From Branchiostoma floridae (Eukaryota > Chordata > Leptocardii > Amphioxiformes > Branchiostomatidae): a stretch of 64,000 nucleotides of DNA. The notes under the pieces are model-generated. The model worked only from the letters and a program-made list of their open reading frames with translations. It searched no databases and was not told where the DNA came from. The translations under genes and the position numbers were made by a program. Positions within the stretch are counted from its first letter, which is position 1, and every line of letters begins with the position of its first letter. The stretch is taken from assembly GCF_000003815.2 (NCBI RefSeq), contig NC_049982.1, positions 23,825,380 through 23,889,379 on the forward strand. The letters run 5' to 3'. Positions 1 through 64,000 of this stretch are shown in pieces.

Positions 1-1644
1 CAAAATGTTGTACAGAAATGACTGTAACAAACGTTACCATTGTTCGATGCTGTCTAACCTTTCTACTTGACCTGGTGTAAAAAAGCTGCCCACTTTTTAA
101 ATGTCCCTATTGACGTCCACTTATAGCTAAATGATGTAGTCAATAAGGTAAGTCCTTTCGAAGAAAACAGGGTAAAGTCTACTGTTGTAACAAACGTTAC
201 CGGTAACGTTTGCTACCTGCCCTGTAATGCATTACCAATGGGACCGACAATAATAAGTTGATATTTTTTGGCTATGGTTAAGAGGTATTTTCCTAAACAA
301 CCAGGTAGTTTTCACCGAAAATAAAGCCGATTTATTTTTCGACCAAAAAAAGGCCATTTTCGACATTTCAATGAGAACGAGTGTAATTCATTTTTGCCTG
401 TTGTGCTCTAGCCTGTTTTTGTACTTGTAGTGACACTAGCCAGGAATTATATATATAGTTGAAGAGTGAAACTTGTTGAATAGTTGTAAAGAGGCACCAC
501 TATGGAAGTCATGAGTGTAGTTGCCAACTTAGTGATACCAGTATATATACTACTAGTACATTCGTGTCACTTTTACTACATTAGTTCACTTCTGTAATGC
601 AGGTACGAATGCCTTGTTAGTTGTGATGTCCTTGTTACGTTTATGGTGTCTATTTTGAACTTGTTTTTTTCGCCCTACATCACATTTTCATAGATGAAAC
701 ATGAACTTTAGCAAGAAAGAGAATTTAGTTAACTTATAATCAATATTGTTTTCAAAATTACAAAAGATGTAAGTGATTAGATATTTCTATGTACCACAAC
801 GAATTTGCTACCATCTGGCCGAGCATGATTGAAGCAAGGTGAAAATAAAAGACAAAAAATGTACTCTGTTGACTTATCAACACACCAGATTATTTAATCA
901 GCAAATGTGGTCAAATATGTACAAAGTTGGGCTTTTCTTGAACACACAGGGAGGATTGCTGTCACCTTACACAATCCAACATGTCATACAGACAGAATGT
1001 TTCGTTGTTTGGCCTAGGAAAATCATAGTCCAAATACGTGTACATGTGGAGTTCAAAACATAAACATTACTGCAGTAAATAGTATAAGCCCATGACCACA
1101 AATCCCACTTAAGTTCCAACAGGACAGTGCCAAAACACACAGGGAGTTGACTGGAAGACAGCTAGGCTGACAGTTTAGAAGACAGGACAAACTGTCAAAG
1201 ACTAACACATGAACAGAAAGGTAGAAATGTTGCTTACTAAAATTGCTTACTCTTTTACTTAACATTATAAGAATTAAAATCTAGATACTTCTATATCCAT
1301 GTTGATTGAAGCCTTAGAGATATTCCTATACTTCCTGATAATAAACCACACTACAAAAGTCAAAACCTATTCAAAGCTGAAACATCTGAAGATATGCCAA
1401 AACATTACAAGCTAAAACTGACAAGCTTAATTAAGTAAGACGATTAAAGAGAGCGTCACAAAAAGTAATAAACATTACTTGCGCATAAATTAACAAAATA
1501 ACGCAGGTCATCAAATCAGACAGTACACCTGTGTACTTTAAAACATCAGACTGTGACCTTGATCCATTTTGAAAGCTGATATAGATAATATAAAAGTATG
1601 ATAGGAGGTAAACTGTCTATTTACAAGGTTGTAAAGAGGTGAAA
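1..1644. other. 3' flank of the Ki-67-like gene
   Basis: AT-rich, no coding region that I can support; the small open frames here show no domain or splice context. The 3' UTR of the minus-strand gene must lie at the upper end. I found no AATAAA on the minus strand within the first kilobase; an ATTAAA at about 892-897 and an AATAAA near 331 are possible poly(A) signals, neither proven. Contains a palindrome at 191-212. Confidence 0.5.
191..212. repeat. 22-bp perfect palindrome, with a related direct repeat at 23-38
   Basis: CAAACGTTACC followed by its exact reverse complement. The 16-base string TGTAACAAACGTTACC occurs at 23-38 and again at 186-201. It may be the end of an old inverted-repeat element; no full element is visible because the window edge is close. 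Confidence 0.6.
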
Positions 1645-3843
1645 TCACTTCCTTCTAGACCTGAGGGTCCTCTTTACTGGTGTTGGAGATTTGGCCTTCT
1701 TCCCCGCTCCCCTGGTCTTCTTGGGTGTCGGAGTCGCTGGTTTTGCTGCGGCCTTCCCCCGCGTGCTTCTGGACTTTGCAGGAGTGGCTGGCTTCTCCTC
1801 AGCTACTGCTTTCCTCCTGGTGGTGCGGGTTTTCTTGGCTGGAGATGCCTTTTTCGCTGGAGATGCTTTCTTTGCTGGAGAAGCTGCCTTCACTGGGGAC
1901 GCTTTCTTTGCCGGTGATGCCGCCTTCACCGGAGAAGCTTTAGTAGCCTTTGCCCTGGTGGAGCGGCCCTTCTTGGCAGGAACTTTAGCTGGTGCAGCTT
2001 CCTCCACTACTGCTGCCTTAGCTCTTGTGGTGCGCGCCTTTTTGGCTGGTACTTCAGCTGGGGTGGGCTCTTCAGCCTCTTCTTTTTTCGTAGCCCTTGC
2101 GGCCCTGCCTCGCTTTGCTGGTGCCTTCACAGGAGAGGCAGGGGCTGGTGTTTCCTCCTTCTCTTTCTCGCTGACAGCTGCCTTTCCGCGCCTTGTAGTA
2201 CGTGTCTTCTTGGCTGGAGAAGCTGCCACGGGTTCCTGAGTTGCTGCCGCCCTTTTCGCTCCCCTCTTGGGCTTCACGGGAGAATCAGCGACCTCGATGA
2301 CCTCTGGTTCTGCTTCTTTGGCTCCACGCCTCGTACGCTTCACAGGTGAGGCAGCTTTGGGTGTAGGTTCTGGAGCAGCCTCCTCCACAATCTTCTTTGT
2401 AGGTGCTTTCCTCCCTCCTCTTGTCTTCTTGACAGGTGAGGCAGGTTTAGCAGGTGAGGCCACCTTCTCAGGACTGAAAGCCACCACTTCCGGCTCAACG
2501 ACTTTAGCGGCCGCCTTCTTGCCACGCCCACGAGTGGCGCGGGTCGGTGCTGGAGCTTCCTCTTGAGTCTCTGGTGCTGCTGGTGCTTTACCCCTACGAA
2601 TGGCCCGCTTGGTTGGCTTTTCTGGGGACTTCTTTGGGCTGACTGCCTTGACAACTTCCACTTCAGCCACTGGCTCCTTTGCAGCTGGTTTGGTAGCCCT
2701 GGTCTTCCTTGTCTTCTTGGGAGCAGGCTCAGGAGTTGGTGGTACATCGATGGTGACTTTCTTGGCCTGGCGGCCACGCTTTGCTGGTGGTGACTTGGTG
2801 GTTTCTTCTGCTGTGTCAGAAAGTTCCTCGACACGGGACCTCTTGCTTCCATGTTTAGCTGGTGATTTGACAGGGGTAGGTTCGGCTGCCTTTGCTACCT
2901 TCTTAGCACTGGCAGGCTTCTTGGCGCTGGCAGGCTTCTTGGCACTGGCAGGCTTCTTGGCACTTGCTGGTGCCTTCTTCTTACTTGCCGGGGTTTTGGC
3001 TGGTGTCTTCCTTGCAGGCGTAGTAGACACTGGGGAGGCGAACATCTCTTGGAGCCCAGTGTAGTCATCTGTGAACTCGTAGACATCTAGCGCCTTTTGA
3101 CTGGGAGTTGTCATCATCCTTTTGAGGCCACGGAAGTCTTCCAATGGAGCTGACTTGTTCTTCGGGGTGTGGAAGATGCGCTTCAGGCCAGTGGGACTCT
3201 CCACAGGTTTGCCAGGTTGTCCTTTCGGGGTCTTCAGAATGCGCTTGATGCCAGATGGGCTGTGAACAGGGGAAGCCGCTGCTGCTTTCGGGGTCTTCAT
3301 GATACGCTTCAGACCAGCGGGGCTGTTGACTGCAGCACCCTTAGTCTTGGGGGTCTTGGTGAGCCTCTTGATGCCTGCTGGACTGACCATGGGGGAGCTT
3401 GCTTCTTTTGGTGTCTTCAACAGACGAGCAACGCCAGCGAGTACTGCACTGTTCCTGCCTCGCCTTGGAGTGGGGGTGTTCAGGGGAGACACGTACATCT
3501 CCCCGGGGCTGTTGGGGGTCTGCAGATCGGCATACAGGCTGGAAACACTCAACTTCTGGGCTGACTTTGGAGTCTTGGAGGCAGACTTGGGGGTCTTCTT
3601 AGAAGAGCTCTGCTTGGGTGTGGCCTTGCGCTTAGGTGACGGAGTGGTGAACATCTCCTGCATTCCTGTGAAGCTGTCGTCAGCGGACTCCACGGCGCTC
3701 TTCTTGGTGACACCGGACTTGCGACCCTTGCGGAACTTGGTAGGAGCTTTCTGTGGTTTGGCTGCTGGAGTCCTTGCCTTGCGGATGAAGATGGTGGCTG
3801 GGGAGTCGACATGCCCTGTAGTCTTCACGCCCACCCTTGGGGT
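1645..3843 (-). CDS. MKI67: Ki-67-like exon 11 (terminal): Ki-67-type repeats and basic tail
   Basis: Residues 965-1696 and the TGA stop (1645-1647). The first part has GHVDSPATIFIRKA and TGMQEMFTTP, matching the conserved segment just before the large repeats of vertebrate Ki-67. Residues 1091-1234 are short repeats of the form G-(I/L)-K-R-x-x-x-TPK ending LEDFRGLKRMMTTP and TGLQEMFASP; vertebrate Ki-67 repeats carry related EDLAGFKELFQTP-type motifs. The remaining ~460 residues are Lys/Ala/Pro-rich with many SPVK and KTRR motifs and end KRTLRSRRK. By position and charge the tail is comparable with the chromatin-binding LR domain of vertebrate Ki-67, but that equivalence is inferred. Acceptor TTTATAG. 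Confidence 0.95.
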   Translation of the reverse strand, partial: TPRVGVKTTGHVDSPATIFIRKARTPAAKPQKAPTKFRKGRKSGVTKKSAVESADDSFTGMQEMFTTPSPKRKATPKQSSSKKTPKSASKTPKSAQKLSVSSLYADLQTPNSPGEMYVSPLNTPTPRRGRNSAVLAGVARLLKTPKEASSPMVSPAGIKRLTKTPKTKGAAVNSPAGLKRIMKTPKAAAASPVHSPSGIKRILKTPKGQPGKPVESPTGLKRIFHTPKNKSAPLEDFRGLKRMMTTPSQKALDVYEFTDDYTGLQEMFASPVSTTPARKTPAKTPASKKKAPASAKKPASAKKPASAKKPASAKKVAKAAEPTPVKSPAKHGSKRSRVEELSDTAEETTKSPPAKRGRQAKKVTIDVPPTPEPAPKKTRKTRATKPAAKEPVAEVEVVKAVSPKKSPEKPTKRAIRRGKAPAAPETQEEAPAPTRATRGRGKKAAAKVVEPEVVAFSPEKVASPAKPASPVKKTRGGRKAPTKKIVEEAAPEPTPKAASPVKRTRRGAKEAEPEVIEVADSPVKPKRGAKRAAATQEPVAASPAKKTRTTRRGKAAVSEKEKEETPAPASPVKAPAKRGRAARATKKEEAEEPTPAEVPAKKARTTRAKAAVVEEAAPAKVPAKKGRSTRAKATKASPVKAASPAKKASPVKAASPAKKASPAKKASPAKKTRTTRRKAVAEEKPATPAKSRSTRGKAAAKPATPTPKKTRGAGKKAKSPTPVKRTLRSRRK

Positions 3844-6800
3844 CTATAAAGGAAGAACAGTTCAGAAAAAAAACTTAAGTACATAGCATGGGCTTCTCTC
3901 TGTACTCTCTACGTATGAAATAAGATTACTTCAAGGTCTACCTGCTGAAAGTAATGAGCATTTGTCTTTACATACTTCTGAGAAGCAAACATGAAGGAAA
4001 GAATATTGGCTTTCTATTTAGAAGCAATGATAGCCTTTTTGGATCATCCCTTTTAATTTTCTTGTTACATACCAACGTATGGAGTTATAGGAGCTTTAGG
4101 TAACTTATTCCCACCTTGGGTGCCTTCAGCATGCTCTTGCGTTTGGCCAGAGACAGCTTCTTGCTGGCGACTGTTTGGACGACAGTCTTCGTCTTCACAA
4201 TCTTGGCCCCGACAGGTCCACTCAGGGTAGTTGACTGGAACAAAAACAGGAAGAGTGGTTGGTTTAGATTAAGTACTGACAATCTTTCATCCGACAATTT
4301 TCTTGGAAATATGCTGTAAGAAATATGACTACCATTATCATTTTTTCATTACTACATGGTTTATTTTTTCAAGCTTTGCACATTTTTTACTAGAGTTTGA
4401 CATTGATTAATGTCTTTACCTTTTTGTTGGCTGCCTTGACAATGTCTGCCCAGGTCTTCCTTGCTGGTGTCTTGCGTGCTGGAGTCTTGCGAGCTGGTGT
4501 CTTGCGGGCAGGGGTACCACTCTTGCGTGTGCTCTTTGGAGTCTTCACTGTTACTTGCTGCTTGAAGAGACAGAAAAGTTGTAGTATTCTACAATTACCT
4601 GTAGTCCAGAGCTAGTCTTTTTTTCTTCAAAATACCGAGAAATAAATTTTACCTGCACCAATCATTTTCTTTGCCTGTCCTTTTGTCAAAACATTGATTT
4701 ATACAGAATACTACTCACTTACTGCAAGTTGCAAACAACCAATGCAATTGAAGTATTGGCAGCTTCTGACTGCATTACTAAGTTAGTGTCACATTCAATC
4801 AGGGCTTTAGCCAGCTCGAGATTTTTTTCCGTCAGCCAATTCCCATTGACGGAAAATTCCTGTCAAGAATCTTTTTTTTTCCGTCATTGCGTAAAAATTT
4901 CCGTCATTGACTGCAAAAATGTCTACCTCGTCCGATATAAATGTTGTCATTGGGAGAAAATATGACACCACGCTGACGTTTTGTAATAATGTGAACAGTA
5001 AAACATCGTTTCTTTGCGTTTTCCCCGCAAAAACACGGCGCTAAAATCAACTCGCGGGGTATGCAAATCTAACATTACATATTCTCAATACGCACTGTTG
5101 ATTGGTTGATCGTAACATCAGGAGGGGCGTCTCCTCAGATCCCCCGCTCTGATTGGTAAAGCCATGGATACCGACCCACGATGCACCTCGCGCACCAGCG
5201 TTCAAATATTTTATTTGTTTGAAAATGTTACATTATTTTGTAAAGGCAGGAGAACGCTATATTTTTCTAATTAAGAATTAAAAAAAAATTCTAATTAAGA
5301 ACACAATTACTCAAAGACTCTTTTGAGAAAACATGCATTCATATACGGATTTATGGTGCATTTGGGGAAATTTTGGCGTTCAATTAACCCGGAAGTGTGC
5401 CAACAACAACGTGGCGTGGGTATCTCATCTGTGTCGCTGCAAAATTAGCGTTTTCTCGTCAAAACAAAAACAAAATTCCCGCTGAAGAGAACCGTGCAAC
5501 ATTTTAGATCCTAAAGATTATGTTTTTGATCAAACTATTTGTGGATAGCATGATGTGCCGGTTCTTTTAGCTGCGACTGGCACCTTGCGTTGTCGCAAGC
5601 GGCGCGGCTGGGCGAGCGAAAATAAGTTGTACGGCCAGCCCTGGCACGCTAGCGTACAAGTTAGGTTTTGATGAGTGTCAAGATTCCAAACAAAGTTCGT
5701 AGAATGCACTGTTCTTGGAGTGAGACCTTGAAAAATGGGTTTTTAATGAGATTATCGTATGCGAAAGGGTGCCGACACACAATCGTCAACAATCATGACA
5801 ATAGCAAAACAAACAGTGTGTGGCTTTCCGACAATGGGCTGTCCGGGCGCCCCCAAGCCGTAGCTTCCCTCTTTTCAACTTGGCCTCCTTGCTTCAATCA
5901 ACGATTTTTTTTCCGTCAAGGTTGACGGATTGGTTGAATTTTTTTTCCGTCACAGTCACACGCAGCAAATTTCCGTCAATTGACGGAAAAACGGACGCTG
6001 GCTAAAGCCCTGCATTCAATGTATGGTGTTACACATGGTAAGAAATCAGGCCACATAGCCATTCCACATGCAGACACAAAATAACACAACTCTATGTTTA
6101 ATTACCAACAATTTTAAGATGTATGCATAATACAGGACTAGAAATATTTTATCCATTCAGCTTACCTTCCTGCGTTTTCCAGCTGGGGCATCACCACTCG
6201 GGGTGCTCAACTTTCTCTTCTGCCCACGCTTCGCTGGGGTGGCAGTCTTTTTAGGTGTCTTCTTCGGGGTTGCTGCTTTCTTGAGAGTCCTCTTTGCAGG
6301 TGTTGCAGACTTAGGGGTAGCCACCTTTGCCGGTGTAGCAGATTTTGGTGTAGCCACCTTTGCTGGTGTAGCGGGCTTGGGTGTAGCCACCTTTACTGGT
6401 GTAGCGGACTTGGGGGTAGCCACCTTAGCCTTGGGTGTGGCCACCTTTGCTGGTGTAGCAGACTTGGGTGTAGCCACATTTGCTGGTGTAGCGGACTTGG
6501 GTGTAGCCACCTTTGCTGGTGTAGCAGATTTTGGTGTGGCCACCTTGGCTGGTGTAGCAGACTTGGGTGTAGCCACCTTTGCTGGTGTAGCAGACTTGGG
6601 TGTAGCCACCTTGGCTGGTGTAGCAGACCTGGGTGTAGCCACCTTGGGAGAAGCAGCCTTAGGAGAAGCCCTGACTGGTGTGGCAGACTTGGGTGTAGCC
6701 ACCTTTGCTGGTGTTGCAGATTTTGGTGTGGCCACCTTTGCCGGTGTAGCGGACTTGGGCGTAGCCACCTTGGGAGAAGCAGTCTTCGGAGAAGCCCTGA

Positions 6801-9800
6801 CTGGTGTGGCAGACTTGGGTGTAGCCACCTTTGCTGGTGTGGTGGACTTGGGCGTACCCACCTTGGGAGAGGCAGCCTTAGGAGAAGACCTGACTGGTGT
6901 AGCTGACCTCTTGGGGGAAAGCTTCTCGGCACGAGCAGTGACAGCCTGCTTGAGCTCTTCACGCACTGGTGTGGGGAATCGACGAGCCAAGTTGGGCGAG
7001 GCTCCTAGAGCCTTCTTGGCAATCACCCTCCTGAGCTCCTCCTTCGCTGGAGTAGACATCTTGACCCTTGCAGGAGTCGGCGTCCTTTTCACAACGGCAG
7101 GCTTGGGCGTAACTTGCTTGGGAGAGGCTGCCCTGGGGGTCCTGGCTTTGGGTGAAGGAGTCTTGGCCTTTGGAGATAGAGACCTTGCCCTGGGAGGTGT
7201 CTTGCTCTTAGGTGTGGCAGCCTTCACTGGGGTCTTGGCCTTAGGAGTCACTGCCTTTGGGGTCTTTGCCTTTGGAGATGGTGTCTTGGCCTTGGGTGAT
7301 GGGGTCCTGGCCTTTGGAGAAGGTGTCTTGGCCTTAGGAGATGGAGACCTTGCCCTGGGAGGAGTCTTGGTCTTAGGTGTAGCAGCCTTAGTTGGTGTCT
7401 TGGCCTTAGGAGTTGCTGCCTTTGGTGTCTTGGCTTTCGGAGATGGGGTCCTGGCCTTGGGAGATGGTGTCTTGGCTTTGGGTGAAGGAGTCTTGGCCTT
7501 AGGAGATGGAGTCCTCGCCCTGGGAGGTGTCTTCCCCTTGGGAGTGGCAGCCTTCACTGGAGTCTTAGCCTTAGGAGATGGAGTTTTAGCCTTCGGAGAT
7601 GGGGTCTTTGCCTTGGGGCTCTTCGCACGTGGGGTGGCCTTCTTCGGGGTGATCTCTTCTCCCTCGGCTATGGTGGTGGTTCGTGGGCTGACCGCTAGAG
7701 AGAAACGCCTCTTCTTCATGTCTGGAGTTTGAGCCAGGATGCCTCCGGTGGACCTCCTGGTCATCGGTGATGCCCCACGGCGCAGGGGCAGGGCTGGAGG
7801 CATCTTCTTGTCAAAGTGCTCTGGACTGAGGGCAGGGCCAAACGACACACGCTTGGACAGGGACTCAAACTCAGACGGTCCGGAAGACTTCCTCTTCTTG
7901 CCTGCAGACTTGGCGGGTGTGACCTTTGCTGGTGTTGCTTTTTCTGAAACAAAAGCTTACTATGAATCTCTGGTATCAGTAACATCAACAAAATGTAATG
8001 TAGAGGAAGGTTTGAAAAAGATATGTTCTGAAAATCATGTGAAAAGCTGTGTGAACCGTTGTTTACCAATCAAAAGATCAAATAAGTCAGAGATGTAATA
8101 AAGATTTTTCACAATTGGAATAGCCCTAAAGCATTAACAGTTCATGTCATTGTACTTACTGGTCTTGGGAGTTTTTGGCGACTCCTCAGAAAGGGCCTCC
8201 TGAAGTGGCGCAGAGCGGCGGCGCAGCTCAGTGATGCTGGTCTTCAGCGGCATCACGGCAGGCTGTCGGGGGCTACCAAAGGGAGGGGCCTACAGGGGGC
8301 AGAGTGGACAGAGGTGAGCAACACCGACATTTCATAATACACGGATTTCTTTTTTTTCATAGTTATAACTTATACCATATGAGAACATTTTCACAACTCA
8401 AATGTACATAGGCAGGGGAAGCATCAGGTGCATTTCTCTGAATGGAATACAATTTAACATTTTCTAGATACAGAACATATTGAATGCACTGCTGTTAGTT
8501 CTGGGAGAAAAGTTCAAATGTGTGGTTCATGCTCCATAAGGTAAGTTGTTACAACTCTAACAAAGATATAATCATTTGGTATACCATTTTTTTAAGTATA
8601 CGCTTAAAGATATTCTTACATAGATTGTAGTTGAACAAATGTACCTTCTAGGAGTTTTTCACAGTGCCATGAAGTCATATCATGCATATGGGCATCAGAC
8701 CGAGATGTATCAACAGGACTTCAGTATTACGTCCCCGTATAAAATACGGTCATCATCTGCACTTTCATTGTGTTGCGAACTTGACATAAATCAACAGAAC
8801 TTGAAAAAGAAACACAGAATGCAGAATGTACTCTTACCTTCTTGCCACTCTTCTTCAGTGGGGAGCTTGCCCGCCGGCTGGAGGCAGGGGAGGAGTCCTC
8901 ACCCTGGGGCAGCTCTTCTGCAGGTTTGGGACTGGCAGAGCGTGCTGGAGACTTCTACATCAATAGAGAATGTGTAAAAAAAATGCATTAACACATAAAA
9001 AAAAAGAAACAAAATTAGAAAAGACTCCCACACACTAGTTGAAGCCACAGGCTACTTCCAAAATCAGACAAAAGTTTGTTCAACATCAAACTATTGCTTG
9101 TTCATAGTTCTATTTACCTTTGGAGTTGCCTTCTTGGCAGGAGTTGCATGCTTGGGGGACTTGGCAGCAGGAGTAGCTGTCTTCTCTGGGGTGGCCTTGG
9201 AGGCCTTGCCTGGGGACTTGTTGGGAGTCTTGGCCCTACCAGGGCTCTTGGTGCCAGCTAGTGGAACATAACAATGAACATGTTACATTTCTACATACAT
9301 TTTGATTTATCAAGACTTGCATCTCAAGCAAACATAAACAGGTCCCTTATTTCAGTCATATGTTTCAGAGACCTGCTGACCACAGTAATTGTAATTTCTT
9401 AGACAAGCAGGCTGTAATTTCTAAGACTACATTTTTTTCTAAACAGGGTACTGAAGCTATAGTGTCTATCAAAATCAAAAGTTGTCTGTCTGAAGAAATG
9501 ATCTGCTCATTATAACTGCTGTTAAGACACATCACACCTAAGAGGTTCCAATGTTAGAATCATTTCAAAATATGCAAGCAACAAATGGCAAGCTATGCTC
9601 CTCTCTTAGTCTTTGCTGGGGAAAAATGCATGTTAAGTTTCTTCAAAATTGTACCAAAGTCCTCAAACATGCACTCAGCACACATTTTGTGGTTCAACAC
9701 TCAAACACACAACACCAACTTGGCTGATTTTCAGCCAAGAGTTATAAAAGACACACGAACAATGAACAACAATTTACCGTTTTCACTACCTCTTTTTGGT

Positions 9801-12395
9801 GGGCTCGACCCCTTCTTCGGGGTTGTTCCAGCCGGCACCTCTGTCTTCCCAGCGTCCTGGATCTCATGGAGCGGTCCAGAGCTTACAGACCTGTGGAGAA
9901 CAATGAGAAATTACTGTAAATCCTGGAATACTGACAGCACTTACAAGTCCACATCACTCACCACTCCCACAGGCAGATAATGACTTTTCCTACTATTAAA
10001 TGTGTTGTGTTACACCATGTTTCAATCACAAACTGAAAAATAAAAAGACAAATGCAAACTCTTGATTTTTGCTGTGCTGCAAAATTACAGTAGGCCTGCC
10101 TGACATTTCCTTCAGGAGTTACACTGATCCCCCAAACTTCTGACTGTAAATATATTTTTAATTTCCAAATTGTGATTCAGAAACTTGCTGTAAAATACTT
10201 GTTTGTTATGGTTGCCTCCTTCCACTCCCTTTTAGTTTTACCTCCTCAACCGCAACCAAAGTATGGTACCCATTTATCCACCTAGGTGGATGAAGAGTGA
10301 TGTATTAGGTGAATTTCACTATGACAAAATATGTCGCCAAGAAATTGAAGAATCAAACCAGGACCTCCCCATCTCCTATCCAATAGACAAGCCATTCGAA
10401 GCAACATGTCTGTTTAGAGGTATACAATTTCATTGAGAGAGAATGAGACCCTTTAAGACAAAGAGAAGGAGTCTTACTTGTCCGGGGACGACTGCTTGCG
10501 CTTAGACGGGCTGATACAGAACTTGGAGGATGGAGGGAACTCAAAGCGGAAGGAGCGGTCGACGATGGTGAAGACATCCTTGTGTTGGATGACGATAGAG
10601 TTGGTGACAGGCTTGCCATTCAGGATGGTGGGGTTTACATCACTAAGGTTGGACAGCACAACCTGTAGAGGGAGATGAGGTGTGTGTTTTATTCATATTC
10701 ATAATGACATTCCTTCCTTGGGACTCAGGGCTATTTCCAGGACCTGTCCCTCCATCCCAGTTTGTCAGTTCTCTGATGGGATAAATTTCACCATGTCTGT
10801 CCAAAACATCTGAACTTCATGACAAGAAATTGATTATTTTCATAACCGTAGGTAGGGCTGGGTATCGGTACAGCGTACCGGTACAAAACCGGTTTTTCTT
10901 ATTGGACCGGTCCAGAAAAACCGGACCTGAAAAAATTGGGTCGACCGGACGTTGGACCGATTAGAAAATTAAGAAATTATTTTGTCAGGCATTCACACGT
11001 TTTGGTGCTTGTACAAGTTGTAGGTGGAAGAAAATAACAAGAGTGAAGTAGAGTAGAGTTTATAGTAATGTCTACCAAGTTTTACAGCCAATCGTACAGG
11101 TGCAGTTAGCGTTGTAGGATTTTAAAACGCCAGTGTAAGTCTCATACTCCACCAAACAGATTTCTTTGTAGTGAAATGGACCATTGGTATGAGTCATACT
11201 GAATCAGGTCCAGGTTCAGGTCCAGGCCTGATGCTCTGGACCTGAACCGGACCTGAATTTTCTGTACCGGTACCCAGCCCTAACCGTAGGTCATGACAGA
11301 TAGGAACATGGGCTTTCATTTTTGGACTAAAAAAAATTGAAAGCTGGAGACTGCCCTGTTTGGGCTTACAATTTTGTAGTGTTAAAATTCAGCATCAGTA
11401 TTACGGGTCACAGACTAGTACAAGTTACCTAAAGAGAGACATACTATAGAAAATGGCAAGGTCAGTAGCCGTAGCCAAAATGTTTCCGAATTTTTACATT
11501 ATCAAACCATAATTTTTTGTAATGCTAATAGACTCCTTTCCTAGCTACAGCACAGGTGATAATAGATGATGAAGATCAGGCATTAAAACATTTTCATATG
11601 CAAATGATATACCATTGTGATCGACATAGTTTTAGCACCTGACCGTCGTCTTTCCATTAATTATGGCATTATGCGCTGGAGTTTGGAAAAGGGTCTATTG
11701 AGACAATTTGAATGTCAAAGCTGTGGTGAGTCGACAAAACTTGTCTGTAACCAGGTTTCAATGGTACAACAAGGCTGAGGTACGAAGTACAAAAACTGCC
11801 ACCCTACCTCCTCATTATCTTTCACATCCACCTTACAATGCTCCCTGGAAACATTGGGCAGCTGGATCCGGATGTCGCACTCATTGGTCCTGTGCAAAAG
11901 CAATGGAACAAGATTCAAATTCAAAACTCTCAAACGTCGAAGTAGTTTCTTCACTTCATCTGACGTCTGTATAAACACAACATGTATATTATGCACCAAC
12001 GTGCATAACTCAAATATGTCACTGACAACTTCCGAAATGATTTATGTGAGTCTGCTTCACTTGGTTATTAGATTTTCTAAAGAAATTAATGGAATGGGCG
12101 GGTGAAAATATCTTCTGATAGACCTAGAAATTTATTGTTACCGTCCATAGAACTGACAGATATAAAGACTGTGTTGAACATACAGTACATAATTTCCAAA
12201 CAGTAAGTTAACACTGAACTTTTAACTTACATTACAATTTGCATGACAATTAAAACAGAGACTTGTGAACATATTGTTGTCTGATGTAATCTATTTTGGT
12301 CCATACCTGCCGAACAGACAGGAGCTGGCGGTGAGAGGGAAGTGCGCTCCGTCCTCGCCGTTTCGCTTGATCACGACTATCTTACCGAACAGCAT
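1645..12395 (-). CDS. MKI67: Ki-67-like chromosome-surface protein, complete gene (11 coding exons)
   Basis: The coding sequence is the join, on the minus strand, of 12395-12307, 11889-11808, 10662-10478, 9890-9778, 9257-9118, 8954-8838, 8289-8160, 7943-6166, 4557-4420, 4234-4115 and 3843-1645. This totals 5091 bases, 1696 residues plus a TGA stop. Every intron is GT-AG and all phases agree. Seen: FHA domain (about residues 1-100), a KRVSFG PP1 motif (316-321), SPKAKTP-type repeats (383-562), ATPKSATPAKV-type repeats (632-837), a TWADIVK segment (about 913-919), a SPATIFI...TGMQEMFTTP block (974-1032), short LKR..TPK repeats (1091-1234), and a basic tail ending KRTLRSRRK. Known of the family: vertebrate Ki-67 coats mitotic chromosomes, recruits PP1 through RVSF, is phosphorylated by CDK1, and is a marker of proliferating cells. 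Repo-Man (CDCA2) shares the PP1 segment but has no FHA domain, so the FHA argues for Ki-67 or the common ancestor. The exon model is inferred; no transcript was available. Confidence 0.9.
3034..3465 (-). repeat. Short Ki-67-type protein repeats (about 25 residues) in exon 11
   Basis: Roughly six units of the form SP-x-G-(I/L)-K-R-(I/L/M)-x-x-TPK cover residues 1091-1234, for instance SPAGIKRLTKTPK, SPAGLKRIMKTPK, SPSGIKRILKTPK and SPTGLKRIFHTPK. The array ends in a less regular pair (DFRGLKRMMTTP, DDYTGLQEMFASP). Vertebrate Ki-67 units are about 122 residues and contain comparable G-(F/S)-K-(E/R)...TP motifs. Confidence 0.75.
4115..4234 (-). CDS. MKI67: Ki-67-like exon 10: basic linker
   Basis: Exactly 40 residues (925-964), phase 0 at both ends: STTLSGPVGAKIVKTK at the start and SLAKRKSMLKAPK at the end. 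Basic, without a recognised domain. It leads directly into the conserved segment of exon 11. Acceptor TGTTCCAG, donor AAG|GTGGGA. Confidence 0.88.
4420..4557 (-). CDS. MKI67: Ki-67-like exon 9: TPARK micro-repeat and WAD-VK segment
   Basis: Residues 879-924. Four tandem copies of a TPARK unit are followed by KTWADIVKAANKK. Vertebrate Ki-67 and Repo-Man carry a similar SWADVVK segment between the PP1 site and the repeat region, so this short piece helps orthology. Acceptor TCAAGCAG, donor AAG|GTAAAG, phase 0 at both ends. Confidence 0.9.
4800..6012. mobile_element. Non-autonomous hAT-type DNA transposon, 1213 bp
   Basis: The ends are perfect 16-base inverted repeats (CAGGGCTTTAGCCAGC at the left, its complement at the right), flanked on both sides by the 8-base direct repeat CATTCAAT (4792-4799 and 6013-6020). 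An 8-bp duplication with CAG-starting ends is the hAT signature. Next to each end are several copies of TTTCCGTCA in both orientations, like the subterminal transposase sites of hAT elements. No transposase frame is present. It fills about three quarters of the intron between exons 8 and 9. Confidence 0.92.
6166..7943 (-). CDS. MKI67: Ki-67-like exon 8: PP1-docking motif and two Ser/Thr-Pro repeat arrays
   Basis: Residues 286-878. Near the start lies SKRVSFGPALSPEHFD (315-330) followed by LPLRRGASP. This is the RVxF-type PP1 docking motif plus the flanking (L)xPExFD and PL(K/R)(K/R)G sequence shared by vertebrate Ki-67 and Repo-Man. Then come SPKAKTP repeats (383-562), a less repetitive segment with two EEL(R/K)-containing units (581-627), an 11-residue ATPKSATPAKV-type array (632-837), and a basic end (KRKLSTPSGD...KRRK). 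Dozens of S/T-P-x-K/R sites are potential CDK1 targets. Acceptor TTTGTTTCAG, donor AAG|GTAAGC. Long opposite-strand open frames here are mirror images of the repeats, not genes. Confidence 0.95.
6289..6906 (-). repeat. Coding minisatellite 2: 33-bp units encoding ATPKSATPAKV
   Basis: About 206 residues of near-identical 11-residue (33-bp) units, broken by a few variant blocks (VRASPKAASPK). The DNA is as similar as the protein (GGTGTAGCCACCTTTGCTGG recurs on the plus strand), which points to recent unit expansion or homogenisation. Copy number may vary between alleles or be mis-assembled. Confidence 0.92.
7114..7653 (-). repeat. Coding minisatellite 1: SPKAKTP-type repeats in exon 8
   Basis: About 180 residues of imperfect tandem units built on SPKAKTP, SPKARTP and ATPKAKTP, with an interspersed TPPRAR spacer that recurs about every 50-60 residues as a higher-order period. 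Nearly every unit has one or two S/T-P-x-K/R sites. It is in frame throughout, so it is coding repeat expansion rather than non-coding satellite. Confidence 0.9.
8160..8289 (-). CDS. MKI67: Ki-67-like exon 7: linker before the PP1-docking segment
   Basis: Residues 243-285 plus one base of codon 286. It includes PPFGSPRQPAVMPLKTSITELRR-type sequence, the most hydrophobic stretch outside the FHA domain and possibly a short helix (SITELRRRSAPLQEAL). Splice sites are CCTGTAG and ACCA|GTAAGT. I know no named domain for it. Confidence 0.85.
8290..8837 (-). other. Intron between exons 7 and 6 of the Ki-67-like gene
   Basis: 548 bp, AT-rich, bounded by GTAAGA and CCTGTAG splice sites in the minus orientation. 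I see no repeat or conserved element in it. Confidence 0.8.
8838..8954 (-). CDS. MKI67: Ki-67-like exon 6: Ser/Pro-rich linker
   Basis: Residues 204-242, phase 0 at both ends. It starts KSPARSASPKP and ends SSPLKKSGKK. Four SP sites and a basic C-terminal patch fit a disordered, phosphorylated linker. Splice sites are GATGTAG and AAG|GTAAGA. Confidence 0.82.
9118..9257 (-). CDS. MKI67: Ki-67-like exon 5: Lys/Thr/Pro-rich linker
   Basis: Completes codon 157 and encodes residues 158-203. It has repeated TP and SP sites spaced by lysines (KSPGRAKTPNKSPGK, KATPEK, HATPAKKATPK), several of the S/T-P-x-K CDK form. Splice sites are CCACTAG and AAG|GTAAAT. No folded domain is visible. Confidence 0.82.
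9258..10477 (-). other. Introns around exon 4 of the Ki-67-like gene
   Basis: Two introns (9258-9777 and 9891-10477), AT-rich, interrupted only by exon 4. Nothing else recognised in them. Confidence 0.8.
9778..9890 (-). CDS. MKI67: Ki-67-like exon 4: linker
   Basis: Residues 120-156, with split codons at each end (119 Lys and 157 Ala). Low-complexity Lys/Pro/Ser linker with two S/T-P sites (TTPKKG, SSPPKR). No domain is visible. It is supported by a CTCCACAG acceptor, a GTAAAT donor, and a frame that continues both neighbours. Confidence 0.8.
10478..10662 (-). CDS. MKI67: Ki-67-like exon 3: end of the FHA domain and linker
   Basis: Residues 58-118 plus two bases of codon 119. The segments NLSDVNPTILNGKPV and HKDVFTIVDRSFRFEFP match the C-terminal half of a Ki-67 FHA domain. 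The N-P-T-x-L-N-G turn and the DRSFR(F/Y)E strand are hallmarks of Ki-67 rather than of other FHA proteins. A short basic Ser/Pro linker (SPSKRKQSSPDK) follows. The acceptor is CTCTACAG and the donor CAA|GTAAGA. Confidence 0.93.
10853..11282. mobile_element. hAT-type MITE, 430 bp
   Basis: The ends are TAGGGCTGGGTA and its complement, flanked by the 8-bp duplication ACCGTAGG (10845-10852 and 11283-11290). The inverted repeat continues imperfectly (GGGTATCGGTACAG against GGGTACCGGTACAG). The interior is rich in CCGG and GGTCC(A/G) motifs. No coding capacity. It lies in the intron between exons 2 and 3 of the Ki-67-like gene. Confidence 0.93.
11808..11889 (-). CDS. MKI67: Ki-67-like exon 2: FHA core with the phosphopeptide-binding loop
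   Basis: Completes codon 30 (Arg) and encodes residues 31-57. It contains ECDIRIQLPNVSREHCKV. The Arg of the LFGR turn and the Ser-Arg-x-His type motif (here SREHC) are the classical FHA phosphothreonine-binding residues, and all are kept. The acceptor is TTTGCACAG and the donor is GAGGAG|GTAGGG. In vertebrate Ki-67 this domain binds phosphorylated NIFK and a kinesin (Hklp2/KIF15); conservation of those partners here is inference. Confidence 0.92.
11890..12306 (-). other. Intron between exons 1 and 2 of the Ki-67-like gene
   Basis: 417 bp, bounded by GTATGG and TTTGCACAG in the minus orientation. No repeat or other feature recognised. Confidence 0.8.
12307..12395 (-). CDS. MKI67: Ki-67-like exon 1: start codon and first strands of the FHA domain
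   Basis: Residues 1-29 plus two bases of codon 30. The protein starts MLFGKIVVIKRNGEDG and ends in SCLFG. The phospho-threonine-binding FHA fold of vertebrate Ki-67 has the same opening (a KIVVIKR-like strand, then a SxCLFGR turn). The donor is GCAG|GTATGG on the minus strand. The ATG was chosen because the FHA fold begins directly after it and a good acceptor (pyrimidine tract followed by GTGCAG) lies only eight bases upstream at 12404-12406. The exon therefore probably starts at 12403 and is preceded by a non-coding exon. Confidence 0.9.
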
Positions 12396-12715
12396 CGCGA
12401 CAACTGCACGCCAGAAGAAGGGGAGACAAAAAATTCTTGTTACGACTGGAGAAAATCATTTTTTTTTTTTGTCATGTAATAATTTGATGTCCAAAGTTCA
12501 GTTCATTGGTTCCATACGAAACGGCTGGGGGAAAAGAGGGAGGGGGGTAGAAAAATAACGTGTTGCCAACAAAAAATCTGCATAGACACAAACGCCAGCT
12601 TACACAGATATGCCAAAATCAACATAACATGTAATCGTCATTTGTAATTGAAAGTGAATGAAATGTTAGAAGGGTGGAAAGTCAAGCTTTTGTGCAAATA
12701 TTTCCACATTCTCAC

Positions 12716-12900
12716 CTGGAAGCGGTGAAAAACGACCGTTGACGAAAACAAAGAGGCAGACAAGAAGAAGGCAGACACGAAACAAGAAAATAACAGCGAA
12801 ATCTTACCTGAATACGTTAAAAACTCACACAAATGTGTCCCCTGCTATATGTAGATTTCCTAGTTTAGACTTAATTCTCCCGGTAAGGAGAATAAGCTAA
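12716..12900 (-). other. Candidate 5' non-coding exon(s) of the Ki-67-like gene
   Basis: Two good donor sites in the minus orientation, CCAG|GTGAGA (exon edge 12716) and TCAG|GTAAGA (exon edge 12808), lie upstream of the acceptor at 12404-12406. Either could end a 5' UTR exon; the true start of transcription is not visible. A GCGCGTA/TTTTGCGCG stretch near 12900-12915 resembles an E2F core but deviates from the strict consensus. Confidence 0.35.
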
Positions 12901-13204
12901 AAAATACGCGCAAAATTTAGCATAAACGCGCCGGCAGATCCACGCCGCGAACTTTGCCAGGAAAAATAGCTACAGTGGGTGTATCACCTCCCATTTATCC
13001 ATCCGCACAAAGTAGTTCTGATAAATAGCTGACATAAAACAGCTACAGATAGGTACGAATTATCTTAAAAGTTGAATGTAAAACGTAATTTGTAAAATAT
13101 GAATAGAAATCCACGATATATTATGAATATAGTATCGCAATTTTCCTGTTTTTAATATTTTTCGCGGATGGATATTGCTACAAGTCGAAACAGGGTCTCG
13201 CCGG

Positions 13205-13290
13205 TTCGGTTAGAAGTTTGAATTACTGCGCCCTTTGTTCTGATTGGTTGCCGGAAGCATGCCCGGACTTGTCTTTCCCATATATGGGTA
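13205..13290 (-). promoter_or_regulatory. Candidate cell-cycle promoter cluster upstream of the Ki-67-like gene
   Basis: Within 75 bp are TTTGAA (13217-13222, a CHR core), GCGCCC (13228-13233, CDE-like), ATTGG (13243-13247, a CCAAT box on the minus strand) and CCATATATGG (13278-13287, a perfect CArG/SRF box). In vertebrates CCAAT plus CDE/CHR sites repress cell-cycle genes in G0/G1. The order on the minus strand is CArG, CCAAT, CDE-like, CHR, about 0.8 kb from the start codon. Function is inferred. Confidence 0.4.
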
Positions 13291-13952
13291 AGATTAGTCC
13301 AAATCAGACTACAACCTTAAACTTCATATCTATTTCCTAAATGTTTGACAGTCAAACAAAAAAATAGTACTTAAAGAGAAAATGTAGTAATAGATATCAT
13401 ACAAAGTATACGTATTAATTAATATTGGATATTTGTATTCAACAAATCGTTTAAAACGTATCTCAATTAATTATACGCCCCTAGAACCAATAATGGTTGC
13501 GCCGTATTTGCACTACCGAAATCTACCGGTAGAGGCCGTTAGCAAGTGACATTGCGTCTAAGTTTTCAAGCCTTGATTTTGGTTAGTTAGCGGTTTATAG
13601 TTAACGTGAACCTATGATCATATGTCGGCGACAAAGCACAATCTTTCAAAGCGGCTTGTGGATTACAATTACATGTTATATAACGTTATACCGAGACGGA
13701 ACAGCAGGGAAGCGACTGTAACAATATGACGTTAGTGAACTACTTTCCGGATGGTACCCGGGCTTAGTTTATTAGTTTAATAAATAAGAAGTTTATTTGC
13801 AAGTTCTTGCCCGAGGGCTAATTGCAACATGAAACATACAGAAAATATAATAAACATGTATAAAATGAAATACTTTGGGATAGATAACAATGGTGACAAG
13901 TGTAAACGAGTGACTATTCTATCAATGATATGGACTGCTGAGAGCTACAATC

Positions 13953-14052
13953 NNNNNNNNNNNNNNNNNNNNNNNNNNNNNNNNNNNNNNNNNNNNNNNN
14001 NNNNNNNNNNNNNNNNNNNNNNNNNNNNNNNNNNNNNNNNNNNNNNNNNNNN
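13953..14052. other. Assembly gap (100 N)
   Basis: Run of N, exactly 100 bases, so probably a placeholder of unknown true length. Open frames drawn across it are not real. Confidence 1.
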
Positions 14053-14339
14053 TTTAATTGCGACTAACGTCTTGTATTCCCACTTTCATATAAGGAATAC
14101 TCAAGTGAATAACGTTATGTTTTACGTGCAGAATTGCGGACGTTCCTTTTCGGTCATCCACCAATCACGGTGATGATCAGAGCTTAGTCGTTCTTCTTTT
14201 GTTGTGGCCTTTTTTTTTTTTAATGAAGGAAGACAATCATGATAATATATGGTAGTTGACCGTGTTAAATTTTTTTCTACGGCCACACTATTCCAACTCC
14301 CAACATCTGCTCGGAGATGAACGGTAGTGCACCATTACT

Positions 14340-14420
14340 CACGTGATCAAAATAGGCGGCCATCTTGAATTTTTCGGCCAGATTCGCACAGTGTCTGCAT
14401 AGGTTTGCTGTAAAAACTGT
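14340..14420. promoter_or_regulatory. Promoter-like stretch with E-box and YY1-type site
   Basis: CACGTGATCAA (14340-14350) is followed by GGCGGCCATCTTG (14355-14367), the reverse of the YY1 motif CAAGATGGC common just at or after start sites. Orientation and gene are unknown. Confidence 0.3.
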
Positions 14421-14832
14421 CCCGCGAGCTGCGTCCTACTCCAACACAGCCTACAGGATACTTACTAAGTACGTTATAGTTAAGTAGATGTTGTTGCCAT
14501 ATCTTTCTGCTTCGTTGAAGACCAATGAGCTTTAGCTATGCCACACAAGAAGGCAAAATGCGTGCGAATTATTTGTTTGCCCCCCTCCCCAACAAAATAT
14601 ATTATAATTTTTTGCCCCAAAATTATTCGAGAAATTAAAAGCTAATAAATGTCTTAGTTCTGTCCTCCTCAAATGATAGGTAGTCCCATGCAGAATATTC
14701 GTCTTGTTTATACCCCATTTTGTTTGTTCTAGGGTGTTAAATGTGTTTAAAAAATAGGGCAACCAGAACTTAAGAAAATTATCCTAGCTAGAAACATGTA
14801 TTTCTCTAGGGTTCTAGTATACACACTACAGC

Positions 14833-15716
14833 NNNNNNNNNNNNNNNNNNNNNNNNNNNNNNNNNNNNNNNNNNNNNNNNNNNNNNNNNNNNNNNNNNNN
14901 NNNNNNNNNNNNNNNNNNNNNNNNNNNNNNNNNNNNNNNNNNNNNNNNNNNNNNNNNNNNNNNNNNNNNNNNNNNNNNNNNNNNNNNNNNNNNNNNNNNN
15001 NNNNNNNNNNNNNNNNNNNNNNNNNNNNNNNNNNNNNNNNNNNNNNNNNNNNNNNNNNNNNNNNNNNNNNNNNNNNNNNNNNNNNNNNNNNNNNNNNNNN
15101 NNNNNNNNNNNNNNNNNNNNNNNNNNNNNNNNNNNNNNNNNNNNNNNNNNNNNNNNNNNNNNNNNNNNNNNNNNNNNNNNNNNNNNNNNNNNNNNNNNNN
15201 NNNNNNNNNNNNNNNNNNNNNNNNNNNNNNNNNNNNNNNNNNNNNNNNNNNNNNNNNNNNNNNNNNNNNNNNNNNNNNNNNNNNNNNNNNNNNNNNNNNN
15301 NNNNNNNNNNNNNNNNNNNNNNNNNNNNNNNNNNNNNNNNNNNNNNNNNNNNNNNNNNNNNNNNNNNNNNNNNNNNNNNNNNNNNNNNNNNNNNNNNNNN
15401 NNNNNNNNNNNNNNNNNNNNNNNNNNNNNNNNNNNNNNNNNNNNNNNNNNNNNNNNNNNNNNNNNNNNNNNNNNNNNNNNNNNNNNNNNNNNNNNNNNNN
15501 NNNNNNNNNNNNNNNNNNNNNNNNNNNNNNNNNNNNNNNNNNNNNNNNNNNNNNNNNNNNNNNNNNNNNNNNNNNNNNNNNNNNNNNNNNNNNNNNNNNN
15601 NNNNNNNNNNNNNNNNNNNNNNNNNNNNNNNNNNNNNNNNNNNNNNNNNNNNNNNNNNNNNNNNNNNNNNNNNNNNNNNNNNNNNNNNNNNNNNNNNNNN
15701 NNNNNNNNNNNNNNNN
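14833..15716. other. Assembly gap (884 N)
   Basis: Run of N; its odd length suggests an estimated gap. Any frame spanning it is an artefact. Confidence 1.
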
Positions 15717-16432
15717 ACAGAACATTTTTTTTCCTTCTTGGACCGACTAGCCAACTGCTGCCTATCTCTGTGTCAGGGACCCCAGCAGCAGTATAATCAA
15801 ATACTTGATATTACTATACTAGGGACTGTCTCTTCCAGGGATTGATTCTGAGGCAACAGGAACTTGAGGAAGGAAGTCTTATTTTGTCAAGCTCATTTGT
15901 GGGAAGATCATTACTCTAATGTCAAAACTCAAAACTATTGTGCATTTTCATGTAGGATGAAATTCACTTGAAATCTTTTTGTCAAAAAATTTATGTTGTC
16001 AGAGACAGTCTTTTGGTATGATGAAGCTACTTGAAAATCCTCGCACTGAATTTTTTAAAACAGTCCTTGGCATAAAGCATACCAAATACTGTTTAAACAT
16101 CTTAAGAGAGGTCAATCTAGGGCAAAGGCATTAAAGGTCTCACCACAAGAGTAGTATGCTACATAGAGGTCCATCCTGGTGCGAATTGATGAATCTTACA
16201 TGGCTTAAAGTCTTGTGCACCTTGTACTTATGGTACTAGTAGTATGTGCATAACAGGTGTGAAGTTCCTCTTGTAGATAATCATACCTTTAATTTGTCTT
16301 CACTTGTGATTAACAATTCTTAATTAACAAGGAGGTAGCACTGCTGATTTTCTAAATGTGGTTTGCAGAAAATGCCAGGCTGACTACCAGGCAAGTAGAG
16401 GGCAAAACCCTCATGTGTACCCTTCAGGTCCT

Positions 16433-16470
16433 GAAAGGTGGTTGCCTGTTAGAAAGGTGGTTGCCTGTTA
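16433..16470. repeat. Tandem duplication of a 19-bp unit
   Basis: GAAAGGTGGTTGCCTGTTA occurs twice back to back without mismatch. Confidence 0.9.
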
Positions 16471-16540
16471 GACTGGCCTGATAGCCAGGCCAGGTTTGTC
16501 TGCAGACCCTTCTCAACCTGCCATTTCTGCACATGCTCAG

Positions 16541-16626
16541 ATGCTGCAGTCAGGAGGCAGCAACAGTTTCCAGCCAGGAGCCATGTCTGACTTTGACACA
16601 CAGGGCACTATGGGGGACACGGACAG
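16541..16626 (+). CDS. Possible small coding exon, product unknown
   Basis: An 86-base open stretch between a plausible acceptor (CACATGCTCAG) and a consensus donor (ACAG|GTATGT). It would begin with an ATG and read MLQSGGSNSFQPGAMSDFDT and then QGTMGDTDR, ending in phase 2. A second in-frame ATG lies at residue 15. The composition (Ser/Gly/Gln/Asp) is protein-like and differs from the AT-rich surroundings. I do not recognise the family and no second exon is visible. It could be the first coding exon of a plus-strand gene whose remaining exons lie beyond the non-coding region. Confidence 0.3.
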
Positions 16627-16829
16627 GTATGTCACTGGACAACAGGACAGCGAGTATCACTGAACACAAAACGATTTAATCTAAAGAGACTTTTATTACT
16701 GGTAATGCAACTTAAGTTATTGCGTCAGGTATCCACTGATGTTCAATACATTCTAGCCTTGAGAGCACTCTTTTGTCAAAGTGATCTTACGGTACCTGGC
16801 AGAATTATACATGATCCACCTAGGTACAA

Positions 16830-16962
16830 NNNNNNNNNNNNNNNNNNNNNNNNNNNNNNNNNNNNNNNNNNNNNNNNNNNNNNNNNNNNNNNNNNNNNNN
16901 NNNNNNNNNNNNNNNNNNNNNNNNNNNNNNNNNNNNNNNNNNNNNNNNNNNNNNNNNNNNNN
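16830..16962. other. Assembly gap (133 N)
   Basis: Run of N. Confidence 1.
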
Positions 16963-17059
16963 CGTAGAGAATTAGCCTACAAACATTCCGTCCTACGTGC
17001 ACTGTAGCTTGTTGACCCCCCTAGTTAGGCACTGGTGAGAATTCAAACAAGAATTAATC

Positions 17060-17290
17060 ATCAACGGTTATTGGTCGGGAATCTCCGGTGAGTTCCGGGT
17101 GCGTGAAAGGTCACGGTGAACCACGTGATCAATCTCCGGGTAGGCTCGGGCAGACTCGGGACTACTCGGATTTCGTCGGTGAAGAAACAAAATGGCTGAA
17201 ACCCAGCACGGGCGTGCAGATTCCCAGGTTTTCAAACGCGCTCGCACGGGGAAAATATTGACTCCTGACATGCCTTGAATAGTGTTCCGT
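17060..17290. promoter_or_regulatory. GC-richer promoter-like block with a 28-codon open frame
   Basis: It stands out from AT-rich flanks. It contains ATTGG (about 17070), CACGTGATCAA (17122-17132, the same 11-mer as at 14340) and a start codon in AACAAAATGGCTG. The frame from 17192 to 17278 would give MAETQHGRADSQVFKRARTG and then KILTPDMP before a stop. It could be a start-site region; coding status is doubtful. Confidence 0.3.
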
Positions 17291-17734
17291 AACGTGGTAG
17301 GCTTGATTCAACTAACTATATAAAGAAATGGCCGGAAAATGGATTTTTTGTTTTCAGTTTGAAGCGCAAATAACTGCGTAGTAGACCTTTAAACTCCTTG
17401 GTACAAGGTGCTTACATTATGTTGTGTCCTTGTTGAATTGTGTTTACTGACGTCTGTGGAGAAGGGACACCTGTCTGTTTCCAAAGGTATTGCAACTTGA
17501 AAAGAATTTGATTGTTCTGTGAAATTGGTTACGTCAAGTGTAGGTGTAAATATGACAATGTCTTGTATGTTCATCAAGTTAAAGTGTTTGATGATTTTTT
17601 TGAGGAAAAAAATATACTATAAAAATATACTGAAAAAATACACTATGGACCAAATTTTACTTTATATTCTTCGTAGTACAGAATTTTTTTTTCCAAAGAA
17701 CCTCTTTGTATAGGTCATACGTTGATATTATGTA

Positions 17735-18279
17735 AGGCCACAGCAAGTAAATTTTATGGATGACATCATCTGCAGACTGCAAAAATAGTGCGATAGGGCG
17801 AAAGAACAACAAGATGGTCGAAAAAAAACAAGATGGCTACATTTTCAAAAATAGGCACCATAAAGTTGTGATGACTGTTGAAAAAGGAATTAAAGGGACA
17901 AAACATGGTGTCAGAGCCAACAAGGCATTCATTCCTGTATTTAAGACATGTACTGGTGTGGTAAAAGTGACACTAGTGTGGTAGACTGGCATCACCATCA
18001 AAGTTGGTAACCATACTCATAGCTTCCATATTGGTGTCACTTTTTCAACTATCCAATAAGTTTCATTTCTACAACTTCAGTCCCGGGTACCTCGTAAGTA
18101 TAACTACTACTACAAGTACAATTATTAGGCTACAACACAATATATTTGCTCATTTTGGTACTTTATAGTCATGTTGACCTTCCCTGCAGAAAAAAGAAAT
18201 TCTTGTGTTTTTTATCTGAAATCAGGCGAAAATTAATGCGTGCGCTGATGTCATCCATAAAATTTACTTGCTGTGGCCT
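17735..18279. mobile_element. Inverted-repeat (MITE-like) element, 545 bp
   Basis: The first 34 bases (AGGCCACAGCAAGTAAATTT onward to GATGACATCA) are repeated exactly in reverse complement at the other end. The interior is AT-rich and has no transposase. I could not define a clean target-site duplication (left flank TATTATGTA, right flank GATGACAATT), so the superfamily is open. Confidence 0.8.
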
Positions 18280-18779
18280 GATGACAATTAATCAGAACGT
18301 AAATGATTCATTATGAGTGGATATTTAACTAAAAGAAGATTTTTACTACATAGTGCTAATACCTATGTGTATATAATGCACATTATAAAAAAAAAAGTGA
18401 CATGTATATGTGCTATGTATACATATCTCCCAGGAGTTGTAAATACAAAGCATCTATTGTAGAAATAACAATTTATAAACATAAGGAGAGAAATAAACTC
18501 AGAATTTGCTGTGTATGTTGTAGAAATCTAGCCCTCTTTTAAGCGTGTTATTTGTCTACTACTAGTAGATATTTTGTTAACTGTCAAGTTTCATTTTTTT
18601 GATTAATGATGTAAAAAAGAAGGTGCAAAAGTAGGGCAGACACATAATTCTAGCAGAGTACTCAAGAAAAAGAAGTGGAATTAGTCCTGACAAAATGTAG
18701 CCAACTGTGTCAGAAATACATCACAGTTTTGAGTGCACGTATTGTGTGTTGTCGTGCTGAGTTTGAATTATTGTTCCTT

Positions 18780-20480
18780 TTAGTACATTCCTCGGGGCTC
18801 TGCGGCACGGCTTAGGCTTTAAAGAATTAAGGCAGGGGCTTACTGGGACTTTGCAGTTAAAACAAACCACCCAACCCCTCGCTGGTGCTTACAGTCTCAG
18901 GCAACTAACATGCGATCTGTTCCCTGTATGGCATCTCACTGTGCATTTGGCCGTCCTGTAGCAATCCCCGGTAAGTTGGTTGGAGACGTCTGTTTGAGTT
19001 AGATACCCCGGCCGTATCCCATGGCAAACAGGCCCTTTGTAATTGCAATCCAAGCAATAACGAAGCCGGCCAGCAGAAAGCGCCGGGCATTATTAATACA
19101 GGACGGCAGGGAGCATAGTAATGTATTTCAGGTGTTAGCGCAAATGAATTCATAAAGCAAGCATTAGGATTCATTATCGGTGTGGCTGTAACGCGGCGGC
19201 TCGCCGGTAATAAAAATGAATCACAAGCGCAGCACATTTTCATGCTCTCCTGCATGGGCATTGCACACTTGGTGGCTTGAACATATTCAATTAATCTCCA
19301 TTCCTTCCCATAGAAAAGATGGCAAATCTGCTGGCTCAACTCAGACAAGTTGCCCGACCGATGAAATATTCTATGCATTTTTAATTATAAGAGGCTGAAG
19401 CTGAATCTGGGGAGGTGTACATCATAATCCTGGGGTATCAGAGCTAATCTCGGGGGAGGCTCCGCGGCCATGGAATAATTCTCCCCCGTGCTGTTCATGC
19501 GAAGGGAAGTAATTTGCTCCGCACATAATCATTCAATGATTTGATGCTTAATAAGGACGTAAAAACGCCGTTAGAGACAGACATAATACATATCATTACG
19601 GCAAACTGTCGCATCTCCTCGGCACCCCGACAGCTGATGGACAGCGCGGAGGGGTTGATTTCGCAGCCGGAATGATCAAGTGGCGAAAGCGAAGCTGCTC
19701 CATTTACCAGTGGAGCGTTCTCCATAACAAGGCCATGCAGGGTGTGCATGTTTTCCGTGGGCGGGCCGTGGATTAGAACCCTGTCGGTGGGGAAACTATA
19801 TATGCCTCTCACAGTCTCCTAATAGACGTTCCGTTTCCCCGAGATGCATGGAACACCAGAGGGGACATGGGAACAAACGAGTAGCTCCGGGGTGAGGCTG
19901 GCGTGTCTATGTGCAAATTGATACACTTATATCCACGGTGGTTTATGGAAGACGTGGTTAAATAAAACAGAAATCCGCCAAAGCAATCTTCTCCTCCCCC
20001 GAGGAGGCGACATTGTTTGAAGCCCAAATGAGGAAGCCGGATTCTCCTCCTCGCCACAGCCGTTCCACCTGGAAGCCACGCGACGCGTCCCGAAGAGAAA
20101 GTGACAGCGCGCCAGAATAAGCGATATGATTGATGACAATAAGGCTCGATAATTACACCCGAGTCTCTTGGAGATTTAATTAAAGCACTCCTGCGATTGA
20201 CAGCCCCCCTTTCAGGGGATGTATTAAGCTAATTAAATGAAGCCCCCTTAACAAGCAGAACACCAAATGTTACATTTGTCTACATTTGATTGGTTAAGGC
20301 TGCGTGAAATCTGTGTTTTCAGTGACTAATGCGGATAAACTGCCAGAAATGTGGCATAATTGGTCTGCATTGATTTGAGTAATCAATTACCTCGTGCAGC
20401 AATTAGGCCCCGATAACGCCAGGCTCCGCCAGCCAGCAGCGGGGAAGCGCTAGGCTTTGTGGTTGCCGTAGCAACTGTTT
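18780..20480. other. Candidate cluster of conserved non-coding elements
   Basis: No splice-supported coding frame. Moderate GC, no visible repeats, many ATTA/TAATTA cores and a GATTGACAG (20195-20203), a PBX/MEIS-type site. The texture resembles deeply conserved regulatory DNA of developmental loci. This is judged by eye, without alignment. Confidence 0.35.
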
Positions 20481-20807
20481 ATACTGAAGAGCTTCATCGC
20501 AAAACATTGTCTATTGCTCAAATCCCTTTTGCAGACAGTCAAACTTAATCGTTGCCATATCAACTGCAACAATAATATTTGCCATTTGTACAAACTATAC
20601 TTGAACTTCAGTCTTTATAAAACCTCGCTTAATAGGCCTGGAAATAGAATTGTTGCAAGTTACTCACCAACCCTAGCAAAAACTTGCCAATTCTTGCCTT
20701 TTTGGGGTTGATCATTGGCATAAAGTTTCCAGCTGACAGATGAAGTTTTGAAAAACAGAATTCCAAGTATCCGTAAATAGCTTCATCAGGTTGGCTATTA
20801 TTCATAT

Positions 20808-20954
20808 AGTAAGGTTCTTTAGGCACAAACTGGGAGTACTTACTTCCAACATTTCGATGTCTATCTGACACAGATTCTACCCTGATGATAGTGTCTGATA
20901 GACATCAAAACGTTGGAAGTAAGTACTCCCTGGTTGTGCCTAAAGAACCTTACT
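20808..20954. repeat. Long hairpin repeat (about 64-bp arms, 19-base loop)
   Basis: AGTAAGGTTCTTTAGGCACA... in the left arm (20808-20871) is matched in reverse complement by the right arm (20891-20954), with a few mismatches. The right arm begins at a CTGATGA (20882-20888) and includes AAAACGTTGGAAGT; the left arm read backwards has GAAATGTTGGAAGT. Two head-to-head copies of one repeat end would give this structure. Confidence 0.85.
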
Positions 20955-21081
20955 GTAAGAATTCCAAGTAGTCTTGCAAATTTTCTTAGACTTTCTGTAT
21001 CTAACAGATCAATAGCCTGGTATCCAGCCGTAATATAGCTTCCGAGTCTCTTCTCTCCTCTCTGCAATTGGAAATTTGGAG

Positions 21082-21181
21082 NNNNNNNNNNNNNNNNNNN
21101 NNNNNNNNNNNNNNNNNNNNNNNNNNNNNNNNNNNNNNNNNNNNNNNNNNNNNNNNNNNNNNNNNNNNNNNNNNNNNNNNN
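21082..21181. other. Assembly gap (100 N)
   Basis: Run of exactly 100 N, a placeholder gap. Confidence 1.
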
Positions 21182-24100
21182 ATTTCCCAAAACAAGATTA
21201 TCAGCCAAAATCCCTCCAAAAAAGAAGAGAGAATCCTATGCATAGGTACTGTTTGTCACTTTCTCTGATTTATCACATGGAAATGTAATAAAACTGGTGT
21301 GGCCTTAGGTCACTTCTTATACAAACTGTTCTTTTAAAAGTTGAAAGCCGAATTTAGGAAATTGAAAACATTTGATAATGTTTACAGACTCTTACGTTTA
21401 AAGATTAGTGTACAGTGGCGCAAGTACATCCCCATATCTCAATATCATTTCCATACTTGAGTTAAGACAGTAAGAGTTACTGGTACAACAGTAAAATACT
21501 TTAACATGTGTACTTGTTCTATAACTACACCAATTTAATTTCTTAGTTCACAATCTTTTATCTGTTCTAGGAAAATAAGATCACATCTATCATACAACCA
21601 CAATAGAATCGTATTTTAGCAGTCGGAGAATGTTGTTGCATAGTTCTTATAGACATAAGGACTGTTTCCAAATGTTGGTACAAAACTTGCAAATATGACT
21701 ATTTTGAGGCTGATTTGTGCCACAAATGGTACTTTTGTACACATGACTTTTTATGTCCTTCTTGCAAATCAGAAACAAAGCAGGTGAGTCAGAGAACCAA
21801 GAAATTATATTTGTATGGCCTTATATCTATTTTACAAGCATGGAAAAAAAGCAACATTACCACTGCCATCTAGTGTTCTCTTTCTGAACTGCACTGGACT
21901 GGCCTTCACGGAGACCTTCGGCCTAAGGCCAGGGGCCAAGGAAAAACTCATGCTGTACATAAAGGTATCTTGTACCTCCTCTTCAGGCCATTTCAATGTT
22001 ATTTCTGGTTCAACATTTCAAATCCATGGGCCAAAGTCAGATCTCTGCTGATATCTAGATCAATTATTTATTACAATGGGAATAATTTAGCTTACCAGCA
22101 GATAAAAGCATACCATCTATTACAACTAGACACCAATAGTACTGAAACCTGTATGTTATCTAAGGGAACATCACTCCATATTGAGTCAAGACTACAGTCA
22201 TTTTTCTTCCACCAACCTAGGCAGAAATGTCTGGTTTTCTGTACATCTTTCATGTAACACCTTTTCCCAGTTTCAATAAATCACAGTAGGCAAACAATGG
22301 CTATTTCTGATAATATTATTAAAACTATTGAAACGTGTGACTCGACTTTCTTAATTTCAATTTGCAAGGAAGACTTTACTGGTGACTTGAGTGGCCCTTG
22401 CCTGATACTTTCTTAGCTATCTAAACGAAGCACCCATTTACACAGTGACTGATACAGACAGGGCCTATAGTTTCTACATTACAGTGTAAAGTGCTGACAA
22501 GACATAAACTCCTGTTAGTTTAGTCCCCACCCTAACTGTGACATGGCTGGCTACTGTCTCTCCACAGACGCACCCTGCTCTGTTGGCATCTGGAGCGACA
22601 CCAACCCACCCAGGCTCCAAGCCTGCAAACCAATATTTCCTCCCAGACATCAGATGGAATTATGCAACGGCTTTTGCCTTTTTTGTCTAAAGCAGCAGCT
22701 AGACAAGAAAGTCGGCGGGATAAGTCCACTTAATACCCTTAGCAGGAGCCACTGCCGGCATTATGCATTCACCAATGCCAGTATATAGATGGTCAGTCAT
22801 GCCGAAAAATTGAAAACCGAGTTTCATTGTAATGAATCCTTTATAGTTGGTGCCATCATACATCATCCCAATACACATGGCAGCGCGCATTTGTCATTTA
22901 ATATAGCCAGCAAAGTTTGTGATTGAAATTTTATTGTGCCCTAACAACTGTAATATGGAATTATGGAGGTGATACGCGATACTTCATTTTCGGCGAAAGG
23001 CACGCATTTCTCACCCCGGAATAATTAATTTCGATGAATGCTGCTTTGTGAAAGTTTTATAGGGTGGGAATAATGCGTAATTTATTTTTCCTGTTGGTGA
23101 GGTGCCAATGTCGGCAGAGATTGCTTGTGTGTCCCCTTCATTTATTCTCCCCGATCCAATGTTGCAGTTTTATTTGGACCAGTCATATTGTGTTCAGGAA
23201 GGCCAATTTTTCAGCGGGGGTCTCATGCCTCCTAAGTGACAATAATTTCTTTATTTCTGTCCGTCCTGTCATCTCAGATTGGTGTCATTTCTGATTTGAA
23301 CTGTTCTCCATTTTGATGAAAATGATTTCTGTCAATCAGGCTTTTCAAATTTAGTTGAAGGGTTGTTGGATCTTTTTTTATAGAACTTGTGGGTCAGAAA
23401 AAATACCCATATGTATGGTATTTAAAAAACACTTTAATAATCTCAACCTGTATTTCTTGATGGATTGCCTGAATATAAATCATTTTGCTGTCAGTTGTTG
23501 GCCCTTCATTTAAAATCTGTAAATAGATGGAACAAAGTGTAAAAATGATACATTTTTGGAACAGGAAAAATGATGTATTTTTGGATCAAATAAATTGTTG
23601 GATTTGCACAAACAAATCACGGGTATACATTGTTCAGCAATATTGCATGCTGGTAGATAAAGTATTGTCCTAGCATCTACCAGTAAAATGATTTAACAAA
23701 ACTACAGTGAATAAAGATGAGACAAAACAGGTCCAAATTTGACGAACCAATCATCAGGTGTAAAAAGACATAACACAGAGGGAGGCCAACCAAATATGGT
23801 AAGTAGATTTGAGCTTTAATAAATCTGTAACGCTATGTACTGAACATCCTTACATGATCTATGCTTCAAGTTGGACTGTGAAAACAAAGTTAATCTTGTA
23901 TCTGGAAGCCTCTTGTGGACATTTTCCATAGGACTGTTCTGTACTTCAGTGCCTCTAAAGCAATCATTTCACACTTTTGTTTGCCATATTTCACATACAC
24001 TACTGGTAGATTCAATGTATACTGGTCCCCACAAGAAAGTACTTGCTCTAAATCTCACGTTTGGAGTGGATATGGACTAGACTTACTATATAGGCAAGTT

Positions 24101-25740
24101 TTAGACAAGTGTTTTTAGTATTTTTCTGAAACTCCCAACATTTCAATAATAAAGGTTACCAAAAACTCCAAATATGCCTTTACTTTTTTGGACAAAAAGG
24201 AGAGCAGAATACAGACAAGGCATTGTGCTGTGCAAAGTAAACTAAGGAGCTTAAGTCAGGTCTGTTTTTTTATCAAACCATTTACAATTTACTGAACTTC
24301 ACAAGATGCATTTATGTTGTATCCTTTTCAGTTTTTAAAAGTACAATTTAAAATACGGTGATGTGGTTTGTTTCTTTTTAAATGTAGTTCATACAATGAC
24401 TGAAAGGACTGGCAATCAAGAAAGCTTGGCTTGGAACAGTGTTATGAATGGCATTTGCTGAAGCTTTGCGATAGATGTGCGCAAAGCGGGTTACATTATT
24501 CAACAAGAAGACATATACAGAAGATGATAATAGCCTACACCCGGCCATATGAATCAGTGAAGATTTGAGATACTTTGTTTCAATGTATGCAGAAAAGCAC
24601 ATATAGGCATATACCATAACATACTAGTGTTAGACTGATGCAGAAAATCATACACAAAAATGAACATATTGCCTCTATCATAAAGCATATTCACCTTCTT
24701 TTTCAGAAACATATGCTCTTTGCAACTTTTTGGTACTCACCAAGAAGAGGATAGGCTTGGGCACGTTTTTGACATCTTTTATTAGGCTTTCTAACTTGTC
24801 AGGTTTTCTTTTTTTTTCCATCTGGCTGGCAGACAAAAAGAAAACCTGACAAAATAGAAAACCTGATAAAAGTGACTAAAAGACACTTCCCAGAGCCTAA
24901 CCTCAGCTTGGCGAGTAATTTTTGGCACTTTTTTATGATTTGTGGCTGTCAGCTTCCTTCTCTTGCTTCTGTCTCTATCATTCTAGATCTTTAAAATAGG
25001 CAGAAATGCTTCAAAGAAAGTACTTTCTTGTGTCAATCTATTCATTTCTATATATTTTACAACAATACTGCAAAATATGAGTGCAGTGAAGTAGTGTTTA
25101 GACATGAATGAAAACAGACAATGAATTCATGTTTCAATTGTCTTTTTCCTTTGGTTTGCACACTGTAATTTGAAACTGAAATGTATGAATGCATTCTCAT
25201 AACAAGAAAAGCTGCTAATTGGTGAGAAGTATGAATAGAGATCTATTGAAGTGGAAATCTGTTTTCACATGGGTTATCATATAGTAGATACATGTAGTTT
25301 GACCAGAAGCTGTGTGCATACATGCATGTATAGAGAGAAAAAGAGTAGAAAATATCATATATGATAGATTTTCTAATCTTCTCATTTCAGACGATTTCAT
25401 TAGAATACTGTATTGCAGAAAAAGACTGTAAGAAAGTGTAATGAACTTTATAATCGATATAAAGATATGATTTTTTTTCAAGTATTTAGTTTTCTTTCAA
25501 GCATTTAGTTTCTTTTGAAAGAAATGAATGGTCAAAAGTAGTTCACCAAGTCATTTTTGAGCATCAATTTTCATATCAAAGTTTCAAAGTAAAAAAAAAG
25601 AAGTTTAGAAGAAGAAATTGGCATGACCAAAGGAAACATGATGGTTTTCATCACAATTCTAGTCAAGTATTTTCCAAAGGTTCTTTGAACAGAAATGAAT
25701 AGCTTGTAAAAATGGATTTAAAAAGTGATGGTGAGAATCT
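21182..25740. other. Non-coding stretch, mostly AT-rich
   Basis: I see no gene. A block at about 22500-23300 has conserved-element texture (moderate GC, many ATTA cores). A hairpin with 18-bp arms (TTGTCAGGTTTTCTTTTT and its complement) lies at 24796-24852, followed by a third partial copy (AGAAAACCTGATAAAA). The rest is low in recognisable features. Confidence 0.5.
24796..24852. repeat. Hairpin with 18-bp arms
   Basis: TTGTCAGGTTTTCTTTTT at 24796-24813 is matched by AAAAAGAAAACCTGACAA at 24835-24852, with a 21-base loop. Confidence 0.75.
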
Positions 25741-25754
25741 TGTTATGATTGTTG

Positions 25755-26560
25755 CTGCTTGCATTGTGCCTTCAAATTCTTAAAGAGTGAAAGTTTCTCT
25801 TTTCTTGAAAATTCTGCTATCGAGTTAAGATGATTTGCTAAGATGTTTAATTGACTGAAGGAAATATCACAATCACAATCTTGGTCAAGTATTTTCCCCA
25901 AGTCCTCATAATAAAAAGTGAAAATTTGTCCTTTGCTATAAAGATGGTTTTCCCCCTGCAATGATGCCTTCAGAGTTTCAAAAATGAAAGTTTCTCATGT
26001 GATAAGATTGTCTACCCCATGAATTTTAAAAAGTGAATGTTTCTCCTGTGTCAATATGATTTGGCCCCTAGCCCTTTTGTCATTGTTTACCTCCTGTGAT
26101 GAGGTTTAAAAAGTTGCTAAGATGTTTTGCCCCCTTTATGGAGGTATAAAAAGTCAAAGTTTCTCCTGAGCTAAGGTGTTTTGCCCGCTTTACTGAGGTT
26201 TAGAAAGTGAAAGTTTGTCCTGTCCGAAATATGTTTTGCCCCAAGTATGGAGGTTTAAAAAGTGAAAGTTTCATCTGTGCTAAAATGTTTTGCCCCCTTT
26301 ATTGAGGTTAAAAAGGTGAAAGTTTCTCCTTTGCTAAGATCAAGGACGTTACATTTGATGTAACGTCCTTGCTAAGATGTTTTGCCCCCTTTATCGACGT
26401 TTAAAAAGTGAAAGTTTCTCCTGTGCTAAGACGTTTTGCCCCCTTTACTGAGGTTTAGAAAGTGAAAGTTTCTCCCGTGATAAGACGTTTTGCCCCCTTT
26501 ACTGAGGTTTAAAAAGTGAAAGTTTCTCCTACGCTAAGATGGTTTGCCCCCTGCATTGCC
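25755..26560. repeat. Tandem array of about 54-bp units
   Basis: Units of the form CTAAGATGTTTTGCCCCCTT / TACTGAGGTTTAAAAAGTGA / AAGTTTCTCCTGTG recur at a spacing of about 53-54 bases. They are clearest from about 26110 (near 26115, 26173, 26226, 26279, 26333, 26373, 26427, 26480, 26533) and decay towards 25755. One unit is broken by a palindromic insertion at 26341-26371. The array ends within 60 bases of a promoter-like sequence. Confidence 0.9.
26341..26371. repeat. 31-bp hairpin inserted in the tandem array
   Basis: CAAGGACGTTACAT, a TTG loop, then the exact complement ATGTAACGTCCTTG. The sequence TTGCTAAGAT is present on both sides, so the extra DNA looks like an insertion with a short duplication of the array unit. 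Confidence 0.88.
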
Positions 26561-26708
26561 GCCTTCAGCCGAGGTGACCAAAGGTCCAGTGCATTGTGGG
26601 ACGTCCTTGATCCAACATGGCGGATTGTTTTGAAAGTGCTGGCGGTAGCTGATCAGTCCGTGCCTCGGGCGGTCCACTTCTGCGCTCAACTTCTGCTCTC
26701 TCTAGCAA
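26560..26708 (+). promoter_or_regulatory. Candidate start site with YY1 motif and a first-exon donor
   Basis: GTGCATTGTGGGA (about 26589-26601) and AACATGGCGG (26614-26623, a YY1 site in plus orientation) resemble housekeeping-type core promoters. A consensus donor AGCAA|GTAAGT follows at 26708/26709. The ATG in the YY1 site opens only an 11-codon frame. It may be the first, non-coding exon of a plus-strand transcript. Confidence 0.4.
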
Positions 26709-26819
26709 GTAAGTCAACTATACAACTATCAAGTCATATGTAGTCGTTGTGTGCGTGTTGGGGGGACATATTGTGAGGAAATCTGAAGGGAGTGCCGGTC
26801 AGCAGACGATGTGATTTTT

Positions 26820-27190
26820 TCCTCATGCACATCTTTTTGAAAGGCCTGGGCGCAGAGGCGACTCATCTTCGCGCCGAGGCGCCCCGGCCAAAATCCAGAT
26901 TCCCGCGCAATTTCTCATCCCACCGTCAAAATCTGCAACTTTCTGGGAAGTTTTGGGTGCTGGTGTTGAAGGTTTTTGAGGACATTTGGTGTAGATTTGT
27001 GTGAGATTTCGTTGGTTGAATCGGCGCCGTTGGCGGTGAGTCGGTAGGGGGTTGGGCCGTGGTCCCGGCCGGCCAGCACGGGAGGGGAGCTCCGGCCCAG
27101 CGCCATATGCACGGGCGGCGCCTCGACTGGCACGGGCCGGCCAACATGTAGCAGTGCTACAGTAGACACTCTTTCTCTTTCAAACGTTGT
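26820..27190. other. GC-rich, CpG-containing block
   Basis: Contrasts sharply with neighbours: GGCGCAGAGGCG, CGCGCCGAGGCGCCCCGGCC and CCGGCCGGCC strings. A 92-codon minus-strand frame here has no domain and is probably a by-product of GC content. It fits a CpG island linked with the upstream promoter-like sequence. Confidence 0.45.
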
Positions 27191-30100
27191 CATGTTTGCA
27201 GTGAGAGATTTTTCTCCCGAATCAGGACAAGGACCTTCGATTATTCTAAGGCTTTAGGTCACTCGCTACCTTACTTCACTTCACACGTTCATCTAACGTT
27301 ACAGCAGGTATCGTAAGAAAACATGCACCAAGCACTATATCTTCGTCAAAGTAGCAACATACTTTCTTTTATTCGTGAAGGCACAAAGCTTGAGATGTTG
27401 GGACTTTTGCAAGTTTTGGTGAGATTTTGCTACCATGTCTTCTTTTTTCTTTCGTTCGAATCATGACCCCTCCCCCATAGGGACCCCCCTGCTTTTCCCC
27501 CCACCTTTGCTAGCCTCAGTGTATACCTGACACTCTCTACACACACTAGCGTGCTTGTACAACGTTAGACATCCAGCTGGCATGGAGGAATTAATAACGA
27601 AAACTTGTGCCAAAAGAGCCCAACCAGGAACCCCTGCTGTTATGGGTACGGATACAGTGTGGCACTAAACTAAAGATGGGAAGGCTGACAATGTATTAAA
27701 TCTAGGTACAAACAAACAGAGGAAAAAGGAAAGGATTTAAGTGTTAGCTGGTTTGCTGAAAGTGAAAGTTGTTACTAAGTATTTTGGATGTCACAGGATG
27801 AGATGAAACTTGACTATCAGGTAGATAACAGAATTCACTTTCAGGAGAATATTTTCATCTGAAAAGATACATGTAACTTGTTCGATTGAAGGAATCTAGT
27901 TGACGAAGATGTGATGATGTAAGTACATGTAAGTTACCTAGATGGTTGTTGATGGTGTGAAGTGGTGTTGGAATACATCAGCCAAGCATGTCTTTTCTTT
28001 ACCACATGGTGTACAACTGTGCTAATTTTCATTTGAATGGCTATTGTCGTGAATGAAAATGTGACCGGCGTAAACAAGTCTCAGGTTCTAACGGAAGTTT
28101 CAGAAACCACACGATTTTTCCCTGCCCGTGCGACAAAAGGTTTTGGGAGTGCATTAGACTTGGCGACAGTGTACCCAATTTGTCCCTGTTCTGGCCAAGG
28201 CGAAGGTATGTGAGAGTAAATTGGGACCAGCGACATTGTAAAAGAAGATTTCCCCCCACATCTGGCACGCGTATTTACTGGACTTGAGATGCCATGAAAA
28301 ATTCCTGGCCACAGTCAGCGCCCCTCCGCTGCAGACTCTAATGGCATCTCTCCTATTACCCAGTCCCTAATCTCCATACATGTGGTAGATATCAGACGAA
28401 ATAGGATTCTCTTCTCTATGCATCTCCCTGATTTATGCACCCCTGGCCCAAGCCCTGTGTATGTGTTTTTGTCAGGGAGTAGAAAGTCCTTTCATTCGGC
28501 TATTCAGGACCCAGTGGGCAGTATTTACTGATTTATTTGTATGGAGATTATAGATAGCAGAAGTACAGGCTGCGTAGTTAGTGTAGTGTCCCAGTATATA
28601 ATTCCCCAACACCTGCCTGTAATACCTCTATATTGCTCGCATGCAAAAACGAATGAATTACAAGGTATTTTTGCCAGCTTAATGTGTGCAGAGGGGATTA
28701 TTTTTTGCGATGGTAATGCCCTGTATTATTAAGTATGGTAAATTTCCTGCCGCGTATTTCGGACTTGATTATTGGGCACGGAGGTTTGCCACGTATGAGT
28801 GACAACGTCTTTTGTGGGCAAAGTTTGAATCTTAGCACCGCGGAACGTCAGACTTTTCTGAGGACTTACAACACTGTAACAGTTGTCGTAAATTTCAAAG
28901 TTGTCGAGTTTTATGGCTGCATTTTCTTTATGGGCAGTGCATTTTATTCCTCAGTGATTTCTATTTTTACTGCCTTTTGGCGTCCCAGCCTCTTCGCCCC
29001 TACCTAGTGGTCAGAGCGGCTGCAAAATGGATCGTCCAATTTCTACGAAATAAACATTTTCCCACCCTATAGAGCTGATTTGCATTCATTTTTATTCTCA
29101 GATATTATTCTCCATTCGGACTTTGAAGATGCAGCGGCAATATTTATTGTTAGATGCAGGACAGCATTAGGCTGGACTGTACATAAATCGGTCGGAAAGA
29201 CCCGGCCGACTAAGCTAAGGGGACCCACAAGAGTAGCTGCCTTATTGGCAGAATGGTTATCAATAAATTAAGATACATATTTCACGGTACATGTATGTGT
29301 ATGTATGACTAGCTGGACATGTATCCCTATTTGAGAGCAGTGGTCATCTATCGTCCCTCCGTCCTGCCCCTAATCCCCCATGTCCCACGGCACTTCATCA
29401 TGCTTTCATATTCCGAAACATGCCCCAGCGCAAAAATATGATCTATATATTTTACGGCATACATTTTTATGAGGACTGGCCCTTGAATTAGGGTGGTTGT
29501 GTTTGGGACTTGCTTTCAATTCAGACCAATTTATGCAATCAGGGGCCGTTCCTGCACTTGTGCAGTCTCCAGTACCAAATGATTTTACATGTAGATAGCG
29601 CCCACGTTCCCGGATCTCTCCAAGTAGGCACTTTTATTAGATTCCATCTGTTGTTGTCTTTATCTTAGGCTATAATACATAAAGGGGGCAAAAGCAGTAG
29701 AGTTTGACATATGTACATGATAGAGCTATCTCTTTGTAGAAACTCATGTTAGGACAAGCCTGGCCAGAATATCCCTGTTTGTCCTCTTTTGTGGTTTATT
29801 TTTAATTATTTACACCTCGAACAGATGGTACAAAACACAAGGAGCTCCGGTGTTAGTGCCATTTACTTAATCGTCTCCAGAATTTTTATAAAATTACGGA
29901 AGAAAGCCTTTCTACGGGTATGAATTAATGATGAGGTAGTAAAGCTGGATGTGTTATAATTAAAGTGCAAAGTTATTAATACGGTTCTGTAAGGGAATTT
30001 CTGCCCTCCCGAGGGAATGAATTAAGACGGGGATACAGTGCCCGCCTTTCCAGGCTGACATATTCATCGCACAAAATTTTGTTGCATTGACGGACATAAC

Positions 30101-33100
30101 CCTGGATGGGCAGACCAAATCCAGTGGAAAATTAATGTGATGGGCAGATAGGACCTGATTAAGGCGCTCCACCAGAATACAAAATGCAGCATCACTTCCA
30201 GGTGCTAAAGCTTAAGTAGTCTAACTACTTTATGATTGTGTGTGTTTAGTTTTCCAACTGCCTCCGGCCACTACTCAATATCGGTTTACTGATGGGGAAT
30301 GAGTTTTGAATATACTCTGGTTCTCCTACGTTTTATTGTAACCAGAACAAGAAACTGATTACAAGAAGGACTGTAGTCCATGCCATTTTGTTATGGGTCA
30401 CAGCTTTGAATGGTGTTATTTTTCTGTTTTTACATCCAAGACCAGCTTGGTTTATAGTTTTGGTTTATTTTGTATTCTCGTGGTCCCTTTTATGTATTCG
30501 TGTTGCAATCAGAAGGCATTGTACCTTTGCCTTACAATTTGTACCCTTACATGTGCAGGCAAAACCGTGTCTGATGAAGTTGGACAGTGGCAAAATTGTG
30601 TGTTAATGAACTTCACAGACTCCTGGCCAATCCCCCTCCCAAGGCACAGCCCAAGCCCTCTGTTGTTAATTCAAACCAGTCATATTTTCTCTGTGTAATC
30701 AGCTCTAATTTATATTTTGTGTCCAGTCCCATAAGACTTCTAGGTTTCAAACAGGCCGCTGCAACCGGCCGTCCTCGGGTTTCGGCAGCGAAGTTAACTC
30801 CAAGTTCGCGGCTGGCTCCGGTTGCCAAATTAGAATACCAGCCGCTGATTCATCACGGCACACACAAGTTTTCCCCCAAGGTATACAGCTTCGACCAGCA
30901 TCTAATCTCTAGTTAAGAATTATAGAGCATGCATATCACTCTTTTGTAGCCCACCACTACCTTGTAGGGAACACAGCCCTACAATCAATTGTGCCTGGAG
31001 GCCTCCTCCCTTCACTCCTCGTGGACATCTGATATTTCCTGGGCTTGTTTTTCACTGTCATCTTTTGTCTTTTCCTCTCTCCACCAGCAAAGGCACTGCC
31101 GTGTCGGTCCCAGAGTACGGTCATCTATTTTTCCCGTCCACATTCCCATGGACGGTAACTGCAGCCCGCTGCTTTTACAAGTGAACTCCTATCCGATTTG
31201 ATAGAGGCATCAAAATTATAAATATTTCATTGTGATGGAGTAGAGCCGGGCCTTATCGTTTTATCTTGCATGTGTATTTATGTAATTTCGGCCCTCTGGT
31301 TCTCTTCCCGTTGCCGTTATCAGGCATCTTGGCAAGCTGCAGGCACAATATGCAGATTCCAGTCATTTATTTTGCAGTGCTTGACTTTCTTATAGAGTCA
31401 ATCCGGTATAAACCGTTGGAGAAGATGAGGGAAGAGATAGCTCGGGGGAGATTTTCTTGGGATGTCGTTGGGAGATCCGGCCTGATCCAAAGGTAGCAAT
31501 GATAGATGGATCCTGTTATATCACACATGTGACAACATAAACAACAATCATGCAGAATTAACAGATAAGTATGACATAGATACAATCACAAGGTAGCAAC
31601 GACCTGGAAAGGTATAGATTTGTTCGTCCTGTTGTTGAGATAAGCCTGCTGAACATTGTATATCTTTCAACTTTATTTGTTGATATGGGGTAAAACTTTC
31701 GGGTTGAATTGAAAATTTCTTGAGGCTAGACTTTGAAATATGAAATAAAATTTTTTTCCAAATAATTTCTATTGAGGGTTTGTTGAAGGAGTCAGTATTA
31801 TATTCATCCCTCTGAGAGTCACTCTCTATATATCTATATCTATATATTTATATAATGTATAATTATTTAAATCTACTTTGCACAGTATCTGCAAAGTAGT
31901 ACAAACTAGAAAACTGTTAGTTGGCATTGCAAAATGTAGTAAAATTTTTTTCTCAGAATTAAGCATTTTTCTTTTGTACATACACTGTACGTATTAAGGG
32001 AACAGTTGCCTTTTTTATATTTAGCTCTACAAGTCAACCCCCTTTTTTTCAACAGTATAAACTTCTGTTGTTGCCAAAGGGGATCAAGTTGCCTAATGGA
32101 GCTAGTGCCAAACTTCCAGTGAATTTTGTGAAATTGGAATTGTCACACTGAACTTTCTTTGCTACTCCAAAACTCTTAAGCCCATCAGCGTCCATTCCGT
32201 TATAGTGGATTAGATTTCACCTTTCTGTTTTGTTTGGAAATTGAGAGTTTCGTCCCTTTTAAGTGGGTAAAGAGGACTCCCACCTTTTGATAGACACCAC
32301 AGAAAAATGTGAAGACTGAAGAGAATCTGAGAGACTGCTGTGATAATTACGTTAACTTTGATCCTCTGTGTTTACCACAAAACAAACAGAAAGGAAAGCA
32401 AACAGCCTTCCTACTTGGCCGGACCGTGAAATCAGCCCATTCAGGGGAGCCACCGGGAAGTTCACCCTTTGGAGGCTTGTACCTGTGAGAGAGTGCTGGT
32501 CGCCGCCCCACCCCTAGCATGGTTCCCACGGGACCTGTTGGAGCTACCTCTGTAATCAAGATGTTACCCTGGGTCAAATGGGGAATTTCCTGGTTTTTAT
32601 AGCCTTATAAGCTGGTGTTTGAACCACAACAGGTCAAACCACAACATGGTCTCTCTCTCTCTCCCTGCTAGCACCCGGCCTGGCCACGGTGGGCTGTTTC
32701 AAGTCCACCTACACATGTTTTCCATTCTTCCCTCCAGATAATATGGGCTGTCAGACGGTTCCACTCGGCCAACTTCAGCGCCAACAATACAGCTTTGTCA
32801 ATGTCCGAAGCCCAGCTTCTCTGGCCAGCCCGGCCAAACTGATGGTCCATGTAGCCTCCCTCATATCGTGTAAGTGGCGCTTCCATCAGGAAAGCACCCG
32901 ACCGACAGTCGAGTTTTTATCTACCGGCGACGCACTCCAGCAGAGCTTATTAATAAGCAATTAAGTGTGATTATTACATTTAATGCTGTGTATTGAGGAG
33001 TGCGAGAGATTGGATATCGCTATGTTATTTGTCGGGAGAAAGTCCCCAAGGTATAACATAACGAATGGAGGAGTCAAAAACCGCTGTTAGTGATGTTTCT

Positions 33101-34480
33101 ATCGAACCTTTGGTTTGTTTATTACCTGGTTACTATTGAGTGACAGGGAATTTGTTGAGGAATATCAAGGCCGTATCGTATATTTCATGTCAGGAAAAGT
33201 GGGAAGTTGTTGAGGAATAGGGAAAACGTACTCTTGTCGTGTGTGTGTGTGTGTGTGTGTTGTCTGTAATTGGTCCTTAGCTTGGCAGTTCTGTAAATTG
33301 GGCTTGCTTTTGGCTCATCAATCTCGAGACCCCATTGTCATTGCAGATTCACACACAAGACACCGAAACCAGCGCTTTCGCCGTTCTTAAGATGGTAATT
33401 CCTCTTCAAGTCTTACCTAGATGATGGGTCAAGTTATCGAGGGCTGGAATTTTTTTTAGAGGAAGCCTGCGGGATCAACAGAAAGATGAACTTGAAGGGA
33501 ATTGGCAGGGCTGGGAACTCATTTGTGGTGGTAAAATGAATCATATTTCTACCGCTGGATGCTGGATGGAACAGTTTCTTTCATACACACGGCAATGGTA
33601 ACTGGTAGAACAAGGAAATATAAAGCAAAGGCAGGGACTTTTTAGATCAGTCCTATTCAGTTCTGAAGGTCCTGTCAAGTGTTTTGTTACAGTCCCTTTG
33701 TGTGGTCTGTAAAAGCATAATGTCCACTTCGTGTTCTCTTCAGTCTGCTCACAGTGACCACGAGGCTCAAGCGGTGTGAGAGTGGCGAAAGTGTCCTTTC
33801 CCATTCTGCTGCCGAAAAAAATACCTTTCATGCAGTCACCAGCCAAGGTTGTGGAGTATTTTGTAAAGCTAACGCATCACCAGAAACAAGGCTGGGATTG
33901 GTCGACTCCGGTAATCTAATCATTTAGGAGGGTGGTGAAAGGTAGTCTATATATCATACTATGAGAGGATGTTTTGTTGATCGGTAAGACTATTATTATG
34001 CGTGGGAGAATTTACATGTTAATGTCAGTGACTAAAACTTACAAAAACACAAGCAAAAGTCTGCAGCTGGTAGTCATTGGAGCAATTGTCTCTCTTGCAT
34101 GCAGATCTATCCTTTCCCAGCCCTGGGCTGGTGGCTTTACTCTGTAATTTTCTGTCTCACCAATCAATCTCTCCATCCACAAAATCCAGCCTGTCGTCCA
34201 GATCCAGGCTCAATCTGGTTTCGAACTTGGACCTTGGAGGAAATTTGGGAAGTTTTTGGGCCCCCTGGTTGAGATGAATGAGTGGCTTGGTGCGCGGTAA
34301 GACCACAGACTGAAGAAGGAGCTGAATCGAAGTTTCTCCCAGCTATCTGTCAAAGTAAAGCTGGGAAAGTTGCGCATTAACAGATCAGGCTGGTGTTCCT
34401 GTAGCAAGTTGCAAGGGTTGGGGAGTTGTGCTGCAAGGATGAAAACAGGAGAGATAAGGCATTAGAGTGGTGGAAATCAC
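27191..34480. other. Non-coding stretch with conserved-element texture
   Basis: No gene supported. Blocks at about 28240-29240, 29350-30200, 30700-31500 and 32640-33060 are of moderate GC with many ATTA/TAAT cores and lack repeats. A TA-rich microsatellite lies near 31828-31865 and a GT microsatellite at 33239-33261. Confidence 0.35.
33239..33261. repeat. (GT)n microsatellite
   Basis: About eleven uninterrupted GT units. Confidence 0.95.
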
Positions 34481-37400
34481 TCGCCAACAAGATGTAAGGG
34501 GGGGAAAATGTCATGGGTATTTGAGCACAAACTCCCAGTGTACGTCTGCACATATGGGTAAACTAAATAATGGGGTCGTCTGATGGGTGGACGCTGCCAG
34601 TGTACGTGACACGCTTGAATTCCTGGGAAGCGGAAAGCACCCCACCATCCATTCTACAGGCTCTGCCCGGCCGCAGAAATTGCATAATGATTTGTGTCTC
34701 TCCCGGTCGTTTGACAAATCCAGCCGTTTCAGGGGAAAGATGTGGCGTCAACAGAAGCCTCCATCTCGCCACCAACAATTTGGGAGGACGAAGGGAGGAA
34801 ATGGGGCGGGGAGGGAGGAAATCAGGCGGTCGTATGTCCAGCCGGCTCCCTGCTGCAGCTTTGTCTTACCTGGTGGGGATGGAAGGGAAAAGATTGGTTT
34901 GTGTTGGGAGAAATGTAGGAAAGAAACCGGAAGTGTTTCCCTTGACAAAGGCAGAAATTATGTGGCATATAGTCAGTTGATTTGTAACATAAAAGTGGCA
35001 AGAAAGATTGTGTAGCCGCACATGTAGGTCCCTGTGGGGAAGGGCAGTGTTAGAGGTGTTAAGTTTGTGGAGCTATGCGTCGCCTTTCTTCTGGCCCTCC
35101 CCCCGGAGTCGGGACGGTAGACGTGGCGACTGTGAGAAGCGCTGCGGTGCTGATCATCGTCTCTCCGGTGTCCTCATCATCCCCACTGTCACTCATCGTT
35201 ATGTTCTGCACTGATGACAAGCTCAGATACAATGAGGCAGTTTGCATGCACAGAGCCCCGGCCACAGTCTCCCTGGTAGCGTTCAACCATGTTGGATTTG
35301 TGTAAAACCCCTCGGAGGATGCGCCTCTGTAGGCCGAGCGCTCGGCTCATTATTTTGGCTGCCGGCAATCCGGGGATTTGGCGAATCCGCGTTTTGCTTG
35401 TTAGTTATCCCCCGCTTGTCGGAGTGTTTCTATTCCCAGGAAAGACACAAACAATGATGAATGCAGGTTTGGCCTCCCAATTATGAGAGCCTCTGCCTCC
35501 GGGCAGTAGGTTCCTCGCATTTTCCTCCTTAACAGGGGGAGGTGCGATTTTTACTACATGCAATTAAGGAAATGGGCGATAACGACCCGGGAAGGCCTTC
35601 CTTCCTACAATCAAGGGAAGCATTAAAAGGTACAGTCCATCTGTGGAGATAAAAGCTTTGGCGTGAGGTTTGCTTGCCCTACTGCTTTTATTACTTTCTC
35701 CAAGGTTAACTTGTCCCTCCTACCTTGGAAATGACATTGTACCAATTATCCCATAAGCTCAGTAGAAAGGCGGGATTGTTCTATGTGGTGAAGTTACCCA
35801 GGCAGGGGTTCCACCACGAGTAGGGAGAGTGTCTGCCTCCCTCATTTGAATATGAACAGGGGTATTTTCCCCCATAAATTGCAGTAATTATTCCGGATGA
35901 ATGGAACCCCTGCCTGAGTGTGTGTAGCTGGAAAGCGATGTGGACACCGCCGCCGAGAAATCACGGCACAGGAGGAAGCCATTTGCCCGTAATCTCTGGC
36001 CGTATTTAGCGGGAGAGTTCCTCGGGTGTGCTGTACAAACCCTGCAGTGGACATCTGCCTTGTGTGCAGGAATGTGATTTTTTCTGTCTCCCCGGCAACC
36101 TCCACAAGTGTGACTTACTCAGGTAGGGATTCCTTACTGATGTTTGAAAGTGTAAGACCTCTCTCCTTCCCGGAACTGATTGATAACGTTAATCATTAAC
36201 ATTGTTCTGCAGCTTTCTCCATGTTTCTTTCAAGAGAGTTGCTTGAGGAATTTTGCCGGTATCACAAGCAGTCCATGGAGTAATGATTAAAAGTAGTATA
36301 TTTATCTTGCAGACCACCCAAACCTCTCTCATGTCTGGCCCTATACGTGCCTTAGGCTATTGTTGGGGACTGAAAAGGCTTATAATGCCCGGCATTGACC
36401 AACCAAAATAGCAACGGATACCGCTCTTTTGTGGTGGACTTCACCGAAATCATTTTGCCCGACGAGTCTCACGTGAAATTCTGCTGTAACGTAATACATT
36501 ACATAGAAGGGAAATGAAACTGGAACAGAAAATAACTCATAGTCATAGGAGATGATGTTACTCTAAATGTATAGAGAGTACATATTCCTTGACACTGGTA
36601 TATATTACATGTACATGAATCTGAGTTGTGTTGAATCCAATATGAATTATGATTCAACAAGCTGTATACGCTTCTTATTTAAAGTACTGTTAAGAGGTTA
36701 TGTTGAAATGTATACAAATGCCCTTATATAACACCAAACAAGGCACACAACAATGCAATTCATTAGCACTAAACACTTCTAGCCCTGAAGCACTATATTA
36801 CAACAGATGAAATATTATGATTTGGTCTTATGTTAAATCTTTTTTTTTGTGTACGTGAGGCAGGTTTATCTCATGTTATGAATTAAGGCATGAAAGTTTC
36901 AGTGTCATAAAAGCAATTGCTGTGTTTTCTTTGCACAGTAGTATATATACTGTATGTATTGTCGAAAAGTGCTTTGAGTGAGAAGTTTCTCTACTTTGAA
37001 CTATTTTCTGTTTATTTTTGTGTATATACCAGTTCAGCCTATATTTAGACTAGAGCATCACATTTTGTGTATCCCAACCAGGAAGTTGAGGTGTGTACCT
37101 GTTGGCTATCAGTGTCTATAATCTGTTAACTGTTACACAATATGTGTATGTATAGGAAGGATCAGCTGAAGTCTATTTATATAACAACAGTGGTTTGATA
37201 GATGTCTGATATGAACAATATTGTCTTGTCTATACTGGTGTTAGCAGGCTTACCTGACCACTGTCATTCAAGACTAATACCCACAGGACACGGTAATGTA
37301 AACTTTGTGTCTTTGACTCAGCCAAAGAAAAATAAACAGGGGGATGGGGACTCCAGGCCAAGATATTGTGTGATGGGCTTTGGTCACGATTCGTGTCTAA

Positions 37401-39100
37401 AGACAGTCACAGCAAACGTGCTTGCACTTCTTTGACCTGAAAGAGGTGTTATAGTTCATTGCAAATCTTAAAAAACGAAAAAATATACTACTACTTATTA
37501 CTACATTGTATATAATCTTTGAATAAAGCAACAGTATCACTGAGAGTCAATGAAATAAGGGAGAACAGTAGTTTTTATGTTTGGTACATGTTGTGAGATA
37601 GTTTGATATAGTTGTGATATAGAATGTTATATTATGAAAAAATATCTTTGTGCTCTTTGATTTTTGAGTTTTTTAATCAATTATCAACCATTTCTCTTTT
37701 TGTAATCAGAGGATCCAGTTATTATGACGTCAGTTTAGTATTTTAGTTTCATTTTTCCTCCCAGAATTTATTTTGTCAAAACCATATTTTTGAAATTGGC
37801 TTTAACTTAGATTTAATATAAGACTTTTAACTTAGAGAACTTTCATGTATAGTGTCAGGTGTTGACATTTTCTTCAGGACAATTAAGTTTCTAATTCAGA
37901 TGACTTGAGTTATGGAACTTGAAAACTGTTGAGCTATGGAACTTTTTTTATGCAGAGAAATTGGATGTAATTGGCTATATATATATCATACAAAGCTATT
38001 AGTATTACTATAACACTTCTGTTTAGTAACCTGGACTATAGATAAGATAAGAAATATCGCCAGTAAGTAACAATGAAGTTTTACTCAGCTATTACAAACT
38101 GTAAAGAAACATTTACAATACTACAATTGAACTAACATGTAGGTAGTCTTGATTTAGTGTTAGATAGCTTTCAGTATATGATATAAATCAAAATTAAATG
38201 GTATAGGTGTGACAAGTCATTAAGTGTGTAACCAGATACTCTGTGCCTTCAGAGCAGGTTTGTTATACAGAAGGGTGGCTTTTCTCATTAACCAATATAT
38301 AATTAACAAATTATACTTTGAGATGAATTGTAAACATTTTATGTATACTCAAAATATTAAGTCTGCCTGTCCCTTTTTTGTTGTTGTTGCTATTTTCAGG
38401 AATGGAGTTAAGAGTTTGTTTCAAGTTGACATGTGATTATAAATGTTGAAAGACTACTTATGTCAAGAATGCGTCCTCTTGTCATATTACCCTAAGGGCT
38501 CGTACAATAACTCTAAACTCCACAGATGGCCAGATATCAGTAAAGGGGTTCTACAATGCTGGACGTCATGTGTGCAGGTGCATTATGTGTGTCAGATTGA
38601 CATTAGGGCACCCAGATTTCTTATCCCAGATGTAGTCTACACCCACACCCTCAAAGGTACCTTTTTTCTGGACTTTTTGGAAGGAAAGAATTGTAGAATT
38701 TTGAAACTACCACTTGCATGTTTGTTTAGACCTTTATTTAGTCTGGAAATGTTATAATTAATGAAAGGTCATAATCATTTGAAGAAAACTACAATTTGTT
38801 CAGGTGAGAACTAATCATTCCAAATGGTTAGGTACATTGTGTATAGAACTGCTGATCGAAAATAAGTAGGTTGAAAGTACACATTGTAGTTCTGGAAAGC
38901 TGGTATTTTGTCACTTTGCAAAATTTTAAATAGTTTCTAAATGGAAAAGAACTCCAAATTGCAATATGAAAGGCAATAAAACTGCTAATACCATTAAAAG
39001 GTATTTCACAGTTAATCTGTGGGCTTTCTTGTCCCACTTTATAACATGTATCTCTAACTGGAATAGCTGTGTTTGCATCAGAATTTATCATGTATAGATG
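34480..39100. other. Non-coding: conserved-element-like block then AT-rich DNA
   Basis: 34480-36100 resembles the other candidate regulatory blocks (moderate GC, ATTA cores, no repeats). 36100-39100 is AT-rich with nothing recognised. Open frames up to 142 codons in the first part overlap each other on several frames and show no family or splice context. Confidence 0.35.
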
Positions 39101-40620
39101 GTATGCATCGTAAATGACAGACAAGTTTCAGTACCTGACTGAAAATAGCATATCAGGAGGAGAAGTAGAAAACAGAGACCAGAAGTTGATGGTATACTAC
39201 ACCTTTAGCTCTTGTGATTGCCAGTTCTTGCCTGATTCTTTCCATTACTCCTTATTTATAAGGCTATTTATCCGACTATACATAGATGCATCTTCCATTT
39301 GTCCCAGTTACATACATTTTCACAGTGCTTGTTTCCAGACCTGCCCAGAATAAATCCCCCTGCCAACCTGGAAAAGGCTTGTTTACTCCTGTCATTTACA
39401 GGCTTGTTAATTGTCAGTTTTAATCCTACATGTGCCACAGCAATGTAGAGCAGGGGCCAGTGACGATCCCTGTCTCTTTTGGATGACATATCTCAGTCCA
39501 GAAATGTCAGCTTGGTCTGACAAGCGAAGCTTCACAACTGCACCCAGGATGGCGTTTAGCGCGGGGTCCTTGTGTGTAGTGGAGTGGTGTTGGTTGATTG
39601 TGATTTGCTGGCTTTGCTGGCTGTCTAGCCTCAGCCCTGTTCAGTTGAATTACGGAGTCCATCCATCTTCTCCCCCTCTAACAAGCCAGAAGGATCCGCA
39701 GAGCTCAGGCTGTTTTCTCCCAGTCCCTTTGATTTCTCTCCTCACTAAGGGTATCTGATTACATCCGAAATATGTCATCTATTAATTTAGCTGAAGTGCC
39801 TTATCAAGATTAGATAGGACAGAGCTTTATTGGTGGGCCTGGCTTGGCAGGCTAGCCGGCAGTTCCAGATGTGGGCAAAGTCTCCCCTGTATTTGATCCT
39901 CCCTCCCTCTCTTCTTGTTCTCCCCTCTCAAGGCTGTCTCTAGCAAACAACCAAATGTCTCTGGCTGCCGTTGGGCTTGTAATGGTATCTCTACAGCGTA
40001 CTAAGTCTGTCAGGGCCCTAACAGAATCATTCTGATGGCCCAGCCATTGGTTATAGCGTAATAGCCAAGCAAATCTATCTGAAATCACCGGCACCGGAAC
40101 ATTTATTGACTGCCGGCCATGTACAACTTACAGAGACAGCTATCGACTCTTTACAAAATAATGAGAAAATATTGGCATTGCGGGTCTCCATGTGGAAAGA
40201 ACCGGCATCCGCAAACACTTTTTTTCCATAGAAGTATGTTTGCACGTTTATTGCCGTCACTTTTCCCCGATATTTTTGTCGTTTCCATAACCCTGCGTTT
40301 CGATCTCCCGTTGGTAACAAGTTCGTCATGGCGGTAGGCTCAAAGGAAATCAAAATTTTTGGTCGGGCCTTAAATATTTAAGACCTCTAAAAGATTGCAT
40401 GTCCTTGTTTTCTTCATGCCACCTTGCCTTTGTGATGTATGGATTTTCCACCAGTCCAACGTCGACCAATAGATAAGCGATGCAGGCCATCACGACATCG
40501 CTAAGCAGGGTGAACCGTCCTGCGTCTACCCTTGTAGGGAAAGCTTTTGAAAATCCAACCAACCACCACGTGGTGACCCCGCCGTGACCTGAAAACTTAC
40601 CTCCTCACCCAGGTCAGCAT
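39101..40620. other. Candidate conserved non-coding block
   Basis: Moderate GC, no repeats, frames on both strands without domains. Texture as in the other candidate regulatory blocks. No alignment was possible. Confidence 0.3.
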
Positions 40621-43527
40621 CTTATCTGCCCCTATTGTCAAGTTGAATATCATGGGCAGGGGTGTTGGTTCAAGAGGGCAGTGTTCGGGCCAGGAGTTCC
40701 GCAAATAGTAACAAGTGGAGGAAATTGTCGGTCAGGAGGTTGTGTTTATGTTGTAGTGACCTTAGATGTATGAGAGCTGCCCCAAGGCTGAATATGTGTC
40801 AGAACAAGGGGGCTACGGGGTTCACTGCAGGTCACAGCCTCCTGGCTGACCCCTTTACCTGCATGGTTTGATACTGGCCAAACCTGGATGAGAGAAAACA
40901 GGGCAGACAGCGAACAGGCATCTCTGTTTTATCCATGGATAGGGGCAGAGTTTAACAGCAGGGTCCACATTTAGAGCAACAGAAAGGAAGGAGTAAGGAA
41001 TTGTCAAAACAACACTTGTTTTCAGGCTTAGTGTTGAGGAAAGACTGGTGTTTCTCCTTGTCTTTTTGGTGGATCATGCTGGCACTTGAAGCCAATACAT
41101 GTACAACAGTAGAAAGTAAGATGTTGCAGTTACTTGAGACAATTTTCAGTTTTTTCTCTTTTCTTAGTTTAGTAAGATATTTAGAGAACTCTTGTATTGA
41201 TGTAAAAGATGTTTCTAATTGAAATGTTTACAATGAGTTTGATGGGTTGACCCGTACAGTTGTTTGTCCTTGACCCGTTGTAGTTTTTGATCTCTGGAGG
41301 AAAAGGTTGCCTACAAAGAGAAATGAAAACATTTACAAATGTTTCCCTCTTAAAGATTTTCCAGAGAATATTTATCAGAATGAAGTATTGTTGAGAAACA
41401 TCTTCCCTTTGTATCTACCAAACAGATCCTCCACACAGATGACTGCCTATTATTTGGGAAACACTGTAAACCCCAAACACTCCCTTTCAAATGCAAGACA
41501 CCCACTGTAAAGGCCTCCCCTTGTAAAGATGACAGAAGGTGTCAAAGATGGACTTCCCTGAATAGAGGGGGTGGGTTTACATTATCACTTAAAGCACTCA
41601 ATAAAAGCCAATATCTAGAGGGTGGAGCACTATAAAGCAGTGGAAGAAAAGAGGTGTGAAGAAGCTCTATTTATCCCTCCTCCTCCATAGGGGGGCTCTT
41701 AGTATTGAGCATTGTCACTCCCCTATAACATGGCAATGGGGGTCAGGCTTTGTATGGTAAACAGTTAACCTTCTTATGACTGACATGTACCTCTTTAACC
41801 TTTAGAATGCTAAGGCTGAAGGAACAGAAGTTTTTGAAACCTTATATTTCGTTTCACTTGCTACTTTTTTTGTAGGAAAGAAATATAGTGATCTGGAGAT
41901 TGAAATGATTTTGATGAAAATAAGAGAATTTGATAAGAAAAATGGTTTCTAAGCCAAAGCAAGGTAATATTGTGTATAACATTAAACGTCCAGTTGTCTT
42001 GAAATCAATTTTAGTATATTGATTATATAAATTCGCACATGTTTTGAACTGATAAGTATGAATGGATAAGTGTTGCTGTGTTTTTGTTTGATAAGAATTG
42101 TAGTGAGTCGTACGCGTGAGATACATGTAAGCAGGCAATCAAGAAAACTGAATTTTATCCATTTTCCTCATATGATAACATGAACAAAATGGAAGAAAGC
42201 AATATAATTGGGAGAATTTCAACATCTTGTTTAGTATTGTTTACCAAGATTTATAGAAACATGATGTCCTCGTCTTTACTCTATGATGAAAACTTGGTCA
42301 TATGCATACATACAACTATTATAAAACTGTCTATTTATAAAGTTCACTTTGTTGACTGCATTATAAAACGCAAAGTGTTACTTCTCAAAGCTCGGTTTTG
42401 CAAAAAATAGACAAACAAATTAACAAACAAAAGACAATTGAGGGGACTGATAGAATCTCATCTTTATTCTATGTAGAAAAGTAACCATTTTAAAGACATG
42501 GTTGATTCTTAATCTTTGTGTCAATGAAAAATTATCTTAGAGAACACCAATATGCTATCACATTGGCGAGGCAATTCTTTTGTTACTATATTTAGATTAC
42601 AAAATTAAACATACCATTTGTTAACTATTACTTCACTATTAGGTATACAAAACTCTCCAGCCTTGTCCCTTGTATGACACCTGTCCAAGATTGGGGCCTT
42701 GCCAGGTTGGGGACACCATGGACAGGGGAGAGCCCCTTGTGCATTCTAAGTGCATGCTGCAGGCATTTAGGTCTTTGTACCAAACCTACTTGAGCAGACT
42801 TGGATTAGCTGATCGATGTTGCAGATGAAAGTTGTATAAGCCATGAGCGATGATGAGACCATCGCACCCAACAAGGAACATACTTCCGAAATTCATCTCT
42901 ATTGCATCTTGCATATCAATACAAAAGTATAGTATAAGTTGCCATATAAACATTATAAATTTTCATATTTGGTTATGCTTGAGGCAAACAAATCCAAAAT
43001 GTTGATAATGCATGTACATTGGTGAAGGTAGACACCCTTCCAAAAAAGAAATGTAAATGATATTCATAGACAAATTCATCTTGAATTGATCAAGGGTATG
43101 ATTTTATGCATAGACAACAGTTGAGTAGAGGAAGTAGAGGTGAACTTTAAGAATTTGTGTGAAAATTTTTGTCACAAAAATATGTTTGGAGATGGTGTTA
43201 GTGTTAGTTCATATGCTGAATAATACCAACATGTAGTTCAATTCTATTTGATGCTTTAACTACTAGAGTGAAAAATTCAGCCTATAAACAAATTAACAGA
43301 AATGCGATATAATTATGTGGAAGGGTCTTCGCCTGATTTGACGGAGTAGAAAATTTTAGGTCTGTGTCGGAGCTGATGTCCTGAGTATCGATTAAATTCT
43401 TGGCCAGCGATTGCTTTCTTATCCTATTATTAATGATTAACATGCCTTGATTTAGTCCCTGTCCCAGTAGAGCACTGGTTTTTCCAATAACGAGAGCATA
43501 GAATACTTCCTGAAATATCTCTGCAAC

Positions 43528-43541
43528 TAGGGCTGGGTACC
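43528..43541. mobile_element. Possible isolated hAT MITE end
   Basis: TAGGGCTGGGTACC is the same terminal sequence as that of the 430-bp element at 10853. No matching right end or duplication was found nearby, so it is a truncated copy or a chance match. Confidence 0.35.
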
Positions 43542-44237
43542 TAATACCTATAGCTGTGCCTGTAAGATTGTTTAGGTACAGGTGTAAACATCTTGTGTAC
43601 ATGTACCTGAACTAACTAAAGCACTGGTGGACACCACTTTTTAGACTTAAGATAGGTAAAAACCATCTTGAAGATGACAATTTCGATAATCTTTCAGTTG
43701 AGAATTGAGAAGATAATCAATTAGAGTCTTGAAATAGGATTTCAGTTTAAGTATTTATCATCTAGTTTCTTGAGTGTATTTTATTTGATTCTAGTTTTCT
43801 TGAGGATGAGTCAAAAATATAATTGCTTATAGATTTTTCTCTTGATATATGCATAAGAATGCAAACAAAGACATAACAGTAATGTGACAATGGTGGCAAA
43901 TGGTGAAACACAAATATGGTATATAGAAACGACAAGTTAAAACCTGAAGTTTCTTTACCATATTGCCAAAAATACTAAAAACAGCATTCACTTATATGTA
44001 AGTGACAAGCTGGTTACATGTATCACTACACATATATTACATGTATGTTTACTGCATGTACATTTGTATTCACTTGTGTATTAAAGCACTTATAAGTTTG
44101 TATTTTCCTGTATGTAACACTTAAAACCTCCAGTTGTTAATAAACGGTTACATATAATGGACAGGATATAGTAATATTTACAAAGAAGTAGAAGTAGACT
44201 ATTTTTAGCTATAATGAGAGTTATAATTCTAGTGACA

Positions 44238-44277
44238 CTGAAGAAGAGTGATAGACGTCACTTGAATCGTCTGGAAG
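44238..44277. repeat. Short structured repeat with CTGAAGA and GAATCG
   Basis: CTGAAGA, a stem AGTGA/TCACT, then GAATCGTCTGGAAGT. The layout is like the right arm of the hairpin at 20882-20930 (CTGATGA, stem, AAAACGTTGGAAGT), so both may be ends of one retroelement family. Confidence 0.45.
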
Positions 44278-46199
44278 TGAATCTCTGTTTTTATCCAGTT
44301 GTAGAGATTAAATTATACAGTTTGAAAACTGTTAACCTGGATGTCTAACCCTCTTAAATATAATGAGAATTATATAATTTAAAGACTGTATCATCTATCA
44401 AATACCCAGAAGTAAAATTATTCGTAGATCAATATGAATAGGATAACCACTTGTATGTACTAATGGGTTTTCACATCTAAGTTGTGTTAAAAGATTGTTG
44501 TAGCCTGAACATTCAGTAAGCCACAGTATGCCTAACTCGATATGTAAACTGTAGGCAGACCTTGACCATCACTATAATAGGCTCTTGCTTACTTTGATAA
44601 TAAACTTCACCAAAAGTATTTGTCCCCTGCTGGCCAGTTAAATTGCTTCCCTCCCCAAATCAGCTTCCTGCTAATCTCCCAGATTATCCAAATTTATCCA
44701 TTATTACATTTTCAGCTTCCTTAATGGAAAACACATTTGGAAGTGTTACAGTAGAGTACCTTGCGTGCGAGATGCCGGCCCGTTCATGTAGGGATTTAGT
44801 CCACGGAATTTTACCTCTTGGTCTACATTTCAACACTGATTCGCAGCAGAGAGATTGAAATATTGAAATTTGTGGGGAATCACAGAGAATGAAGTTCCAA
44901 ACTTCCTTCAGTATTGGAATGTCATTCGTATGCCTGTGAGATGTGTCTAGTCATTCTCAGATTTGTGGAAGTCATTAAATCTATTGTAATGACCCCTGAA
45001 AGTCTTGGATTGTATCATTTTTATGACCATGGAAAGCTATGGAATTCCTTTCTTGAGTTTATTGCAGATGCTAAACTCAAATTTCAACAAGAATTCTTAT
45101 ACAGCAAAAAAAGATTTAGTTAACTGTTCCATGCATTTCAGAGAATGAATTCTGAAAAGTCCAACTGTGCTATGAAGATATTGCTGGAAATGTTTTGTCT
45201 GCAGAGATAAGTAAGTATTTGAGGCTTTTGAATGGAAAGAATTGCGGCATGGCAACGTCAAAGAAAACACATCTTGTTTTAAGATATACAAAACTTTCAG
45301 CACTTATAATAAAAGAATCGATAAAACAACAGAATAGTGGGCATATGATATGCGTTGTAGTGTAATCTTCGAATGCTACTCATAATCTTCATCATCAACC
45401 TTTACTTCATCTTAATAGTTAGACAGAGATATATTATTGGTGAAAGTTGTGCTGTATATGTTTCATATGTTGGTCCATATCTAAGTGCAAGTATGTATAT
45501 CTTGGTGTGATTTTGTACTGGAGAGTGTGAGTGCTGCCTCTCTGTCCATGAGTAAGATATATGGAATAGATTCCACCGTATCGGGGCGCGTATAAATGTA
45601 GCTACCAGCAATCGTGCATGCTGTCCCGCGAAAATGTTGCGATACCATCGCTCTGTTAAACGACAAACGGACTTGGCCCGGCCATATCAGAAACAGAAAT
45701 CATTTGGGATTACTTTCAACACCCTGAGCCAGCCCAACTGCCAAAGTGACTGGCCTTATCAGATGCACAAATTTTTCATGAGGCATAATTTGCTCTCTTC
45801 CGATTCGCTGATAGTGTTTTAATCTTGTTTTTGAAGCACTCGGACAAATTTAGGTCACTATATTGGACAAGACTGATAAGCTAGGGGCTTGCCTAGGCAT
45901 TGTTCAGGTGATGAAATCATAGAATCATTACACTTATATCTGTGTTACCAAAGGGACAGTAATGGCCCAATATTCTCTTTCCCCATTGTTTTTCCTCTAT
46001 TGTGTGCTAAAATACATGCTGTATTTCAGATTGATGTCACACATCAGTTGATTGATGTATTGTTTATACATAACTATAGCATTTTTTTTTTTAAAGATTT
46101 AGTTTACAGTTACAGAGTATACTTAAGAAAGTATGTTCGCTTTGATTAGAAAATGATGTAAGAAATGTACTTTTAGTAAAAGTTGCAACAGTTTACTTT

Positions 46200-49100
46200 G
46201 CTAAATTCTCTAAACTGCTAGCAGCTGTGTATAGTGGGGGGTATATGTTAGTTTTTGGCCAAACAATCGGCACTTAAAAAACTGTCCTCCCACTTTCTCC
46301 AGCATGAATGCCTGCCCTTGCATCTGTGATGCGAACCTTTCCCGTCCGTCCAGCTCCCAGACTTGGACGGTGAGAAAAAGTGGCCACCATTTTTCACCCA
46401 TTGAAAGACGGCATTCCTGCAGGCCATTGAGGCTGTGTTTTGGTTGATCACCGTCAATGTCTTTTCAAGGAATCGAGCGCGGAACCATTCATCCTGGTTT
46501 CCAGGGTGTCAATGTCCCTTTCATTTCCAATTGAAAAAAAATGATCCTCTTTAACTAGCTGTTTTGGGCAACAATCGTAAGAACAATGCCTTTATCCTTG
46601 GTGTGAATTCAAAAAGAATTCCCCTTGGTATTTTATTGTGCGGATGTGAGCTGTTATGCTTTATTGGCGGTGGCACGTCCGCCGTTAGCGAGCCACTTCT
46701 CCGTCTTTCTCGGCACCGTTTCCGCGTACTGGCAAAACGGGGGGAGGAGTGACCTTTTCTGGTTGGCTCTCTGGACAGTGATATACACAGTGCATCTGGG
46801 CTATGCTGATTTATGGAGGGAATACTCATAAATTGTTGCACGGAGGGATAAATGTGTGAATTACCGTGTTTGCCGGTGTAGCCAGCCCGCACTTAAGGAC
46901 CAAGATGTCCACGCATGTGTGTCCCGCTTTGATACCGGGGTGTTTTATCTGACACTGTCACAAGGCTTACCCTAATCGCCAAGGGAGTGAAGTTTGTAGT
47001 AAGAAACATGAAAGTGTGGACGGAAGTGACAAGCAAGATATGCCCTTCTCCTTTCAAGTGACAGTTGACAAGGGTGCAGTAAGCCGGCATGGCATGCAAC
47101 AAGCCCCGCACGCAGGCTCCCTCCCTCCCGGCTACCAACGATAAAAATTTGATGTTTCCGTATTTTAGTATTATCACAACCTCTTGCCTTGACAGGGAGA
47201 TTTAAAAGGAGATGAATTACTGGTGTGTAGGGCATATCGCCGACTCTCCCCTCCATTTCCCTCCTTCCTGCAAGGCAAATGCATTGGCTCTTCCCCCATG
47301 ATCCATACAATTCTTTATCTCCCGTCTCCTGCCTAGGCTTTTTTCCAGACGACCAGATTCTTTCAACAACCGCAATGAGGGCTATTGCCAGCTCTGCTCA
47401 GCTGGCTGGGGGGAGAGTGAGGGATCCCTCAACTTGTGCAGGCTGTTTACATACTGCTGACCCTTGACCCCGAGCCTACTGTATGGTGGGAGTAGAGTAG
47501 TGGCTAGTTGGACAGTCCCTCTCTCATCTTTACCATTGTAGTTAGCAAGGGCACCAACAGATGTCCTGATTTACTCCAGTTTTCCTGGCAGGGCACTGAT
47601 CAGCTCTAGTGGGACACAAGCCATGGCTTCCATAGAACCTCCCTGTGGAGTCAGAGCTTTGTATACATGAGAGTCTCCGACATGTGTGAATGGGTGCAGT
47701 AGTATGGGGACTCCCGGTTTGGGTAAGTTGTGAAATTTACTAGGCGTTATATTTGATACGGCCGTCTGCGGTGTTCAGCCAATGGTGCCGAGCACTCGAT
47801 GCGGCACGGTCGGTAATAGGCAGGGAGCAACATGTAGCCAGTTTTGCAGGCAACATGGCATTGCTTGCTCACAGTTGACCCCTCACCTCGGCCAGGCACA
47901 ATGGGCACTGTTTGTGTAGTGTAGCAGAGTCTCGGGTCACGGCTATCTGTCTGGTCCACTCCCGTATGCGCTGGACGCTCCTCGGAAGCGCATCTTTCCT
48001 TGTTGTCTCCGCATTATGAATGATTTATACCCGGGCGATGAGAACGTTGATAAAACAGGACAGTGTCGGGGTCCACCGTGAATCGGCAATGTGAGCGGCG
48101 TCTCAATGCGTGCGATTTATTTCACGGCGAACCGCACACCGTGCCAAGCACGGGAAGAAATTTCCTAAGAAATGGCAATTTTATGGGTGCTTTCATATTG
48201 TCAGTCAACAGATAATCATCGGAGATTGGGGCAGTTCATTCTGTCGTTGCCGGGCCCGATGCTTCCTGGCAATAACCCGACATCCTCCCGATTGAAATTT
48301 GCCCCCTGTCCGTTGTTGCAGGGAACCGAAATATTGCCAAGGTACTAAATTACAACAGTGACATGTTAATACGAGTTATTTGTGCGTCGGCAGATTGTGT
48401 TTTGGTATTCATACAGACGGGGAACTCCCACAGTAGATATTTTCCAGCAGAGTTTCGGGCACCCTTGTGTCCAATATCCGCGTGAAGAACACTCGCTTGA
48501 TGTGTTTTATCCCGGCCAGCATCCAATACAATCTCCATTATTCCCAAATATATCTCGGGTAATGTGTGCAGGCTTAGTTTTATATGCGTTCCTACTCAAT
48601 TTTGATGAAGCTGCCATATTTTTGGCAAAGTGGTGAGAGAGAGTGATGGCAACCCTTCGGGCCGCACTTTTGTCCAAAATGCTACGCCTTCCCCTCCCAG
48701 CGACGTTGGCACTCTATCCGAGCGCCAATCGCCGTGATTGGAGTGCAGGGTTTTCTTCTTCTGCCACAATTTCCCCGGCTCCGGCGGAATTCCCCGCTGT
48801 GAAGATCTCGAGCCATTAAAGATAATCTGGGCCAAAATGTGCCGGCGTATTACTATGCATAATGTGCCGGCCGGCCCGTGATATAGCTTTATGATATAAT
48901 GACACCTTTCAGCACAATCCTGATGGGAAGGTAAACACGCTTCCCATCGCATTTTCATCCGGTCTTTTTACCACCGCATCACTTACCTACAATTTTGGAA
49001 GGCAGGCCGCGACGTGTGCCAAAGATGTACGTAATCCCCCGCACCTTACCTTCATCCCCCGCTCATTATCAGAATTTTGGGGCTCTGTATTATTTTAACC

Positions 49101-51500
49101 CAGCCCTCCCCTCAGTTTGACATACATTTGTCATTATCCCCCCTATGAGGCACTTTTAGGTGCATGAGCTTGAAAGGGTTTTACTTCGCCACTCTACGGG
49201 GAATTGCGCTTGCACGTTTTCGGACGGTTTGACAGTGATAGACAGTGCCATTTCAATTCCCCAAATTCATTGGGTTGTACGGCACATTTATTCTGCCAAA
49301 TGTCCAAACTTTAATGTGCTTTCTGTTTGTTGTTTGCTGTTGCGTATTGCCAACTAATCCGACTTTGCACCGTCTAAAGAACTGTTTGTTGAAATAACTC
49401 TTTGAGAAAGAGAAGGCAAAAGTTTCTCTGGCTCAGTGTACTGTATATGTACTGCATTGGAGTGGGTATTGTTTGGTAAACTGCCCCAGGCTAGCACCAG
49501 ACAGAAAGAGAAGATTGGGTTACTTCCCCAGACATTCTTTGGGACAACAGTTGTATTGAATGACTTAATTGTAGACTGCCTGTCATGTTGGAGCTGGAGG
49601 GTTGTGTGGGCTTGGAACTCAGTACAGCCGACGGCTTACACAGGCGGGGTTGTTTAAATGTAAAGGGTGGCGGCCACAGCTGATGCGGCCAACCCGCCAA
49701 TATAATGTCCAGTCCCGTCCACACTCTGGTTGCACTGTAATAAAATAGCCTTCATGCACGGCCAGTCAAGAATTAGACCGGGATCCTGCCTATGGGGCCA
49801 TTCTGGTGGCTTAGCTTGGAACGTTATCCCGGCCCAAAATGTGCAAATTAATTTCTGCGGCTTGCAGGTTGGAGAGGGATTGTCGGAGTAAGATCTATGT
49901 TCAGATATCCGATCCTGTCAGCCAGACATGGTGCTGCTTTGTTCCGCAAAGCAAAAGTCATGTATGTGTCCAGATGGGTCATATCTGCTGTTGATATATG
50001 AGACATATGGAGGGTCCTGATACGTGCCAAATTGGAAGTTTTGTTCTTCCAGATCGTCTTGCATTTAAAGTCGTGAATCTTGTGAATCAGATGTACCGAC
50101 ATTTTCATGTGGAAAACTATGGCGATGCGATAACCCTTACAGTTACACAGTACAGTACAGGCTGTGCTAAGGGATAGCCTTGTGGGAGCCCAGTCTGGGC
50201 ATTACAATTATTCTGTCCCCATTGCAAGGTAAGACCTTTATCAATATTATGTAGATATTAAATCTATAGCCAGCAAATGTTGGGGAGTGGGTCTGATTTC
50301 TCAGGAGGAGCCTCGGAGCGCGCTGCTCGGCAAATGATATTGCCGTCTCCTGTGGCCCACACGGTACGGTACGTGAACCTGGAAATTGCAGCCGAACGAC
50401 AGTACACGATGTTTTGTGGCTGTATCGGAACGATGTACCATATCATCCATTTTCAGGAAGATTTAGTCCCGCAATGGAAATGCTCGTCCGAGCAAGGAAA
50501 GTGATGAAGCACGTGCAGATACAATTATTATGGAGCCCTGTGCGGACAGGGCTCCATCCGTCCCCGGCTACACGTACATGCGGACTCCCTCTATTATCAG
50601 ACACCGTGCAAACCTGAGCCCCAGAACCTGCCAATGGGACTTTCTTTGCCAGGCAGAAAAAATATCCAATTGCTCAGCCCACCCGATCCCAGATAGACTT
50701 ATCGGCCGGCGAGCCGCTGCCTTCTGCAGGGATCCCACAATGGTAAAAGATTGCTGCTGTCCAGCTCGATAAGGCCCATTAAAAGGCCTGGGCCCATCCC
50801 TGAATGAGGCACCAAAATATCATTAGTGTATGTATTGGACTGTATAGAATATCCCCCGTGGTCGTGAGTTATCTTAACAGTGCGCTGAATTCGGGGAAGC
50901 CTTCTGTGGCGTGTGGATGTGGGAATTGCGGAGAAAACGTTCCATCGCTAGTAGTTATGTCCATTAGAGGGACATGCTAGGGACATTATAGCCGCATCGC
51001 CCTGATCAGCGATAGTATTCATACCATAGGAGGAATAGTAATTGAAACGTAACGCAGGAGGAATTGTAAGGATGGAATGAGGTGGCGGGTCTGAATGGAC
51101 GGTTTAAAGGGAGGTGCAGATGTAAAGGCAGGTAGCTCTAAGTAATGCTCGCACCGCGATATTGGGAGAATAATGTTGTTACCGAAAAGCGGTAGAAAGG
51201 AGGGGGGGACGTCTCCAGAGTGTGGTGCGCGTATGCTCCGCACGTCAACATGATGGAACTGCTGTTGCTTGTAATTCTGTCACAGCCGCCTGGCCTTCGG
51301 ACAATGTTCCAGAAAAGGTGCCTACATGAGCTGGGGCTCGACAGCCAGGGAATACATTCCCATCATAGACCTCTGTGTCGTGAAAAACAAATTTGTACCG
51401 CCAGGCTGAATTGTGACTGCTTTTATGGTGCACCTGCAGTAAAGAATTGTTGGGTAAAAAGTGAGAACTACATGTAGTCCCATCATCAGGCTGTATATAA
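46200..51500. other. Longest run of candidate conserved non-coding elements
   Basis: About 5 kb of moderate GC with ATTA/TAAT cores, few repeats and no coding gene. Frames up to 120 codons lie on both strands with no domain. A perfect small hairpin is at 50531-50556. Confidence 0.35.
50531..50556. repeat. Perfect 11-bp hairpin with GCGG loop
   Basis: TGGAGCCCTGT, loop GCGG, then ACAGGGCTCCA. It could be an RNA structure or a DNA cruciform; no flanking RNA gene signal is recognised. Confidence 0.7.
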
Positions 51501-53660
51501 TATAATGTACATTAAGGTTTTATTTTCAAGGCTGATATTCATTACAAAAGACCCTGTCAAAAGAGTAATTCATCTAAATTTGTTGCAGTCAAATTTAATA
51601 AGGTACATATATCTTGTGTGAATGTTTCTATATCAAGAAGACTTTAATATGTTATATAGGGATATCATATTAATTGACATATATACACTGTATAATTGTA
51701 TTTGATAATAACAAATCTTCCAGACCTGAACTATCATGTTGTTCAAATGTTTGCCTTGACTTAGAGTTTAACTTATGATATTATGATATGTTTATTTTAG
51801 TGGTGTAAATCCAGTTCAAAAGGTTTTGGATTAGTTAATCTTGTAATTTCTGCCATTCCATGTACATGTGTGAGTTTAGAGTACTGAGATTCTTCCTTCA
51901 CACTATAATATAGTATATCCCTGCCATGTTTTGCATTCCCAGAAGTTTTGACATGCCTATACTGCATGTCTTCTGATTGAGTTTATTGTGTGGCATGTAT
52001 GCATCAAGTGACTGAAGCCTGTTGGCATGGTGCAGGTGGATTGGATTTCGGCTGTTTTCTTCCCGTCCAAAGCTGGCACGTGCACCGTACGTGCTTCCCC
52101 AATGTTTACACCCAGTCGACAGCCCAGCCACCGGTGTATCAGACTCCCCCGGTGAAAAGATACCATTGCCACTTACGCTCTCCATTATTTGTGGATCAAT
52201 ACCGCCAGTTTCCCCCCTGCATTTTCTGCATGTTTTTGCAAATTTTCATGTCCGTGAAATATAGCACATGCCTGGCTGTCACTGATAAAAACTGCCTTCC
52301 GCCTTTATGTGCCTATTACCGTCACAATAAATGTGTGCGAAACATTCTCATCTCCGAGGAGTGTATCGGAAAATCGTTCCCCGATAAACAAGTTTGCCCA
52401 GCGAGTTGTAATGTAACCGTCCCAACATAAGTTAATTAACTAATTCCGTAATCAAATGATCTAAATGACTAGGAAGCTATTAAAGGCATCCTTTATTGAT
52501 TACTTTTCTCTATCCTCGGCGACAGGGCGACTTCAAATTGCCTGGCAGGGAAAACCGGTTACCTTCACAAGTTTGCAGCAAGCTGGCCGGAAAACTGACG
52601 CCAATCATGATGTTGTCAGGTACAAAGGCATTACACTGTATCGTTCGATTGGCCATTTAAGAACCGTCAATGGTGCCGGGGTTGGCGCATGGGGGGAGAA
52701 AAACTCTTCCTATCTAAATAGGAAGAGACGATTGCTTAGGATTGCCTGCTTGGAGTCAGGGCCGCCTGGCCGCGCCGAGGGAAGGGATAGTTGTTGACCA
52801 CATCTTATCTTCAGCATGCGTCCTTCCTTATGTTTTCGGTTATGAGATCAAGATGTGGCCCCCCCCGGATTGTGATATTTCTTGTGGAAAGTTGGTGTGG
52901 TTGATGAATGGGTAGCTAAATGGCTTCTGAAACCATGTATGAAATGGACAGCATTGTTGGGTCTAATTTACCTGCGGGGACGGAGCTAGATAAATGAGAA
53001 AGAAATGTGCGACAACTGCCCGGCCGCCCGGCTCTCTCTTGTGGCATCGATACCTTAATACATATTTCATGCGGAGATGCAAGCGGCCTCTCCCAAACCC
53101 CTGATATGGTATTAAGGCTGTATTAAGGTTTTAAAGTGGAAGTCCTTCAAAGAGCAATTAACCGGGCGCTGTTGGTTTTTCGGTTATCAGATGGAAGTTT
53201 TGTTAAATAAACCATTGGGACAGATTATAAACACTAGGATATACTGGCAATACCAAAAGCCTCGCTTCACAACTTGCCGTCTGGCTTTTGTATATGGTGT
53301 TGAGATGCTTTCAAACACAGAGGGGTGTATATTTGAGCTATTTATACCTCAAGGTTAGTGTATAATTCTGCATAATTTGGTGGGAGTCCGGAGAAGAGGC
53401 TACAGTAATGGCTTTTGGGCGGCAGGATTTATGACGTGGTCTTTAGTTTGACTGTGGGCCACTGGTTACTGTGTGGAGAGTGATGCGGGTGCAGCAAGTT
53501 TCCCGCAACTTGGCGAATATTTCATCCTTTAGGCTGCCTCATGTATTACAGATAGCGGTATATCACACCGCGGTCCGAGTCGGCCACGACCGCCGTAGAC
53601 AGAAAAATGTCTGCGAGCGCAAGATGTGGGAATGCATTGTAAAAATCTGCGGTTAAAGTA
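51501..53660. other. Short AT-rich stretch then candidate conserved block
   Basis: 51501-51950 is AT-rich. 51960-53660 resembles the other candidate regulatory blocks. A 146-codon frame at 51990-52430 (Cys/His-containing but without a regular spacing) is not supported as a gene. Confidence 0.3.
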
Positions 53661-56353
53661 ATTGTGAATAACTTCTAACCTTCCAAGTTTTTCATCCTTT
53701 GTAAGCATGTAACAGAATCTCACTTTCAATACTTTCTTTCTGTTCATAACGTGTATGTACTGTGCCTCAAAAGACTGATATGATATCATAAACCATCAAA
53801 CGTGTACTGCACACAGTTGATATAAAATGGTTTTACGATTATACACTTGCCCTTACATCAGTGACTGCGGTATTCTATGAGTGTATACAAGATTTCGGTC
53901 ATACATGTTTAGTGTGCATTTGATCTGAGAAGTGCAAGCGGATCAAAGTGTTATTTTCCCCAGTGTAGAGGAGACAGGTATCCTGCGGTTCCTCTGTGGC
54001 CTGACTCTGTCCCAGACCCTGCTTTGATCACGCTTGCTTGGTTCCTGCACAATCAGCCATGATGAGGTAGACTGGTGTTCAAAAGCCTCTTTATTTTCCT
54101 CAATGTATCCGTGCCAAAGAACGCGCCGTGCCTTGCTCGTGAACAGTGCCAGTAGAACAGGTGTTTGGACGCCACTGGTAGCGGACGTGAAGCGTTACCC
54201 AGAAAATCAGGTACACAAACAAGTTTCTTACCTCATGTGTGTATGGTTGAGCCAGTGCCAAGTAAAGGTTATTGGTAGCATAGGCCCCACAGGGTGAAGT
54301 TACTTATTTCTTGGACAACTGAACTGTCCAACATAACACCATACTTCACAGTATAGTACTACAGTACAGTAAAAAAAGTCCATGTCAATAGCAAAATAAG
54401 TGGTTGCTGTACATATTAAGTATTTCTTCAGTTATGATAGAAATTTTTGATATGTTGAAACATGGAAAGGGATTGTCTATTATCTTTTAGGGCCTTGGAA
54501 AATGGACAGTGTTTCTCAGAATAGTCAGATAGTACAGTAAAGTAAGACCCTGTTGAATCCTAGCTTTTGAGTTCCAGGAAAAAAGTGGTTGTTCTACATA
54601 AGTATAGGCATTCTTTTATTTCTGCATGGCTGAAACATGTAAGGAGCTAAAATTTTCTTGGGGGCATGTTGGTTATAGAACTAAGAAGCTGGCTTGTGAA
54701 AAACCCAGGAAACAGTCAGGCATCCAGACCTGTAGTATGGACTTTTGGTCCAGACGATTTTGAAAGGTGCAATCTGTCTGGGTGTCTCTGACAACAAAAG
54801 AGATTGACAGCTGTCAGACCTATCAGTTGTGTCAAGGTCACCGGCTAGTATAGCCCGCTAATGTCCTCCACATGTGGGAGGGGGCACTCGGAGTGATAAA
54901 TTGGGTTGCCATGGCAACAGGTCACATGAGAGCCCTCTACAGACACAGGAAAGAAGTGAAAGCAGAGTTTACCTGATTTTGCGCATTTGTTTTTACCACA
55001 TAAACTGTGTTACATTGCAATGGCAGCAATTCACATTCAAAAGTAAGGTAAGGCTAAAAACTTGAAAGAGTTACGAGTAAGCTGGGATAGCAGAGTGATT
55101 TTTTTGTTAGAAGGTGTAAAACTTGTAGGAAGCAGTCTATAATGTAGACATCATGAGTATTTGAAAGGTTTGGCAGGGGCAGTTGCCCGTGCCTCGAATT
55201 CCTCTCTGGCAATAGTGTTTTGCAGGAAGTATTTAGAAAAACAGCCAAGGCAGGTTTGTGTTATGTAAATTATTCCATTCACATGGACCCCAGTGGCAGG
55301 GTGCAGGCCAATGTCTGCCAGGGGGCAGAAGCAAATCAATTATTTCCTTGTCGAATTGTTGTAGCGGTGTGGGGGGGTGCATTACCGAACCATCCTCTCT
55401 TATGGTTACTCTACCATCTTTCAAAATACTTAACTGGAAATTCCTTTACCTTCGCATTTTTTTGTGGAAGGAGGGAAAAGGAGGTTTTCGTGGAATTTTG
55501 AACTCCTGTGTCAAACAATTCTGTAGTTAGAGGTGGTAGGAAAGGTCTGTGCAATGTCTTGAATTTAAAAGGAATAAAAACAAACGTCTGAAAAAGTTCT
55601 AAGATTTACAGCATTCAAAAACCCAGCATATTCGTCAATGACTCAATTTCACCGTCATGTTCACAAAAATAGCTTCCTTCAAGAATTTCACTTTTTTAAT
55701 CCTATCTCAGTTAATTGATTATAAGACCATAGGGTCAAAACATCCACTCAACTGTATGTATGTTACACTATTAACTCTAACCGGTTACTGTTTTGCATTG
55801 GCCGACTTGGGAAGGTTGCCAAGATAACTGCAGGAATCTGATAGTCCCTCCAAAATGTTTTGCAGGGATTGAAAGGGGCTTATAGGTGTTACTGTCTGCT
55901 GAAACCCACCTATTGTAATACTGTAGGCATCATCAGAGGAACATTATACTTTCTGCCTCATGAAAATGTGTCCTACATGTCGTGAATTTACAACATGGGC
56001 ATGATGAAGTTTATACTCTGATGATATACTAGAAATGTTGACTCTTAAACCTGGATACTTGTGTCTTTTGTTTGCCATGTGTATGTGTAACAAGTGTGTG
56101 AATGAATGTGTAATTAACTGAAGTCGTTCATGTTACCAAGTGCTGAGGACAAAATCAACAAAGTCCACAAGACATGAGCGGCCTCACCTGGTCTTCTCTT
56201 ATTGGTCGAGCACATGAAGGCAGTTGGTTTTTAAGAAGTCTATTGTACGCATACAGAAGTTTCAGCTTTGTGTCAATGTTTTATTTAGTTTGTCTATAGA
56301 TGCTCCTTTCTTTAAGGGAATAAATTGGTGTATATGGGAACAAAAAGGCAAGC

Positions 56354-56395
56354 AGAGATGGCAGACTTCACCCCCTTTGCCTATACTGCTTTGTG
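56354..56395 (+). repeat. Segment repeated at 57733-57773
   Basis: About 42 bases starting AGAGATGGCAGACTTCACCC and ending ACTGCTTTGTG occur in both places with 2-3 differences, in the same orientation, 1.38 kb apart. Confidence 0.85.
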
Positions 56396-57339
56396 ATCCT
56401 TCAAGTCCCATAGAAAAATAGTTGCACAGATTGAGAATGTATGGCAATGCTGTATTGTGTGTATTTGGAATTGCAGAAATGCGCATACACAGACAGACCA
56501 ACATCAATACTTACCCTAGGGGAAAGTATAATGGGTAAAAGATTTAAAACTTAAAATTCTTGGACCTCAAGGTCTCTTTTGGGGAAACTAGCTCTGCATA
56601 TCTGTTGTTAGCCCAGGAGCGAAGATTGTATGTTTTCTTGGTGTAAGGTAGACTTGTACATATATAAACACCTTTGGCACATGTTTGAAATAATGTCAGT
56701 ACAACTGTTACACTACATGTTTGAAACATGTATAATTGTCAGTATAGGCATGTCTGACTTTATTGTAATTGTCTATCATCATATAACAATCTCTACCAAT
56801 GGTGCAGGCAAACTCAATATAGAAATAAAGTTTTATCAACATGAATTAGCTGTTACTGTAAACCTATATTTCCTGTTGTGACCATAACGTGTTTGTTGTA
56901 TTTGTCGCTAAAACCACTTGTGAAGATTCAAAAGATAAGGCAAATAATGTAATTCCCTCATTGAAATGAAACTTACATTTTTTATCAGTGCTACATTCAT
57001 TTCAGTATTGTCTTTTGGACATTTCATATATACGACTTTAAAAAAATCCTATTTAGCAAAGGTAGTTCTCTTCTAACTTCTATCTAAGTGAAAGCTCAGC
57101 CATAATTGCTTGACCCAATCCTTTAGCACTAGATCCTGGTACATGTCATGTCAGAATCACACATTCAGATAAAAGTTGTTTCCTCTTGTCAGTTATTGTT
57201 CTAAGAGTGGAGGAAACTGCTATCAGCAGGGCTTGATTAGAACAGTTACCTTATCTCACTGTGCAGTTTCCTACCTGTCAGTGTGGAGGTGTTGTATGTG
57301 TTGTCATGTGTCTGACCCTTGTTGGCAGCCCAGGATACA

Positions 57340-57560
57340 GGGGAAATTTGTCCCTGTCAAACTTGTTGAAGTTACCTCCATGAAAATAGAGGTATTGTTT
57401 GGGTTTGTTTGTATGTATGTGTTCTTGCACTTTGCAGCATTAACTTAAGAGCCTCTGGATGGACTGTGATGATGTTTGGTATGTGGGTAGGTCTTGTGTA
57501 CACGAAGGTCAATGGCAACTTTTGGCCCTCTGGCTGCTGACCTTGTTATTGCAGCAGGTT
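57340..57560 (+). repeat. Possible dispersed repeat with a small hairpin start
   Basis: Starts with TACCTCCATGAAAATAGAGGTA (57373-57394, a 6-bp inverted repeat) and continues GGATGGACTGTGATGATGTTTGG, TATGTGGGTAGGTCTTGTGT, ACGAAGGTCAATGG. From memory this phrasing is common in repeats of marine animals; I cannot check it here. Confidence 0.35.
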
Positions 57561-58599
57561 GTCCTTTTTGGTATCCTTTGTCATAGACGGTCTTTGGTCT
57601 TGTTCTACCAGCTTTTACTAAAAACTGCAGGACTTATAGAAAGTGAGGTTTGTATCATATCTGGTGTCTATTCATTCAAAAATTAAGATGAATTCCAATC
57701 CATTTAAAATTAAATCCTGAAACAAGGGAGTTAGAGATGGCAGACTTCACCCCCTTATCCATACTGCTTTGTGGGTTTAGAAAAAGAGTTTCGGATACTA
57801 TGAACCTACCAAAAGTACCATTCAAATATTGTTACAGGATTAGAAAAGTTATTCTTGTGAAGGTACTTATCTATTAGTAATCATAACTGCATCTGATCAT
57901 GATTCTCTCCACATGGCAAATGTATGTATCTTTCTATATGATCTTTATTTGGTTGTCAGCTGAAACCTTGACAAGGCAGCTCCATGAGAGTCCCCAGGGT
58001 AGCTTTGATGTGAATGTGAATGTTCAAGTTGATCGGTCTTGATGCCCGGCCCTTAGTGATGGTTTCAATGCCAGATTGCTATAATTGGCGGTTATGCAGG
58101 AAGTCAGAGATTTATACACATTATATACAGGAAAATAGCCACATCCAAACAAGGGGCTATAGGACCAGTCTATTTAATGGTGTTGTAGTTCAGTTCATGT
58201 TTTTAGAAATCAGAACATTTCACTGATATGCCCTTAAGTCCCCCCCCCAAAAAAAACAACTGTTTTAAGTGTTGAAAAATCTTCATGCTGTTGAGTTCTA
58301 GAGATGAAATAGAAGTGTAAAAAATTTGATATTTTAAATATATAATGTATATAATTCATGTGAATGACTTACAGTAAGTGCACTGCCTAGAAGTTTTGAA
58401 ACGGCAGATTTCTTTAGCAACTCTACTCTTTTCACTCTTACTAGAAAGTCTGTCTGAGTCCTTCCATCTATATCTATTTCTTATGACTTTTATTACATTT
58501 ATGAAAGTCTTTTCAAAAGGTCCTCATTACATTGACCACAATGGAGGAACATATTTTCATCACTTTGAAGAACTCATTCATCGTTCAATTCATACGTCT

Positions 58600-60650
58600 T
58601 GGACATGGCTTTGAAACGTGACAGATATGTCTCAAGGTATCACATTAAGATATGGAAGTAGCACGCATACGGGGGAAAGAAAAAATTATACAGCCAAATA
58701 TACAGCTTCTAATGGCAGCTTGAAGTCCACATCAAAGCCTGGGTGCTGGCCAAAGTCCCGAACTCCCTGCAAATCTCTGTTGCGAAGGCAAAGTTGTGGG
58801 CAGTATGCAGGATCATGTAGCTGGGAGCACTTGCAAGGGCCTAACAAGCTCCCTTGGGCTGCCCCCATGTCAGACACAATAAGTGCAAGGGGCCCACTTG
58901 TCAGAGCACAAGAAAGTCTATGATTCAGTAATACGTACTTAAAGCACGCAAGGGGTTATACTACAGAATGGAAAGGCAAATATTAAGTGCCTGCCGTCAC
59001 CGGTTCCTTTAAGAGAATTATGTAGTGGGAGAAAGTGCCGCAATAAAGTTATGAAGTTATCTGTAGTGTGATCCCCGCAACTTTGCTGAAGACGGTTACT
59101 GTAAGTTAGTAAGGGTGTTGATACAGTTCACAATGAAAGTAAGTTGTCAACGTTCTACTGGGCTTGCTAATTGGTGCATGGTTCCCAAAATGAGTCCACA
59201 GATTGAGTCCATCCTTGAATTTGAAAATAATGAGTTTGGATGTCCTTGCTTTTGAGACTGTTATTAATGAGGCAAGTGGGAAACTAGAAGTTCTACTTGT
59301 TTGAGAAAAAAAAAATCTTTGGTTGTAGATTTTTCAAGTTGTTCTGCTGCTTCTTTTTTCTGTAGTAATCTTCAACAAATGTAGATCTATTTACCATATG
59401 TTAGAGGGTAAGGCAATGCCAATGCTAATTTCTTGTTGAGAATTTTTTTTTTTTCGTCTTGACGAATGTATGAAGGCAGGATGGGTGAAATAGTGATAGA
59501 AAGGCAGCCATGTCTTTGATCATTTGTGAAGGCAAACAGTCTTTCTTCAACGCAAGAACTGTAGTGTCATTTATCAAAAATGCTACTGAAAAAATAGGAC
59601 ATGAAGATAGTGATATCATCTCTGATTTGAGACATCTCCTAAAAAAAGAGGTAAGAAAGAAACAATTGAAAATCCATTGAATTGATGAAATTGGTCTAAC
59701 TAGAAGAGAGTAGCAGTGGTTGTGAGTTTTTGTCAGTAGTAATCATATGGTCGTTAATAGGAAATAGCATCCAATCATCTACTTAACTATTTATTTTTCC
59801 ATTTGAGTTGACTGCATTTGTGAATGAGGCAATGAAAACAAGCGATTGTGCTTTTTTTTGCCCCCTCCCCTTTAATGTATACAGTTTTGATAACTAAGCC
59901 CCTCCCATGAAAACTTTGTTGCGCCTTTGACCCCAGTTGTATTTATGACTTGACAACACGGCACTCTATCCATCACAACTTCTCATCGGACCGACCCAAA
60001 CGGGAGGGGTGGGGTCTCCCGTAACCGTGACAACCACCTCTCCCTCTCCGCCATACAGGAGGAACCCATCCCACCTAATCACAGTTGTCACCAACATACA
60101 GCCTAAATGATGTACTGCCAGCCAGCTCAGTTATTGAGTTTGCGGAAATGCCAAGACGGCAATGAATCACTTCCCGGTACCTTTTTCTCATTACTTGGTT
60201 TAGTGTAGCAAGGAAATCCGCCAGCACTCTAATTGGCAGCGGGTAATTATGTCGCTTCCACCAATCAGACCACACCTATTCATCATTATAGATGTATATG
60301 AAGGTTAAATAGTCCTGGGATGGCCATGAATCACCTTGGCTTTCATTAGGTTATTATCTGGTTTGTGCTAGGATAAGGCTAATAGAGACTAGCTGCAGCT
60401 GATGGTTCACTTGTGTCCCCGCTCACAAAAGCCAGATCCCAACCCTAATGGGAATCTTACAAGTGTCAGCAGCTCGGTTTATAAATTTCCACCTTGATTG
60501 CTCCTTGCTGGAAGTTGCCAGAAAGTGGAAATACCTCGTTAAGTGCCCATTAGGAGGGTGTCGGTCTTTCAGCGGTAAAAGTGTTGTCTGGTATCACCCC
60601 GCTGGCTTCTGGAAGACACCTGTGTGTTGGTAAGAGACTCGGGAACAACT
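58600..60650. other. Candidate conserved blocks around AT-rich DNA
   Basis: 58600-59050 and 60000-60640 have moderate GC and no repeats, with short frames lacking domains. The DNA between is AT-rich. Confidence 0.3.
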
Positions 60651-63600
60651 TTGGTCTTGAACTTTTGTTTGTTTTCGCACCTTGTGGAATCAAGTGATCA
60701 GAAAACTTGTTGGTTGGCAACCAATCGATAAACTGTATTTGATTTCCCCACCTCAAAAATAATTTCATACAAAATTCAAAATCATCCATCAAAATCTGAT
60801 GATTTGGGCAATCTATTGCCAATTTCACATATTCCATTCTTTGTTCAATTCTTCCATAGTTTCAAAACTTTTCTTGTATTCAAAGTTCTTTGTATTGGAT
60901 TTCATAAATACATTACTGCATTGTAATGCATTAGTTCAAAATGGACAGCTGCAAAATCGACACTTGACTTTTATTTTAAAGTTTAAGTGAGAATGTTCTG
61001 GATTTTCTTGACACACTCATTGGTAAGTCTACTTTTGCGTTTGAAAGAGGACCAAATACAAACAGTTAAAGAAAAATTATTTTAAGGTGTGCTATAAGAT
61101 AGAGATGTATTTTTACAAGGAAATTACAATTGCAAATTTAAACCACAAAGTAGCAGCTTCATACACCTTATGTTTAGATAATTTAAAAGAAAATACATAG
61201 TGGATTGGTTAGAGACAAACAGTAGACATTTACAATTCGGGCAGTTTTCAACAGATTTAACAGTGCTTCGTTATAGGTGGATATACAGCTGTTACCTTTC
61301 ATGTCACAGTTTGTACTTTGGGTTTAAACCTGAATCTGTTAGGTCTGGTGGCTGGGAAGTTGTTGTTAGCTAAGTGCTACTGCTTCTGAATATGTCTTAC
61401 TTGTCCACTATTGTGCCATTATATGTTTTCTTTTTGTCTGTGAAAGGATTACATGTACATTTGTAGCTCTGAAATCTGTGGATGAATCCTTATATATAAG
61501 ATACTCTGTAGATTGGTAAGAGTGCAGAAAATAAGGGTCAAGTTGGATAATGGGGCTCCTAGCAGCTTTCTACATTGTACAGTAGTGCAGCATAACTTCC
61601 GGCTTTGATATCTTATAACTGTTCAAAAAGGATACTGCAAAGCATGCCAGGAAGTAGGAAAGGAAGTTGTTTATAATCATATACAACTGTTGTTTAAGAT
61701 ACTTAGATAGAGATGAACTTGTTCCTTGCATTTAACCTAAGTTGGGAGCACCTCAGTTTTTTTTTTTCTCTAGAGGTTTAGCAAGAAGGAAGCGAGGTAC
61801 ATTTTTTAAATACACAAATACACATGTCACCAAGGCAAAATGCCTGCCACAATAAAACTGTTGCTATACTTTTTTCATAAAAATGTGCTTTATTTTATTA
61901 GATTATGAAAGATGCACTCATCAAGATCAGTAGCAAATGCTCAATTATGATTGTTAATTGTTATCTAATCTACACTAAAGCATTAAAAGTTGCATTAGAT
62001 GCTGTATTTTTACCAACTTTATAAGCTAAATCCAGTGTAGCAAACCTGAAAACAACTGAGTGGGGGACTAGCAAATGTGAGATTGTTAAATTTATTGGTA
62101 TGTTTGAAGTCCCTAGCTGGCTGCACAGTAATCTGAACTGTTAGAAAATTGTAGCCGTTATAATAGAACTCTGGAAAATATTATTTTTGCAATGACTGAA
62201 TGAGTAGAAAAGGATAGATCTCTCCTCCCATTCCAAAATAGATAAGAGGGATAGATATGTTCATCAGAATCTGATGCTATTGAAAATATTTAATTCTTGG
62301 TTGGGTAGTTGTGATTTCCAGACTCCAAGGAAAAACATTTTATTACTAGTGAGAGACGAAGATTGCCTTCTTTTGCAATGGAAAATTTTCAGAAAAATGA
62401 AAACTATCAGCTAGAATTCTTCCAAGACACTGGGAAAAAACAGGTAAACTTTTTGTTTTGAAGACAAAACCATTTTTGCAGTGCTCAGCCTTTCTCCTTA
62501 TTTTCATCATCTGCGGATAATTAAGTTACAAGTTCAGATTTATAACTCCTGCAGTTATTGGACAGGAAGAGATTATATCGGGATGTATAATTGTGCATCA
62601 ATTACCTCAAATAAAGTTATAACCTAGTCCACTCTACGTCAGGGCACCAGTCTACAGACGAAAGTGATAATAATTTGTCAAACTCCACCGTAGGATAGAA
62701 TGATGGTTTTTCATTACAGCCTTTTCATTACATTCCGGCTTTACAGTGGTAAAAAATTTGTATTAGTCTGTCAATATAAAGAGGGCCTTGGCAGCTCCCA
62801 CAATATTTCACCGTCACTTATAATCAGCGCTACAGTCTGTGTATAGTGAGGAAAATTAACAGCACGACTGCAGCAAATTCAGTTTGCTTGTCTGGCAGAT
62901 GATTAATGAAATATGTATTTCAAATTGTCTCCCGTAGAAGTAAGTCTGCGCCGCCCTAATAAAAAGACATTAATGCGATTGAATCCATAGGTATATTGCT
63001 CCTGCAGTCGCCTGAAGCGACAGTGTTACTGATCGCTCTGTTAGGGTGACACTTCGCCCAGCCCTATGAATGAATTTTCACAGCAGTATTTATTCAGCAA
63101 CTAGGATATCCCGTCCAATTCCTGTAATTCCGTCCATTTGTCTTCTGTCAAGGAGCTCGGCGGAATTGTGCGTTCGCGGCGGCGACGGAATAATCACCTT
63201 CTTCCGTCGGAAGAGAGAGTACATATCCCTTCCCTCTGGGGGAGACGACACAATATTTGCCGAAGGCAGAAATTAATGGAAATGCAATTGCAGTGCCAGA
63301 TTTGTGGCGCTTGATTCCTCTTGTTTGGGGAAATGATATTGTGCGAGCTAACAGCATGAATCTATAGAACACACAATCACGCAATTAATTTACGGCATTA
63401 TGCTGAGACAATACCGAGGGTGAAGAATGGTGCAGCGCTTTGTCAGTGCCTGTTATAATCGTGATGGTTTGTGGCATGGAAACATATGTCATCTTTTTCC
63501 AAGTGCCTTCTCTTTGATTAATGAGTAATCCAATTACTGTAGATATGGGATGTTCCGAAGCCTAGTCAATGCCTGAAGAGTACAGCAAACAGTCCCTGAG

Positions 63601-64000
63601 ATATGGCTCTTGCTAGAGCTGGGATTTACTATGATAGGCAGATAATATCCCTTATAGATTTAAAAAAAAATTATACTTGCTTCCAAGTATAACTTTTATT
63701 TGTACCCTTTCATAAATGCAAAGGAGGTTGTGTTTTTACCAGTGCTCTTTTCAAAGAAGAAAGAGGTACATGTAAAGGTATACACATTATTAAATTCATG
63801 ATTGTTTTTGCCTCTTGTGTGATTCACTGTACTGAACAAGGTATGTATGGATTATTACTTAATGATCGTAACTTTTTTCCTATGCAAAAATCATCTCTAG
63901 CACAACTTTAGGAGTTTTCCAGGTTTTATCATCAATACATGTCACTACATCAAAAAGTTCTGAGCCCCCTATGAGTTTCTCATTGAACTGCAGGTGTATC
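60651..64000. other. AT-rich stretch with a final candidate conserved block
   Basis: 60651-62480 is AT-rich with nothing recognised. 62480-63560 has many ATTA/AATTA cores and conserved-element texture. The last 440 bases are AT-rich. No gene supported. Confidence 0.3.

Follow-up and report, generated by a model that had tools for sequence, protein, structure and literature searches.

The protein Ki-67 coats the chromosomes of dividing cells. The window analysed here, a 64-kb stretch of amphioxus DNA, carries near one end a gene that a preliminary description took for a complete Ki-67 orthologue, which raises the question of whether the locus encodes a Ki-67-type protein in one piece and how such a protein relates to the vertebrate pair Ki-67 (MKI67) and Repo-Man (CDCA2). 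The same description treated Ki-67 as mostly a vertebrate gene, an angle that does not hold. Booth et al. 2014, in the legend to a figure, already name Ki-67 of Ciona, Saccoglossus, Hydra and Trichoplax in an alignment that includes Ki-67 and Repo-Man of vertebrates, and refer to a most parsimonious scheme of evolution (PMC4032110); Ki-67 has also been presented as the metazoan relative of the fungal protein bridgin (PMC7794384, PMC9252888). The amphioxus gene is a useful, well-preserved further example and not a surprise. Among the matches listed in the open-licence literature, we found no paper describing the amphioxus Ki-67 gene, and we found no open-licence paper that joins Ki-67, Repo-Man and amphioxus.

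A Ki-67-type gene in eleven coding exons

For the gene model, positions 1-14000 and the open frames on both strands were inspected, and splice sites were enumerated near the boundaries seen by eye, which yielded 768 fully in-frame variants. The top-scoring variant lies on the minus strand and runs from an ATG at 12395 to a stop codon at 1645-1647. Its 11 coding exons join without frame breaks, as originally proposed, into one frame of 1697 residues, and all 10 introns are GT-AG. The reading frame required by the join is open in every exon; eight of the 11 are open in a single frame, while exons 5, 9 and 10 are open in two. Some exon ends are uncertain by a few residues, for example at the donor of exon 4 and the acceptors of exons 6, 8 and 9. 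The features of the gene are as follows, with the evidence for each in brackets.

12307..12395, minus strand: coding exon 1, ATG at 12395, start of the FHA domain, aa 1-29 (splice model, FHA alignment)
11808..11889, minus strand: coding exon 2, FHA domain, aa 30-57 (splice model, FHA alignment)
10478..10662, minus strand: coding exon 3, end of the FHA domain, aa 58-118 (splice model, FHA alignment)
9778..9890, minus strand: coding exon 4, linker; donor preferably at 9778, alternatively at 9790 or 9787 (splice model)
9118..9257, minus strand: coding exon 5, TP/SP-rich linker (splice model)
8838..8954, minus strand: coding exon 6, linker, 117 nt (splice model)
8160..8289, minus strand: coding exon 7, linker (splice model)
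6166..7943, minus strand: coding exon 8, aa 286-878, PP1 dock followed by tandem arrays rich in TP/SP (splice model, Pfam)
7732..7854, minus strand: PP1_bind domain, aa 316-356, KiR-SLiM-like segment, with RVSF at 7840-7851 (Pfam, PDB search)
7136..7614, minus strand: 21-, 42- and 165-nt tandem arrays rich in SPxK/TP (codon-position counts)
6292..6907, minus strand: 33-nt (11-aa) TP-rich tandem array with longer periods superimposed (codon-position counts)
4420..4560, minus strand: coding exon 9, containing WADIVK at 4435-4452 (splice model)
4115..4234, minus strand: coding exon 10 (splice model)
1645..3843, minus strand: coding exon 11, aa 966-1697, stop at 1645-1647 (splice model)
3031..3675, minus strand: Ki-67 motif in seven copies, about aa 1022-1236, of which five follow one another every 20-21 residues (KI67R, spacing, shuffles)
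1645..3042, minus strand: basic C-terminal tail, aa 1233-1697, with 2 leucines and a net charge of +87 (composition count)

With the whole translated exon join as query, Pfam returned FHA and PP1_bind, along with Yop-YscD_cpl, which overlaps FHA and scores 40.9 bits. With the segments described below, the protein combines an FHA domain, an RVSF/KiR PP1 dock, Ki-67 motifs and a basic tail, in that order, and the identification as a Ki-67-type gene stands. The locus is apparently an intact Ki-67-family gene with a layout much as in vertebrates. Just 5' of the ATG, an acceptor-like CAG follows a pyrimidine-rich stretch, and GTAAG/GTGAG donors lie further upstream; these signals suggest that an additional non-coding 5' exon may precede coding exon 1.

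FHA domain, Ki-67 motifs and WADxVK segment

The FHA domain noticed at the N terminus was confirmed both by Pfam, at 53.7 bits for a fragment spanning exons 1-3 (cut-off 20.7) and 47.8 bits within the full-length protein, and by comparison with PDB chains. The top PDB matches were the human Ki-67 entries 2AFF and 1R21 (E about 5e-32), with 51 of 95 residues identical (54%). The next matches, FHA domains of GGDEF proteins at E = 9e-8, followed some 24 orders of magnitude behind, and KIF13B and MDC1, which are also FHA proteins of animals, matched at E = 0.003-0.006; among PDB chains, the top hits were to Ki-67 and not to another FHA family. Residues that we take to belong to the phosphopeptide pocket are conserved in the alignment to Ki-67, namely the GR arginine, the VSxxHC serine and the NPT asparagine.

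Ki-67-type repeats, also part of the initial claim, were recovered in exon 11. The Pfam family KI67R scored 41.0 bits on the first 285 residues of that exon (cut-off 32.4; best stretch, aa 1115-1212) and matched none of five shuffled versions of the fragment; it was not reported when the full-length protein was the Pfam query, which gave FHA, Yop-YscD_cpl and PP1_bind only. A Ki-67-like motif pattern, composed after the sequence had been seen, occurred seven times in the protein and in 0 of 2000 shuffled proteins. The copies start at residues 1025, 1122, 1142, 1163, 1184, 1204 and 1228 (spacing 97, 20, 21, 21, 20 and 24), and all seven lie within the single exon 11. Vertebrate Ki-67 repeats are likewise always encoded by one exon; the human ones measure about 120 residues and the chicken ones 60, those of zebrafish and chicken being much shorter than those of human (PMC8354752). 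The motif spacing is mostly about 20 aa in amphioxus, versus about 120 in human.

The segment previously singled out as WAD-VK extends from exon 9 to early exon 11. The peptide WADIVK is present in the gene's own frame, and this is the single occurrence of WADxVK in the six frames of the 64 kb. We presume that WADxVK followed by a TGHxxSP block recurs in vertebrate Ki-67 in the same order. The Ki-67 identity given to the segment is presumptive, and the searches did not add to it: the region from exon 9 to early exon 11 matched no Pfam family, and its best PDB chain was at chance level (E = 0.18).

CDK sites, tandem arrays and the basic tail

Full CDK consensus sites (S/T-P-x-K/R) number 71 in the protein, compared to a mean of 11.8 and a maximum of 26 in 1000 shuffles. 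By residue, 12 fall in 100-285, three in 286-390 and 28 in 391-878; exon 9 holds four, exon 10 none, residues 966-1232 two and the tail 22. The TP-rich arrays, which are distinct from the Ki-67 motifs, and the tail together account for 50 of the 71. Human Ki-67 has 90 CDK sites, 70 of them within its repeats (PMC8354752), whereas the amphioxus motif region (aa 966-1232) contains just two of 71. The CDK-site load thus seems to be maintained, although human and amphioxus Ki-67 carry it on different sequence.

We compared the copies within the exon 8 arrays by codon position. Copies lying 165 nt from each other in the 7136-7577 array show differences at 4 of 92, 8 of 93 and 30 of 92 sites at codon positions 1, 2 and 3, respectively, varying as translated DNA is expected to. 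At the 33-nt period of the other array, the corresponding differences are 46/178, 27/178 and 77/177. Third codon positions of the minus-strand frame vary most in seven of eight array-period combinations; the exception is the 33-nt array at a period of 165 nt (105/134, 61/134 and 96/133), and the contrast is modest at several periods. Opposite the repeat exon, an antisense frame of 533 aa is open on the plus strand (6131-7732). As variation peaks at position 3 of the minus-strand frame in seven of the eight combinations, that frame is favored, and the antisense frame is probably a shadow of the exon 8 repeats.

The basic tail was borne out by its composition, with a net charge of +87 across 465 aa (40 R and 87 K). 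Leucine accounts for two of the 465 residues, one of them in the last 300. The corresponding region of Ki-67 is named the leucine/arginine-rich (LR) chromatin-binding domain; the amphioxus tail is basic yet, contrary to that name, nearly leucine-free. We also considered whether charge in the tail is blocky and rejected this, as 322 of 1000 shuffles reached the observed value.

The PP1 dock

The RVSF-containing PP1 segment reported earlier proved to be a PP1_bind domain, scoring 45.4 bits on a fragment from the start of exon 8 (cut-off 27) and 39.7 bits on the full-length protein. Against the PDB, the segment matched chains of both human proteins: Repo-Man 5IOH at 32.8 bits (a longer construct), Ki-67 5J28 at 32.0 and Repo-Man 5INB at 29.0, these being its only PDB matches below E = 0.9. 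With bit scores about equal for both, the segment by itself does not appear to choose between Ki-67 and Repo-Man.

The published KiR-SLiM consensus is FDxxLP(P/A)N(T/S)PL(R/K)(R/K)Gx(T/S)P (PMC5005033). The amphioxus segment, FDKKMPPALPLRRGASP, agrees with it at 11 of the 14 specified positions, the departures being L>M, N>A and T/S>L; this is a departure from the wording of the motif, not from the PP1_bind domain. In Repo-Man, the Cdk1 sites are S400, T412 and T419 (PMC4032110, PMC5005033). Counting Repo-Man positions from RVTF 392-395 in the PDB alignments, we found that these read S-P, L-P and S-P in the amphioxus dock. The same positions in human Ki-67 (5J28) read R-P, M-P and A-P, where the M may be a variant of the construct. 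Likeness to human Repo-Man (CDCA2; PDB 5IOH, 5INB) lies in the PP1 dock, including serine-proline at the S400 and T419 positions. The Aurora-type site KRVS is also present in the amphioxus dock.

Relationship to Ki-67 and Repo-Man

What the PP1 dock leaves undecided, the layout settles in favor of Ki-67. Repo-Man has only the PP1 segment in common with Ki-67 (PMC5005033), whereas the amphioxus protein adds an FHA domain and Ki-67 motifs and has the full Ki-67 order. A protein of the Repo-Man type would have a PP1 dock without FHA and Ki-67 repeats; here Pfam detected both FHA and KI67R. Human Ki-67 (MKI67; PDB 1R21/2AFF for the FHA domain and 5J28 for the PP1 dock) is matched in the N-terminal FHA domain, the RVSF dock, the confinement of the Ki-67 motifs to one exon, the basic C terminus and the many CDK sites (71 here, 90 in human). 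It is longer, at 3256 aa (PMC5005033) versus 1697 aa, and the amphioxus protein differs further in its extra TP-rich arrays and almost leucine-free tail. Fungal bridgin (Bgi1), termed a Ki67 homologue, shares an FHA domain and a basic C-terminal chromatin-binding region; it is a kinetochore linker, and its description, as far as that source was available, mentions neither a PP1 dock nor Ki-67 motifs (PMC7794384).

Repo-Man was probably born by duplication of Ki-67 (PMC8354752). We consider it likely that this single, intact-looking Ki-67 gene, in an animal that probably stands outside the vertebrate duplication, corresponds to MKI67 and CDCA2 jointly, as their undivided counterpart, a status that we infer from the layout and from published statements. 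Another explanation would be the plain MKI67 of a vertebrate, for example a fish; an FHA domain 54% identical to that of human, and the far shorter repeats of zebrafish and chicken compared to human (PMC8354752), would agree with it. Motif spacing of mostly ~20 aa, versus ~60 in chicken and ~120 in human, and a tail almost without leucine argue weakly in the other direction, and we regard a vertebrate MKI67 as unlikely. The gene might also be one of two ancient paralogues, from a lineage-specific or older duplication, and the lack of preference in the PP1 segment (32.0 bits for Ki-67; 32.8 and 29.0 for Repo-Man) is what one could cite for this. That history appears quite improbable, however, given that the FHA domain and Ki-67 motifs make the gene Ki-67-type and that the Booth et al. 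2014 legend calls the non-vertebrate sequences Ki-67, its Repo-Man sequences being from vertebrates only (human, frog and zebrafish) (PMC4032110).

Each of these accounts takes the eleven exons as one gene. If the low-complexity linkers of exons 4-7 were instead to separate two genes, exons 1-3 would encode a small FHA protein and the remainder a repeat protein with a PP1 dock. Exon 3 ends in a splice donor, with GGACAA followed by GTAAGACT, and reading on unspliced leads to an immediate in-frame stop; moreover, the needed frame is open across all 11 exons, and the FHA domain, PP1 dock and Ki-67 motifs stand in Ki-67 order. We therefore view a division into two genes as highly improbable.

If the gene is indeed the undivided counterpart, lying outside the vertebrate duplication, it makes it possible to ask what in Ki-67 and Repo-Man is ancestral. 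The FHA domain, PP1 dock, Ki-67 motifs, CDK-site load and basic tail are suggested to be old, with repeat length and wording free to change. This would fit the view that Ki-67 acts by bulk properties, as a charged, phosphorylated brush, and not by a fixed repeat sequence.

The pattern at the Cdk1 positions of the dock, based on one sequence, may be the one feature that bears freshly on the split between Ki-67 and Repo-Man. Since serine-proline stands at the S400 and T419 positions, where human Ki-67 5J28 is without it, we offer a tentative and rather doubtful scenario in which the ancestral dock, as in an undivided protein, was gated by both Cdk1 and Aurora B. Repo-Man would then have kept the Cdk1 switch and Ki-67 lost it while keeping the FHA domain and repeats, and a short array of ~20-residue Ki-67 motifs would have expanded into the long repeats of vertebrates. 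If true, this would represent a division of ancestral duties between Ki-67 and Repo-Man.

Proposed function

Gene structure, domain content and order, and site counts were observed here; every functional step that follows is modeled on published functions of the human proteins (PMC8354752, PMC5005033). The basic tail would keep Ki-67 on mitotic chromosomes, and the long TP/SP-rich middle, phosphorylated by CDK1, would extend as a brush that keeps chromosomes apart. Meanwhile, the N-terminal FHA domain would bind partners such as NIFK in their phosphorylated state. Recruitment of PP1 by the RVSF/KiR segment is predicted for anaphase, once that segment has lost its Aurora B and Cdk1 phosphorylation, and the PP1 so joined would reverse the phosphorylation.

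Surroundings of the gene and transposon-like elements

We take CDCA2 to adjoin KCTD9 and EBF2. Vertebrate GnRH3 clusters with DOCK1, PTPRE, MKI67, MGMT, EBF3 and GLRX3, and GnRH1 lies near KCTD9 and DOCK5 (PMC6135963). The MKI67 and CDCA2 neighborhoods would be compatible with a pair born of whole-genome duplication. In the remaining 51 kb of the window, a crude scan for coding signal yielded 39 stretches, 11 of which were scanned with Pfam. None of these 11 (within 12400-64000) reached a Pfam cut-off, the best being 3HBD at E = 0.0046 and 17.6 bits versus a cut-off of 27. Nine short motifs that we took to mark neighbor genes gave one match, by chance, antisense to exon 11. With no neighbor gene recognized by these motifs or in the 11 of 39 stretches scanned, shared synteny is neither supported nor refuted. 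Across 12400-64000, there were no Rfam matches at gathering thresholds and no tRNAs. A G+C-richer patch near 34-36 kb contains a short minus-strand open reading frame (35083-35346) that matches no Pfam family.

Four runs of N, at 13953-14052 (100 bases), 14833-15716 (884), 16830-16962 (133) and 21082-21181 (100), begin ~1.5 kb upstream of the Ki-67 gene, and none lies inside it.

Two introns of the gene contain elements with terminal inverted repeats. The intron between coding exons 8 and 9 carries a 1213-bp element (4800-6012) whose terminal inverted repeats (CAGGG...CCCTG) are perfect over 16 bp, and an 8-bp duplication, CATTCAAT, flanks the element; it looks like a non-autonomous transposon, presumably of the hAT superfamily. 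The intron between coding exons 2 and 3 carries a 430-bp element (10853-11282) with the 8-bp duplication ACCGTAGG; its terminal inverted repeats (TAGGGCTGGGTA) are perfect over 12 bp, and its two ends agree at 19 of the first 20 bases. We take this second element to be a hAT-like miniature element, and a further copy of TAGGGCTGGGTA occurs at 43528.
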